The notes under the pieces are model-generated. The model worked only from the letters and a program-made list of their open reading frames with translations. It did not search any database and was not told where the DNA came from. From NCBI GenBank assembly GCA_030651905.1, contig JAUSBS010000116.1:1-40486 (forward strand): 40,486 nucleotides of DNA, given 5' to 3'. This document shows positions 1 through 40,486 of this stretch, in pieces. The position numbers were made by a program, and so were the translations under genes. Origin of the DNA: Coriobacteriia bacterium. Its GTDB lineage: Bacteria > Actinomycetota > Coriobacteriia > Anaerosomatales > PALSA-660. Within the stretch, counting starts at the first letter, position 1. Every line of letters begins with the position of its first letter.

Positions 1-2
1 TG

Positions 3-1016
3 CGGACCATGGTCGATGAGGCGAAAGCGCTCGTCGAGACGGACAAGTCGGTGTTGTGCCTGCTTGCGGACGGAGGGCCCGGGCCGCGCATCGACGATGG
101 CGCGATCTTCGTCCGCGGGCGACGCGATCAGTACCCGGAGACATGGTGGCGTGCCCAGATCGAGGAGGCGACCGCGTCGACGATGGAGCGCAACGCTCCG
201 TACGTCGCGGCCAAGGACGGTGCCTGGATGCTCACGGTCCCGGTCAAGATCAAGGGGCGGGCGATCGGCGTACTGGCGGCGATCAACCCACGCGCCCGGC
301 CCTTCCGGGAAGACCAGGTGTCTCTCATGGCCGTGCTCGGCGCGTTCGCGGGGATCGCCATCGAGAACTCGCGTCTGCACGAGCAGGCGAGTTATGCGCT
401 GCTGGCTGACGAACGAAGCCGGATCGCCAAGGACATGCACGACGGCCTCTCGCAGCAGCTCTTCAGCGTCTCGCTCGAGCTCGACGTGTGCAGGAAGCGC
501 CTGCGGAGCAGGCCGGACGAGGTGGAGCGGCGTCTCGAGCGACAGCAGGCCGTGGTCGTTCGCAGCCTCAGCGAGTTGCGACGCTACATCTACGACCTTC
601 GCCCGCTCAGTCTGGACCGACTCGGCCTCGCCGCAGCGATGCGGATGCGCGTGATGGAGATCAGCGAGGCGGCCGGGATCGCGGGCCGGCTTCAGGTCGA
701 TGGCGCCTCTCGCCGGTTGCCGCCGGGGGTGGAGGCGTGCCTCTACCGCGTGGCGCAGGAGGCGGTCAGTAACGCCGCCCGTCATGCCCAGGCATCGCGC
801 GTCATCGTCACGCTCCGATTCGGTGCGTCGACCGTGCTCATGGTCGTCGAGGATGATGGGATCGGCTTCACGAGCAGGGACCGCGACGTCGCCAGCGACT
901 CCGACTCGGGGATGGGGCTGGCCAACATGCGGGATCGCGTTGCCGCCGAGGGCGGGTCCCTGGATGTCGTCAGCGGCGATTCCGGCACGACCGTGACCGT
1001 GGACCTCCCATGCTGA
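3..1016 (+). CDS. NarL-type sensor histidine kinase with GAF domain (5' truncated)
   Basis: This is a two-component sensor kinase whose beginning lies before the window; the frame is already open at base 3, so the ATG at 9 need not be the start. Counting from that ATG, residues 1-125 look like the end of a GAF domain. A HisKA_3 dimerisation segment follows, with the H-box RIAKDMHDGLSQQL and phospho-acceptor His144. The C-terminal HATPase domain shows the N-box (AQEAVSNAARHA), a G1 box (DDGIGF) and a G2 box (GMGLANMRDR). No membrane segment is visible in the part present, so it may be cytosolic. It overlaps the next gene, a LuxR-type response regulator, by 7 bases, which makes them a cognate pair. 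The signal sensed cannot be read from the sequence. Confidence 0.9.
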   Translation, partial: RTMVDEAKALVETDKSVLCLLADGGPGPRIDDGAIFVRGRRDQYPETWWRAQIEEATASTMERNAPYVAAKDGAWMLTVPVKIKGRAIGVLAAINPRARPFREDQVSLMAVLGAFAGIAIENSRLHEQASYALLADERSRIAKDMHDGLSQQLFSVSLELDVCRKRLRSRPDEVERRLERQQAVVVRSLSELRRYIYDLRPLSLDRLGLAAAMRMRVMEISEAAGIAGRLQVDGASRRLPPGVEACLYRVAQEAVSNAARHAQASRVIVTLRFGASTVLMVVEDDGIGFTSRDRDVASDSDSGMGLANMRDRVAAEGGSLDVVSGDSGTTVTVDLPC

Positions 1017-1669
1017 CCGGGGACGCGCGCATCCGGGTGTTGATCGCCGACGACCACGAACTCGTTCGCCTCGGCCTTCGCGCCGTGCTGGAGGAGGGCG
1101 GCATCGAAGTCGTGGGCGAGGCGCCCGACGGGGCGTCGGCAGTCGATGCTGCACTCGCTCTGCTCCCCGACATACTCCTGCTCGATCTGCGCATGCCGGT
1201 GCTGGACGGCCGCGAGGTCTGCCGCCGGGTGGTGGCCGCTGCGCCGGCCGTGCGCGTCGTCGTGCTCACGAGCTTCGCCGATGACGACGATGTGTTCGGC
1301 GCGCTCTCCGCTGGCGCGTCGAGCTACGTGATGAAGGACATCGCTCCCGACGCGTTGCTCGGGGTGCTCCGTGGCGTGGCGGAGGGGCGGCACATCTTGG
1401 ACCCCGCCATCGCAAAGCGGGTCTTGGATCGTTCGCAGGTCACCGACGCGGAGATCCTCTCGCCCAGAGAGCGGGAGGTCCTGGGGCTGATGGCCGAGGG
1501 GCTGGCCAACAGGCAGATCGCCGCACGCCTGTGGATCAGCGAGGCGACGGTGAAGTCTCATGTGAGTCACATCCTGGCCAAGCTCGGCCAGTCCGACAGG
1601 ACACAGGCCATCGTGCACGCGATGCGTCGCGGACTCGTTCCGCCGCCGCAGGGCGTCTCGATGCCATAG
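1010..1669 (+). CDS. NarL/LuxR-family response regulator
   Basis: This is a DNA-binding response regulator of 219 residues. The receiver domain (about 7-125) has the acidic pair Asp14/Asp15, phospho-acceptor Asp59 in LLLDLRMP, the conserved Thr87 and Lys109. The output domain (about 148-210) is a LuxR-type helix-turn-helix beginning LSPREREVLGLMAEG and containing EATVKSHVSHILAKL. The ATG at 1010 overlaps the end of the kinase gene by 7 bases, so translation is probably coupled. Phosphotransfer would be expected from the upstream kinase. Targets are unknown; no obvious target site was identified in the window. Confidence 0.93.
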   Translation: MLTGDARIRVLIADDHELVRLGLRAVLEEGGIEVVGEAPDGASAVDAALALLPDILLLDLRMPVLDGREVCRRVVAAAPAVRVVVLTSFADDDDVFGALSAGASSYVMKDIAPDALLGVLRGVAEGRHILDPAIAKRVLDRSQVTDAEILSPREREVLGLMAEGLANRQIAARLWISEATVKSHVSHILAKLGQSDRTQAIVHAMRRGLVPPPQGVSMP

Positions 1670-1713
1670 GGCCTCGCGCCGGGAAGTGATGCGGCATACT
1701 GTCGGACACACGT

Positions 1714-1727
1714 CAGGGCGCGCCCTG
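1714..1727. promoter_or_regulatory. 14-bp perfect palindrome upstream of folE
   Basis: CAGGGCGCGCCCTG reads identically on both strands. It lies about 14 bases after a possible -10 element (CATACT, 1695-1700) and 34 bases before the folE start. It could be a repressor site or chance in GC-rich DNA. Confidence 0.25.
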
Positions 1728-1760
1728 CGGCGCGGCAGGTGAAGTACGATCGGAGTCGCC

Positions 1761-2324
1761 ATGGACCGGGAAAAGGTTGCCGAAGGCGTCCGCCTCATCC
1801 TCGAAGGGGTGGGCGAGGACCCGTCCCGCGAGGGGCTGCGGGACACGCCGCGCCGCGTGGCGGACATGTACGCGGAGATCTTCTCGGGGATCGGGCAGGA
1901 TGCCGCGGAGCACATGCGCGTGACGTTCTCCGAGGACCACCAGGAGATGGTGCTGGTGCGCGACATCCCGCTCTACTCCGTGTGCGAGCACCACTTGGTG
2001 CCGTTCATCGGCCGCGCACACGTCGCCTACATCCCGGGCAAGGACGGGCGCATCTGCGGCCTGTCGAAGCTCGCCCGCGTGGTCGACGTGTACGCGAAAC
2101 GCCCGCAGGTGCAGGAGCGCATGACCTCGCAGATCGCCGACACCATCGTCTCGACACTCGACCCGCAAGGCGTGATGGTCATCATCGAGGCGGAGCATCT
2201 GTGCATGTCCATGCGTGGCGTCCAGAAGCCGGGTGCGACCACCACGACCTCGGCTGTCCGCGGCATCTTCCAGCGGAACGCCGCGACGCGAGCCGAGGCG
2301 CTCGCGCTCATCAAGGGCGCGTGA
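1761..2324 (+). CDS. folE: GTP cyclohydrolase I
   Basis: FolE converts GTP to 7,8-dihydroneopterin triphosphate, the first step of tetrahydrofolate synthesis. The 187-residue length matches the single-domain bacterial type I enzyme. The zinc ligands are visible as Cys75 and His78 in CEHHLVPF and Cys148 in [10 protein letters not shown]. The [20 protein letters not shown] segment and the [11 protein letters not shown] region are also typical. The ATG at 1761 is preceded by a weak CGGAG ribosome site. It is followed 67 bases later by folP, and the group folE-folP-(unknown)-folK forms a folate cluster. Confidence 0.97.
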
Positions 2325-2349
2325 CGCGGCCCGCTGTTCGCTCGTGCTG

Positions 2350-2358
2350 TGCTAGGCT
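2350..2358 (+). promoter_or_regulatory. extended -10 promoter element for folP
   Basis: TGCTAGGCT fits an extended -10 (TGC followed by TAnnnT) 33 bases before the folP GTG. No convincing -35 is seen. The same TGCTAnnnT form recurs before several other genes in the window. Confidence 0.4.
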
Positions 2359-2391
2359 CTCATCTCACGCCGCCCAGGGGAGGGGGACACG

Positions 2392-3234
2392 GTGGCCGAT
2401 CTGATCTGGCGTTGCGGCACGCGGATCCTCGATCTCTCACGCCCGATCGTCATGGGTGTGCTCAACGTGACGCCCGATTCCTTCTCGGACGGCGGGCTGT
2501 ACTCCGACCCGATCTCCGCCTTCCAGCGCGCTCGCGCGATGCTGAAGGAGGGTGCGGTCATCCTCGACATCGGTGGCGAATCGACGCGGCCGGGCGCCGC
2601 TCCAGTCGACGCCTCCGAGCAGATCGCGCGCGTCCGCCCGATCCTGGCAGGTCTCGCCCTCGACGGGGCGGTGACGAGCGTCGACACGCGAAGTGCCGAG
2701 GTGGCGGCCGCGTGTGTGGAGGCCGGAGCATCGATCATCAACGACGTGGCGGGGTTCCGTGAGCCGGCGATGGTCGATGTCGCCGCCGGCTGCGACGCTG
2801 GCGTCGTCGTCATGCACATGCTCGGCGAGCCCGGCTCGATGCAGGATGAGCCCGTCTACGACGACGTTGTGGCAGAGGTCACGCGTTACTTGAAGGGCGC
2901 GGCTCTGCGTCTGCGCGACGCAGGCGTGGCGCGCGAGCGGATCGCCGTCGACCCCGGTATCGGCTTCGGCAAGACGCTCGAGCACAACCTCGCACTCATC
3001 GCAGGACTCGATCGCATCGCCGCACTCGGGTATCCGGTCGTGGTGGGCGTTTCCCGCAAGCGCTTCATCGGGGCGATCACCGGCGTCACCGAGCCTGCCG
3101 AGCGTCTCGGTGGCAGTGTGGCCGGAGCGGTCTGTGCAGCCGAGCGCGGTGCGTCGGTCCTGCGGGTCCACGACGTCGCATCGACGGTGCAGGCGCTGGC
3201 GGTCGCGTCCGCGATACTGCGCGAACGCGCGTGA
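2392..3234 (+). CDS. folP: dihydropteroate synthase
   Basis: FolP condenses 6-hydroxymethyl-dihydropterin diphosphate with p-aminobenzoate to give dihydropteroate. The 280-residue TIM-barrel protein carries the family signatures MGVLNVTPDSFSDGG near residues 21-35, DIGGESTRPGA near 60-70, and the PGIGFGKTLEHN and VGVSRKRFIG segments near the C-terminal half. The GTG at 2392 was chosen because a strong purine-rich ribosome site (GGGGAGGGGG) lies just upstream and family members begin close to this point. A small gene follows almost immediately, with its ribosome site overlapping the end of folP. Antifolate sulfonamides act on this family; nothing unusual in the motifs suggests a resistant variant. 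Confidence 0.97.
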   Translation: MADLIWRCGTRILDLSRPIVMGVLNVTPDSFSDGGLYSDPISAFQRARAMLKEGAVILDIGGESTRPGAAPVDASEQIARVRPILAGLALDGAVTSVDTRSAEVAAACVEAGASIINDVAGFREPAMVDVAAGCDAGVVVMHMLGEPGSMQDEPVYDDVVAEVTRYLKGAALRLRDAGVARERIAVDPGIGFGKTLEHNLALIAGLDRIAALGYPVVVGVSRKRFIGAITGVTEPAERLGGSVAGAVCAAERGASVLRVHDVASTVQALAVASAILRERA

Positions 3235-3248
3235 TCGGAGGCTGCGTG

Positions 3249-3644
3249 ATGGAGGACGAGTCCTGGCCCGAGGGGTCCGAGCAAGACGCCGATCTGATCG
3301 ACGATCCCGAGGCTCTGCGCCGCGCAGAGCAGGCTGTCGCGCACATGGACGACCAGCCCGAAGCCTGGGTGCCGACCGACACCGAGTGGATCGCGGTCGC
3401 GGCGGCCAGTGGATCGAGCGGCTGGACTCTGGGCGAGGTCCACGAAGCTCTCGAGGCCGAGGGCATACCCGCCCGGTACGACCCCTATGACCCCCGCGAA
3501 GCGATCACGCTGCCGTACGGACTTCCGCGAGAGTTCCGCGTCATCGTTCCGTGCGTGCGACTCACCGATGCCCGGCGGATCGTGGCTGAGATGGCCGCCG
3601 GCGGCGCGCCGTGGGCGGCGGTCGAGGCGGAGCCCGCACCGTGA
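3249..3644 (+). CDS. conserved hypothetical protein in folate cluster
   Basis: The protein has 131 residues and no family I can name with certainty. The first 40 residues are acidic. The remainder (about 40-125) alternates predicted helices and strands: TEWIAVAAASGSSGWTL, then YDPYDPREAITLPYG and FRVIVPCVRLTDARRIVAEM. This is faintly reminiscent of DUF2007-type small domains. The ATG at 3249 is chosen because GGAGG at 3237-3241 sits 7 bases before it; an in-frame GTG at 3231 would put that site inside the gene. It occupies the position where folB (dihydroneopterin aldolase) often lies between folP and folK, but it shows no FolB motifs. Its stop overlaps the folK start, so it is co-translated with folate genes. 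Confidence 0.75.
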   Translation: MEDESWPEGSEQDADLIDDPEALRRAEQAVAHMDDQPEAWVPTDTEWIAVAAASGSSGWTLGEVHEALEAEGIPARYDPYDPREAITLPYGLPREFRVIVPCVRLTDARRIVAEMAAGGAPWAAVEAEPAP

Positions 3645-4144
3645 CGAACGTCTTCGTCGGCCTGGGCTCCAATCTCGGTGACCGCGTCGGGAGCATCGCG
3701 GCGGCCGTGCGCGAGATGGCCGCGACCGAAGGCGTGCGTGTGCTCGACGTCTCGAGCGTGGTGGAGTCGGAGGCGTGGGGGGTCGAGGACCAGCCGCGTT
3801 TCGCCAATGCGGTGGCACGACTCGATGTGCGAGGCGAGGCGGATGCGTTCCTCGGGACGCTCAAGGCCATCGAAGAGCGGCTCGGTCGCCGCCCCGGCGT
3901 GCGCTACGGGCCGAGGCCGATCGACCTGGACATCCTGCTCTTCGGTGACGAGGAGTGGGATTCGCCGGAACTGACCATCCCGCATCCACGTCTGCTGGAG
4001 CGGGACTTCGCCGTGACGCCGCTGCTGCGGCTCGCGCCGGACGCGGTCCTGCCCGACGGCACGCCCGTCACGCGCGAGAACGCGGTCGAGGGCCGGATCG
4101 TGGGCGAGATGGGACCGGTCCCGGGCTTCGGCGGGCCCGGCTGA
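3641..4144 (+). CDS. folK: 6-hydroxymethyl-7,8-dihydropterin pyrophosphokinase
   Basis: FolK transfers diphosphate from ATP to 6-hydroxymethyl-7,8-dihydropterin, making the substrate of FolP. The 167-residue protein begins VTNVFVGLGSNLGDR and contains the catalytic segment RYGPRPIDLDILLFGD followed by IPHPRLLERDFAVTPLL, all typical of HPPK. The GTG at 3641 overlaps the previous stop in a GTGA arrangement and places the GLGSNLGD motif at the normal distance from the N-terminus. A longer frame from 3611 would add an Arg/Gly-rich leader not expected in the family. The folate cluster ends here. Confidence 0.95.
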   Translation: MTNVFVGLGSNLGDRVGSIAAAVREMAATEGVRVLDVSSVVESEAWGVEDQPRFANAVARLDVRGEADAFLGTLKAIEERLGRRPGVRYGPRPIDLDILLFGDEEWDSPELTIPHPRLLERDFAVTPLLRLAPDAVLPDGTPVTRENAVEGRIVGEMGPVPGFGGPG

Positions 4145-4151
4145 GCGCGGA

Positions 4152-4160
4152 TGCTATACT
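4152..4160 (+). promoter_or_regulatory. extended -10 promoter element for zinc-ribbon gene
   Basis: TGCTATACT has a near-consensus -10 hexamer (TATACT) with an upstream TG, ending 48 bases before the ATG at 4209. No good -35 is present, as often found with extended -10 promoters. Confidence 0.5.
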
Positions 4161-4208
4161 GCCGTTTGCTCGCCCTATAGACCTATCACCGAATTCGCGG
4201 GAGTCGAC

Positions 4209-4841
4209 ATGGACTGTGAGAAGTGCGGCGCGGAACTGACCGAAGGCGCCGAGACCTGCACCGACTGCGGTGAGCTCGTCGCCGCCACGACCGAGGCCGA
4301 GGCCGGGCCTGAGACCAAGCCCAAGACCAGGAAGAAGACCGTGACCGAACCGGTCGCCGGATCGGACCTCGTCACGGAGCCCGCAGCGGCCGTGAAGCCC
4401 GAGGGCGGCACGAAGCGCATCGCGATGATCGCCGCGGTGGCCCTCGTGGTCGTCGCGATCATCGCCGGCGGCGTCTGGTTCGTGCAGTCGCGCGTCGTCG
4501 CGGCCGCCAGCCCCGACGCTGCCGCGAAGGCCATGCTCACCGCCTACGCCGCCTACGACGCCAAGGGCATCCTCGACAACGCGACGCACGCCTCGCTCGC
4601 GACGTCCGACGTCGCCCAGTTCGAGAAGCAGGCCACCGAGGCCAAGGCCCGCGCGAAGGACCAGCCGAGCGTGAAGAACGTCGTGATCGGCAAGGTCACG
4701 ATGGATGCCACCGACAAGGCCAAGGCCACCGTCGCGGTGACCGCGGAGTGGCTCGACCCGACCACGAGCAAGTACGCGAAGCGCACCGAGACACTCATCG
4801 TCGTCAAGCAGGACGGGAAGTGGCTCGTCCAGCTCTTCTAG
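4209..4841 (+). CDS. zinc-ribbon membrane-anchored protein
   Basis: The 210-residue protein begins with a CxxC-x10-CxxC zinc ribbon (Cys3, Cys6, Cys17, Cys20). A charged linker rich in Glu, Lys, Thr and Pro follows (about 25-68), then one membrane segment (about 71-92). The outside domain (about 98-210) starts with ASPDAAAKAMLTAYAAYDAKG and ends with DGKWLVQLF, a pattern seen in NTF2-like or DUF4878-like lipoprotein domains. The predicted topology has the ribbon inside and the C-terminal domain outside. GGGAG upstream supports the ATG. It appears to be a single-gene unit with its own promoter. The function is unknown. Confidence 0.8.
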   Translation: MDCEKCGAELTEGAETCTDCGELVAATTEAEAGPETKPKTRKKTVTEPVAGSDLVTEPAAAVKPEGGTKRIAMIAAVALVVVAIIAGGVWFVQSRVVAAASPDAAAKAMLTAYAAYDAKGILDNATHASLATSDVAQFEKQATEAKARAKDQPSVKNVVIGKVTMDATDKAKATVAVTAEWLDPTTSKYAKRTETLIVVKQDGKWLVQLF

Positions 4842-4849
4842 GATGATCG

Positions 4850-4907
4850 CCCGCGCGGGTCCGCCCGTGCGACCTGTGACAGGACCGCCTGGACCCCGGA
4901 GACGGGG
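4850..4907 (+). terminator. hairpin-rich gap before panB (possible terminator)
   Basis: The 99-base gap between the zinc-ribbon gene and panB holds a palindrome CCCGCGCGGG (4850-4859) and a hairpin CCCCG-GAGA-CGGGG (4894-4907). Neither is followed by a T run, so termination is only a guess. Confidence 0.3.
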
Positions 4908-4940
4908 CTGGGACGGTGGATCGGGAGAGGAGGACGCCTC

Positions 4941-5834
4941 ATGAGCGTCCACAGTGATGCCGGCTTCGACCGGCCGGTCACGACCGCGGTCTTCCGCGCG
5001 CGCAAGGCCGCGCACCAGCGCATCGTGATGATCACCGCCTATGACACGGCGTCGGCACGCCTCGTCGATGAGGCCGGGGTCGACGCCGTGCTCGTGGGCG
5101 ACTCGTTGGGCATGACCGTGCTCGGCTTCGACTCGACCCTGCCGGTCACGCTCGAGGACATGGTGCGCCACACGGCAGCGGTGGTCCGTGGGACGAGGCG
5201 TGCGCTCGTCATCGCCGACATGCCGTTCATGTCGTTCCAGATCTCGCCCGAGGACGCGCTGCGCAATGCCGGGCGTCTGATGGCCGAGGGCGGTGCGGGA
5301 GCCGTCAAGCTCGAAGGCGGCGCCTCCGTCGCTGCCACGGTCGAGCGCATCACCGGCGCGGGCATTCCCGTCATGGGCCACGTCGGCCTCACGCCGCAGT
5401 CGGTCCACCAGCTCGGCGGATACAAGGTCCAGGCGAAGGAGGCGGTGTCGGCGGCCGCCCTGCTCGAGGACTGTCGTGCGCTCCAGGAGGCCGGCGCGTT
5501 CGCCGTCGTCCTGGAATGCGTGCCGGCCGAACTGGCGGGGCTTGCGAGTGCCGAGCTCGACATCCCCACCATCGGGATCGGCGCGGGCGCCGGCTGCGAC
5601 GGCGAGGTACAGGTCTACCACGATCTGCTCGGGCTCGGCGGCGACTTCACGCCGCGGCACGCCAAGCGCTACGCGCAACTCGGCGAGGCAGTCGTGAGCG
5701 CCGTGTCGGCGTATGCGGATGACGTGCGCGCCGGGAGTTTCCCCGCCGAGGCGCAGTCCACGCACATGGCCCCCCGCGCCCTCGAGGAACTGCAGGCGAT
5801 GCGTGCGAAGAAGGTCCGTCCCGCCACCGCCTAG
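4941..5834 (+). CDS. panB: 3-methyl-2-oxobutanoate hydroxymethyltransferase
   Basis: PanB transfers a hydroxymethyl group from methylene-tetrahydrofolate to alpha-ketoisovalerate, giving ketopantoate for pantothenate and CoA. The 297-residue length is normal. Visible signatures are MITAYDTASARLVDEAG and LVGDSLGMTVLG (about 30-62), GAGAVKLEGG, VMGHVGLTPQSVHQLGG and TIGIGAGAGCDGEVQVYHD. GGAGGA lies just ahead of the ATG. panC follows after 38 bases. No panD (aspartate decarboxylase) is seen in the window, so beta-alanine supply must be encoded elsewhere. Confidence 0.97.
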   Translation: MSVHSDAGFDRPVTTAVFRARKAAHQRIVMITAYDTASARLVDEAGVDAVLVGDSLGMTVLGFDSTLPVTLEDMVRHTAAVVRGTRRALVIADMPFMSFQISPEDALRNAGRLMAEGGAGAVKLEGGASVAATVERITGAGIPVMGHVGLTPQSVHQLGGYKVQAKEAVSAAALLEDCRALQEAGAFAVVLECVPAELAGLASAELDIPTIGIGAGAGCDGEVQVYHDLLGLGGDFTPRHAKRYAQLGEAVVSAVSAYADDVRAGSFPAEAQSTHMAPRALEELQAMRAKKVRPATA

Positions 5835-5872
5835 CACCCCTGCCGTCCCGAACACACGAGGAGCCCTTCAGC

Positions 5873-6739
5873 GTGGAGCGCGTCGTCTCCGTCGATGAGG
5901 TCAGAGCCGCTCTGGCGCGTCTGCGCCGAGATGGGCGCACGGTCGGGTTCGTGCCGACCATGGGTGCGCTGCATGACGGGCACCTGTCGCTCGTCCGCGC
6001 GTCCCGACGTCACGCCGACGTCACGGTGGTCTCCATCTTCGTCAACCCGACCCAGTTCGGTCCGGGCGAGGACTTCGAGGCCTACCCGCGTGATCTCGAC
6101 AGCGACACCGCGTTGCTCGCCGACGAGGGCGTCGACATCCTCCTCACTCCCACGGTCGACGCGATGTACCCGCCCGGAGCGGACACACACGTCGATCCCG
6201 GCCGGATCGGTACCGTGCTGTGCGGGGCGGCCCGTCCCGGGCACTTCACCGGCGTCGCCACGGTGGTGACGAAGCTGTTTCAGATCGTCACACCGGACAT
6301 CGCCTTCTTCGGCGAGAAGGACTACCAGCAGCTCAAGATCCTGGAGAAGGTGGCTCGCGACCTCGACATGCGCGTCCGGGTGGCGGGCTGTCCCATCGTC
6401 CGGGAGCCAGACGGGCTCGCGATGTCGAGCCGTAACCGCTACCTCAGCCCCGACCAGCGCTCGCATGCGACGGTCCTGTACCGCGCACTGGCGACCGCGC
6501 ACGACGCCGCGTGCGCCGGCGAGACCGATGCCGGGGTGCTCACGCGCGGGGTCCGCGAGACGATCGATCGTGAGGAGGGCGTGGAGCTCGAGTACGCGGT
6601 CGTCGTGGACGCCGAGACGCTCGATCCGGTGTCGGTGGTGCAACGTCCCGCCCGCGCTCTGGTGGCGGCACGTGTGGGCAGCGCCCGCCTGATAGATAAT
6701 GTGGCGATACCACTACCCGGGACGGGACCTTCTCGATGA
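5873..6739 (+). CDS. panC: pantoate--beta-alanine ligase
   Basis: PanC joins pantoate and beta-alanine using ATP to make pantothenate. The 288-residue protein has the nucleotide-binding signature VPTMGALHDGHLSLVR, the substrate segment FVNPTQFGPGEDFEAYPRD, FFGEKDYQQL, and the KMSKS-like REPDGLAMSSRNRYLS. The start is GTG at 5873, behind GAGGAG. The stop overlaps the nadA start as ATGA, so pantothenate and NAD synthesis genes are in one transcription unit; both pathways make adenine-nucleotide cofactors. Confidence 0.97.
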   Translation: MERVVSVDEVRAALARLRRDGRTVGFVPTMGALHDGHLSLVRASRRHADVTVVSIFVNPTQFGPGEDFEAYPRDLDSDTALLADEGVDILLTPTVDAMYPPGADTHVDPGRIGTVLCGAARPGHFTGVATVVTKLFQIVTPDIAFFGEKDYQQLKILEKVARDLDMRVRVAGCPIVREPDGLAMSSRNRYLSPDQRSHATVLYRALATAHDAACAGETDAGVLTRGVRETIDREEGVELEYAVVVDAETLDPVSVVQRPARALVAARVGSARLIDNVAIPLPGTGPSR

Positions 6740-7650
6740 CTGAGTACGAGCAGCTGGCGAGTGAGGTCCGCGACCTCGCCGCGCAGCGCGACGCGGTCAT
6801 CCTCGCGCACAACTACCAGCGCCCCGAGGTGCAGGACGTCGCCGACTTCGTGGGTGACTCCCTGGGCTTGTCGCGACAGGCCGCGGCCACCGACGCGGCC
6901 GTCATAGTGTTCGCCGGGGTGCACTTCATGGCCGAGACGGCGAAGATCCTCGCTCCGGACAAGCGGGTGATCATGCCCGAGAAGGCGGCCGGTTGCCCGA
7001 TGGCCGACATGATCACGCCGGAGAAGCTCATCGCCTGGAAGGCGCAGTTCCCCGGGGTGCCCGTCGTGACGTACGTGAACTCCTCCGCCGAGGTCAAGGC
7101 ACTCACCGACATCTGCTGCACGTCCGCGAACGCCCCCGCCGTGGTGCGGTCGCTGGGCGCGGAGCGGGTGCTGTTCGCGCCCGACCGCAATCTCGCGGAC
7201 TGGGTCGCAGGGCAGGTCCCGGAAGTCGAGATCGTCGCGTGGCAGGGCTTCTGTCCGACCCACGAGCGCATCACCGCGGGAATGGTGCTCGAAGCCATCG
7301 ACGCGCACCGGGAAGCGGAGGTCATGGCTCACCCGGAATGTCGGCCCGAGGTCGTCGCGCTCGCCGACGCGGTGCTCTCAACGAGCCAGATGCTGCGCCG
7401 CGCCGTGGAGTCACCCGCGCTCGAGTTCATCGTCGTGACCGAGTGCGGGCTCGTGCACGCTCTGGAGAAGGCGGCGCCCGGGAAGCGCTTCTTCCAGCCG
7501 GCCCCCGAGCCGGTCTGCCCCAACATGAAGCTCACCACGCTGGCGAAAGTGCGCGACTGTCTGCGAGACCTGACCGGCGAGATCGTGGTGGCGCAGGACG
7601 TGCGGATCGCGGCGCTGGCCGCCGTCGAGCGGATGGTGGCCATTGGCTGA
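6736..7650 (+). CDS. nadA: quinolinate synthase
   Basis: NadA condenses iminoaspartate with dihydroxyacetone phosphate to quinolinate using a [4Fe-4S] cluster. The 304-residue length and three widely spaced cluster cysteines (Cys87 in GCPMADM, Cys173 in GFCPTHE, Cys261 in VCPNMKL) match the compact three-cysteine form. Other signatures are LAHNYQRPEVQDVADFVGDS at the N-terminus and TYVNSSAEVKALTDICCTS. The ATG overlaps panC by 4 bases and the stop overlaps nadB. The oxygen-sensitive cluster is in keeping with an anaerobe but does not prove it. Confidence 0.97.
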   Translation: MTEYEQLASEVRDLAAQRDAVILAHNYQRPEVQDVADFVGDSLGLSRQAAATDAAVIVFAGVHFMAETAKILAPDKRVIMPEKAAGCPMADMITPEKLIAWKAQFPGVPVVTYVNSSAEVKALTDICCTSANAPAVVRSLGAERVLFAPDRNLADWVAGQVPEVEIVAWQGFCPTHERITAGMVLEAIDAHREAEVMAHPECRPEVVALADAVLSTSQMLRRAVESPALEFIVVTECGLVHALEKAAPGKRFFQPAPEPVCPNMKLTTLAKVRDCLRDLTGEIVVAQDVRIAALAAVERMVAIG

Positions 7651-9376
7651 GGACCCCGCCCCCCGTCACGTCCGTCGTACGCACACCGCGGACGGCCCGC
7701 CGCGCCGCGCTCACGCCGACCGCCGCCTGCCCGAATCGCTCGGACGGCGCTACCTGCTCGAATTCGACACGGAAGGTCTCACCGCGGCGCGCAGCGACGT
7801 GCTCGTCGTCGGCAGCGGCATCGCCGGGCTGACCGCCGCGCTGGGCGCGGCCGCAGCGGGCCGCAGCGTCCATCTCGTGACGAAGTCCCGCGTCACGAAC
7901 ACGAACACCTGGTACGCGCAGGGCGGGATCGCCGGCGCCGTCGGTGCCGGCGACTCGGTGGAGCTCCACCTCGCCGACACGGTCGTCGTGGGCGCCGGGC
8001 TGAGTGACGAGGACGTGGTCCGCGCGGTCGTGACCGAGGCGGCGGACGCGCTGCGGGATCTGCAGGCGCTCGGCGTGGACTTCGACATGCGTTCGCCGGG
8101 CAAGGTCGATCTTCACCGCGAAGGCGGGCACAGCCTGCCGCGGGTCCTTCACACCGGCGATGCCACCGGCGCGGAGATCCAAGACACGCTCTCCGGTGTG
8201 GTGCGCCGCGCGGAGGGTGTCGGGATCTTCGAGGAGCGGTTCCTCGTGGACCTGCTCACTGCCGGCGATCGCTGCGTCGGCGCGCTCGTCTACGATCCGA
8301 AGGGCCACGACCTCGAGGTCTTCTGGGCCGACTCCGTGATCCTGGCGACGGGCGGCGCGGGGCAGCTCTTCGGTGTCACCACGAATCCGACGGTCGCCAC
8401 CGGCGACGGGGTCGCCGCCGCCTGGCGGGCGGGCGCCGAGGTCGCCGACCTCGAGTTCGTGCAGTTCCACCCTACGGCGCTCGACTCCGCCGCCAGCCCG
8501 AAGTTCCTCATCACCGAAGCACTCCGCGGCGAGGGCGCATACCTGCTCGACTGCGACGAGAAGCGCTTCATGGTGGGCATCCACCCACTCGCCGAACTCG
8601 CCCCGCGCGACGTCGTCTCACGGGAGATCTTCAAGGTGATGGCCAGATGCGGCCGACCGAACGTGTGGCTCGACGCCCGGCACCTCGGCGAGCGGCGCCT
8701 CAAGGAGGACTTCCCGACCATCTGGGAGAAGTGCGGCGAAGAGGGGCTCGACCTCTCGCGCGACCTGATCCCGGTGGCGCCCGCCGCGCACTACATGATC
8801 GGCGGCATCCGTGTCGACATCGACGGGCGCACGAGCGTCCCGGGTCTCTACGCATCGGGCGAGTGTGCCGCGTCGGGACTCCACGGGGCCAACCGGCTCG
8901 CCAGCAACTCGCTGCTGGAGGGGCTCGTCTTCTCGCGGCGCATCGTGCGGGCACTCGAGGACGAGATACCCGAGCGGGCGTCCCGGATCGTCTCTCCGGC
9001 GGCCGACGACTCCACGGTGCTCTCACTTCCGCTGGCCCGCGAGACGATCCAGGGCGTCATGAGCGGCTTCGTCGGTGTCACGCGCAGTGAGGGTGGACTC
9101 GCGGAGGCGGCATCGATGCTCGAGAGCATGGCGGCCGTTCTCGACTACAGCCTGCGCCGGCCGGCCGAACTCGAGATGCAGAACATGGTCACACTCGCCA
9201 TCCTGCTCACGCACGCCGCGTGGTACCGGGCGGAGAGTCGCGGCGCTCACTGGCGCGACGACTTCCCGCAACGCGACGACGAGGACTGGCGCGTGCACAC
9301 CGTGTGGAAGCGGGGACGCAGGCCGACGAAGGCGCCGGTACGGCTGGCGGCGGTCACGACCGAGGGCGCGTCGTGA
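7643..9376 (+). CDS. nadB: L-aspartate oxidase
   Basis: NadB oxidises L-aspartate to iminoaspartate, the partner substrate for NadA. The 577-residue flavoprotein has the FAD-binding VLVVGSGIAGLTAALGAA motif (about 53-70), NTNTWYAQGGIAG, the active-site region VQFHPTAL, and ASGECAASGLHGANRLASNS near residues 410-430. A C-terminal succinate-dehydrogenase-like helical domain follows. The chosen start is TTG at 7643, overlapping nadA by 8 bases; no in-frame ATG or GTG lies between it and the FAD motif. This gives an Arg/His-rich leader of about 40 residues ahead of the usual fold. A later, rarer start cannot be excluded. Confidence 0.95.
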   Translation: MAEDPAPRHVRRTHTADGPPRRAHADRRLPESLGRRYLLEFDTEGLTAARSDVLVVGSGIAGLTAALGAAAAGRSVHLVTKSRVTNTNTWYAQGGIAGAVGAGDSVELHLADTVVVGAGLSDEDVVRAVVTEAADALRDLQALGVDFDMRSPGKVDLHREGGHSLPRVLHTGDATGAEIQDTLSGVVRRAEGVGIFEERFLVDLLTAGDRCVGALVYDPKGHDLEVFWADSVILATGGAGQLFGVTTNPTVATGDGVAAAWRAGAEVADLEFVQFHPTALDSAASPKFLITEALRGEGAYLLDCDEKRFMVGIHPLAELAPRDVVSREIFKVMARCGRPNVWLDARHLGERRLKEDFPTIWEKCGEEGLDLSRDLIPVAPAAHYMIGGIRVDIDGRTSVPGLYASGECAASGLHGANRLASNSLLEGLVFSRRIVRALEDEIPERASRIVSPAADDSTVLSLPLARETIQGVMSGFVGVTRSEGGLAEAASMLESMAAVLDYSLRRPAELEMQNMVTLAILLTHAAWYRAESRGAHWRDDFPQRDDEDWRVHTVWKRGRRPTKAPVRLAAVTTEGAS

Positions 9377-10290
9377 GTCGCGGCGAGTTCGCGCTGCCGG
9401 ACACGCGGGCGCTGGTCGCCGCCGCGCTCGCCGAGGACCTCGGGGTGGAGCCCGTGATGCTCGCACCCCGAGCCGGTGGTGAAGCGCTGCTGGCCCGAGA
9501 TGTGACCGGTTCGCTGCTGCCTCCCGGCTCGGTGTTCGCCGGCATCGTGCGCGCCAGAGCAGGCGGCGTCGTGGCGGGTCTCCCGGTCGCGCAGCACGTG
9601 TGGGCGATGCTTGCCGCCGCCGCCGGTCCCGATGTCGTCGACGTCTTCCCCGTGGTGGCGGAGGGTACACGGGTCGCCTCCGGCGACGCCGTGCTCGAGG
9701 TCTCCGGGTCGGCCCGCGTGGTCCTGGCGGGCGAAAGGACCGCGCTCGATCTGCTCATGGTGCTCTCCGGGATAGCGACCGAGACGCGTCGCTGGCGAGA
9801 GATCGCGGGGGCGTCGCTCGCCGTGTGCGACACGCGCAAGACGCTGCCGGGCCTGCGGGCGCTGTCGAAGTACGCCGTGCGGGTGGGCGGCGGCACGAAC
9901 CATCGCGCGGGGCTGTTCGACATGGTGCTGATCAAGGACAACCACATCCGCGCGGCGGGCGGGATCACCCCTGCCGTCGCGCGCTCGCGCGACCTCCACG
10001 CGGACATGCTCATCGAGGTCGAGGCCGACTCGATCGGGCAGGCCGTCGAGGCGGCCCGGGCCGGCGCGGACATGGTCCTGCTCGACAACATGGACGATGC
10101 GACGCTCGCGCGCGCGGTCGCGGCCGTGCGCGACGCGACGCCTGCCGGGCGTGTCTGCCTCACCGAGGCGTCCGGCTCCATGACGTCGGGGCGGCTGCCC
10201 GCGCTGGTCGCCGCCGGCATCGACCGGGTCTCGGCCAGTGCGCTCACCTTCGCCCCGCCGCTCGACTTCGGCTTGGACGAGCGTGCCTAG
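9373..10290 (+). CDS. nadC: nicotinate-nucleotide pyrophosphorylase (quinolinate phosphoribosyltransferase)
   Basis: NadC decarboxylates quinolinate with PRPP to give nicotinate mononucleotide, completing the de novo route begun by NadA and NadB. From the GTG at 9373 (GTGA overlap with nadB) the protein has 305 residues. Diagnostic segments are DTRKTLPGLRALSKYAVRVGGG, HRAGLFDMVLIKDNH and ADMVLLDNMD, followed by CLTEASGSMTSGRLPALVAAG. Near the N-terminus the usual EDLG...DVT stretch is interrupted by about 15 extra residues (VEPVMLAPRAGGEALL), which is unusual. A longer open frame exists from 9220, but it would overlap nadB by over 150 bases and was rejected. Confidence 0.95.
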   Translation: MSRGEFALPDTRALVAAALAEDLGVEPVMLAPRAGGEALLARDVTGSLLPPGSVFAGIVRARAGGVVAGLPVAQHVWAMLAAAAGPDVVDVFPVVAEGTRVASGDAVLEVSGSARVVLAGERTALDLLMVLSGIATETRRWREIAGASLAVCDTRKTLPGLRALSKYAVRVGGGTNHRAGLFDMVLIKDNHIRAAGGITPAVARSRDLHADMLIEVEADSIGQAVEAARAGADMVLLDNMDDATLARAVAAVRDATPAGRVCLTEASGSMTSGRLPALVAAGIDRVSASALTFAPPLDFGLDERA

Positions 10291-10313
10291 TCACGCGGTC
10301 CTTGCCGGGGACC

Positions 10314-10329
10314 CCTCCCGGCTGGGAGG
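10314..10329 (+). promoter_or_regulatory. hairpin covering the dedA ribosome-binding site
   Basis: CCTCCC-GGCT-GGGAGG forms a perfect 6-bp stem with a 4-base loop, and its 3' arm is the ribosome site of the DedA gene (9 bases before ATG 10339). A second stem, GGTCC/GGACC (10297-10301 with 10309-10313), sits just upstream. The arrangement could limit DedA translation. Confidence 0.45.
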
Positions 10330-10338
10330 ATAGGCGCC

Positions 10339-11037
10339 ATGTTCGAACTCACCGGCATAGCGTGGCTCGATGTCGTCCTCGGCTTCGTGTCCGCCCACGG
10401 ATACCTGGCCACGTTCCTCGGCGGGGTGCTCGAGAACGTCTTCATCGTCGGCGGCTTCATGCCGGGCGAGACGGTCGTCATGGGAGTCTCGTTCGTCGCC
10501 AGCCGGACCCGGGAGCTGAGCCCCGTCCTGATATGGATCGCCTCGGTGCTCGGAACGATGGCGGGCAGCAACGTGAGCTACGCGATCGGCTACCGCGGTG
10601 GGCGCCCGATGCTCCAGCGCATCGGGACGAGGTTCCCGAAACTCGAAGGCGGCATCTTCAAGGCCGAGGAGTACTTCGATCTCCACGGGTCGAAGACGGT
10701 CTTCATCTCGCGCTTCACAGCCGGCTTCAAGAACTGGATGCCGACGATCGCGGGTGCGACCCACATGAGCATCCCGATCTTCGAGCTCTACACCTTGCTC
10801 TCGGCGGTGGTCTACAGCACGGGCCTTGTCATCATCGGCTACTACTTCGGCGAGCAGATGGACGTCATCGTCGCGTGGTTCAAGAGCGCGGGTCTCTGGG
10901 CGACCTTCGCACTCGTCGCGGCCCTCGCCGGCTACATCGGCTTCCGCGTCTGGCGGTCCCGCAGCATCGAGCACCAGGTCGAGGAACACCTCGTGCACGA
11001 GGCCGAGAACGCGGCCGACGATGCCGACGCCGAGTAG
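10339..11037 (+). CDS. DedA-family membrane protein
   Basis: The protein has 232 residues and belongs to the DedA (SNARE-associated/VTT) family of inner-membrane proteins, some of which act as lipid flippases or support membrane homeostasis. Family features are the early acidic motif in GGVLENVFIVGGFMPGET, the NVSYAIGYRGG segment, and the amphipathic FISRFTAGFKNWMPTIAGAT stretch, where DedA proteins carry the conserved FxRxxP...R/K...AG pattern. Several membrane segments are predicted, ending near residue 205, followed by an acidic cytosolic tail. The ribosome site GGGAGG is held in a hairpin. It overlaps birA by 17 bases; no functional link to biotin is known. Confidence 0.88.
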   Translation: MFELTGIAWLDVVLGFVSAHGYLATFLGGVLENVFIVGGFMPGETVVMGVSFVASRTRELSPVLIWIASVLGTMAGSNVSYAIGYRGGRPMLQRIGTRFPKLEGGIFKAEEYFDLHGSKTVFISRFTAGFKNWMPTIAGATHMSIPIFELYTLLSAVVYSTGLVIIGYYFGEQMDVIVAWFKSAGLWATFALVAALAGYIGFRVWRSRSIEHQVEEHLVHEAENAADDADAE

Positions 11038-12010
11038 CGCCGGACGCAGGGCGCGGATCGTCTCGGCGCTCGCGGGCGCGCCGAAGGGCGTCTCCGGCGA
11101 GGATCTCGCCGTCGGAGACGGCATCAGTCGCGCCGCGGTGGCGAAGCACATAGCCGCCCTGCGAGATCTCGGCTACGCGATCGAGGCCGAACCCGGCCGC
11201 GGCTACCGGCTGCTCGAGGCGCCGGACGCGCCGCTGCCCTACGAGGTGGCGCCGCTGCTGTCTTCGCACGCATGGGGACCGCTCCTCGGGGGCTGCGTCA
11301 CCGGCTCGACCAACGAGGACGCGCGTGGGCTGGCGCGGAAGGGCGCGCCGGCCGGCACCGTGGTGCTGGCCTCCGCACAAACCTGCGGGCGCGGGCGCCT
11401 CGGGCGAGCGTGGGACTCACCTGCCGGCGGCGTCTACCTCTCGATGCTCCTGCGCCCGGACATCCCCACGGCCGAAGCCGGGACCCTGCCGCTGGCGGTC
11501 GGTCTGGGGGTCGCGCTCGGTCTCGAGTCGCTGGGGGCGCGCACCGGTCTGAAGTGGCCCAACGACGTCTGGATGCTGGATGAGGCGGGCGGGTCCGCCG
11601 GCAAGGTCGCCGGCGTGCTGCTGGAGTCCATGATCGAGGGCGAGCAGCTCGCGTGGGTCGTCGCCGGAGTGGGCGTGGACGTGCGCGCGTCCGGCGCGGG
11701 CACTCCCGGTGCGGCCTACCTCGAGTCGCTGCCCGGAGGTGCGCCGGCGCTGGCCGCGGTGGCCGCCGCTGTGCTCGACGGCGTGGCGGTGACGCTGAAG
11801 CGTCTCGCGGCCGGCGGGTTCGCAGCACTGCTCGGTGAGTGGGCCCGACGCAGCGTGCTGACAGGCAAGGACATCACGGTCTCCGACGCCGCCGAGCGCG
11901 CGATCGCCACGGGACGTGTCACCGGAGTGGACGAGTCGGGTAGGCTGGTCGTGGACGGTGTTGACGGTGTGCGCGCGATCGCAGCGGGGGACGTGACCCT
12001 GCGGGTCTGA
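11021..12010 (+). CDS. birA: bifunctional biotin operon repressor / biotin--protein ligase
   Basis: BirA makes biotinyl-AMP, biotinylates carboxyl-carrier proteins and, with its N-terminal winged helix, can repress biotin genes. From the ATG at 11021 the protein has 329 residues. Residues 10-65 are the winged helix (IVSALAGAPKGVSGEDLAV, then SRAAVAKHIAALRDLGY and GRGYRLLEAP). The ligase domain shows GSTNEDARGLA, the biotinyl-AMP loop GRGRLGRAWDSP, LKWPNDVWM and GKVAGVLLES. A C-terminal SH3-like domain (about 275-329) closes the protein. The repressor type is supported by a matching operator before bioY at 19254-19284. The start lies inside the end of the DedA gene; the frame is open further upstream but without family features. 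Confidence 0.95.
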   Translation: MPTPSSAGRRARIVSALAGAPKGVSGEDLAVGDGISRAAVAKHIAALRDLGYAIEAEPGRGYRLLEAPDAPLPYEVAPLLSSHAWGPLLGGCVTGSTNEDARGLARKGAPAGTVVLASAQTCGRGRLGRAWDSPAGGVYLSMLLRPDIPTAEAGTLPLAVGLGVALGLESLGARTGLKWPNDVWMLDEAGGSAGKVAGVLLESMIEGEQLAWVVAGVGVDVRASGAGTPGAAYLESLPGGAPALAAVAAAVLDGVAVTLKRLAAGGFAALLGEWARRSVLTGKDITVSDAAERAIATGRVTGVDESGRLVVDGVDGVRAIAAGDVTLRV

Positions 12011-12051
12011 CACACGACCTGTTGGCCTCGAAAGGACGGACGCGAACGAAG

Positions 12052-12936
12052 ATGGCACGGCCGGACCTTTCTCCGCGCAGCGTCGGGCGCCTTCTCGACG
12101 ACGCCATCGCCATCTACCGGGCGAACTTCCGCAGTATCGTCACGGTCGCGGCCATCACGGTCTTCCCGTTGGCGCTCATCTACGGCGTATCGCAGACGCT
12201 CTACCTCCGCGGGCTGACCGATATGTTCGCCCGTCTCGCCGGTGCGCCCACCGGCAGCGTCGCCGGGCCGGAGCCGGACGCGACGATGCTCATCGGCTAC
12301 GTCCTGACCGCGGCGATGTCGCTCGGCTACATGCTCGCGCGCGTCTACTTCCAGTCGACGTTGCTGCGGGCTGGGTCGGCGCTGCTGGAAGGGCGACCCC
12401 CCGGGACGCGACAGATGCTGAAAGACGGGGTCGCTGTCGCGCTTCCGGTCTTCGGGGTGACGATGCTGGTGTCGCTGGCGGTCTCCACGGCCGCGGGCGT
12501 GACGCTTCTCCTTCTCGGGGCCGGCGGCGCTGTCGTCGCGGCGTATCTGGCCGTGTCGGTGCCGGTCGCCGCGATCGAGGGAGCCGGCGTGATCGATGCG
12601 CTCAAGCGCTCGTTCGTGCTCGTGCGCGGGAACGTCTGGCGCGTCGTGCTCGTGACGCTGGGCATGCTCGTGCTCTCGAGCCAGATCGAAGGCGCTCTCG
12701 CCTCGCCGATCATCGTTCGCGACATCGTGCTGGGCATGCAGAACCCGACCACGGTGGTGACCCAGCTCCCGCTGGCCTGGAAGGTCGCCGAGGGATTCCT
12801 GCAGGCAGGCGCGGCGGTGCTCGTCCTCCCGTTCATCGAACTCACGTGGTTGTGCTGCTATCTCGACTTGCGGGCGCGCAACGAGGGGCTCGACTTGCTG
12901 GTCCGGGCCCAGGACCTCACCGCCGGGTCGCGATGA
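12052..12936 (+). CDS. multi-pass membrane protein (glycerophosphodiesterase membrane-domain-like)
   Basis: This is an integral membrane protein of 294 residues with about six hydrophobic segments. The N-terminal LSPRSVGRLLDDAIAIYRANF and the later ALKRSFVLVRGNVWRVVLV are typical of a broad actinobacterial family related to the membrane domain of glycerophosphodiester phosphodiesterases. Its biochemical role is unknown. The ATG at 12052 is preferred to a TTG at 12022. It heads a five-gene operon and overlaps the next gene as ATGA, so it probably works with the DUF4129/DUF4350/MoxR/DUF58 proteins. Confidence 0.8.
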   Translation: MARPDLSPRSVGRLLDDAIAIYRANFRSIVTVAAITVFPLALIYGVSQTLYLRGLTDMFARLAGAPTGSVAGPEPDATMLIGYVLTAAMSLGYMLARVYFQSTLLRAGSALLEGRPPGTRQMLKDGVAVALPVFGVTMLVSLAVSTAAGVTLLLLGAGGAVVAAYLAVSVPVAAIEGAGVIDALKRSFVLVRGNVWRVVLVTLGMLVLSSQIEGALASPIIVRDIVLGMQNPTTVVTQLPLAWKVAEGFLQAGAAVLVLPFIELTWLCCYLDLRARNEGLDLLVRAQDLTAGSR

Positions 12937-13988
12937 CGCCCCGGCGACGCTTCGCGGCCCGCGTTCTGGCCGGGGCGCTCGCGCTCGCGGTAGCGACGCC
13001 GTCGGTCGCGCTCGGCGCCATCTCGACGGTCGTCGACTACCGGGATCGCGTCACCCGCGCGGCGAAGCTCGTCGCGTCCGCCGAAGCGTCCGCCCCGGAC
13101 CGCGCCACCGCGCTCGCGCTCGCTTCGAGCGTGCGCGCGCTCCTGCCCGCGCGCGAGCAGGTGCGCGAGCAGACCCGCACCGTCGACGTGTCCGATGCGA
13201 CGCTGGCGTCGCTCCTGGGCGATCTCGAGTCGGCCACCTCGAGCGGCGATCGCGCGACGGCCGTGCGCCGGATCGGGCGCCATCTCGCCACGCTCCGCCG
13301 TTCGACGGGTGCCGTTGGCGCGACCGTGCGCTCCGATCCCGCGGCGCTCCGGCGACTGCTGAGCGAGGTCCGCACCGGTCCGGTGACCGCGGAGTCGACG
13401 CTGGTGCAGGATCTGATCGATCGCGTCCTGCGAGCGATCGAACAGTGGTTCGCGCTCATGGGCTCGACGAGCGAGGGCGCCACCCGTCTGCGCGCGGTGT
13501 GGTACGCGGTGTTGGCGGTCTTTGCGGGCCTCGCATTCTACGTCGCGTGGCGCGGTGTCCGGGCATGGCGGCGCGCTGTCGTGCGCGGGGAACGACACGG
13601 CGTGGTCTCACCGGCACCGGCCGTCGTCGAGGCGGCCGAAGGGTTGCCACCGGACGCGGGTGCGTTCGCGGACGCTCTCGCGCGACAGGGCCGCCGGCGC
13701 GAGGCGGTGCGCGCGCTGTTCGGTGGCGCGGCGAGGAGCCTTGGCGAACGCGGCGTGCTCGCACGGACGCATACCGCATCACGCACGAACGCGGAGCTGC
13801 TCGCGGAGGTCCGGGTCGCGGCCCCGGGGGTCGAGCCGCCACTGCGCGCCTTGTCGGACGCGTTCGAACTGGCATGGTACGGCCACGCCGAGCCGGGCGA
13901 ACACGGGTTCATCGCCGCCCGGGCGTTCTACGACGATGCGCTCGGCGAGCGCGCGCGTGTTGACCGCCCGGGGGGTGAGGGCGGGTGA
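12933..13988 (+). CDS. DUF4129 domain-containing membrane protein
   Basis: The 351-residue protein starts with an Arg-rich signal or anchor segment (ARVLAGALALAVATPSVALG). An extracytoplasmic helical region rich in Ala, Arg and Ser follows (about 30-185). One membrane segment lies near 193-212 (WYAVLAVFAGLAFYVAWRG), then a cytosolic domain. The end matches DUF4129: REAVRALFGGAARSLGERG, then RTNAELLAEV and LSDAFELAWYGHAEPG. DUF4129 proteins are often encoded beside MoxR and DUF58 genes, as here. The ATG at 12933 gives the ATGA overlap with the upstream gene. Molecular function is not known. Confidence 0.85.
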   Translation: MTPRRRFAARVLAGALALAVATPSVALGAISTVVDYRDRVTRAAKLVASAEASAPDRATALALASSVRALLPAREQVREQTRTVDVSDATLASLLGDLESATSSGDRATAVRRIGRHLATLRRSTGAVGATVRSDPAALRRLLSEVRTGPVTAESTLVQDLIDRVLRAIEQWFALMGSTSEGATRLRAVWYAVLAVFAGLAFYVAWRGVRAWRRAVVRGERHGVVSPAPAVVEAAEGLPPDAGAFADALARQGRRREAVRALFGGAARSLGERGVLARTHTASRTNAELLAEVRVAAPGVEPPLRALSDAFELAWYGHAEPGEHGFIAARAFYDDALGERARVDRPGGEGG

Positions 13989-15106
13989 GACTGCGACTGC
14001 CGAGGTTCGACCGCACGACGGTCACGGTCACCGCCGCCGTCGTGCTGCTGGCGATCGCCTACGCGGGTCTGATCTCGCTCGCCGATCGCGTCTACCGCAC
14101 CGAGAGCACCATCCCTTCCATGACGAACGACGGCCCCGCAGGACTGTCGGTCTATTTCCGCTACCTTGACGGCCTCGGATACGCGCCGAAGGCCCTTCGC
14201 GCCTTCGATGACCTGCCGGACGGGGCGACGATCGTCGCGGCGGCGCCCTTCCAGGTGCTGCCGACCGAGGCCGAGAAGGTCCGGCTCGCGAAGTGGGTGC
14301 GCGCGGGCGGTCGTCTGGTCGCGGTCGGAACCGGAGCGGGGCTCCTGCTCGACGGCCTCGACCTTACCGGCGCGGCCTCGCTGGGCGCGACGGATGCGCT
14401 CCTCCCGGCGAGAGTCCCGACCGTCTACGCCGCCGGCGTGCGCACGGTCGCACCGGGTCCGGACAGGCTCGCTGCCAGCGCGCCCGAGTGGGTCGCCCAC
14501 TACGCGGACAGGACCGGCGCGGTCCTGCTCTCCGCCGCGGTGGGCGATGGCGAGGTCGTGTGGCTGGCCGCCGCCGACGTCGTCGCCAACGGCGCTATCG
14601 GTGAGGCTGACAACTCGCGCCTCGCCGTACTGCTGACCGCTGCGGGGAAGGGCGCCGTCTACTTCGACGAGTACCACCTCGGCTTCAAGGACGACTCCAG
14701 CCTGTGGACACTCCTCGGCTCCGGAGGGCAGGCTGCGGCCCTGCTCGCAGCGTTCGCGCTGATCGCGATGCTGGCGGCCCGCGGACGCCGGCTCGGCACC
14801 GCTCTGGCGCCGCGCGAGGAGCCGTCCGCACGCACGGCGGCCTACATCTCGTCACTCGCGGAGCTCTATCGCAAGGCCGGCGCCCGATCCGAATCGCTCG
14901 AATCTCTCGAGGACGGACTGGCGCGCGCGCTCGCGCGCAGGCACGGCACGGTGGAGGCGGGGCTCACCCAGCGCCCGCAGGCCCGGGAGGCGCTTGAGCG
15001 CTCGCGCGCTCTGCGGCGCGAGGCCTCACCGGGCAGGGAAGAGTTCATGGCGGCGGCCCGGCTCATACGCCGGGCACGACAGGAGATCGAGGGACGACAT
15101 GGCTGA
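13985..15106 (+). CDS. DUF4350 domain-containing membrane protein
   Basis: The 373-residue protein has an N-terminal membrane anchor (about 10-33), an extracytoplasmic Rossmann-like DUF4350 domain, and a second membrane segment near 247-267 (AAALLAAFALIAMLAARGRR). DUF4350 features include SMTNDGPAGLSVYFRYLDGL followed by WVRAGGRLVAVGTG and YFDEYHLGF. The C-terminal tail is cytosolic and charged, with ARTAAYISSLAELYRKAGA, as seen in this family. It starts with GTG in a GTGA overlap. The gene order DUF4129-DUF4350-MoxR-DUF58 is a known actinobacterial arrangement whose function is unclear. Confidence 0.85.
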   Translation: MRLRLPRFDRTTVTVTAAVVLLAIAYAGLISLADRVYRTESTIPSMTNDGPAGLSVYFRYLDGLGYAPKALRAFDDLPDGATIVAAAPFQVLPTEAEKVRLAKWVRAGGRLVAVGTGAGLLLDGLDLTGAASLGATDALLPARVPTVYAAGVRTVAPGPDRLAASAPEWVAHYADRTGAVLLSAAVGDGEVVWLAAADVVANGAIGEADNSRLAVLLTAAGKGAVYFDEYHLGFKDDSSLWTLLGSGGQAAALLAAFALIAMLAARGRRLGTALAPREEPSARTAAYISSLAELYRKAGARSESLESLEDGLARALARRHGTVEAGLTQRPQAREALERSRALRREASPGREEFMAAARLIRRARQEIEGRHG

Positions 15107-16058
15107 CACGACAGCGTTCGCACGGCTCGCCGAGGCGGTCCGGGCCCAAGTCGCCAAGGCGGTGGTAGGCCAAGACGAGGCGGTCAGCGGGCTGCTCATC
15201 GGGCTCGTCACCGGCGGGCACGTGCTGCTGGAAGGCGTGCCCGGCACGGCGAAGACACTCATGGCGCGAAGTCTCGCCTTCTGCCTCGACGCGTCGTTCA
15301 AGCGGATCCAGTTCAGCCCCGATCTCATGCCCGCCGACGTCGTGGGTACGAGCGTCTACGACGCGGAGCGACACACCTTCGAGCTGCGGCGCGGACCGGT
15401 ATTCGCCAATCTCGTGCTGGCGGACGAGGTCAACCGCACGCCACCCAAGACGCAGTCCGCCCTGCTCGAGGCGATGCAGGAGGGCCAGGTCACCATCGAC
15501 GGCACCGGGCACGCCCTGCCGCAGCCGTTCATGGTCGTGGCGACCCAGAACCCGGTCGAGTACGAGGGCACGTATCCGTTGCCCGAGGCGCAGCTCGACC
15601 GGTTCCAGCAGAAGATCACACTGGGCTACCCGGACGCCGCCGAGGAGGCGGAGATCCTGCGCCGGCACGTCTCGGGACTCGAGATGAGCGATCTGGCCGG
15701 TTTCGGCATGGCGGCCGTCGCGAGCACGACCGACGTGCTCGCCGCTCGCGCCTCGCTCGCCGACGTGACGGTCGACGAGAGCGTGGGGGGCTACGTCGCG
15801 TCCATCGTGCGCGCCACCCGCGAGCATCCGTCGGTGACCCTCGGGGCCAGTCCCCGCGCGGGGGTGAGCCTGCTCGTGGCATCGCGCGCCCACGCGCTGC
15901 TCGCCGGTCGCGGATTCGTCACGCCCGACGATGTGAAATCGATGACGGCCCAGTGTCTCCGCCATCGCGTGCTCCTGCGTGCCGAGGTCGAGATCGAAGG
16001 CGTCGGCGCCGACTCCGTCCTGCGTGACGTGCTCGACTCGGTGTCCGTCCCGCGATGA
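15099..16058 (+). CDS. MoxR-family AAA+ ATPase
   Basis: MoxR ATPases act as chaperone-like factors for assembling protein complexes, usually with a DUF58/VWA partner. From the ATG at 15099 the protein has 319 residues. Walker A is GVPGTAKT (46-53) and Walker B is VLADE (Asp109-Glu110), followed by NRTPPKTQSALLEAMQEGQV. The ATQNPVEYEGTYPLPEAQLD segment is the MoxR sensor region, and the C-terminal AAA lid follows (about 220-319). The gene overlaps its upstream neighbour by 8 bases and the DUF58 gene as ATGA. An earlier in-frame ATG at 14994 would lie deep inside the DUF4350 gene and is rejected. Confidence 0.95.
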   Translation: MADTTAFARLAEAVRAQVAKAVVGQDEAVSGLLIGLVTGGHVLLEGVPGTAKTLMARSLAFCLDASFKRIQFSPDLMPADVVGTSVYDAERHTFELRRGPVFANLVLADEVNRTPPKTQSALLEAMQEGQVTIDGTGHALPQPFMVVATQNPVEYEGTYPLPEAQLDRFQQKITLGYPDAAEEAEILRRHVSGLEMSDLAGFGMAAVASTTDVLAARASLADVTVDESVGGYVASIVRATREHPSVTLGASPRAGVSLLVASRAHALLAGRGFVTPDDVKSMTAQCLRHRVLLRAEVEIEGVGADSVLRDVLDSVSVPR

Positions 16059-17398
16059 GGCTGCCCGCTCCGATAGCGCGCGCGATCGCGTTCCAGGTCA
16101 CGCCGAGGGCGGCGCTGCTGCTGCTCGCACCGGTCCCGTTCGTCGTGCTGCTGCGCGGCTGGGCCGCTACCGGCGCCGGTGTCGGGTGGCTCCTGGCGTG
16201 CGGCGCCGCACTGGCGTACGACGCCACTCGAGCCGCGCGGCCCGCGGACCTGGAGTGGTCGCGCGAGCTGCCCGTGAAGCTCTCGATCGGTGTCCCGAAC
16301 ACCGTGACGCTCACGGTGCACAATCGCTCCGCACGCACGGCCCGCATCGTGTGCCGGGACACGCCGCCGCCGGGCTTCGAGGGCTCCCGCGTCTTCGGAC
16401 CGCTCACCGTGGGTCCGCGTGGCGAAGACGAGGTCACGCTGCGCTACACGCCGCCCTCGCGCGGCCGATACCTGTTCGGCGGGGTCGGCGTCCGCAGTCT
16501 CGGGCCCTGGGGGCTCGCGGGCTGGCAGGCCGTCGCGCCCATCGAGCAGGAGGCGAAGGTCTACCCCGACATCCAGGCCGTGCGCAGCTACGCGCTGCTC
16601 GCGCGCAAGGGGGCGTTGGCCGAGATGGGCGTCAAGCGGATGCGCTACGCCGGTCAAGGTACCGAGTTCGAGTCCCTTCGCGAGTACGAGGCCGGTGACG
16701 ACTACCGTGACATCGACTGGAAGGCCACGGCGCGCCGTGGACGGCCGATCGTGCGCTCCTTCGAGGCCGAGCGCAGCCAGACGATCGTGCTCGCCATCGA
16801 CGCCGGGCGGCTCATGACCGCGCGCGTGTCGGGACTGAGCAAGCTCGACCGGGCCGTGAACGCCGCGCTCCTGCTCGCATACCTCGGCACGGAACGCGAC
16901 GACCTGGTGGGTCTGCTCGTCTTCGGCCGCGACGTGGTGCGCTATCTTCCGCCGAAGAAGGGTCACCGTCAGTTCCTGGCCATACTCGAGGCGCTCTACT
17001 CCGTGGAGAGCCGTGTGGAGGAGCCCGACTACGGACGCGCCATGCGCTACCTTGCGAGCAAGCTGTCGAAGCGCTCGCTCGTCGTGCTCTTCACGGACCT
17101 CGTGGGTAGTGAGCCTTCGCGCAGGCTTCTCGCCTCACTTACGGGCCTCATGCCGCGTCACCTGCCGCTCCTGGTGACCCAGCGCAACCGCGATGTCGAG
17201 GCGCGCTCGCGCGCCGAGGCCGCCACCGAATCAGACGTGTTCGCGGCGTCGGTGGCCGAGACGCTGCTGGCAGACAAGTCGTCCGCACTGCGGATGCTCG
17301 CGGCGCGCGGCGCCCTCGTGCTCGATGTGCACCCGGAGGAACTCTCCGTGGCGACGGTGAACCGCTATCTCGAGGTCAAGGCGCGCGGGCGGCTGTAG
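16055..17398 (+). CDS. DUF58 domain-containing protein
   Basis: The 447-residue protein has two N-terminal membrane segments (about 20-53) and a beta-rich region with NTVTLTVHNRS. The DUF58 signature near 205-235 (FESLREYEAGDDYRDIDW, then RGRPIVRSFE) follows. The domain after it resembles a von Willebrand A fold (TIVLAIDAGRLM, DDLVGLLVFG, SLVVLFTDLVG). DUF58 proteins are standard partners of MoxR ATPases. It is the last gene of the five-gene operon and converges with the SpoIIM-like gene only 12 bases away. Confidence 0.92.
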   Translation: MRLPAPIARAIAFQVTPRAALLLLAPVPFVVLLRGWAATGAGVGWLLACGAALAYDATRAARPADLEWSRELPVKLSIGVPNTVTLTVHNRSARTARIVCRDTPPPGFEGSRVFGPLTVGPRGEDEVTLRYTPPSRGRYLFGGVGVRSLGPWGLAGWQAVAPIEQEAKVYPDIQAVRSYALLARKGALAEMGVKRMRYAGQGTEFESLREYEAGDDYRDIDWKATARRGRPIVRSFEAERSQTIVLAIDAGRLMTARVSGLSKLDRAVNAALLLAYLGTERDDLVGLLVFGRDVVRYLPPKKGHRQFLAILEALYSVESRVEEPDYGRAMRYLASKLSKRSLVVLFTDLVGSEPSRRLLASLTGLMPRHLPLLVTQRNRDVEARSRAEAATESDVFAASVAETLLADKSSALRMLAARGALVLDVHPEELSVATVNRYLEVKARGRL

Positions 17399-17410
17399 TG
17401 CGCCGGGGGT

Positions 17411-18391
17411 CTAGCGCTGCGCCGGCTCCCGTCCCGCGAGTCCCCAATACGCCGCGAGGCACGCCGCCAGTACGCCGCCGACGGCGAGCTTGAGCAGCGG
17501 GTCGAAGGCGGCCGGCGTGAAGAACCCCTCCACGGCGGCGGCGATCACGAACATCGGGATGGTCCCGAGCATGAGCCGCACCGCCTGCGGGGCCGCGACT
17601 CGAAGCGCGGTCATCCGCGGCGCGTCGCCGGGGAACACGAGCGCACCGGCGAGGCGCAGGCCCGCTCCGCCTGCGATCACGATGGCCGGCAGCTCGAGTG
17701 AGCCGTGCGGCACGATGAGCGCCCAGAAGTCGAGCCCGAGGGCCGCTTGGGTGAAGACGCCCGCGAGCACGCCGATCATCGCGCCGTTGCTCACCATCGA
17801 GTAGACCGTGAGCACGCCGGCCGTCATACCGCCGGCGAAGGCGACCACCGCGACCCATACGTTGTTCACGCCTATGAACGCGGACAGGACCGGCGAGAGT
17901 CGACCGATGGACGCGTTCGCCTGCTTCGTCTGGCGGAAGTTGTCGCTGATGCCCTCCCGCAACTGCTCGGGCAGGAAGATGCGGGCAAGCGGGTAGTCGG
18001 TGTACGAGACGATGTAGCCGAGAAGCCCCGTGCCACACAGCAGCGCAGCGGCCAGAGCGATCGGGCGCCATGAAGCCCGCAGGAGGCGCGGGTAGTCGAC
18101 GGCGATGAAGCGCCAGATGGCCGCCGCTCTGCGAGGCGCCGAACCGTAGAGCTCGCCGTGCGCCTGGCCGACGAGGCGGTTGAGGTAGGTCGCGGAGTCT
18201 CCCCCGGGGAAGTGCGTCTGGGCGTACGCGAGGTCCGCGGCCGCGCTGCGGTAGTCCTCGTGCATCTGCCGCAGGCGGATCGCGCCGAGTCGCGTCACGC
18301 CGGTCGATCGGGACTCGGTGACCGACGCCGCGAGGCGCTCCCAGGCCGGGCGCGAACCCGCGACGAATTCGCGCTCCTCCACCTCCTGCAT
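17411..18391 (-). CDS. SpoIIM/DUF95-family membrane protein
   Basis: The 326-residue protein has a cytosolic N-terminal helical region (about 1-95) and a membrane domain with several segments. The hallmark is PHGSLELPAIVIAGGAGLRL, preceded by NNVWVAVVAFAGGMTAG. SpoIIM acts in peptidoglycan remodelling during engulfment in spore formers, but the family is widespread in non-spore-formers, where its role is unknown. The start is supported by a GGAAGGCGGG ribosome site. Its neighbours (DUF58/MoxR operon and RDD gene) form a frequently conserved actinobacterial set, so a cell-envelope role is inferred rather than sporulation. Confidence 0.88.
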   Translation of the reverse strand: MQEVEEREFVAGSRPAWERLAASVTESRSTGVTRLGAIRLRQMHEDYRSAAADLAYAQTHFPGGDSATYLNRLVGQAHGELYGSAPRRAAAIWRFIAVDYPRLLRASWRPIALAAALLCGTGLLGYIVSYTDYPLARIFLPEQLREGISDNFRQTKQANASIGRLSPVLSAFIGVNNVWVAVVAFAGGMTAGVLTVYSMVSNGAMIGVLAGVFTQAALGLDFWALIVPHGSLELPAIVIAGGAGLRLAGALVFPGDAPRMTALRVAAPQAVRLMLGTIPMFVIAAAVEGFFTPAAFDPLLKLAVGGVLAACLAAYWGLAGREPAQR

Positions 18392-18421
18392 CCCGCCTTC
18401 CCGCGTCCGCTGACGAGCCTC

Positions 18422-18430
18422 ATGCTAGCA
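18422..18430 (-). promoter_or_regulatory. extended -10 element for SpoIIM-family gene
   Basis: On the minus strand TGCTAGCAT lies 31 bases before the start codon, fitting an extended -10 promoter with a short leader. No clear -35 is visible. Confidence 0.4.
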
Positions 18431-18449
18431 CGCGGCCTTCGCCTCCCCC

Positions 18450-18455
18450 TATGAT
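18450..18455 (+). promoter_or_regulatory. -10 element for RDD gene
   Basis: TATGAT is one base from the consensus -10 and lies 62 bases before the GTG of the RDD gene, in the divergent gap. The -35 region is poor. Confidence 0.35.
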
Positions 18456-18517
18456 GCCAGCGGGGGCGCCGCACGGTCTGCGGCCCCGGGTTCCGGCCTA
18501 GAAGACGGAGTGGAAGC

Positions 18518-19231
18518 GTGCCCGAACGTTCCGCAGCGACCGAGCTCTTCTCGGTGGAGACGCCCGAGTCGGTGACGTTCGCCTACGAGCTCGCCGGGCT
18601 CGGCTCGCGAGGGGTGGCGTTCGCACTCGACATGCTCCTGATCGGGCTCGTGTGGCTCGGCGAGGCGGCGCTCGGTGGCCTCGTCTGGGTCGTCATCAGT
18701 GCCGTCGCACCCGCCGCCGCGCCCGACGCGGCGTTCTGGATCCTCGGCATCACGACCGTCGTGGCGTTCGTGACACTGTGGGCGTACTTCGTGGTGTGCG
18801 AGGTCGCGCGGGGTGGTCGTACGTGGGGCAAGTCGCGCATGGGCCTGCGGGTCGTGCGCGACGACGGCAGCCGCGTGGGCGTGCTCGACTCGGTGATCCG
18901 CAACCTGTTGCGCGTGGCGGACATGCTGCCCGGCAACTACGCGGTGGGGATGCTGTGCATCCTGCTCAACGCCAAGCACAAGCGCCTCGGCGACATGGCC
19001 GCGGGCACCGTGGTCGTACGCGACGGCCACGAGCTCTCCCTCACGTTCGACGGCGGCGGCGACGCCAAGAACGTCACGCTGGCGAGGGACTTCCTGAAAC
19101 GGCGCGCCGGCCTCACGCCCGCCGCCCGGATGCAGGTGGGCGCGGCGATCCTGCGCGCGTTCGGCGAGGAGCCCGACCCTGCTTGGGACGAGCCTGCGAT
19201 CGCGGCGCGGCTCGCGGATCTGAGCGGTTGA
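18518..19231 (+). CDS. RDD-family membrane protein
   Basis: The 237-residue protein carries an RDD domain (about 22-165). Its N-terminal TPESVTFAYELAGLGSRGVA precedes FALDMLLIGLVW, containing the conserved Arg and Asp. Two or three membrane segments follow, with GRTWGKSRMGLRVVRDDG and the HKRLGDMAAGTVVV end motif. RDD proteins are thought to be transport-related or envelope proteins; some have been linked to sodium or compatible-solute flux. The C-terminal 70 residues are soluble and unassigned. GTG at 18518 follows ACGGAG. It is divergent from the SpoIIM-like gene, with which it commonly co-occurs. Confidence 0.87.
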   Translation: MPERSAATELFSVETPESVTFAYELAGLGSRGVAFALDMLLIGLVWLGEAALGGLVWVVISAVAPAAAPDAAFWILGITTVVAFVTLWAYFVVCEVARGGRTWGKSRMGLRVVRDDGSRVGVLDSVIRNLLRVADMLPGNYAVGMLCILLNAKHKRLGDMAAGTVVVRDGHELSLTFDGGGDAKNVTLARDFLKRRAGLTPAARMQVGAAILRAFGEEPDPAWDEPAIAARLADLSG

Positions 19232-19257
19232 CGCTCGGGCCTCGTGTCGCCTACTGT
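19228..19257 (+). promoter_or_regulatory. bioY promoter
   Basis: TTGACG (19228-19233), an 18-base spacer and TACTGT (19252-19257) form a good sigma-70-type promoter. The -10 overlaps the left arm of the BirA operator, and the -35 overlaps the stop codon of the RDD gene. Confidence 0.6.
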
Positions 19258-19284
19258 AAACCACCGCACGCCAACGGTTTACAG
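19254..19284. promoter_or_regulatory. BirA operator
   Basis: CTGTAAACC (19254-19262) and GGTTTACAG (19276-19284) form a perfect inverted repeat of 9-base arms around 13 bases. This closely matches the known bacterial BirA signal TTGTAAACC-N14/16-GGTTTACAA. It overlaps the bioY -10 and ends 29 bases before the bioY ATG, so biotin-loaded BirA (encoded at 11021-12010) would block transcription. Confidence 0.88.
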
Positions 19285-19313
19285 CCTGTGATCGACCCTG
19301 GAGTGTCCCCCTC

Positions 19314-19886
19314 ATGTCAGATGCCCGCGCGGCCGTACGCCCCGCTCCGCGGATCGCCGCGCGGACCATCACGACCGCCGCGCTGCTCGCCGCCCTGCTC
19401 GCGGCCTCGTCACTGTTCGCGCTGCGGCTCGGCCCCGTGCCGCTCACACTGCAGGTCCTCGTCGTCGTGCTGGCGGCGCTACTGCTGACCCCGGCGCAGG
19501 CCGCACTGGCGGTGGGCGTCTACCTTATCGAGGGTGCGATCGGCCTGCCGGTCTTCGCGGGGATGCTCGGCGGGCTCGGAGTGCTCGCCGGTCCCACCGG
19601 CGGCTACCTGTGGGGCTTTCTCGCCGGCGCTGGCGCGGGTGCTGCGCTGCGCACGCGGCTCGAGTGCGCGGGAGCGGACCAGCGGGTCGCGGACGTCGCT
19701 GCAGCCGCATCCGTCATCGTGTGCGTGTATGTGCTCGGGGCTGTCCAGTTGGGCCTGGTCGCGCACCTGGACGTATCGGGAGCCCTCGCCGCGGGGGTGG
19801 TCCCCTTCGTGGGACCGGACCTGCTCAAGGCCGCCGCCGCCGTCGCGCTCGCGAGCGCGCTGCGCAGGACGCTCGCGCGGGTCTGA
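19314..19886 (+). CDS. bioY: biotin transporter BioY
   Basis: BioY is the substrate-binding S component of an ECF-type biotin importer. The 190-residue membrane protein has about six segments. It shows the family stretch LGPVPLTLQVLVVVLAALLL, followed by LIEGAIGLPVFAG and LAGPTGGYLWGFLAGA. The ATG at 19314 starts shortly after the BirA operator, which explains its control by biotin. No ECF ATPase or T component is encoded nearby, so it may share an energising module encoded elsewhere or work alone. No biotin synthesis genes are seen in the window. Confidence 0.95.
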   Translation: MSDARAAVRPAPRIAARTITTAALLAALLAASSLFALRLGPVPLTLQVLVVVLAALLLTPAQAALAVGVYLIEGAIGLPVFAGMLGGLGVLAGPTGGYLWGFLAGAGAGAALRTRLECAGADQRVADVAAAASVIVCVYVLGAVQLGLVAHLDVSGALAAGVVPFVGPDLLKAAAAVALASALRRTLARV

Positions 19887-19904
19887 GACGCTAGCGTCCG
19901 CCCG
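19875..19904. terminator. possible bidirectional terminator between bioY and the sensor kinase
   Basis: The perfect palindrome GACGCTAGCGTC (19887-19898) lies exactly between and partly over the converging ends of bioY and the minus-strand kinase gene. It is flanked by GCGGG and CCCGC that could extend the stem. There is no T run. Confidence 0.35.
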
Positions 19905-21348
19905 CCTCGTCCTTGAGCGCCGGCAGCCGTACGGTCAGCACCGCACCGCCAGACACGCGGTTCGCCGCCTCGATCGTGCCGCCGTGTCCCGTGACGATCG
20001 CTCGCACGATGGCCAACCCGAGCCCTGCGCCGCCGGACGTGCGCGCACGAGACAGCTCCGAGCGGTAGAAGCGGTCGAACAGTCGAGGCAGGTCGCCTTC
20101 CGGGATGCCGGCCCCGGTGTCCGCGATCTCGATGACAGCGTGATCGTCGTCGCGCGACAGCGTCACGGTGACCAGCCCGCCCTTCGGAGTGAAGCGGGTC
20201 GCGTTGTCGACGAGGTTCGCCACGACTTGCTGGATCCGGTCGCGATCGCCGAGTACGGCCGGCGCCTCGCCGTGGACCTCGACCGTGACACCACGCTCGC
20301 TCGCGACGGGCTCGAGCGCCTCCACCGCGATGGCCGCGACCTGCCGCAGGTCCACGCGGCTCAGCGGCAGTTCGCCCGTGGCACCCTCGATGCGCTGAAG
20401 CGTGAGCAGGTCGCTCGCGAGTCGCGCGAGCCGGTCGGATTCGCTCACGATCGTGGAGAGGAACCGCGCGCGGTCATCGATTGAGACGTCGTCGGCCATC
20501 AAGGTCTCGGCCGCGCCGCGGATCGCGGTGAGTGGCGTGCGCAGCTCATGGCTCACGTCGGAGACGAAGCGCGACTTGCGCCGTTCCTCCTCGTGCAGTT
20601 CGATCGAGGAGTTCTCGATGTCGTCGGCCAACCGGTTGAACGCCTCGGCGAGTGCGCGGACCTCACGAGGGCCCTCGGGCGTCACGCGGACGGAGTGGTC
20701 GGCGGCCAGCGCCGACGCCCCGACCTCGAGCTCCCGCAGCGGACGGGTGAGCCAGCGGCCCAGCATCTCGGCGAGCACGAACGTGGCGAGAGCGAAGACG
20801 AGCACGGCCAGTCCGAGCTGCCGGCGGTAGTCGGAGAGCAAGGTCAGGATCGAGAACGTGGTGGACGAGGCGTACGTGGCGCCGACGATGGTGCCTCCGG
20901 TGCGGATCGGCGCGGCGACGTAGAGCGCCACGCGGCCAAGCTCCGTCCGGCGAGTGTCCGCTCCGTACGCACCGGTGAGCGCCTTGGCGATCTCGGGGCG
21001 GGCCGCATACGACGAGCCGAGAGAGTCGGCCCCGCCCGAGTCCGCGAGCACGACGCCCTTGGCATCGAGCACCCGCAGGCGGCTCGATGTCTCGGACGAC
21101 ACGTCAGCCAGGGCGGATGAGATCTCCTTCGCCGGTATGACGATCTCGCCGCCCGCCGAGCTCGACTTCTCGTACATCGCGCCGAGGAGCGCCGCGGACA
21201 CGCGCGCTTCGGTGTAGAGACGGGTCTCGAGGTTGCGCAGGCCGTACGCCTCGATCTGCGTGAGGAAGTAGTACGACAGTCCCGCCGCCGACAGGACCGC
21301 CACCATGAGGAAGGCGGCCAACAGGCGCGTGCGGATGGAGCCGCGCAT
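19891..21348 (-). CDS. PhoR-like sensor histidine kinase
   Basis: The 485-residue membrane sensor kinase has a first membrane segment at about 8-30, an extracytoplasmic sensor region (about 31-175) and a second segment at about 178-197. A HAMP linker (about 193-250), a HisKA domain with His267 in FVSDVSHELRTPL, and a HATPase domain follow. The HATPase has VANLVDNATRFTPKGG, ADTGAGIPEGD and GGAGLGLAIVRAI. This layout matches PhoR/WalK-type kinases. It follows its response regulator with a 7-base gap and is co-transcribed with it. The stimulus is unknown; phosphate control is suggested only by family resemblance. Confidence 0.93.
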   Translation of the reverse strand: MRGSIRTRLLAAFLMVAVLSAAGLSYYFLTQIEAYGLRNLETRLYTEARVSAALLGAMYEKSSSAGGEIVIPAKEISSALADVSSETSSRLRVLDAKGVVLADSGGADSLGSSYAARPEIAKALTGAYGADTRRTELGRVALYVAAPIRTGGTIVGATYASSTTFSILTLLSDYRRQLGLAVLVFALATFVLAEMLGRWLTRPLRELEVGASALAADHSVRVTPEGPREVRALAEAFNRLADDIENSSIELHEEERRKSRFVSDVSHELRTPLTAIRGAAETLMADDVSIDDRARFLSTIVSESDRLARLASDLLTLQRIEGATGELPLSRVDLRQVAAIAVEALEPVASERGVTVEVHGEAPAVLGDRDRIQQVVANLVDNATRFTPKGGLVTVTLSRDDDHAVIEIADTGAGIPEGDLPRLFDRFYRSELSRARTSGGAGLGLAIVRAIVTGHGGTIEAANRVSGGAVLTVRLPALKDEAGGR

Positions 21349-21355
21349 GTTCGCG

Positions 21356-22063
21356 CTATCCGTTCAGGCGATAGCCGTAGCCGCGCACCGTCTCGACCAC
21401 GTCCGGGTCGACGTCGGCGGCCGCGAGCTTGTCGCGGAGACGCTTGATGTGGGTGTCGACCGTCTTGGTCTCCACGACGATCTCCCAACCCCATGCCTGG
21501 CGAAGGAGCTGGTCGCGGGAGAGGACCTTGCCGCGGTGGCGCATCAGGCAGGCGAGGAGCTCGAACTCGCGCGGCGTGAGATCGATGGACGTACCTTCGT
21601 GAACGACTTCGTGCGAGCTCTCGTCGAGCGATATGCCCGCCGCCTCGAAGCGCTCTCCTTGTGCACCCGTCGCCGTGCCGGGCTTGGATCCGATGGCGGA
21701 GCGGCGCAGCAGTGCTTTGACGCGCGCCTGCAGCTCGCGGATGCCGAACGGCTTAGCGAGGTAGTCGTCACCGCCGAGTTCGAATCCGACGACCTTGTCG
21801 AGTTCGGTGTCGCGTGCCGACAGGAACAGCACGGGAAGATCGGACTTCGCCCGCAGGCGGCGACAGACCTCGAAGCCGTCGGTGCCGGGCAGCATGATGT
21901 CGAGGATGACGAGATCGAAGTGCGAGGCGTCCGCGAGCGCGAGCGCCGAGTCGCCGTCCCTGGCCGTCACGACGTCGTAGCCCTCCTTGCGCAGGTTGTA
22001 CGACACGAACTCCAAGATGGCGTCCTCGTCGTCGACGACGAGCAGGCGCGAAGTGGTCGGCAC
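21356..22063 (-). CDS. OmpR/PhoB-family response regulator
   Basis: The 235-residue regulator has a receiver domain (about 5-120) with Asp11/Asp12, phospho-acceptor Asp55 (LVILDIMLPGTDG), and the conserved Ser (FLSARD) and Lys (DDYLAKPF). The OmpR-type winged helix (about 140-235) includes IDLTPREFELLACLMRHRG and VDTHIKRLRDKL. The GTG at 22063 is chosen because GGGGGAGA lies just before it and it places the first beta strand normally. The longer frame from 22135 would add an Arg-rich leader not found in the family. It forms a pair with the downstream kinase. Confidence 0.95.
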   Translation of the reverse strand: MPTTSRLLVVDDEDAILEFVSYNLRKEGYDVVTARDGDSALALADASHFDLVILDIMLPGTDGFEVCRRLRAKSDLPVLFLSARDTELDKVVGFELGGDDYLAKPFGIRELQARVKALLRRSAIGSKPGTATGAQGERFEAAGISLDESSHEVVHEGTSIDLTPREFELLACLMRHRGKVLSRDQLLRQAWGWEIVVETKTVDTHIKRLRDKLAAADVDPDVVETVRGYGYRLNG

Positions 22064-22099
22064 GGGTCTCCCCCTTGCTCGGCTGCGGTACCGAGGCCG

Positions 22100-22108
22100 A
22101 TGATAGCA
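22100..22108 (-). promoter_or_regulatory. extended -10 element for the response regulator/kinase pair
   Basis: On the minus strand TGCTATCAT ends 36 bases before the GTG start. This is a TG-extended -10 of the same form as several other promoters here. The -35 is weak. Confidence 0.45.
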
Positions 22109-22207
22109 CCGGGCACGCGCCCTCCAGGCCACCATGGTGCGACGCTACGGTGTCGGCCCGATGACGGACCCCGACAGGTCCCGCACAGCTCCGAAGGAGT
22201 CCTCGAC

Positions 22208-22972
22208 ATGATCTTGGCCATCGACGTGGGCAACACGCAGACCGTGCTCGGGCTGTTCGAGGGCGAGACCCTCGGCGGCCACTGGCGCATCGCCACCGAC
22301 GAGGCGCTGACCTCGGACGAACTGCGGATCAAGATCGGCGGACTGCTCGCGACCGAGAACCTCGCGTGGGGCGACGTCACCCGGGTCGTGGTGTCGTCGG
22401 TCGTTCCGAGACTGACCGAGGCGTACGACGAGGTGGCGGTGCGGGCCACCGGGATCGCACCCATGACGGTGGGACCGGGGCTCAAGACAGGCATGGCCAT
22501 CCGCTACGACAACCCGCACGAGGTCGGCGCGGACCGGATCGTGAACTCGGTCGCCGCCATCGACGCGTACGGCGTGCCGCTCATCGTGGTCGACTTCGGG
22601 ACCGCCACCACGCTCGACGTGGTCGACGCCGAGGGCGCGTACCTCGGCGGCGCCATCGCACCGGGCGTCGAGACCTCGGCCGAAGCACTCTTCTCCAAGG
22701 CGGCCCGCCTCTCGAAAGTCGACCTCGAGGATCCCGGCACGGTCATCGGCCGCAACACGCGCCATAGTGTCCAGGCGGGGCTGCTGCTGGGCGAGGCCGC
22801 GATGGTCGACGGGCTCGTCCGCCGGATATGGACGGAGCTCGGTGCCGAGACGCGGGTGGTGGCCACGGGCGGCCTGGCAGAGCGCATGGCGCCGTTGTGC
22901 GACACCATCACCGACGTCGACGTCGACCTCACGCTCAAGGGCCTGATGCTCGTCTACCGCCGCAACGCCTAG
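22208..22972 (+). CDS. coaX: type III pantothenate kinase
   Basis: CoaX phosphorylates pantothenate in the first step of CoA synthesis, using the product of the PanBC pathway encoded at 4941-6739. From the ATG at 22208 the protein has 254 residues. Signatures are the phosphate-binding AIDVGNTQTVLGLFEG, the NPHEVGADRIVNSVAA segment, and VVDFGTATTLDVVD, all typical of the type III family. GAAGGAG stands 8 bases before the start. The open frame runs much further upstream, but only across the opposite-strand regulator gene. Confidence 0.96.
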   Translation: MILAIDVGNTQTVLGLFEGETLGGHWRIATDEALTSDELRIKIGGLLATENLAWGDVTRVVVSSVVPRLTEAYDEVAVRATGIAPMTVGPGLKTGMAIRYDNPHEVGADRIVNSVAAIDAYGVPLIVVDFGTATTLDVVDAEGAYLGGAIAPGVETSAEALFSKAARLSKVDLEDPGTVIGRNTRHSVQAGLLLGEAAMVDGLVRRIWTELGAETRVVATGGLAERMAPLCDTITDVDVDLTLKGLMLVYRRNA

Positions 22973-22987
22973 GGGCGCCCCGGCCGC

Positions 22988-23015
22988 TCGACTGCCCGTC
23001 GCCTTGGCCTATACT
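22988..23015 (+). promoter_or_regulatory. promoter of the HTH regulator gene
   Basis: TCGACT (22988-22993), a 16-base spacer and TATACT (23010-23015) make a plausible promoter. Transcription would begin near 23022, inside the palindromic region that follows. Confidence 0.5.
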
Positions 23016-23018
23016 GCG

Positions 23019-23039
23019 TGTGCACAGGTGTGTACACAC
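23019..23039. promoter_or_regulatory. operator-like double palindrome
   Basis: TGTGCACA (23019-23026) and the perfect 12-bp palindrome GTGTGTACACAC (23028-23039) lie next to each other immediately after the -10 element and just before the HTH gene. Their position suits a repressor site, possibly autoregulatory. Confidence 0.5.
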
Positions 23040-23062
23040 GGCGACGAAGGGCGAGGCGACCC

Positions 23063-23683
23063 ATGCGCTTCTTCCGCATAGGCGACAAGATCGTCTCCCG
23101 CGAGAAGCTCGTCGAGCAGATCACCGGCATCCTGCGCGACCGTGAGCGCGGCGCGACGCAGGCCGACACCGCGAAGTCCCACGGCGTCGAGCGCTCCTTC
23201 GTCTCGTGGCTCGAGACGCTCGGCGAGGTGCGCCGCGGCCGCCGGGTAGGGCTCATCGCGTTCCCGGTGGCCAACGGCGACGAGGTGCGCGCGCTCGCGG
23301 AGGCGCACGGCGTCGAGTTCCTCCTCGTGATGTCGCAGTCCGAGCGCGAGTCGCTCGAAGGCTCGCCCGGCGACCAGGTCTTCAACCGCGTGCTGGACAC
23401 GCTCGCCACGCTCAAGGACTTCGACGTGCTCGTACTCCTCGCCTCGGACTGGCGTGTGGGCACCATCGAGAAGATCCTCGGCCGCGAGGTGGTGGCCCTC
23501 ACGCTCGGCCCCTCACCGCTGAGGCACGACGTCGTCGTCGACCTCGCGCAGCTCGACGACATCCTCGACGGAGTCACCGCTCCGGACATCGACACTGCCA
23601 CGACGAAGGCGCGCTCCTCGGCCCGGGCGAAAGCCGGCGAGCTGCTGCGCACAACCGGGAGGTGGACGCGATCAAAGAAGTAG
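23063..23683 (+). CDS. HTH-domain protein, likely transcriptional regulator
   Basis: The 206-residue protein has a helix-turn-helix near residues 30-52 (GATQADTAKSHGVERSFVSW). An alpha/beta region follows, with RRVGLIAFPVANGDEVRALA and GVEFLLVMSQ. It ends in a Thr/Ala/Arg/Lys-rich tail. I recognise no named family for the C-terminal part; it may bind a ligand. The ATG at 23063 is preferred; an ATG at 23018 would place the palindrome inside the gene. It overlaps or abuts the next gene and so likely forms a two-gene operon. The palindrome in front suggests it controls its own promoter. Confidence 0.7.
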   Translation: MRFFRIGDKIVSREKLVEQITGILRDRERGATQADTAKSHGVERSFVSWLETLGEVRRGRRVGLIAFPVANGDEVRALAEAHGVEFLLVMSQSERESLEGSPGDQVFNRVLDTLATLKDFDVLVLLASDWRVGTIEKILGREVVALTLGPSPLRHDVVVDLAQLDDILDGVTAPDIDTATTKARSSARAKAGELLRTTGRWTRSKK

Positions 23684-24588
23684 TGAGCGTCTCGATAGGC
23701 TCGTCCAAGCGCGACCACGAGGTGGAGGTCGACCTCTTCGGCGAGACGTTCAGGATCCGTCGCGAAGGCACCGACGGTGACATGGCCAAGGCGGTCGAGC
23801 GCTTCCGCGAGCTCGACGGCAAGGTCGCGGCGTTCGGACTGGGCGGCATCGACCTCTTCCTGTCGGCCGTGGGCCGCGACTACTACCTGCGCGACGCGAA
23901 GCGGTTCCGCGACGCTGCCAAGATCACGCCGATCCTCGACGGTACGGGGCTCAAGGGTGCTGTCGAGGCCGACGTCGTGCGCTTCATGCGCGAGGACCTG
24001 GGGCTCGACCTCGCCGGCAAGCGCGTGCTGTCGACCTCGGCGCTGGACCGCGCCGGCATGACCGAGGCCTTCTACGACGCAGGCTGCAAGGTGACGGCCG
24101 GGGACCTGCTCTACGCGCTCGGGATCGACATCATGATCCACGACCGGGCGACTCTGCACCGCGTCATCCGCACCATCGCGCCGATCGCCGTCCAGCTGCC
24201 GATCACCTGGCTCTACGACGCCGAGGCGGACCACACCACCGAGGTCAAGGGCGCGACCAAGCACGCACACCTCTACCACGACAACGACATCATCGCGGGC
24301 GACTACAAGTGGGTCCGCAAGTGGATGCCCGAGGACATGAGCGGCAAGTGGGTCATCAGCAACACGACCACGGCCGAGGACGTCGAGTTCCTGCGCTCGC
24401 GCGGCGTCGAACTGCTCATCACGTCGACGCCGCGGCTCGAGGGCCGCTCGTTCGGCACCAACGTCATCGAGGCGACGATGGTCGCGCTCGATGGAGCATC
24501 CGGGCGACTCTCCGGCGAACGCTATCTGGAGCTGATGCGCAGCGTCGGCTTCAAGCCCGACGTGCAGTGGCTCCAGCGCGGCGCGTGA
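23662..24588 (+). CDS. conserved protein, often annotated quinate 5-dehydrogenase
   Basis: The protein is about 300 residues long and, from memory, resembles proteins labelled quinate 5-dehydrogenase in Firmicutes and actinobacterial genomes; that name rests on little evidence. Visible features are VVSVSIGSSKRDHEVEV, GTDGDMAKAVERFRELDGKV, FGLGGIDLFLSAVGRDYYLR and a Rossmann-like KRVLSTSALDRAGMTEAFYD. The end contains LLITSTPRLEGRSFGTNVIE. The start is uncertain: GTG 23662 touches the ribosome site GGGAGG (23657-23662), GTG 23683 has a poor site, and ATC 23671 would be ideally spaced and give MKEVVSVSIG. It is coupled to the HTH gene. No quinate or shikimate genes are nearby. Confidence 0.65.
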   Translation: MDAIKEVVSVSIGSSKRDHEVEVDLFGETFRIRREGTDGDMAKAVERFRELDGKVAAFGLGGIDLFLSAVGRDYYLRDAKRFRDAAKITPILDGTGLKGAVEADVVRFMREDLGLDLAGKRVLSTSALDRAGMTEAFYDAGCKVTAGDLLYALGIDIMIHDRATLHRVIRTIAPIAVQLPITWLYDAEADHTTEVKGATKHAHLYHDNDIIAGDYKWVRKWMPEDMSGKWVISNTTTAEDVEFLRSRGVELLITSTPRLEGRSFGTNVIEATMVALDGASGRLSGERYLELMRSVGFKPDVQWLQRGA

Positions 24589-24613
24589 CGCCCCGCACCT
24601 GACTGTGCGGCTT

Positions 24614-24643
24614 GTGGCGACTAGGCACGGCGGATGCTACACT
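24614..24643 (+). promoter_or_regulatory. ccmE operon promoter
   Basis: GTGGCG (24614-24619), an 18-base spacer and TACACT (24638-24643) with an extended TGC form the likely promoter. It has the same spacing as the hemA promoter (TTGGCG-N18-TAGGAT). Confidence 0.55.
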
Positions 24644-24650
24644 CACCAGC

Positions 24651-24680
24651 GTTCAGGCAAGCGGGCAGGAGCGGTGCGTC
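24651..24680 (+). promoter_or_regulatory. leader element shared with hemA
   Basis: GTTCAGGC begins 7 bases after the -10 (about +1) and GTGCGTC follows at 24674-24680. The hemA promoter region has the same two motifs at nearly the same spacing. The first 12 bases, GTTCAGGCAAGC, are also exactly complementary to 32652-32663 in the hemA leader. It could be an operator at the start site or part of a structured RNA. Confidence 0.5.
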
Positions 24681-24772
24681 TCACCCCACCTCCCGTACTC
24701 GCAGTCGCCCGCGCACGCGCGCGTCCGCAAGAGTGCCATACGTCGATACGCGAAGGAGTCGTGGCTCACACG

Positions 24773-25447
24773 ATGAACAACCGCGCACGCAACAGGCTCA
24801 TCGGCGTCACCGTCATCATCCTCGGCATCGCGGCCGCCGTGTTCTTCGGCTCCGGCGCCGGGACCGGTGCCTACACCAAGACCGTCGACGAGGCCGCCAA
24901 CGACGCCTCGCTCGTGGGCAAGCGCATCAAGGTGTCGGGCAGCGTCATCGCGGGCTCATGGGACAAGAAGACCAACCCCATGAAGTTCCGCATCCGCACC
25001 GAAGGCAAGACCTCCGGTCCCGAGATCGCGATCGTCTACACCGGTGCGGCGCCGAACACGTTCGGCAACGACACCGTCGCCATCGTCACGGGCACGCTCG
25101 AGTCCGGTGGCACCATGAAGGCCGACGACATGATCACGAAGTGCCCCTCGAAGTACTCCTCGGGCACCGGCGCGATCACGGTCACCGAGCTGCTCAAGGC
25201 CCAGGCCAAGGCGCAGCCCATCCAAGTCGTCGGCTATCTCAAGGCGAAGTCCCTCAACCTCGAGGGTCAGGGCACCGAGCGCTTCGTCCTGACATCGACG
25301 CCGACCGGGGGCGACGAGATCAGCGTCCAGTTCGCCGGGTCCATGCCTGCCGGCACCGTGGACGGCGTACAGCTCGTCGTGGGCGGGGAGTATGATTCGA
25401 CGGGGGTCGTCGCGGCAAGCAGCGTGGCCCGCCTCGCAAGCAAGTAG
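24773..25447 (+). CDS. ccmE: cytochrome c maturation protein CcmE, Cys-type with second OB-like domain
   Basis: CcmE is the heme chaperone of System I: it binds heme covalently and passes it to CcmF. The 224-residue protein has an N-terminal membrane anchor (about 8-28). An OB-fold domain (about 37-128) ends in Cys124-Pro-Ser-Lys-Tyr128. Standard CcmE has His in place of this Cys; the CxxxY form is known in archaea and Desulfovibrio. Normal CcmE proteins have about 140-160 residues; here residues 133-224 look like a second OB copy (EISVQFAGSMPAGTVDGVQL against EIAIVYTGAAPNTFGNDTVA) without the Cys/Tyr motif. A GTG at 24761 is an alternative start, with GAAGGAG at 24752-24758. It heads the ccm cluster. 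Confidence 0.88.
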   Translation: MNNRARNRLIGVTVIILGIAAAVFFGSGAGTGAYTKTVDEAANDASLVGKRIKVSGSVIAGSWDKKTNPMKFRIRTEGKTSGPEIAIVYTGAAPNTFGNDTVAIVTGTLESGGTMKADDMITKCPSKYSSGTGAITVTELLKAQAKAQPIQVVGYLKAKSLNLEGQGTERFVLTSTPTGGDEISVQFAGSMPAGTVDGVQLVVGGEYDSTGVVAASSVARLASK

Positions 25448-25455
25448 GCCAACCT

Positions 25456-25486
25456 CGGAGGCGGCCTGACGCAAAGGCCGCCTTCG
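25456..25486 (+). terminator. strong hairpin between ccmE and ccmF
   Basis: An 11-bp stem (25456-25466 with 25476-25486, one G-T pair) and a 9-base loop follow the ccmE stop. No T run follows, so it may act as a partial terminator or an mRNA-stability element that sets the CcmE:CcmF ratio. Confidence 0.5.
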
Positions 25487-25515
25487 CAGTCATCTCCACC
25501 GAATAGGGAGCGGCT

Positions 25516-27621
<2,106 letters not shown>

Positions 27622-27634
27622 CGGGAGCGGGCCC

Positions 27635-28366
27635 ATGCCGGAGGGCGGGAGTTCGACATACGCGGTCGAGATCGAGGGTCTCGTCCGCGCATTCGGCGCC
27701 CGCAAGGCGCTCGACGGCGTGTCGCTGACGCTGCCGGCCGGCGCGTTCCTGTCGATCTTCGGCCCGAACGGGGCGGGGAAGACCACGCTCCTGCGCGTGC
27801 TGACCACGCTCACGAACCCGAGCAAGGGCACGGCCCGGATCGCCGGTCTTGACGTCGTCAAGGACGCCGTCGAGCTGCGCGACCGGATCGGGCTCATCAG
27901 CCACAATCCACTGCTCTACCCCGACCTTTCAGCACAGGAGAACCTGGAGTTCTTCGCCGAGATGTACGGCGTGGAGGATCCCGCGGCGCGCGTGCACGAT
28001 CTGCTCACGGCGGTCGAGCTCGACCATCGCAGGCTCGATCTCGTGCGGACGTTCTCGCGCGGGATGCTGCAGCGGCTCTCCATCGCACGCGCCCTCCTGC
28101 ACCGGCCCGAGGTGCTCTTCCTCGACGAGCCGTACTCGGGTCTCGACCCGCACGCGGCGGACATCCTGGACTCGCTCATCGCCTCCGTTCGCGCGGAGCA
28201 CACGTTCGTCATGGTGAGCCACGACCTCGCGAAGGGCCTCGAGCTGTGCACGCACGCGCTCATCCTCGCGAAGGGACGTGTCGTGCTCTTCGAGCCGCGC
28301 GAGAACATCGACCCGGACGCGTTCGCGGCGACGTACCGCTCCACCGTCGGGATGGGGGTGGCGTGA
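27635..28366 (+). CDS. ccmA: heme exporter ATP-binding subunit CcmA
   Basis: CcmA is the ATPase of the CcmABCD complex that releases heme-loaded CcmE. The 243-residue protein has Walker A GPNGAGKT (43-50), Q-loop-region SHNPLLYPDLSAQENL, ABC signature SRGMLQRLSIARAL (about 141-154), Walker B VLFLDEP (160-166) and an H-loop His in FVMVSHDLAKG. The signature begins SRGM rather than SGGQ, as is common in CcmA proteins. It follows ccmF by 13 bases and overlaps ccmB as GTGA. Confidence 0.93.
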   Translation: MPEGGSSTYAVEIEGLVRAFGARKALDGVSLTLPAGAFLSIFGPNGAGKTTLLRVLTTLTNPSKGTARIAGLDVVKDAVELRDRIGLISHNPLLYPDLSAQENLEFFAEMYGVEDPAARVHDLLTAVELDHRRLDLVRTFSRGMLQRLSIARALLHRPEVLFLDEPYSGLDPHAADILDSLIASVRAEHTFVMVSHDLAKGLELCTHALILAKGRVVLFEPRENIDPDAFAATYRSTVGMGVA

Positions 28367-29097
28367 GAGTGGCTGAGACCGCGACCGCCGCGCCCAAGCG
28401 CTCCTCGTCATGGCGCCAGTTCAAGGCGATCCTGCGCAAAGACATCGTCATGGAGTTGCGCACGAAAGAGATGCTCAGCTCCATGACGCTCTACACCCTG
28501 CTCACGCTGGTGATCTACCAGATCGCGCTGTCGCAGAGCGGGTCGGGCTTCGACATCCGCCTGATCGCCGCCGGCCTCGTCTGGCTTGCCTTCGTCTTCA
28601 CCTCGATGCTGGGACTGAACCGCTCGCTCGTGCACGAGAAGGACCAAGGCTGCCTCGAGGCGCTGCTGCTGGCACCGGTCGACCGCCCCGTCATCTTCTT
28701 CGCCAAGGCGGTGGGCAACCTCATCTTCCTGCTCATCGTGGAAGTGGTGACCGTGCCGATCTTCGCGGTGGCGTTCATGTCGGGACGCCCCATCGCCGGG
28801 CCGTTCTGGATGCTCGTGCTCTCCGCGTTCGTGGGCTCGCTCGGCATCGCGGGCGTGGGCACGTTCCTCGCCACGATGGCGGTCAACGCCCGCGGTGGCT
28901 CGTTCATCCTCTCGGTGCTGTTCATCCCGCTCATGTATCCGGCCCTGCTCGCCGCCGTCGCGGGCTCCTCAGCGGTGGTCCTCGGTGGCGAAGGCTACGC
29001 CGCCACGTTCTGGCAGGCGGTGGGGATGGGAGCGGGCATCGATGCCATAATGCTGCTCGCGGTCTTTGCACTCTACGAGTTCGTCGTCGGCGCCTGA
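28363..29097 (+). CDS. ccmB: heme exporter membrane subunit CcmB
   Basis: CcmB is the ABC membrane partner of CcmA. The 244-residue protein has six predicted membrane segments after a short cytosolic start (FKAILRKDIVMELRTKEM). Family features are LNRSLVHEKDQGCLEALLLA, followed by RPVIFFAKAVGNL and VLFIPLMYPALLAAV. The GTG at 28363 gives the usual GTGA overlap with ccmA; a GTG at 28369 is also possible. An upstream in-frame ATG at 28246 lies deep inside ccmA and is rejected. Confidence 0.93.
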   Translation: MRVAETATAAPKRSSSWRQFKAILRKDIVMELRTKEMLSSMTLYTLLTLVIYQIALSQSGSGFDIRLIAAGLVWLAFVFTSMLGLNRSLVHEKDQGCLEALLLAPVDRPVIFFAKAVGNLIFLLIVEVVTVPIFAVAFMSGRPIAGPFWMLVLSAFVGSLGIAGVGTFLATMAVNARGGSFILSVLFIPLMYPALLAAVAGSSAVVLGGEGYAATFWQAVGMGAGIDAIMLLAVFALYEFVVGA

Positions 29098-29099
29098 AG

Positions 29100-29121
29100 G
29101 CGCTTCTTGACGCAAGAGCGC
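29100..29121 (+). other. hairpin between ccmB and ccmC
   Basis: GCGCT-T-CTTG (29100-29109) pairs with CAAG-AGCGC (29113-29121) around a 3-base loop, with one bulged T. It fills much of the 44-base gap and may affect mRNA processing or termination. No T run follows. Confidence 0.4.
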
Positions 29122-29141
29122 TACTCGAAAGGGAGTGACGC

Positions 29142-29885
29142 ATGGCAATGGACAGGAACCGCCTCACGTTCGCGGCTGTCGTCGTGGGCGGTCTGCTCAC
29201 CACGGTCGCATTCGTGCTGGCGTTCTTCGTAGCGGCGCCCGTGCTGGCGAACAACACGCTGACGGCCGGCGGTGGCGCGCTGATCGGCGGCAAGCTCATC
29301 ACGAACCCGGTGCTGTTCAGCCAGAAGATATTCTTCTTCCACGTTCCGGTGGCCATCACCAGCTTCGTCATCTTCTTCTTCACGGCCTTCTACGGCGTGC
29401 GGTTCCTCATGACGAAGGACAAGCGGTTCGACACGAAGGCGCGGATCGCCACGGAGATCACGCTCGTGTTCGTGGCGCTGACCATGATCACCGGCGACAT
29501 CTGGACCCGCTACGAGTGGGGGACCTGGTGGGTGTGGGAGCCGCGGCTCACCACCTACTTCATCATGATGATGCTCGTGATCGTCTACTTCGTGCTGCGC
29601 GCCAGTATCGAGGACGAGGAGCGCCGAGCGGTCTACGCGTCCGCCTTCGGCATCCTCGCGTTCCTTGATGCGCCGCTGTCCTTCGCCATCACGCGCATCG
29701 TGCCCAGCGGCGCCCATCCGGTCGTCCTTCGGGCCGGCGGCGGGCTGGACGCGGTGCAGCTGGGCGGCTTCCTCATCGGACTCGCCGGCATGCTGTGCTT
29801 CGGCTACGCGATCTACCAGCTGCGGATCCGCGAAGAGACCGCCAAGGAACGTCTCGAGGTCCTGAAGGCCTCGCTCGAAGGCTGA
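29142..29885 (+). CDS. ccmC: heme-handling protein CcmC
   Basis: CcmC loads heme onto CcmE through its WWD domain. The 247-residue membrane protein has about six segments. The WWD motif is near 126-140 (WGTWWVWEPRLTTYF), and the flanking His ligands are probably those in IFFFHVPVAI and PSGAHPVVLRAGGG. The first membrane segment is followed by a Gly-rich outside loop. GGGAG precedes the ATG. It is followed by a small CcmD-like gene, the normal order. Confidence 0.94.
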   Translation: MAMDRNRLTFAAVVVGGLLTTVAFVLAFFVAAPVLANNTLTAGGGALIGGKLITNPVLFSQKIFFFHVPVAITSFVIFFFTAFYGVRFLMTKDKRFDTKARIATEITLVFVALTMITGDIWTRYEWGTWWVWEPRLTTYFIMMMLVIVYFVLRASIEDEERRAVYASAFGILAFLDAPLSFAITRIVPSGAHPVVLRAGGGLDAVQLGGFLIGLAGMLCFGYAIYQLRIREETAKERLEVLKASLEG

Positions 29886-29916
29886 TACGCCGACTAGAGG
29901 AAGGTGGTGTCCAGAC

Positions 29917-30096
29917 ATGGACCCTGTGCTGAAGGAGATCTACTCGCTGGTCCTGCCGGCCGCTCCGTACGTGCTGGCCGCGTACGGCATCCTGTGGATC
30001 GGGTTGTTCGGCTACGTCACCGTGGTGCTGCGCAGGCTGGGCAAGATCGAGGCCGAGCTGCGCATCGTGGAAGAGGCGCTCGCCCGTCGCGCCTAG
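29917..30096 (+). CDS. ccmD: CcmD-family small membrane protein
   Basis: This 59-residue protein has one membrane segment (APYVLAAYGILWIGLFGY, about 16-33) and then a charged helix (LRRLGKIEAELRIVEEALAR). The AAY...W...LFGY then R..K.E.EL pattern is typical of CcmD, which holds CcmC and CcmE in the CcmABCD complex. Its place directly after ccmC supports this. The ATG at 29917 follows AGGAAGGTGG. Confidence 0.82.
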   Translation: MDPVLKEIYSLVLPAAPYVLAAYGILWIGLFGYVTVVLRRLGKIEAELRIVEEALARRA

Positions 30097-30121
30097 AGCG
30101 GCGACGCGTCCGAGGTTGAAC

Positions 30122-30153
30122 TAGTATTGATGCGCGACGTTCGTCCGTCGCGC
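30122..30153 (+). promoter_or_regulatory. possible promoter and start-site hairpin before hemX
   Basis: TAGTAT (30122-30127) could be a -10. It is followed by a perfect 8-bp stem GCGCGACG/CGTCGCGC (30132-30139 with 30146-30153) with a TTCGTC loop, at or near the expected start of the transcript. It could alternatively terminate the ccm transcript. Confidence 0.4.
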
Positions 30154-30176
30154 CGACGTCTGAGGAGAGGGCTCGC

Positions 30177-31028
30177 ATGCTCGTGAGGCTCCAGGGCATC
30201 TCGATGTGGCTGTCGATGGCTGCACTCACCGGTGCCACGGTCCTGTACGCCTACTTCTTCCTGTCGAAGAAGACGCTGCACTCGCGCTATGCGACGGCGC
30301 TCACCGGCGCCGGCTTCGTCTTGCTCACGGCGTCCATCGGCATGTACTCGAGCGCCGCTCAGGGCACCCGGCTCGTCGGCCCGTACACCCTCGTGCTCGC
30401 GGCGTGGGCGCTCGTCTTCGTCTACTTCGTCGTCGAACACCTCGTGAAGCTCAAGGTGTACGGCACGGTGCTCGTGCCGGTCGCGCTCGCCCTGCTCGTG
30501 CTGGCGCAGATCCTCCTGCCGGCGGCCGCGGGGCTGAAGCCGACCGTCGAGGAAGTGCGCCTGCTCGACAGCTGGCGTGTCATCGTGCACGTCGTGCTCA
30601 TCGTGTTCGCCAACGCCGGCTTCGCCATCGGGGCCGCCGCGTCCGGAACATACCTGGCGCTCGAGGCCCAGCTCAAGAGGCACCGCACCACGACCCTGTT
30701 CAAGCGGTTGCCTTCACTCGCGCAGACCGACCTTGTCGCTCGCCGCGCCGTGGGCTGGGCGTATCCCGCCTACTCGGCCGGACTGCTGCTCGGCGTCCTG
30801 CGCGCGGTCGAGACCGACGTGACGGGCTGGTGGCAGGACCCGCGGGTCATGCTCGCCGGCCTGGTCTGGGCGATCTTCGGGGCGTACCTCTACCTCCACT
30901 ACGGTCGTGAGGCGTCCGGCCGGACGAGCGCGTACGTGGCGCTGGCGGGACTCGTCTTCGTCGTCGCGTTGGCGATCGTCGCGCGTACCGTTCCCGCCGG
31001 ATTCCACATCTTCGGGATCGCCGGGTAG
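30177..31028 (+). CDS. hemX: HemX/CcsA-like cytochrome c assembly-family membrane protein
   Basis: The 283-residue membrane protein has about eight segments and belongs to the CcsA/CcmC/CcmF superfamily. A degenerate tryptophan-rich stretch (TGWWQDPRVMLAGLVWAIFG) and YLYLHYGREASG mark the usual core. The position at the head of heme-synthesis genes matches hemX of hemAXCDBL operons in Firmicutes, where HemX lowers HemA abundance. A direct role in cytochrome c assembly beside ccmC is an alternative. GAGGAGAGGG precedes the ATG. The next gene starts immediately after its stop. Confidence 0.75.
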   Translation: MLVRLQGISMWLSMAALTGATVLYAYFFLSKKTLHSRYATALTGAGFVLLTASIGMYSSAAQGTRLVGPYTLVLAAWALVFVYFVVEHLVKLKVYGTVLVPVALALLVLAQILLPAAAGLKPTVEEVRLLDSWRVIVHVVLIVFANAGFAIGAAASGTYLALEAQLKRHRTTTLFKRLPSLAQTDLVARRAVGWAYPAYSAGLLLGVLRAVETDVTGWWQDPRVMLAGLVWAIFGAYLYLHYGREASGRTSAYVALAGLVFVVALAIVARTVPAGFHIFGIAG

Positions 31029-31709
31029 ATGGCCGAGGACTACTCGAAGGCGTACTACCCCGTCTACCTGGACCTCAACGGACGGCTCGTGGTTATCGTC
31101 GGGGGCGGGAAGGTCGCCCAGCGCAAGGCGAAGACACTCGCGGGCTACGGGGCGGACGTGGTGCTCATCGCCCCCCAGGTCACCGAGGAGCTCCTGCAGC
31201 TCGAGGCCGACGGTCTCGCGACCGTGGAGCAGCGCGGCTACGTGCGCGGCGACCTGGACGGCGCGTTCCTCGCGGTGTGTGCGACGGACTCCGAGGAGAT
31301 CAACCGTGCGGTCTACGCCGAGGCGGAGGAGCGGGGCTGCCTCGTCAACGTCGTCGACGTTCCCGACCTGTGCAGCTTCATCGTGCCGTCGATCGTACGG
31401 CGCGGGTCGCTGCAGATCGCCATCTCGACCGGAGGAGCGGCGCCTACCGTCGCTAAGCGGCTGCGCAAGCGCTTCCAAGACGAGTTCGGCGATGAGTGGG
31501 CCGACTACGTGGCGTTGATGGGCGCGGTGCGCCTGCTCGTCATGGAGCGCGTGCCCGGCGGCGAGGCGGACCGCAAGCCGATCTTCGAGAGGATCGCCGA
31601 CTCCGACGTGCTGGATCGGCTGCGCGCCGGCGAGACCCCGAGTGCCGAGGACGTGTTCGCCGAGTTCGCCGGCGAGCCGAAGGAAGAGGCTGAAGACAGA
31701 AGTGGCTGA
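31029..31709 (+). CDS. precorrin-2 dehydrogenase / sirohydrochlorin ferrochelatase-like
   Basis: The 226-residue protein resembles the N-terminal half of CysG and yeast Met8p, which oxidise precorrin-2 to sirohydrochlorin with NAD and sometimes insert iron to make siroheme. The NAD-binding site is VVIVGGGKVAQRKAKTL (about 21-37). Later segments FLAVCATDSEEINRAVY, then CLVNVVDVPDLCSFIVPS and ISTGGAAPTVAKRLR, are standard. The C-terminal tail is acidic. It starts on the base after the hemX stop. Its product is the entry point of the siroheme-dependent heme route implied by ahbC and ahbD downstream. Whether it also chelates iron cannot be judged. Confidence 0.92.
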   Translation: MAEDYSKAYYPVYLDLNGRLVVIVGGGKVAQRKAKTLAGYGADVVLIAPQVTEELLQLEADGLATVEQRGYVRGDLDGAFLAVCATDSEEINRAVYAEAEERGCLVNVVDVPDLCSFIVPSIVRRGSLQIAISTGGAAPTVAKRLRKRFQDEFGDEWADYVALMGAVRLLVMERVPGGEADRKPIFERIADSDVLDRLRAGETPSAEDVFAEFAGEPKEEAEDRSG

Positions 31710-32529
31710 CTGGCGCGGGAAGCACGTGATGGTCGTCGGCGGATCGAGCGGCATCGGCCTAGCGAGTGCGGAAGCGTTCGCGGCGCGCGGGGCGGACGTC
31801 ACCATCGTCGCGCGCTCCCGCGACCGACTCGAGGCCGCCTGCGAGGCGGTCAAGCTGCGCCGGGCCGACACGTCCCAGCGCGTCCGGTGGGTCTCGGCCG
31901 ATGCCTCGACCCCCGACGGGGCCGCGGAGGCCGTTGTGAAGGCCACCGAGGCGGGGACGTGGCCTGTCGACGTGCTCGTGAGCTGCGCGGGCGTCATCAT
32001 CCCGGGCTACTTCGAGTCGATGCGGGTGGAGGACTTCGAGGAGTGCATGGACTCGTGGCGCGCGTGCGTGCACGGCGCGCGCGCGGTCGCACCGTCGATG
32101 ATGGAGCGCCGGACCGGTCACATCGTGAACGTCTCGAGCATGGCCGGCCTCATGGGCCTCTTCGGCTATACGGCCTACTCCTCGGCGAAGTACGCGATCG
32201 TGGGGCTGTCCGAGGCGCTGCGCAGCGAGATGAAGCCGTACGGCGTGCGCGTCTCGGTGGTGTGCCCACCGGACACGGACACGCCGGGACTCGCCTTCGA
32301 GAAAGGCCTGCGCCCCCCGGAGACCGACAAGGTCGCCGGCGCCGTTGCGCCGATCCTGCCCTCGGTGGTCGCCGACGCGTTGGTCCGTGGCGTCGAGAAA
32401 GGCCGCTTCCTCATCGTCCCGGGCGCGCTGTCCAAGTTCTACCGCGTGCTCAAGGCCAACGCGCTGTGGCTCTTCTTCGCCATCACGGACTCCGACGTCG
32501 CATCGGCGCGCAAGGCTCGCGGGGTCTAG
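31702..32529 (+). CDS. short-chain dehydrogenase, 3-ketodihydrosphingosine-reductase-like
   Basis: The 275-residue protein is a classical NAD(P)-dependent SDR. It has the cofactor motif GGSSGIGLA, Ser and YxxxK catalytic residues in NVSSMAGLMGLFGYTAYSSAK, and a C-terminal hydrophobic segment (ANALWLFFAI). The stretch VVCPPDTDTPGLAFEKGLRP followed by PETDK closely resembles the signature of 3-ketodihydrosphingosine reductases (KDSR/FVT1). No sphingolipid genes are near; it overlaps the precorrin-2 dehydrogenase gene by 8 bases and sits in a heme context. The substrate is therefore uncertain. The start is GTG at 31702. Confidence 0.85.
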   Translation: MADWRGKHVMVVGGSSGIGLASAEAFAARGADVTIVARSRDRLEAACEAVKLRRADTSQRVRWVSADASTPDGAAEAVVKATEAGTWPVDVLVSCAGVIIPGYFESMRVEDFEECMDSWRACVHGARAVAPSMMERRTGHIVNVSSMAGLMGLFGYTAYSSAKYAIVGLSEALRSEMKPYGVRVSVVCPPDTDTPGLAFEKGLRPPETDKVAGAVAPILPSVVADALVRGVEKGRFLIVPGALSKFYRVLKANALWLFFAITDSDVASARKARGV

Positions 32530-32552
32530 ACGCCCGCACACGGCGGCGCGCG

Positions 32553-32582
32553 TTGGCGGTTTGGAGCGCGCGATGCTAGGAT
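32553..32582 (+). promoter_or_regulatory. hemA operon promoter
   Basis: TTGGCG (32553-32558), an 18-base spacer and TAGGAT (32577-32582) with an extended TGC form the likely promoter, 178 bases before the preferred hemA ATG. The layout equals that of the ccmE promoter. Confidence 0.6.
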
Positions 32583-32589
32583 TGCTCTC

Positions 32590-32688
32590 GTTCAGGCGGA
32601 TAAGCAGGGAAGTGCGTCCATAGTGTGTTTCACATCGCCCTCGCCGGGCCTGCTTGCCTGAACAACATGCACTGCTCCGGCGAGGGCG
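32590..32688 (+). promoter_or_regulatory. structured hemA leader, candidate pseudoknot
   Basis: Stem 1 pairs 32590-32597 with 32656-32663 (8 bp) and 32602-32608 with 32649-32655 (7 bp), separated by a 4-base bulge GGAT. Stem 2 pairs CGCCCTCGCCGG (32636-32647) with its exact complement at 32677-32688 (12 bp). The order 1a-2a-1b-2b is that of an H-type pseudoknot, with only one base between 2a and 1b. A small hairpin (TGTG-TTT-CACA, 32624-32634) lies in the first loop. It begins at the expected transcription start, and no known riboswitch consensus was recognised. Confidence 0.6.
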
Positions 32689-32760
32689 TACCTATGCCCA
32701 AGAGACGTGGCCGATCCGGCCGCGGATGCGCTTCCCAGCGAGGAGCCTGACGGCGAGCAC

Positions 32761-34122
32761 ATGCACCTGACCCTGGTCGGACTCAGCCACAAGACAGCCC
32801 CGATCGAGATCCGCGAGAAGCTCACCTTCCCCGCGCATCGACAGGCCGACGCGCTGTCCGACCTCATCTGTGGGGTCCAGGTATCCGAAGCGGTCATCCT
32901 CTCGACGTGCAATCGCACGGAGATCTACGCGGTCACCACGGGAGCGCAGGACGGCGTCGATGCCGTCATCGACTTCGCCTGCGGCCACCATGGACTCGAC
33001 CGGGCCCAGCTCGAGCCCTACCTCTACGTCTCGCAGGGCGACGCCGTCGTCCGCAACCTGTTCCGCGTCGTGGCGTCGCTCGACTCGAAGGTCGTGGGCG
33101 AGGCCCAGATCCTCGGCCAGGTCAAAGAGGCCTACGACCACTCGTTCGCGAACGGCGCCGCCGGTCGCGTCTTCAACAAGCTGTTCCGCCAGAGCTTCGA
33201 GGTGGGTAAGCGGGTGCGCTCCGAGACCGCGATCGGGGAGGCGGCCGTCTCGATCAGCTACGCCGCGGTCGAGCTGGCGCGCAAGGTCTTCGACACGCTG
33301 GCCGGACGCACCATCCTCGTGCTGGGTGCCGGCAAGATGAGCGAGCTCACCGCGAAGCACCTGGTATCGCAAGGCGTGCACAGCGTGCTCGTGGCGAACC
33401 GCACGTATGAGCGCGCGGTCGAACTCGCCGAGAGATTCGAGGGCGAGGCGATCCGCTACGACGACCTCTTCACCCGCATGCGTGATGCCGACATCGTCAT
33501 CTCCTCGACCGGCGCGACGCACTACGTCGTTCATCGCGCGGACGTGGCCGGGGTCATGCGAAAGCGCTCCGGGCGGCCGCTCTTCCTCATCGACATCGCC
33601 GTGCCTCGCGACATCGAGCCTGCGGTCAACGAACTCCGTGACGTCTTCCTCTACGACATCGATGACCTGAGCGGGGTCGTCGAATCCAACCTCGAGGACC
33701 GTCAGCGCGAGGCGCGCCAGGCGCAGGTCATCATCGACGAGGAGTTCCGCGCGTTCGAGGCGTGGCTCGAGTCGATGGAGGTCGTCCCGACGATCGCCGC
33801 CATCCGCGCGAAGGCCGAGTCGCTGCGTACCGAGGAGCTGGACCGGGCGCTGAAGCGGCTGGACGGACTGTCCGAGAAGGACAGGGCCACGGTCGAAGCG
33901 CTCTCGCAAGCGATCGTGAGCAAGATGCTGCACGGTCCGACGGCGCGGCTCAAGAGCGCTGCGGCCGAGAAGGACGGGTACCAGTACGTGGACACCGCCC
34001 GCCGCCTCTGGGGGCTCGACGCGGACGGGGAGCGGGCGAAGCGCGCGCATGGTCTGCGCGGGCTGCTGCGCCTTCCCGAGAAGCCGCGCAAGGACGAGAC
34101 GGGAGAGGGACTTGGCAGCTGA
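32761..34122 (+). CDS. hemA: glutamyl-tRNA reductase
   Basis: HemA reduces glutamyl-tRNA to glutamate-1-semialdehyde with NADPH, the committed step of tetrapyrrole synthesis. From the ATG at 32761 the protein has 453 residues, starting MHLTLVGLSHKTAPIEIREK as family members do. The catalytic Cys50 is in ILSTCNRTEIYA. The NADPH site is ILVLGAGKMSELTAKHL, and the C-terminal dimerisation helices follow (about 320-430). A GTG at 32707 is also in frame, and AGGAG lies 15 bases before the ATG, so the start is not fully settled. The long structured leader suggests control before or during translation. It overlaps hemC by 11 bases. No hemL is in the window. Confidence 0.95.
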   Translation: MHLTLVGLSHKTAPIEIREKLTFPAHRQADALSDLICGVQVSEAVILSTCNRTEIYAVTTGAQDGVDAVIDFACGHHGLDRAQLEPYLYVSQGDAVVRNLFRVVASLDSKVVGEAQILGQVKEAYDHSFANGAAGRVFNKLFRQSFEVGKRVRSETAIGEAAVSISYAAVELARKVFDTLAGRTILVLGAGKMSELTAKHLVSQGVHSVLVANRTYERAVELAERFEGEAIRYDDLFTRMRDADIVISSTGATHYVVHRADVAGVMRKRSGRPLFLIDIAVPRDIEPAVNELRDVFLYDIDDLSGVVESNLEDRQREARQAQVIIDEEFRAFEAWLESMEVVPTIAAIRAKAESLRTEELDRALKRLDGLSEKDRATVEALSQAIVSKMLHGPTARLKSAAAEKDGYQYVDTARRLWGLDADGERAKRAHGLRGLLRLPEKPRKDETGEGLGS

Positions 34123-35077
34123 GCGCGCTTCACTCGTCATCGGCACGCGGGGCAGCAAGCTGGCTCTGTGGCAGAGCGAGTACATCAAGACGAAGTTGGA
34201 GGCCCTCACGGGTCTTCCGGTCTGGCTCACGATCATCAAGACGACGGGCGACAAGATCCTCGACGTGCCGCTGGCGAAGGTGGGCGGCAAGGGGCTGTTC
34301 ACCAAGGAGCTCGAGGTCGAACTCGAGGCGGGCACCGTCGACCTGTGCGTCCATTCGATGAAGGACGTGCCGACGGAGCTGCCCCAAGGTCTCATGATCG
34401 GCGCGATGCCCGAGCGGGTCGATCCGCGCGACGCGATCGTCTCCGGCGCGGGCTTCGACCTGAAGAGCCTGCCCGCCGGCGGGCGCGTCGGAACGTCGTC
34501 GCTGCGCCGCCGGGCGCAGTTGCTGGCGCTTCGGCCCGACCTTGAGATCGTGGATATCCGCGGCAACCTCGACACCCGCATGCGCAAGGCCGAGAACGGC
34601 GAGGTCGACGCGGTCATCCTCGCCTCGGCCGGCATCACCCGCATGGGCTGGGCCGACCGCATCACGACCTACATCGACACCGACTCGATGTGCCCGGCCG
34701 TCGGCCAGGGCGCCATCGGCATCGAGATACGCAGCGACGACGACTACATGCTCGGCGTATGCGAGCGACTCACGGACCTCGAGACCATGGCGTGCGTGAG
34801 CGCAGAGCGCGTCGTGATGCGCACGCTCGAAGGTGGCTGCCAGGTGCCCATCGGAGCCTACTGCCGCTTCGAGGACGACATGCTCGTCATGGACGGCGTC
34901 GTGGCCAGCGTCGACGGTACTCGCGTCGTGCGCTACCGCCTCGAGGGAAGCCCTGCCGAGCCCGAGATCCTCGGCGCGGCCATGGTGGAGCGCCTGCTGG
35001 AGCTCGGCGCCGGCGAGATCCTCGCCGAGGTGCGCGCTGCCTCCGGCGAGTCGGTCAGCACCCTGCTGGAGGAGTAG
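34112..35077 (+). CDS. hemC: porphobilinogen deaminase
   Basis: HemC joins four porphobilinogen units into hydroxymethylbilane. The 321-residue protein starts LAAERASLVIGTRGSKLALW from a TTG at 34112, which sits 6 bases after GGGAG. The dipyrromethane-cofactor cysteine is Cys243 in LEGGCQVPIGAY. Other signatures are VHSMKDVPTELPQGL and GTSSLRRRAQLLALRPDL. An in-frame ATG at 34049 would lie further inside hemA and adds a Cys/Arg-rich leader, so it is rejected. The next gene begins 4 bases after the stop. Confidence 0.95.
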   Translation: MAAERASLVIGTRGSKLALWQSEYIKTKLEALTGLPVWLTIIKTTGDKILDVPLAKVGGKGLFTKELEVELEAGTVDLCVHSMKDVPTELPQGLMIGAMPERVDPRDAIVSGAGFDLKSLPAGGRVGTSSLRRRAQLLALRPDLEIVDIRGNLDTRMRKAENGEVDAVILASAGITRMGWADRITTYIDTDSMCPAVGQGAIGIEIRSDDDYMLGVCERLTDLETMACVSAERVVMRTLEGGCQVPIGAYCRFEDDMLVMDGVVASVDGTRVVRYRLEGSPAEPEILGAAMVERLLELGAGEILAEVRAASGESVSTLLEE

Positions 35078-35081
35078 AAGG

Positions 35082-36638
35082 ATGGAGCGAGACTTGAGCG
35101 ACGCGATCGTCTATCTCATCGGCGCCGGTCCGGGCGACCCCGGCCTGATCACCGTGAAGGGCGTCGAGTGCCTGGAGAAGGCGGACGCGGTCATCTACGA
35201 CTACCTCGCCAACCCGCGCTTCCTCGGCTACGCGCGCCCCGACGCCGAGGTCGTCTACGTCGGCAAGAAGGGCTTCACCGAGCACGTCACCCAAGAGCAG
35301 ATCAACGCCATCATCATCGAGAAGGCGCTGGCCGGCGGCGGCCAGATAGTCGCGCGCCTCAAGGGTGGCGACCCGTTCATCTTCGGACGCGGCGGCGAAG
35401 AGGCGCTCGCGCTCGTGGAAGCGGGCGTGCGTTTCGAGGTCGTGCCGGGCATCTCGAGCGGCTACGCCGCCCCCGCCTACGCCGGCATCCCGGTCACGCA
35501 CCGCGGTATCACCACCGAGATGGCCTTCGTCACCGGACATGAGGACCCCACCAAGGAGACCTCGGACATCGAGTGGGAGCACCTTGCCAAGGGCGTCGGC
35601 ACAGTGTGCTTCTACATGGGGATCAAGAACCTCCCGAGCATCGTGGAGAACCTCGTCAAGTACGGCCGCCCCGCCACAACGCCGGTGGCGCTCGTCCGCT
35701 GGGGCACCACGCCTCGCCAGCAGGTACTCGTCGGCACGCTGGCCGACATCGCGGACAAGGCCGTCGCGGCGAAGTTCAAGGCGCCCGCGATCACGGTCGT
35801 CGGCGAGGTCGTGAAGCTTCGCGAGAAGCTGAAGTGGTTCGAGGATCGGCCGCTGTTCGGTCGTACGGTGGTCGTGACCCGCAGCCGCGAGCAGGCCTCC
35901 GCGCTCACCGACCGGCTGACCGATCTGGGCGCCGAGGTCCTCGAGTTCCCGACGATCCGCGTGATCGAGCCTGAGAGCTGGGAGCAAGTCGACGAGGCGA
36001 TCCGCCACATCGGCGACTACGGCTGGATCGTGTTCACGTCCGTGAACGGCGTGGACGCGTTCTTCGATCGACTCGAGAACGCCGACCTCGATGCGCGCGC
36101 GCTCAGCCGCGCGCTCGTGGCCGCGATCGGGCCCGCCACCGCGGCCAAGTGCATCGAGCGCGGCGTGCGTCCGGACTACGTCCCCGAGGAGTACCGCGCC
36201 GAGGGTGTGCTCGAGGGCTTCCTCGAGCGCGGCGTTGGCGAAGGCACGCGTGTACTCATCCCGCGCGCGCTCGAGGCGCGCGAGGTCCTGCCCGAGACCC
36301 TGCGGGAGCGCGGCGCCATGGTCGATGTGGTGCCTGTCTATCGAACCGTGCTCGGCGCCGGTGAGGGCAGCGTGCTGGAGCGGCTCGCCGACCACGCCGT
36401 GGACGTCATCACATTCACATCGTCATCCACGGTGCGCAACTTCGTGGATCTTGCGAGCGGCATCGACCTTGCTGACGCGACGCGTGACCTTCTCGTAGCG
36501 TCGATCGGTCCGATCACCTCGGACACAGCACGCGAGCTGGGCCTGACCGTCGGCGTCGAGGCGGCCGAGTACACCATCCCCGGCCTCGTGCAGGCCGTTG
36601 CCAGGCACTTCTGCGTCGACATCGACGAGGACGACTAG
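35082..36638 (+). CDS. cobA-hemD: fused uroporphyrinogen-III C-methyltransferase / uroporphyrinogen-III synthase
   Basis: This 518-residue protein combines two enzymes. Residues 8-245 are the SAM-dependent methyltransferase that makes precorrin-2, with LIGAGPGDPGLIT, ARLKGGDPFIFGRGGEE, VPGISSGYAAPAYAGIPVTH and FYMGIKNLP. Residues 258-515 are uroporphyrinogen-III synthase, with RTVVVTRSREQASAL, IVFTSVNGVDAF and VITFTSSSTVRNF. Fusion channels uroporphyrinogen III directly to precorrin-2. This suits an organism that makes heme from siroheme and lacks uroporphyrinogen decarboxylase; such fusions are known in clostridia and actinobacteria. The ATG at 35082 follows GAAGG. Confidence 0.96.
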   Translation: MERDLSDAIVYLIGAGPGDPGLITVKGVECLEKADAVIYDYLANPRFLGYARPDAEVVYVGKKGFTEHVTQEQINAIIIEKALAGGGQIVARLKGGDPFIFGRGGEEALALVEAGVRFEVVPGISSGYAAPAYAGIPVTHRGITTEMAFVTGHEDPTKETSDIEWEHLAKGVGTVCFYMGIKNLPSIVENLVKYGRPATTPVALVRWGTTPRQQVLVGTLADIADKAVAAKFKAPAITVVGEVVKLREKLKWFEDRPLFGRTVVVTRSREQASALTDRLTDLGAEVLEFPTIRVIEPESWEQVDEAIRHIGDYGWIVFTSVNGVDAFFDRLENADLDARALSRALVAAIGPATAAKCIERGVRPDYVPEEYRAEGVLEGFLERGVGEGTRVLIPRALEAREVLPETLRERGAMVDVVPVYRTVLGAGEGSVLERLADHAVDVITFTSSSTVRNFVDLASGIDLADATRDLLVASIGPITSDTARELGLTVGVEAAEYTIPGLVQAVARHFCVDIDEDD

Positions 36639-36677
36639 CGCCCGCATGGGCGACCAACGGAAAGGACCAGCACAGAC

Positions 36678-37889
36678 ATGATCGGTATCTCGAAGCTCTA
36701 TTGCGGCGCCGTTGAGCCGGGCGACGTCTTGCGCTACGACCGCGACAGCTCCAAGCTGCCCAGCGAGCTGCTCCAGTTCTCGCGCGACAAGAAGCCCGTC
36801 GTCGTGTGGAACTGCACGCAGAAGTGCAACCTCAAGTGCGTGCACTGCTACGCGCAGTCGGAGGACCGCGACTACGCCGGCGAGATGTCCACCGACGAGG
36901 CCAAGACGATGATCGACGACCTTGCCGCATGGGGCGCGCCGGTCCTGCTGTTCTCCGGCGGAGAGCCGACGCTTCGCAAGGACCTGCTCGAGCTCATGCG
37001 GTATGCCAAGGGCAAGGGCATGCGCGTCGTCATCTCCACCAACGGCACCCAGATCACGCCCGAGAAGGCGGCCCAGTACGCCGAGGTCGGCCTGAGCTAC
37101 GTGGGAGTGTCGCTCGACGGTGCTCGCGAGACGCATGACGCATTCCGCGGGATCCCGGGCAGCTTCGACAAGGCTATCGAAGGCATCCGCAACTCGATGG
37201 CCGCCGGCATCAAGGTCGGTCTTCGCATGACCATCAACAAGCGCAACTGGCAAGACATCAACGCCCTGTTCGACGTGATGGAGGCGGAAGGTATCCCGCG
37301 CGCCTGCTTCTACCACCTCGTCTACGCCGGCCGCGGCAGTGAGCTGATGAAGGAGGACCTGGACCACGAGGAGACGCGCAAGGCGGTGCGCCTCATCATG
37401 GACAGGACCAAGGCCATGTTCGACAAGGGTCTCGAGCCCGAGGTCCTGACCGTGGACAACCACGCCGACGGCCCGTTCCTCTACATGGAGATGCTGAAAG
37501 AGGATCCCGAGCGAGCGGCGGACGTGCTGCAGCTGCTTCAGTGGAACCAGGGCAACTCGACGGGCAACGGGATCGGCTGCGTCAGCTGGAACGGCGAGGT
37601 CTACGCCGACCAGTTCTGGCGCCACTTCTCCTTCGGCAACGTGCGGCAGCGTCCGTTCTCCGAGATATGGACGGATGTGTCCGGGGATACGGAGCAGAGC
37701 GAGCTCATGAAGCGCCTCAAGGACAAGCGCCCGTACGTGAAGGGCCGCTGCGCGGAGTGCACATGGCTGCAGGTCTGCGGCGGCAACTTCCGTGTGCGCG
37801 CCGAGGCTGCCACCGGCGACCTGTGGAACCCGGATCCCGCGTGCTACCTGACCGACGAGGAGATCGGGCTCGCTGGGGCCACCGACTAG
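36678..37889 (+). CDS. ahbC: radical SAM enzyme AhbC (12,18-didecarboxysiroheme deacetylase)
   Basis: AhbC removes the acetate side chains of didecarboxysiroheme to give Fe-coproporphyrin III in the alternative heme pathway. The 403-residue protein starts MIGISKLYCG, as AhbC/NirJ-type proteins do. It has the radical SAM motif with Cys50, Cys54 and Cys57 (CTQKCNLKCVHCYAQ), followed by LLFSGGEPTLRKDL. A C-terminal auxiliary iron-sulfur region follows (RCAECTWLQVCGGNFRVRAE, DPACYLTDEE). The stretch HADGPFLYMEMLKEDPERAA matches my memory of AhbC rather than NirJ. It ends the hemA operon before a strong hairpin. The partner siroheme decarboxylase genes ahbA/ahbB are not in the window. Confidence 0.9.
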   Translation: MIGISKLYCGAVEPGDVLRYDRDSSKLPSELLQFSRDKKPVVVWNCTQKCNLKCVHCYAQSEDRDYAGEMSTDEAKTMIDDLAAWGAPVLLFSGGEPTLRKDLLELMRYAKGKGMRVVISTNGTQITPEKAAQYAEVGLSYVGVSLDGARETHDAFRGIPGSFDKAIEGIRNSMAAGIKVGLRMTINKRNWQDINALFDVMEAEGIPRACFYHLVYAGRGSELMKEDLDHEETRKAVRLIMDRTKAMFDKGLEPEVLTVDNHADGPFLYMEMLKEDPERAADVLQLLQWNQGNSTGNGIGCVSWNGEVYADQFWRHFSFGNVRQRPFSEIWTDVSGDTEQSELMKRLKDKRPYVKGRCAECTWLQVCGGNFRVRAEAATGDLWNPDPACYLTDEEIGLAGATD

Positions 37890-37917
37890 CACCGCTACCT
37901 GCGGCGACGTACGCTAC

Positions 37918-37939
37918 GGACCCCCGGTCGCGGGGGCCC
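37918..37939 (+). terminator. hairpin after ahbC
   Basis: CCCCCG-GTCG-CGGGGG (37921-37936) forms a perfect 6-bp stem with a tetraloop, extendable by two pairs across a mismatch. It lies 29 bases after the ahbC stop and just before the tRNA promoter. No T run follows, but the position suits a terminator. Confidence 0.6.
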
Positions 37940-37945
37940 GCGAGA

Positions 37946-37974
37946 TTGACAAAGAGCGCCTCGCTCGGCATTCT
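37946..37974 (+). promoter_or_regulatory. promoter of tRNA-Ala
   Basis: A perfect -35 TTGACA (37946-37951), a 17-base spacer and CATTCT (37969-37974) lie 39 bases before the tRNA. Confidence 0.65.
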
Positions 37975-38013
37975 AGTCAAGCCTTCGCCACGGTCGGCGG
38001 GGTTTGAAAGTAC

Positions 38014-38089
38014 GGGGACGTGGCTCAGTTGGGAGAGCGCTGCCTTCGCACGGCAGAGGTCGGCGGTTCGAATCCGCTCGTCTCCACCA
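38014..38089 (+). tRNA. tRNA-Ala (anticodon CGC)
   Basis: The 76-base cloverleaf has a 7-bp acceptor stem with the G3-U70 pair that defines alanine tRNAs. It has a D-arm (GCTCAGTTGGGAGAGC), anticodon stem CTGCC/GGCAG with loop TTCGCAC (anticodon CGC, reading GCG), and a T-arm with GGTTCGAATCC. The terminal CCA is encoded. It has its own promoter and terminator between ahbC and the hemB unit. Confidence 0.97.
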
Positions 38090-38098
38090 GGATGTGAC

Positions 38099-38141
38099 GT
38101 CGGGGCGCAGCCGGATCGAACCGGTTGCGCCCCGACTTGTT
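38099..38141 (+). terminator. terminator of tRNA-Ala
   Basis: An uninterrupted 16-bp stem (38099-38114 with 38121-38136, one G-T pair) with loop ATCGAA is followed by TTGTT. It starts 10 bases after the tRNA, so it is a convincing intrinsic terminator. Confidence 0.85.
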
Positions 38142-38203
38142 CCACGGCATCGGACCGGAGTCTCTAGCGGGCACGGTCGAAGCATCGACGAAAAGGAGCA
38201 GGC

Positions 38204-38422
38204 ATGGAGACCGTCGCAACCGAGAGCACCGCGTTCCTCGACTGGTTCGCCACGTATGGCCAGGTCGGCTACATCGCACTGCAGATCGTGTACTGGGCCG
38301 TCGTCGGTTGGGCCGCGGTCTACGCTGCTGCTCAGGCGAAGCGGTTCGTCGACTTCAAGCTCGGTGTCGTGAGCAAGGCGAGCGCCAAGGCCGAACTTGC
38401 GGTAGAGGAGTTCGTGGACTGA
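38204..38422 (+). CDS. small single-span membrane protein upstream of hemB
   Basis: The 72-residue protein has one membrane segment (about 20-43, [20 protein letters not shown]) between a short acidic start and a C-terminal amphipathic helix ([19 protein letters not shown]). I recognise no family. AAGGAG supports the ATG, and the stop overlaps the hemB start as TGATG, so the two are translationally coupled. This coupling suggests a role with HemB or in anchoring heme synthesis at the membrane, but that is inference only. Confidence 0.75.
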
Positions 38423-39399
38423 TGGACTTCCCGACGGTCCGTATGAGGCGGCTGCGCCGCAACGAGACGATCCGCTCGATGGTGCGGGAGACCACGCTGG
38501 ACGCGGCCGACCTCATCTACCCTCTGTTCGTGAAGTGGGGGACGGGTGTCCGCGATGAGGTCGCCTCGATGCCGGGCGTGTTCAACATCTCCGTCGATCA
38601 GCTCGAGGCTGAAGGACGTGAGCTGCTCGAGCTCGGCATCCCGGCCGTCATCCTCTTCGGATTGCCCGAGCACAAGGACGAGGCCGGCAGCGGCGCGTTC
38701 GATCCGGACGGCATCGTGCAGCAGGCCATCCGCGAGCTCAAGGCGAAGGTGCCGGAGCTCTACGTCATCACCGACGTGTGCATGTGCGAATACACCTCGC
38801 ACGGGCACTGCGGCGCGCTCGACGAGGGCGGCTGTGTGATCAACGACGTGACGCTGGAGATGCTGGCGTCGGTCGCGGTCAGCCACGCGGAGGCCGGCGC
38901 CGACATGGTCGCGCCGTCCGACATGATGGACGGCCGCGTGGCCGCCATCCGCGCCGCGCTTGACGCCGAGGGTTTCACCGACATCCCGATCATGGCCTAC
39001 TCGGCGAAGTACGCGAGCGCCTACTACGGCCCGTTCCGCGACGCGGCGGACAGTGCTCCCGCGTTCGGCGACCGCAAGCAGTATCAGATGGACGCGGCCA
39101 ACGCCGAGGAGGCGATCCGGGAGACCGGACTCGACATCGCAGAGGGTGCCGACATCGTCATGGTCAAGCCCGCACTCGCCTACATGGACATCATCCGGCG
39201 GGTCAAGGACGCCTTCGCGATGCCGACCGCGGCCTACAACGTCTCCGGCGAGTACGCGATGGTGAAGGCCGCCGCGCGCAACGGATGGATAGACGAGCAG
39301 CGTGTGGTGCTCGAGACGCTCACCGGCTTCAAGCGAGCGGGCGCGGACCTCATCCTGACGTATCACGCGAAGGACGCGGCGAGGTGGCTGCGTGGCTGA
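38422..39399 (+). CDS. hemB: delta-aminolevulinic acid dehydratase (porphobilinogen synthase)
   Basis: HemB joins two 5-aminolevulinate molecules into porphobilinogen. The 325-residue protein has the zinc-binding cysteines in [14 protein letters not shown], so it is the Zn-dependent type. The two active-site lysines lie in [17 protein letters not shown] and [13 protein letters not shown]. The N-terminal [20 protein letters not shown] is also typical. The ATG at 38422 overlaps the small membrane protein stop. A longer in-frame start at 38125 lies in the tRNA terminator and is rejected. Its end overlaps ahbD by 8 bases. Confidence 0.97.
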
Positions 39400-40486
39400 G
39401 AACGTCGGCAACGCGGACGCACGTCCCGACATCGACCTGGAGCAGGACCTGGCCGAGGCAGAGGCCGGCTGCGGGCAGACCGCAGTAGGGATACCCCTGG
39501 GTGGTGCCCGACCGGAGGACCTTCGTTCGACGTCCTCGGCCGAAGACCACGGCCTGCGGGGGTCGAACTCGGGTCCCCCGGTAGGGCACCCGGGCGGGCA
39601 CCCGGGCGGCAGCCCCACGGGCGGGCAGCGGCACGGCGGGGCGCGGTCGATGGGGTTCCGGCCGGGCGGGGGCGAGGCTGCGGCGGCGTACGAGGCGCGG
39701 ACGGGTGTGAAGGCGCCGCGCATCATCGCGTGGGAGATCACGCGCAGCTGCAACCTGAGCTGCGCGCACTGTCGCGCGGCCGCGGAGTTCGGGGCGTACG
39801 AGGGCGAACTGACGCTGGACCAGATCAAGAGCACCATCGACGACATCGCCACCATCACGAACCCGATCATCATCCTCACCGGCGGCGAGCCGCTGATGCG
39901 ACCCGACATCTGGGAGATCGTCGACTATGCGCAGAGCAAGGGCGCGATGCCGGTCATCGGCACGAACGCGACGCTGATCACCGAGGAGATCGCGGCGAAG
40001 ATGGCCGCGCACAAGATCCCGCGCATCTCCGTATCCGTCGACTTCCCGACCGCCGAAGAGCACGATGCGTTCCGCGGTCAGGTCGGCTGCTTCGACAAGA
40101 CCATCGAGGGCATCAAGATCGCCAAGCGTCATGGGGTCGGCGTCCAGATCAACATGACGGTGACCACGCTCAACGCCGACAAGGTCGAGGCCGTCCACGA
40201 CCTCGCCGAATCGCTCGGGATCGACGCGTTCCACATCTTCATGCTGGTCCCGACCGGCCGAGGAAGCGACCTGCTCGACAAGGAGCTGCCGCCCGAGGAG
40301 TACGAGCGCGTGCTCGCATGGGCGTACGAGCGCCAGAAGACCTCGCCGCTGCACTTCAAGCCGACCGACGCGCCGCACTACTACCGCATCATCCGCCAGC
40401 TCGCGAAGGCGGAGGGCAAGAAGGTCACGCGTGAGGAGTATGGGCTCGACGCGATGACGCGCGGATGTCTCGGCGGCATCACCTTC
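39392..40486 (+). CDS. ahbD: radical SAM heme synthase AhbD (3' truncated)
   Basis: AhbD oxidatively decarboxylates two propionates of Fe-coproporphyrin III to give heme b, the last Ahb step. From the GTG at 39392 (GAGG 7 bases before; 8-base overlap with hemB) 365 codons run off the window end. The radical SAM site is Cys120, Cys124, Cys127 ([15 protein letters not shown]), followed by [15 protein letters not shown], which matches AhbD. Residues 1-107 form an unusual extension, low-complexity from about residue 60, with GHPGGHPGG and other Gly/His/Pro runs. An in-frame ATG at 39650 (residue 87) would remove most of it and is a real alternative start. The DNA of this extension contains a long hairpin. 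Confidence 0.88.
39503..39590. repeat. 88-nt long imperfect inverted repeat near the start of ahbD
   Basis: GGTGCCC (39503-39509) pairs with GGGCACC (39584-39590). ACCGG and GGACC (39511-39521) pair with 39572-39582 with one mismatch. GTTCGAC (39525-39531) pairs with GTCGAAC (39562-39568). GGCCG (39538-39542) closes the top with 39550-39554. About 34-36 pairs form in all. It lies inside the open frame of ahbD if the GTG start is used, or in a 250-base leader if ATG 39650 is used. Confidence 0.65.

Follow-up and report, generated by a model that had tools for sequence, protein, structure and literature searches.

A conserved hairpin loop complementary to the 5′ end of the ccm operon transcript suggests an RNA link between heme synthesis and heme attachment in Coriobacteriia

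Why do two operons, one for attaching heme to cytochromes and the other for starting heme synthesis, carry the same pair of short motifs immediately behind their promoters? The question is raised by a 40,486-nt stretch of DNA from a member of the Coriobacteriia (the window), in which a ccm-hem cluster runs on the + strand in the order ccmE, ccmF, ccmA, probable ccmB (without a Pfam match), ccmC, and genes for a CcsB-like cytochrome c assembly protein, a siroheme-synthase NAD-domain protein and a short-chain dehydrogenase, followed by hemA, hemC and hemD. The genes and inferred promoters concerned are as follows:

24614–24643, + strand: inferred ccmE promoter (GTGGCG, 18 nt, TGC-TACACT), assigned from sequence by its −10-like hexamer
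24773–25447, + strand: ccmE coding sequence, gene 1 of the ccm cluster (Pfam CcmE; two CcmE domains, with two domain matches in the home genome, G000)
32553–32582, + strand: inferred hemA promoter (TTGGCG, 18 nt, TGC-TAGGAT), a layout conserved in relatives
32761–34122, + strand: hemA coding sequence (glutamyl-tRNA reductase; Pfam/NCBIfam), followed by hemC and hemD

A tandem CcmE with two CcmE domains is found in nearly all class members searched. Directly upstream of ccmE lies a 460-aa reading frame (23206–24588) for which searches of Pfam and NCBIfam at E 0.001 gave no match; a C-terminal sequence like its own also precedes ccmE in genomes of families f17 and f21.

At ccmE, GTGGCG (24614–24619), 18 nt and TACACT (24638–24643) are followed by 7 nt, GTTCAGGC (24651–24658), 15 nt and GTGCGTC (24674–24680), and at hemA, TTGGCG (32553–32558), 18 nt and TAGGAT (32577–32582) are followed by 7 nt, GTTCAGGC (32590–32597), 14 nt and GTGCGTC (32612–32618). 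TGC precedes both −10 hexamers and AAGC lies between the two motifs at both genes, all exactly where the first-pass annotation had placed them. GTTCAGGC by itself is ordinary (32 matches with at most one mismatch vs 33.5 expected); the composite, with 10–20 nt between GTTCAGGC and GTGCGTC, is found at two sites in the window, where shuffles predict 0.00, and these sites are the only ones in the whole 1.88-Mb genome. A sigma-70 consensus scan (spacer of 16–18, 9/12) called neither the ccmE nor the hemA promoter. A TANNNT −10-like hexamer stands 6–8 nt before GTTCAGG at ccmE in all 67 genomes with both parts of the element described below, and it is this conserved spacing that places the inferred +1, with both motifs at or just after the inferred start in two functionally linked leaders, as had been supposed. 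The motifs are kept in relatives, so that the idea survived a check for their absence there. The important clue proved to be a further point of that annotation, namely, that GTTCAGGCAAGC (24651–24662) is the exact reverse complement of positions 32652–32663, downstream of the hemA promoter.

These antisense positions belong to a conserved structured RNA that occupies the hemA leader (32590–32688), the core of which is a hairpin (32636–32688) with a loop of ~29 nt containing CCTGCTTGCCTGAAC. The segments of the leader, and those of the ccmE leader that match it, are the following:

32590–32608, + strand: hemA segment A, GTTCAGGC(GGAT)AAGCAGG, a cis copy of the ccm 5′ end that pairs with A′; degenerate in G040 and G054
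32611–32617, + strand: hemA segment C, AGTGCGT, pairing in cis with C′; three of the seven helix C pairs are changed on both sides
32636–32647, + strand: hairpin 5′ arm B, CGCCCTCGCCGG; 11 of 12 pairs covary across the class
32649–32663, + strand: loop segment A′, CCTGCTTGCCTGAAC, antisense of the ccm 5′ end and near-invariant, with the exact antisense 15-mer in most of 61 genomes
32667–32675, + strand: loop segment C′, ATGCACTGC, from the alignment and the helix and trans-pairing comparisons
32677–32688, + strand: hairpin 3′ arm B′, CCGGCGAGGGCG, from the alignment and the helix and covariation comparisons
24651–24665, + strand: ccmE segment A, GTTCAGGCAAGCGGG, the first 15 nt of the inferred transcript, forming 15 pairs, one of them G-U, with hemA A′
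24671–24679, + strand: ccmE segment C, GCGGTGCGT, forming nine pairs, two of them G-U, with hemA 32667–32675

Among 61 related genomes, in which hemA was located in 60, the leader follows one layout: a −10-like hexamer, ~7 nt, GTTCAGGC (A), GGTGCGT (C) and a variable linker, and then CGCCCTCGCCGG (B), CCTGCTTGCCTGAAC (A′), AACA, ACGCACC (C′) and CCGGCGAGGGCG (B′). When helices A-A′, C-C′ and B-B′ were imposed together on an alignment of 58 hemA leaders, 93.9% of the cells were paired, vs 35–43% with the partners slid by 1–3 columns, and seven pairs across the three helices had changed on both sides. Class-wide, in 34 sequences, helix B was 99% paired with 11 of 12 pairs covarying and was matched by 0 of 500 shuffles; this alignment was fitted to helix B, and the sliding control (46–56%) is therefore the weightiest figure. 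The hairpin is thus almost certainly a conserved RNA structure, as judged from its comparative pairs. The order A C B A′ C′ B′ makes the helices cross on paper; in the order Anaerosomatales, strands AC, C′B′ and BA′ could be present together in a pseudoknotted three-way junction, with AACA and the linker closing it. RNAalifold recovered helix B, a pseudoknot being beyond its representation, and the minimum free energy fold of the hemA leader alone, a different long-range fold, was set aside because the comparative pairs contradict it. An alternative in which arm B would pair with the hemA Shine-Dalgarno region was considered and, on inspection, is not conserved.

Several features around the hairpin stand apart from its three helices. 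A short conserved box, approximately [AT]CCYWTGYC, follows the 3′ arm in most Anaerosomatales (32689–32700 in the window) and is left unexplained by them. Four hemA leaders of family f20 (L257, L259, L260 and L261) have an extra covarying hairpin just 5′ of the conserved one, in which GTCA...TGAC closes GCAAAG/CTTTGC, GCAGGG/CCCTGC or GCGGAA/TTCCGC. In G064 (L260), the 3′ arm GAGGGGG, 11 nt before the ATG, could itself be the hemA Shine-Dalgarno sequence, which the stem would sequester.

The first-pass annotation had treated the two leaders as copies of one promoter-plus-leader architecture, a view that did not hold: hemA has the full pseudoknotted RNA, whereas ccmE has only the loop-complementary strand, GTTCAGGCAAGCRGG...GCGGTGCG, beginning at the inferred +1 and without a copy of the leader. 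No hairpin was found in any readable ccmE leader (ccmE was located in 58 of 61 genomes), and the ccmE leader showed no unusual fold (z 0.41). GTTCAGG lies 6–8 nt after the −10 in nearly every one of these leaders, usually followed by ARGCRGG...GCGGTGCG, and all carriers among the genomes sampled are Coriobacteriia. Across the 61 genomes, the 15-mer GTTCAGGCARGCRGG occurs almost exclusively as a pair, sense at ccmE and antisense in the hemA leader, the other isolated sites being two, one each in G010 and G037; the reversed-pattern control gave none. The mean energy of pairing with A′ was −29.3 kcal/mol for ccmE +1..20, −22.0 for hemA's own segment A and −11.0 for ccmE +51..70, and the ccmE strand beat hemA's own strand on the loop in 50 of 53 genomes. 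In each of the 67 genomes with both parts readable, the first 9–15 nt of the ccm transcript can pair with the loop without interruption, over the full 15 nt in 38 of them. The pairing comprises these first nucleotides plus a box near +20 to +30; the Shine-Dalgarno region lies downstream, outside it.

Matched changes in the ccmE leader and the hairpin loop support direct pairing between the two. For segment C, the partner from the same genome fits better than partners from permuted genomes (p=0.0004), a result that holds in 100% of draws of one genome per family; the same test for segment A is not significant (p=0.075) because this segment barely varies. Matched swaps are seen in G010 (C′ CGCACTGC with ccmE GCAGTGCG), G026 (CGCACCAAT with ATTGGTGCG) and G050 (CGCACCGTC with GACGGTGC), and in all three, the bases flanking CGCACC pair with ccmE and not with hemA's own segment C. 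Within family f20, G064 and G084 have the loop TACCTGAAC and the ccmE start GTTCAGGTA, where T-A replaces C-G, and wobble intermediates of this change are found in G080, G086 and G088. Taken together, these comparisons argue that pairing of the loop with the ccm 5′ end is very probably under selection.

A covariance model built from the 58 leaders and later refined was searched in 400 Coriobacteriia genomes and identified the element in 74, namely, 65 Anaerosomatales and nine members of families f17, f20 and f21. In these nine, the stem sequence is largely different yet paired and the loop core is kept, and all nine ccmE leaders begin GTTCAGG[CT]A after a −10. The hairpin is the 5′ leader of hemA in Anaerosomatales, f17 and f20, whereas in f21 (G070, G078 and G082) it follows ccmC at the 3′ end of the ccm operon, with a clear U-tailed intrinsic terminator after it in G078 and G082 and none seen in G070. 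The sole feature conserved from f21 to Anaerosomatales is the first 9–10 transcribed nucleotides, outside the ribosome-binding site. No GTTCAGG was found within 530–680 nt upstream of the hairpin in five f20 and three f21 genomes; in these eight, with no 5′ copy beside the hairpin, the loop is thus kept for the ccm 5′ end and not for cis pairing. The loop is likewise kept in G040 and G054 despite their degenerate cis copy. A hemA +1 carrying GTTCAGGC is restricted to Anaerosomatales and one f17 genome, G061, in which this promoter start lies 120 nt 5′ of the hairpin.

Where the element is missing, both parts tend to be missing. Neither is present in G021 (99% complete), in which the gene order is otherwise kept, in f20 genus g46 (G066, G068 and G074) or in 16 genomes of eight other families, all with ccmE. 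The one-sided cases are G002 (91% complete), with the hairpin and the cis copy and ccmE not found; G072, with the ccmE tag on a contig that ends before the expected hairpin; and G015 (65% complete). In G021 (L263), the only Anaerosomatales genome to have lost both halves, the end of a GGDEF-domain-like frame falls between the dehydrogenase gene and hemA, just before the latter. The g46 ccmE leaders (L322, L323 and L324) have a different conserved 5′ motif, TTGTTGACCGAAGRCGTGYG; the idea that this genus swapped both halves together was rejected, as the motif has no exact antisense in the ~20 kb downstream of ccmE in G066, where hemA was not found. Weak model matches in families f19 and f22 (E 4e-5 to 0.04) were also discarded, the five inspected being without features of the element. 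A lone 3′ half serving elsewhere as an independent sRNA gene was sought in a genome-collection scan returning one site per record, whose matches in Duganella, Pseudochrobactrum, Aestuariibacter, Anaerofilum and one member of the Pseudomonadota are attributable to chance.

What would such an arrangement do? The explanation we favor, to which as a whole we assign a probability of roughly 60%, is a two-part RNA clasp. One part would be the very first nucleotides of the ccm operon transcript, with GTTCAGGYA... at +1, usually extending to ~15 nt plus the GCGGTGCG box; the other, the hairpin that lies 5–8 kb farther along the same strand, within the hemA leader or, in f21, at the 3′ end of the ccm operon, the loop of which is antisense to the first. 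With its first 9–15 nt tucked into the loop, the 5′ terminus would be shielded from decay of the pyrophosphohydrolase/RNase J type, so that ccm transcripts would be stable only together with hairpin-bearing RNA, be it the complete ccm-hem transcript or a hemA transcript acting in trans. Cytochrome c maturation would thereby be tied to the operon with which heme synthesis begins.

A 5′ terminus held in a duplex is resistant to pyrophosphate removal and to the entry of RNase J. It is on this ground, and because an mRNA-mRNA pair in Listeria blocks RNase J1, that protection of the 5′ end is put forward as the mechanism, at what we judge to be slightly less than even odds. In that precedent, the hly 3′ UTR pairs with the prsA2 5′ UTR of Listeria monocytogenes and stabilizes the target (Ignatov et al. 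2020; reviewed in PMC8406224 and PMC8079631). As these accounts describe it, the hly-prsA2 case also joins two functionally linked mRNAs, with pairing at the distal 5′ UTR; similarly, the ccm transcript is predicted to pair at its 5′ end, from inferred nucleotide 1 in 67 of 67 genomes. Unlike hly-prsA2 as so described, the ccm partner is a conserved hairpin loop, pairing begins with the first transcribed nucleotide, matched mutations are seen in several families within one class, and a mimic of the target is present at hemA itself; stabilization by the hairpin is a proposal here. ccmE and hemA are always ~5–8 kb apart on one strand, so that pairing in cis, within one long mRNA, and pairing in trans leave the same trace here. 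In icaR of Staphylococcus aureus, the 5′ and 3′ UTRs of a single transcript also pair over a long distance; the duplex there includes the Shine-Dalgarno region and becomes a substrate for RNase III (Ruiz de los Mozos et al. 2013, PMC3868564), whereas the Shine-Dalgarno region is outside the ccm pairing.

The main rival to 5′-end protection, and a rather unlikely one, is negative feedback, in which RNA from the hairpin region (hemA leader RNA or, in f21, a 3′-UTR-derived sRNA) would pair with the ccm 5′ end and repress the operon in the manner of OppZ and CarZ. These autoregulatory 3′-UTR-derived sRNAs of Vibrio cholerae inhibit translation of their own transcripts (Hoyos et al. 2020, PMC7398697), so that autoregulation of this kind has a precedent, and the f21 layout, with the hairpin at the operon 3′ end and then an intrinsic terminator in G078 and G082, is that of a 3′-UTR-derived sRNA. 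As with OppZ and CarZ, RNA from the end of an operon could pair with the operon's own mRNA, here through 9–15 uninterrupted pairs that begin at +1 in all 67 genomes and show matched changes among the genomes compared. The target differs, however: it is the 5′ terminus, upstream of the Shine-Dalgarno region, and not the ribosome-binding site, and the hairpin is mostly the 5′ leader of the next gene. What is conserved is the first 9–10 nt of the transcript; in f21, the pairing (+1..+10) lies ~25 nt before the start codon in a leader of ~35 nt, and a duplex of 9–10 bp is short for RNase III.

It is less probable still that hemA is the target, its leader toggling between two partners, its own 5′ copy in cis and the ccm 5′ end in trans, such that the level of ccm mRNA would set hemA expression. 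The cis and trans strands do compete for one loop, the trans strand being the stronger in those 50 of 53 genomes, and in Anaerosomatales, f17 and f20, hemA follows the leader directly. Against this, the f21 hairpin is at the ccm 3′ end, with no second copy found in f21 genomes, the f20 leaders are without the cis strand, and no conserved anti-Shine-Dalgarno or terminator arrangement was found.

That the hemA leader is a riboswitch for heme, a precursor or glutamyl-tRNA, with ccmE sharing part of the aptamer, is highly improbable. The leader is indeed a structured and conserved RNA (93.9% paired, with covariation above controls), with a compact pseudoknotted junction and loop nucleotides that hardly vary, placed ahead of the committed step of tetrapyrrole synthesis; yet the invariant nucleotides are accounted for by complementarity to the ccm 5′ end, ccmE lacks the hairpin, the cis strands are absent in f20 and f21, and there is no Rfam match. 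A structured leader with a possible second role in trans, on the 5′ UTR of another mRNA, recalls SreA of Listeria, a trans-acting SAM riboswitch that acts as a terminated transcript (Loh et al. 2009, as summarized in PMC8079631); in that summary, SreA is a SAM riboswitch by family, whereas the hemA leader is without a known ligand or terminator. A common DNA-binding regulator at GTTCAGGC/GTGCGTC is already contradicted, since the shared 8-mer at the same promoter position in hemA, ccmE and a third operon of some families is outweighed by matched ccmE/loop changes, stem covariation and conservation of the loop without a nearby 5′ copy, all of which call for RNA pairing and none of which a DNA-binding protein would require, and by an antisense copy that lies inside a hairpin loop and not in a promoter. 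Of the proposed co-control of ccmE and hemA by an operator or leader RNA, then, the RNA link between the leaders stands and the operator falls, with the proviso that f21 has its hairpin at the 3′ end of the ccm operon and not at hemA.

The third operon, itself conserved, encodes a small membrane protein starting MSDQDFFFDEDE and a TPR protein with weak CcmH/CycH similarity (L161, L162, L163, L164 and L177; in the home genome, G000:C68, L204). In families f2, f15 and f6 only, it has GTTCAGGCARG at or near +1, sometimes followed by GGTGCG, and by this sequence it is a possible extra member of a tag regulon; an unlinked operon with the same tag, weak as this evidence is, would favor action in trans. 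Returning to the clasp, its variants can tentatively be joined in one reading, which we consider possible and rather doubtful: a loop at the far end of a 5–8 kb polycistronic mRNA would catch the first nucleotides of that mRNA, leaving only hairpin-complete transcripts stable, the hemA start would later have evolved the same 5′ tag for shorter transcripts, and the third, unlinked and possibly cytochrome-related operon would have done likewise in some families. If true, this would make the system a modular 5′-end tag regulon and not a single UTR-UTR pair.

Pairing between untranslated regions is already known from hly-prsA2, icaR and OppZ/CarZ; what is new is the RNA family, its class-wide location, the transcription-start terminus as the target and the mimic of the ccm 5′ end in the hemA leader. 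At the Rfam 15 gathering threshold, the window yields only a tRNA, the leaders searched at E up to 10 give chance matches, and six relative loci give none; searches of open-licence papers retrieved no description of a ccm 5′-end/hemA-leader element. The comparison thus points to a previously undescribed connection, at the RNA level, between the production and the use of heme, and the element defines an RNA family missing from Rfam 15. Few bacterial mRNA-mRNA interactions are known, most of them from one species, and the matched mutations in several families may provide an evolutionary benchmark. Pairing from the first transcribed nucleotide also yields a clear prediction, that accessibility of the 5′ end controls the life of a long operon mRNA. 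In Anaerosomatales, the two cultivated strains of which encode 17–18 multiheme cytochromes (PMC9686372), the element would link heme attachment to the committed step of heme synthesis; in this class of anaerobic soil, sediment and subsurface bacteria, the very start of the messenger for attaching heme to cytochromes fits a distant RNA loop.
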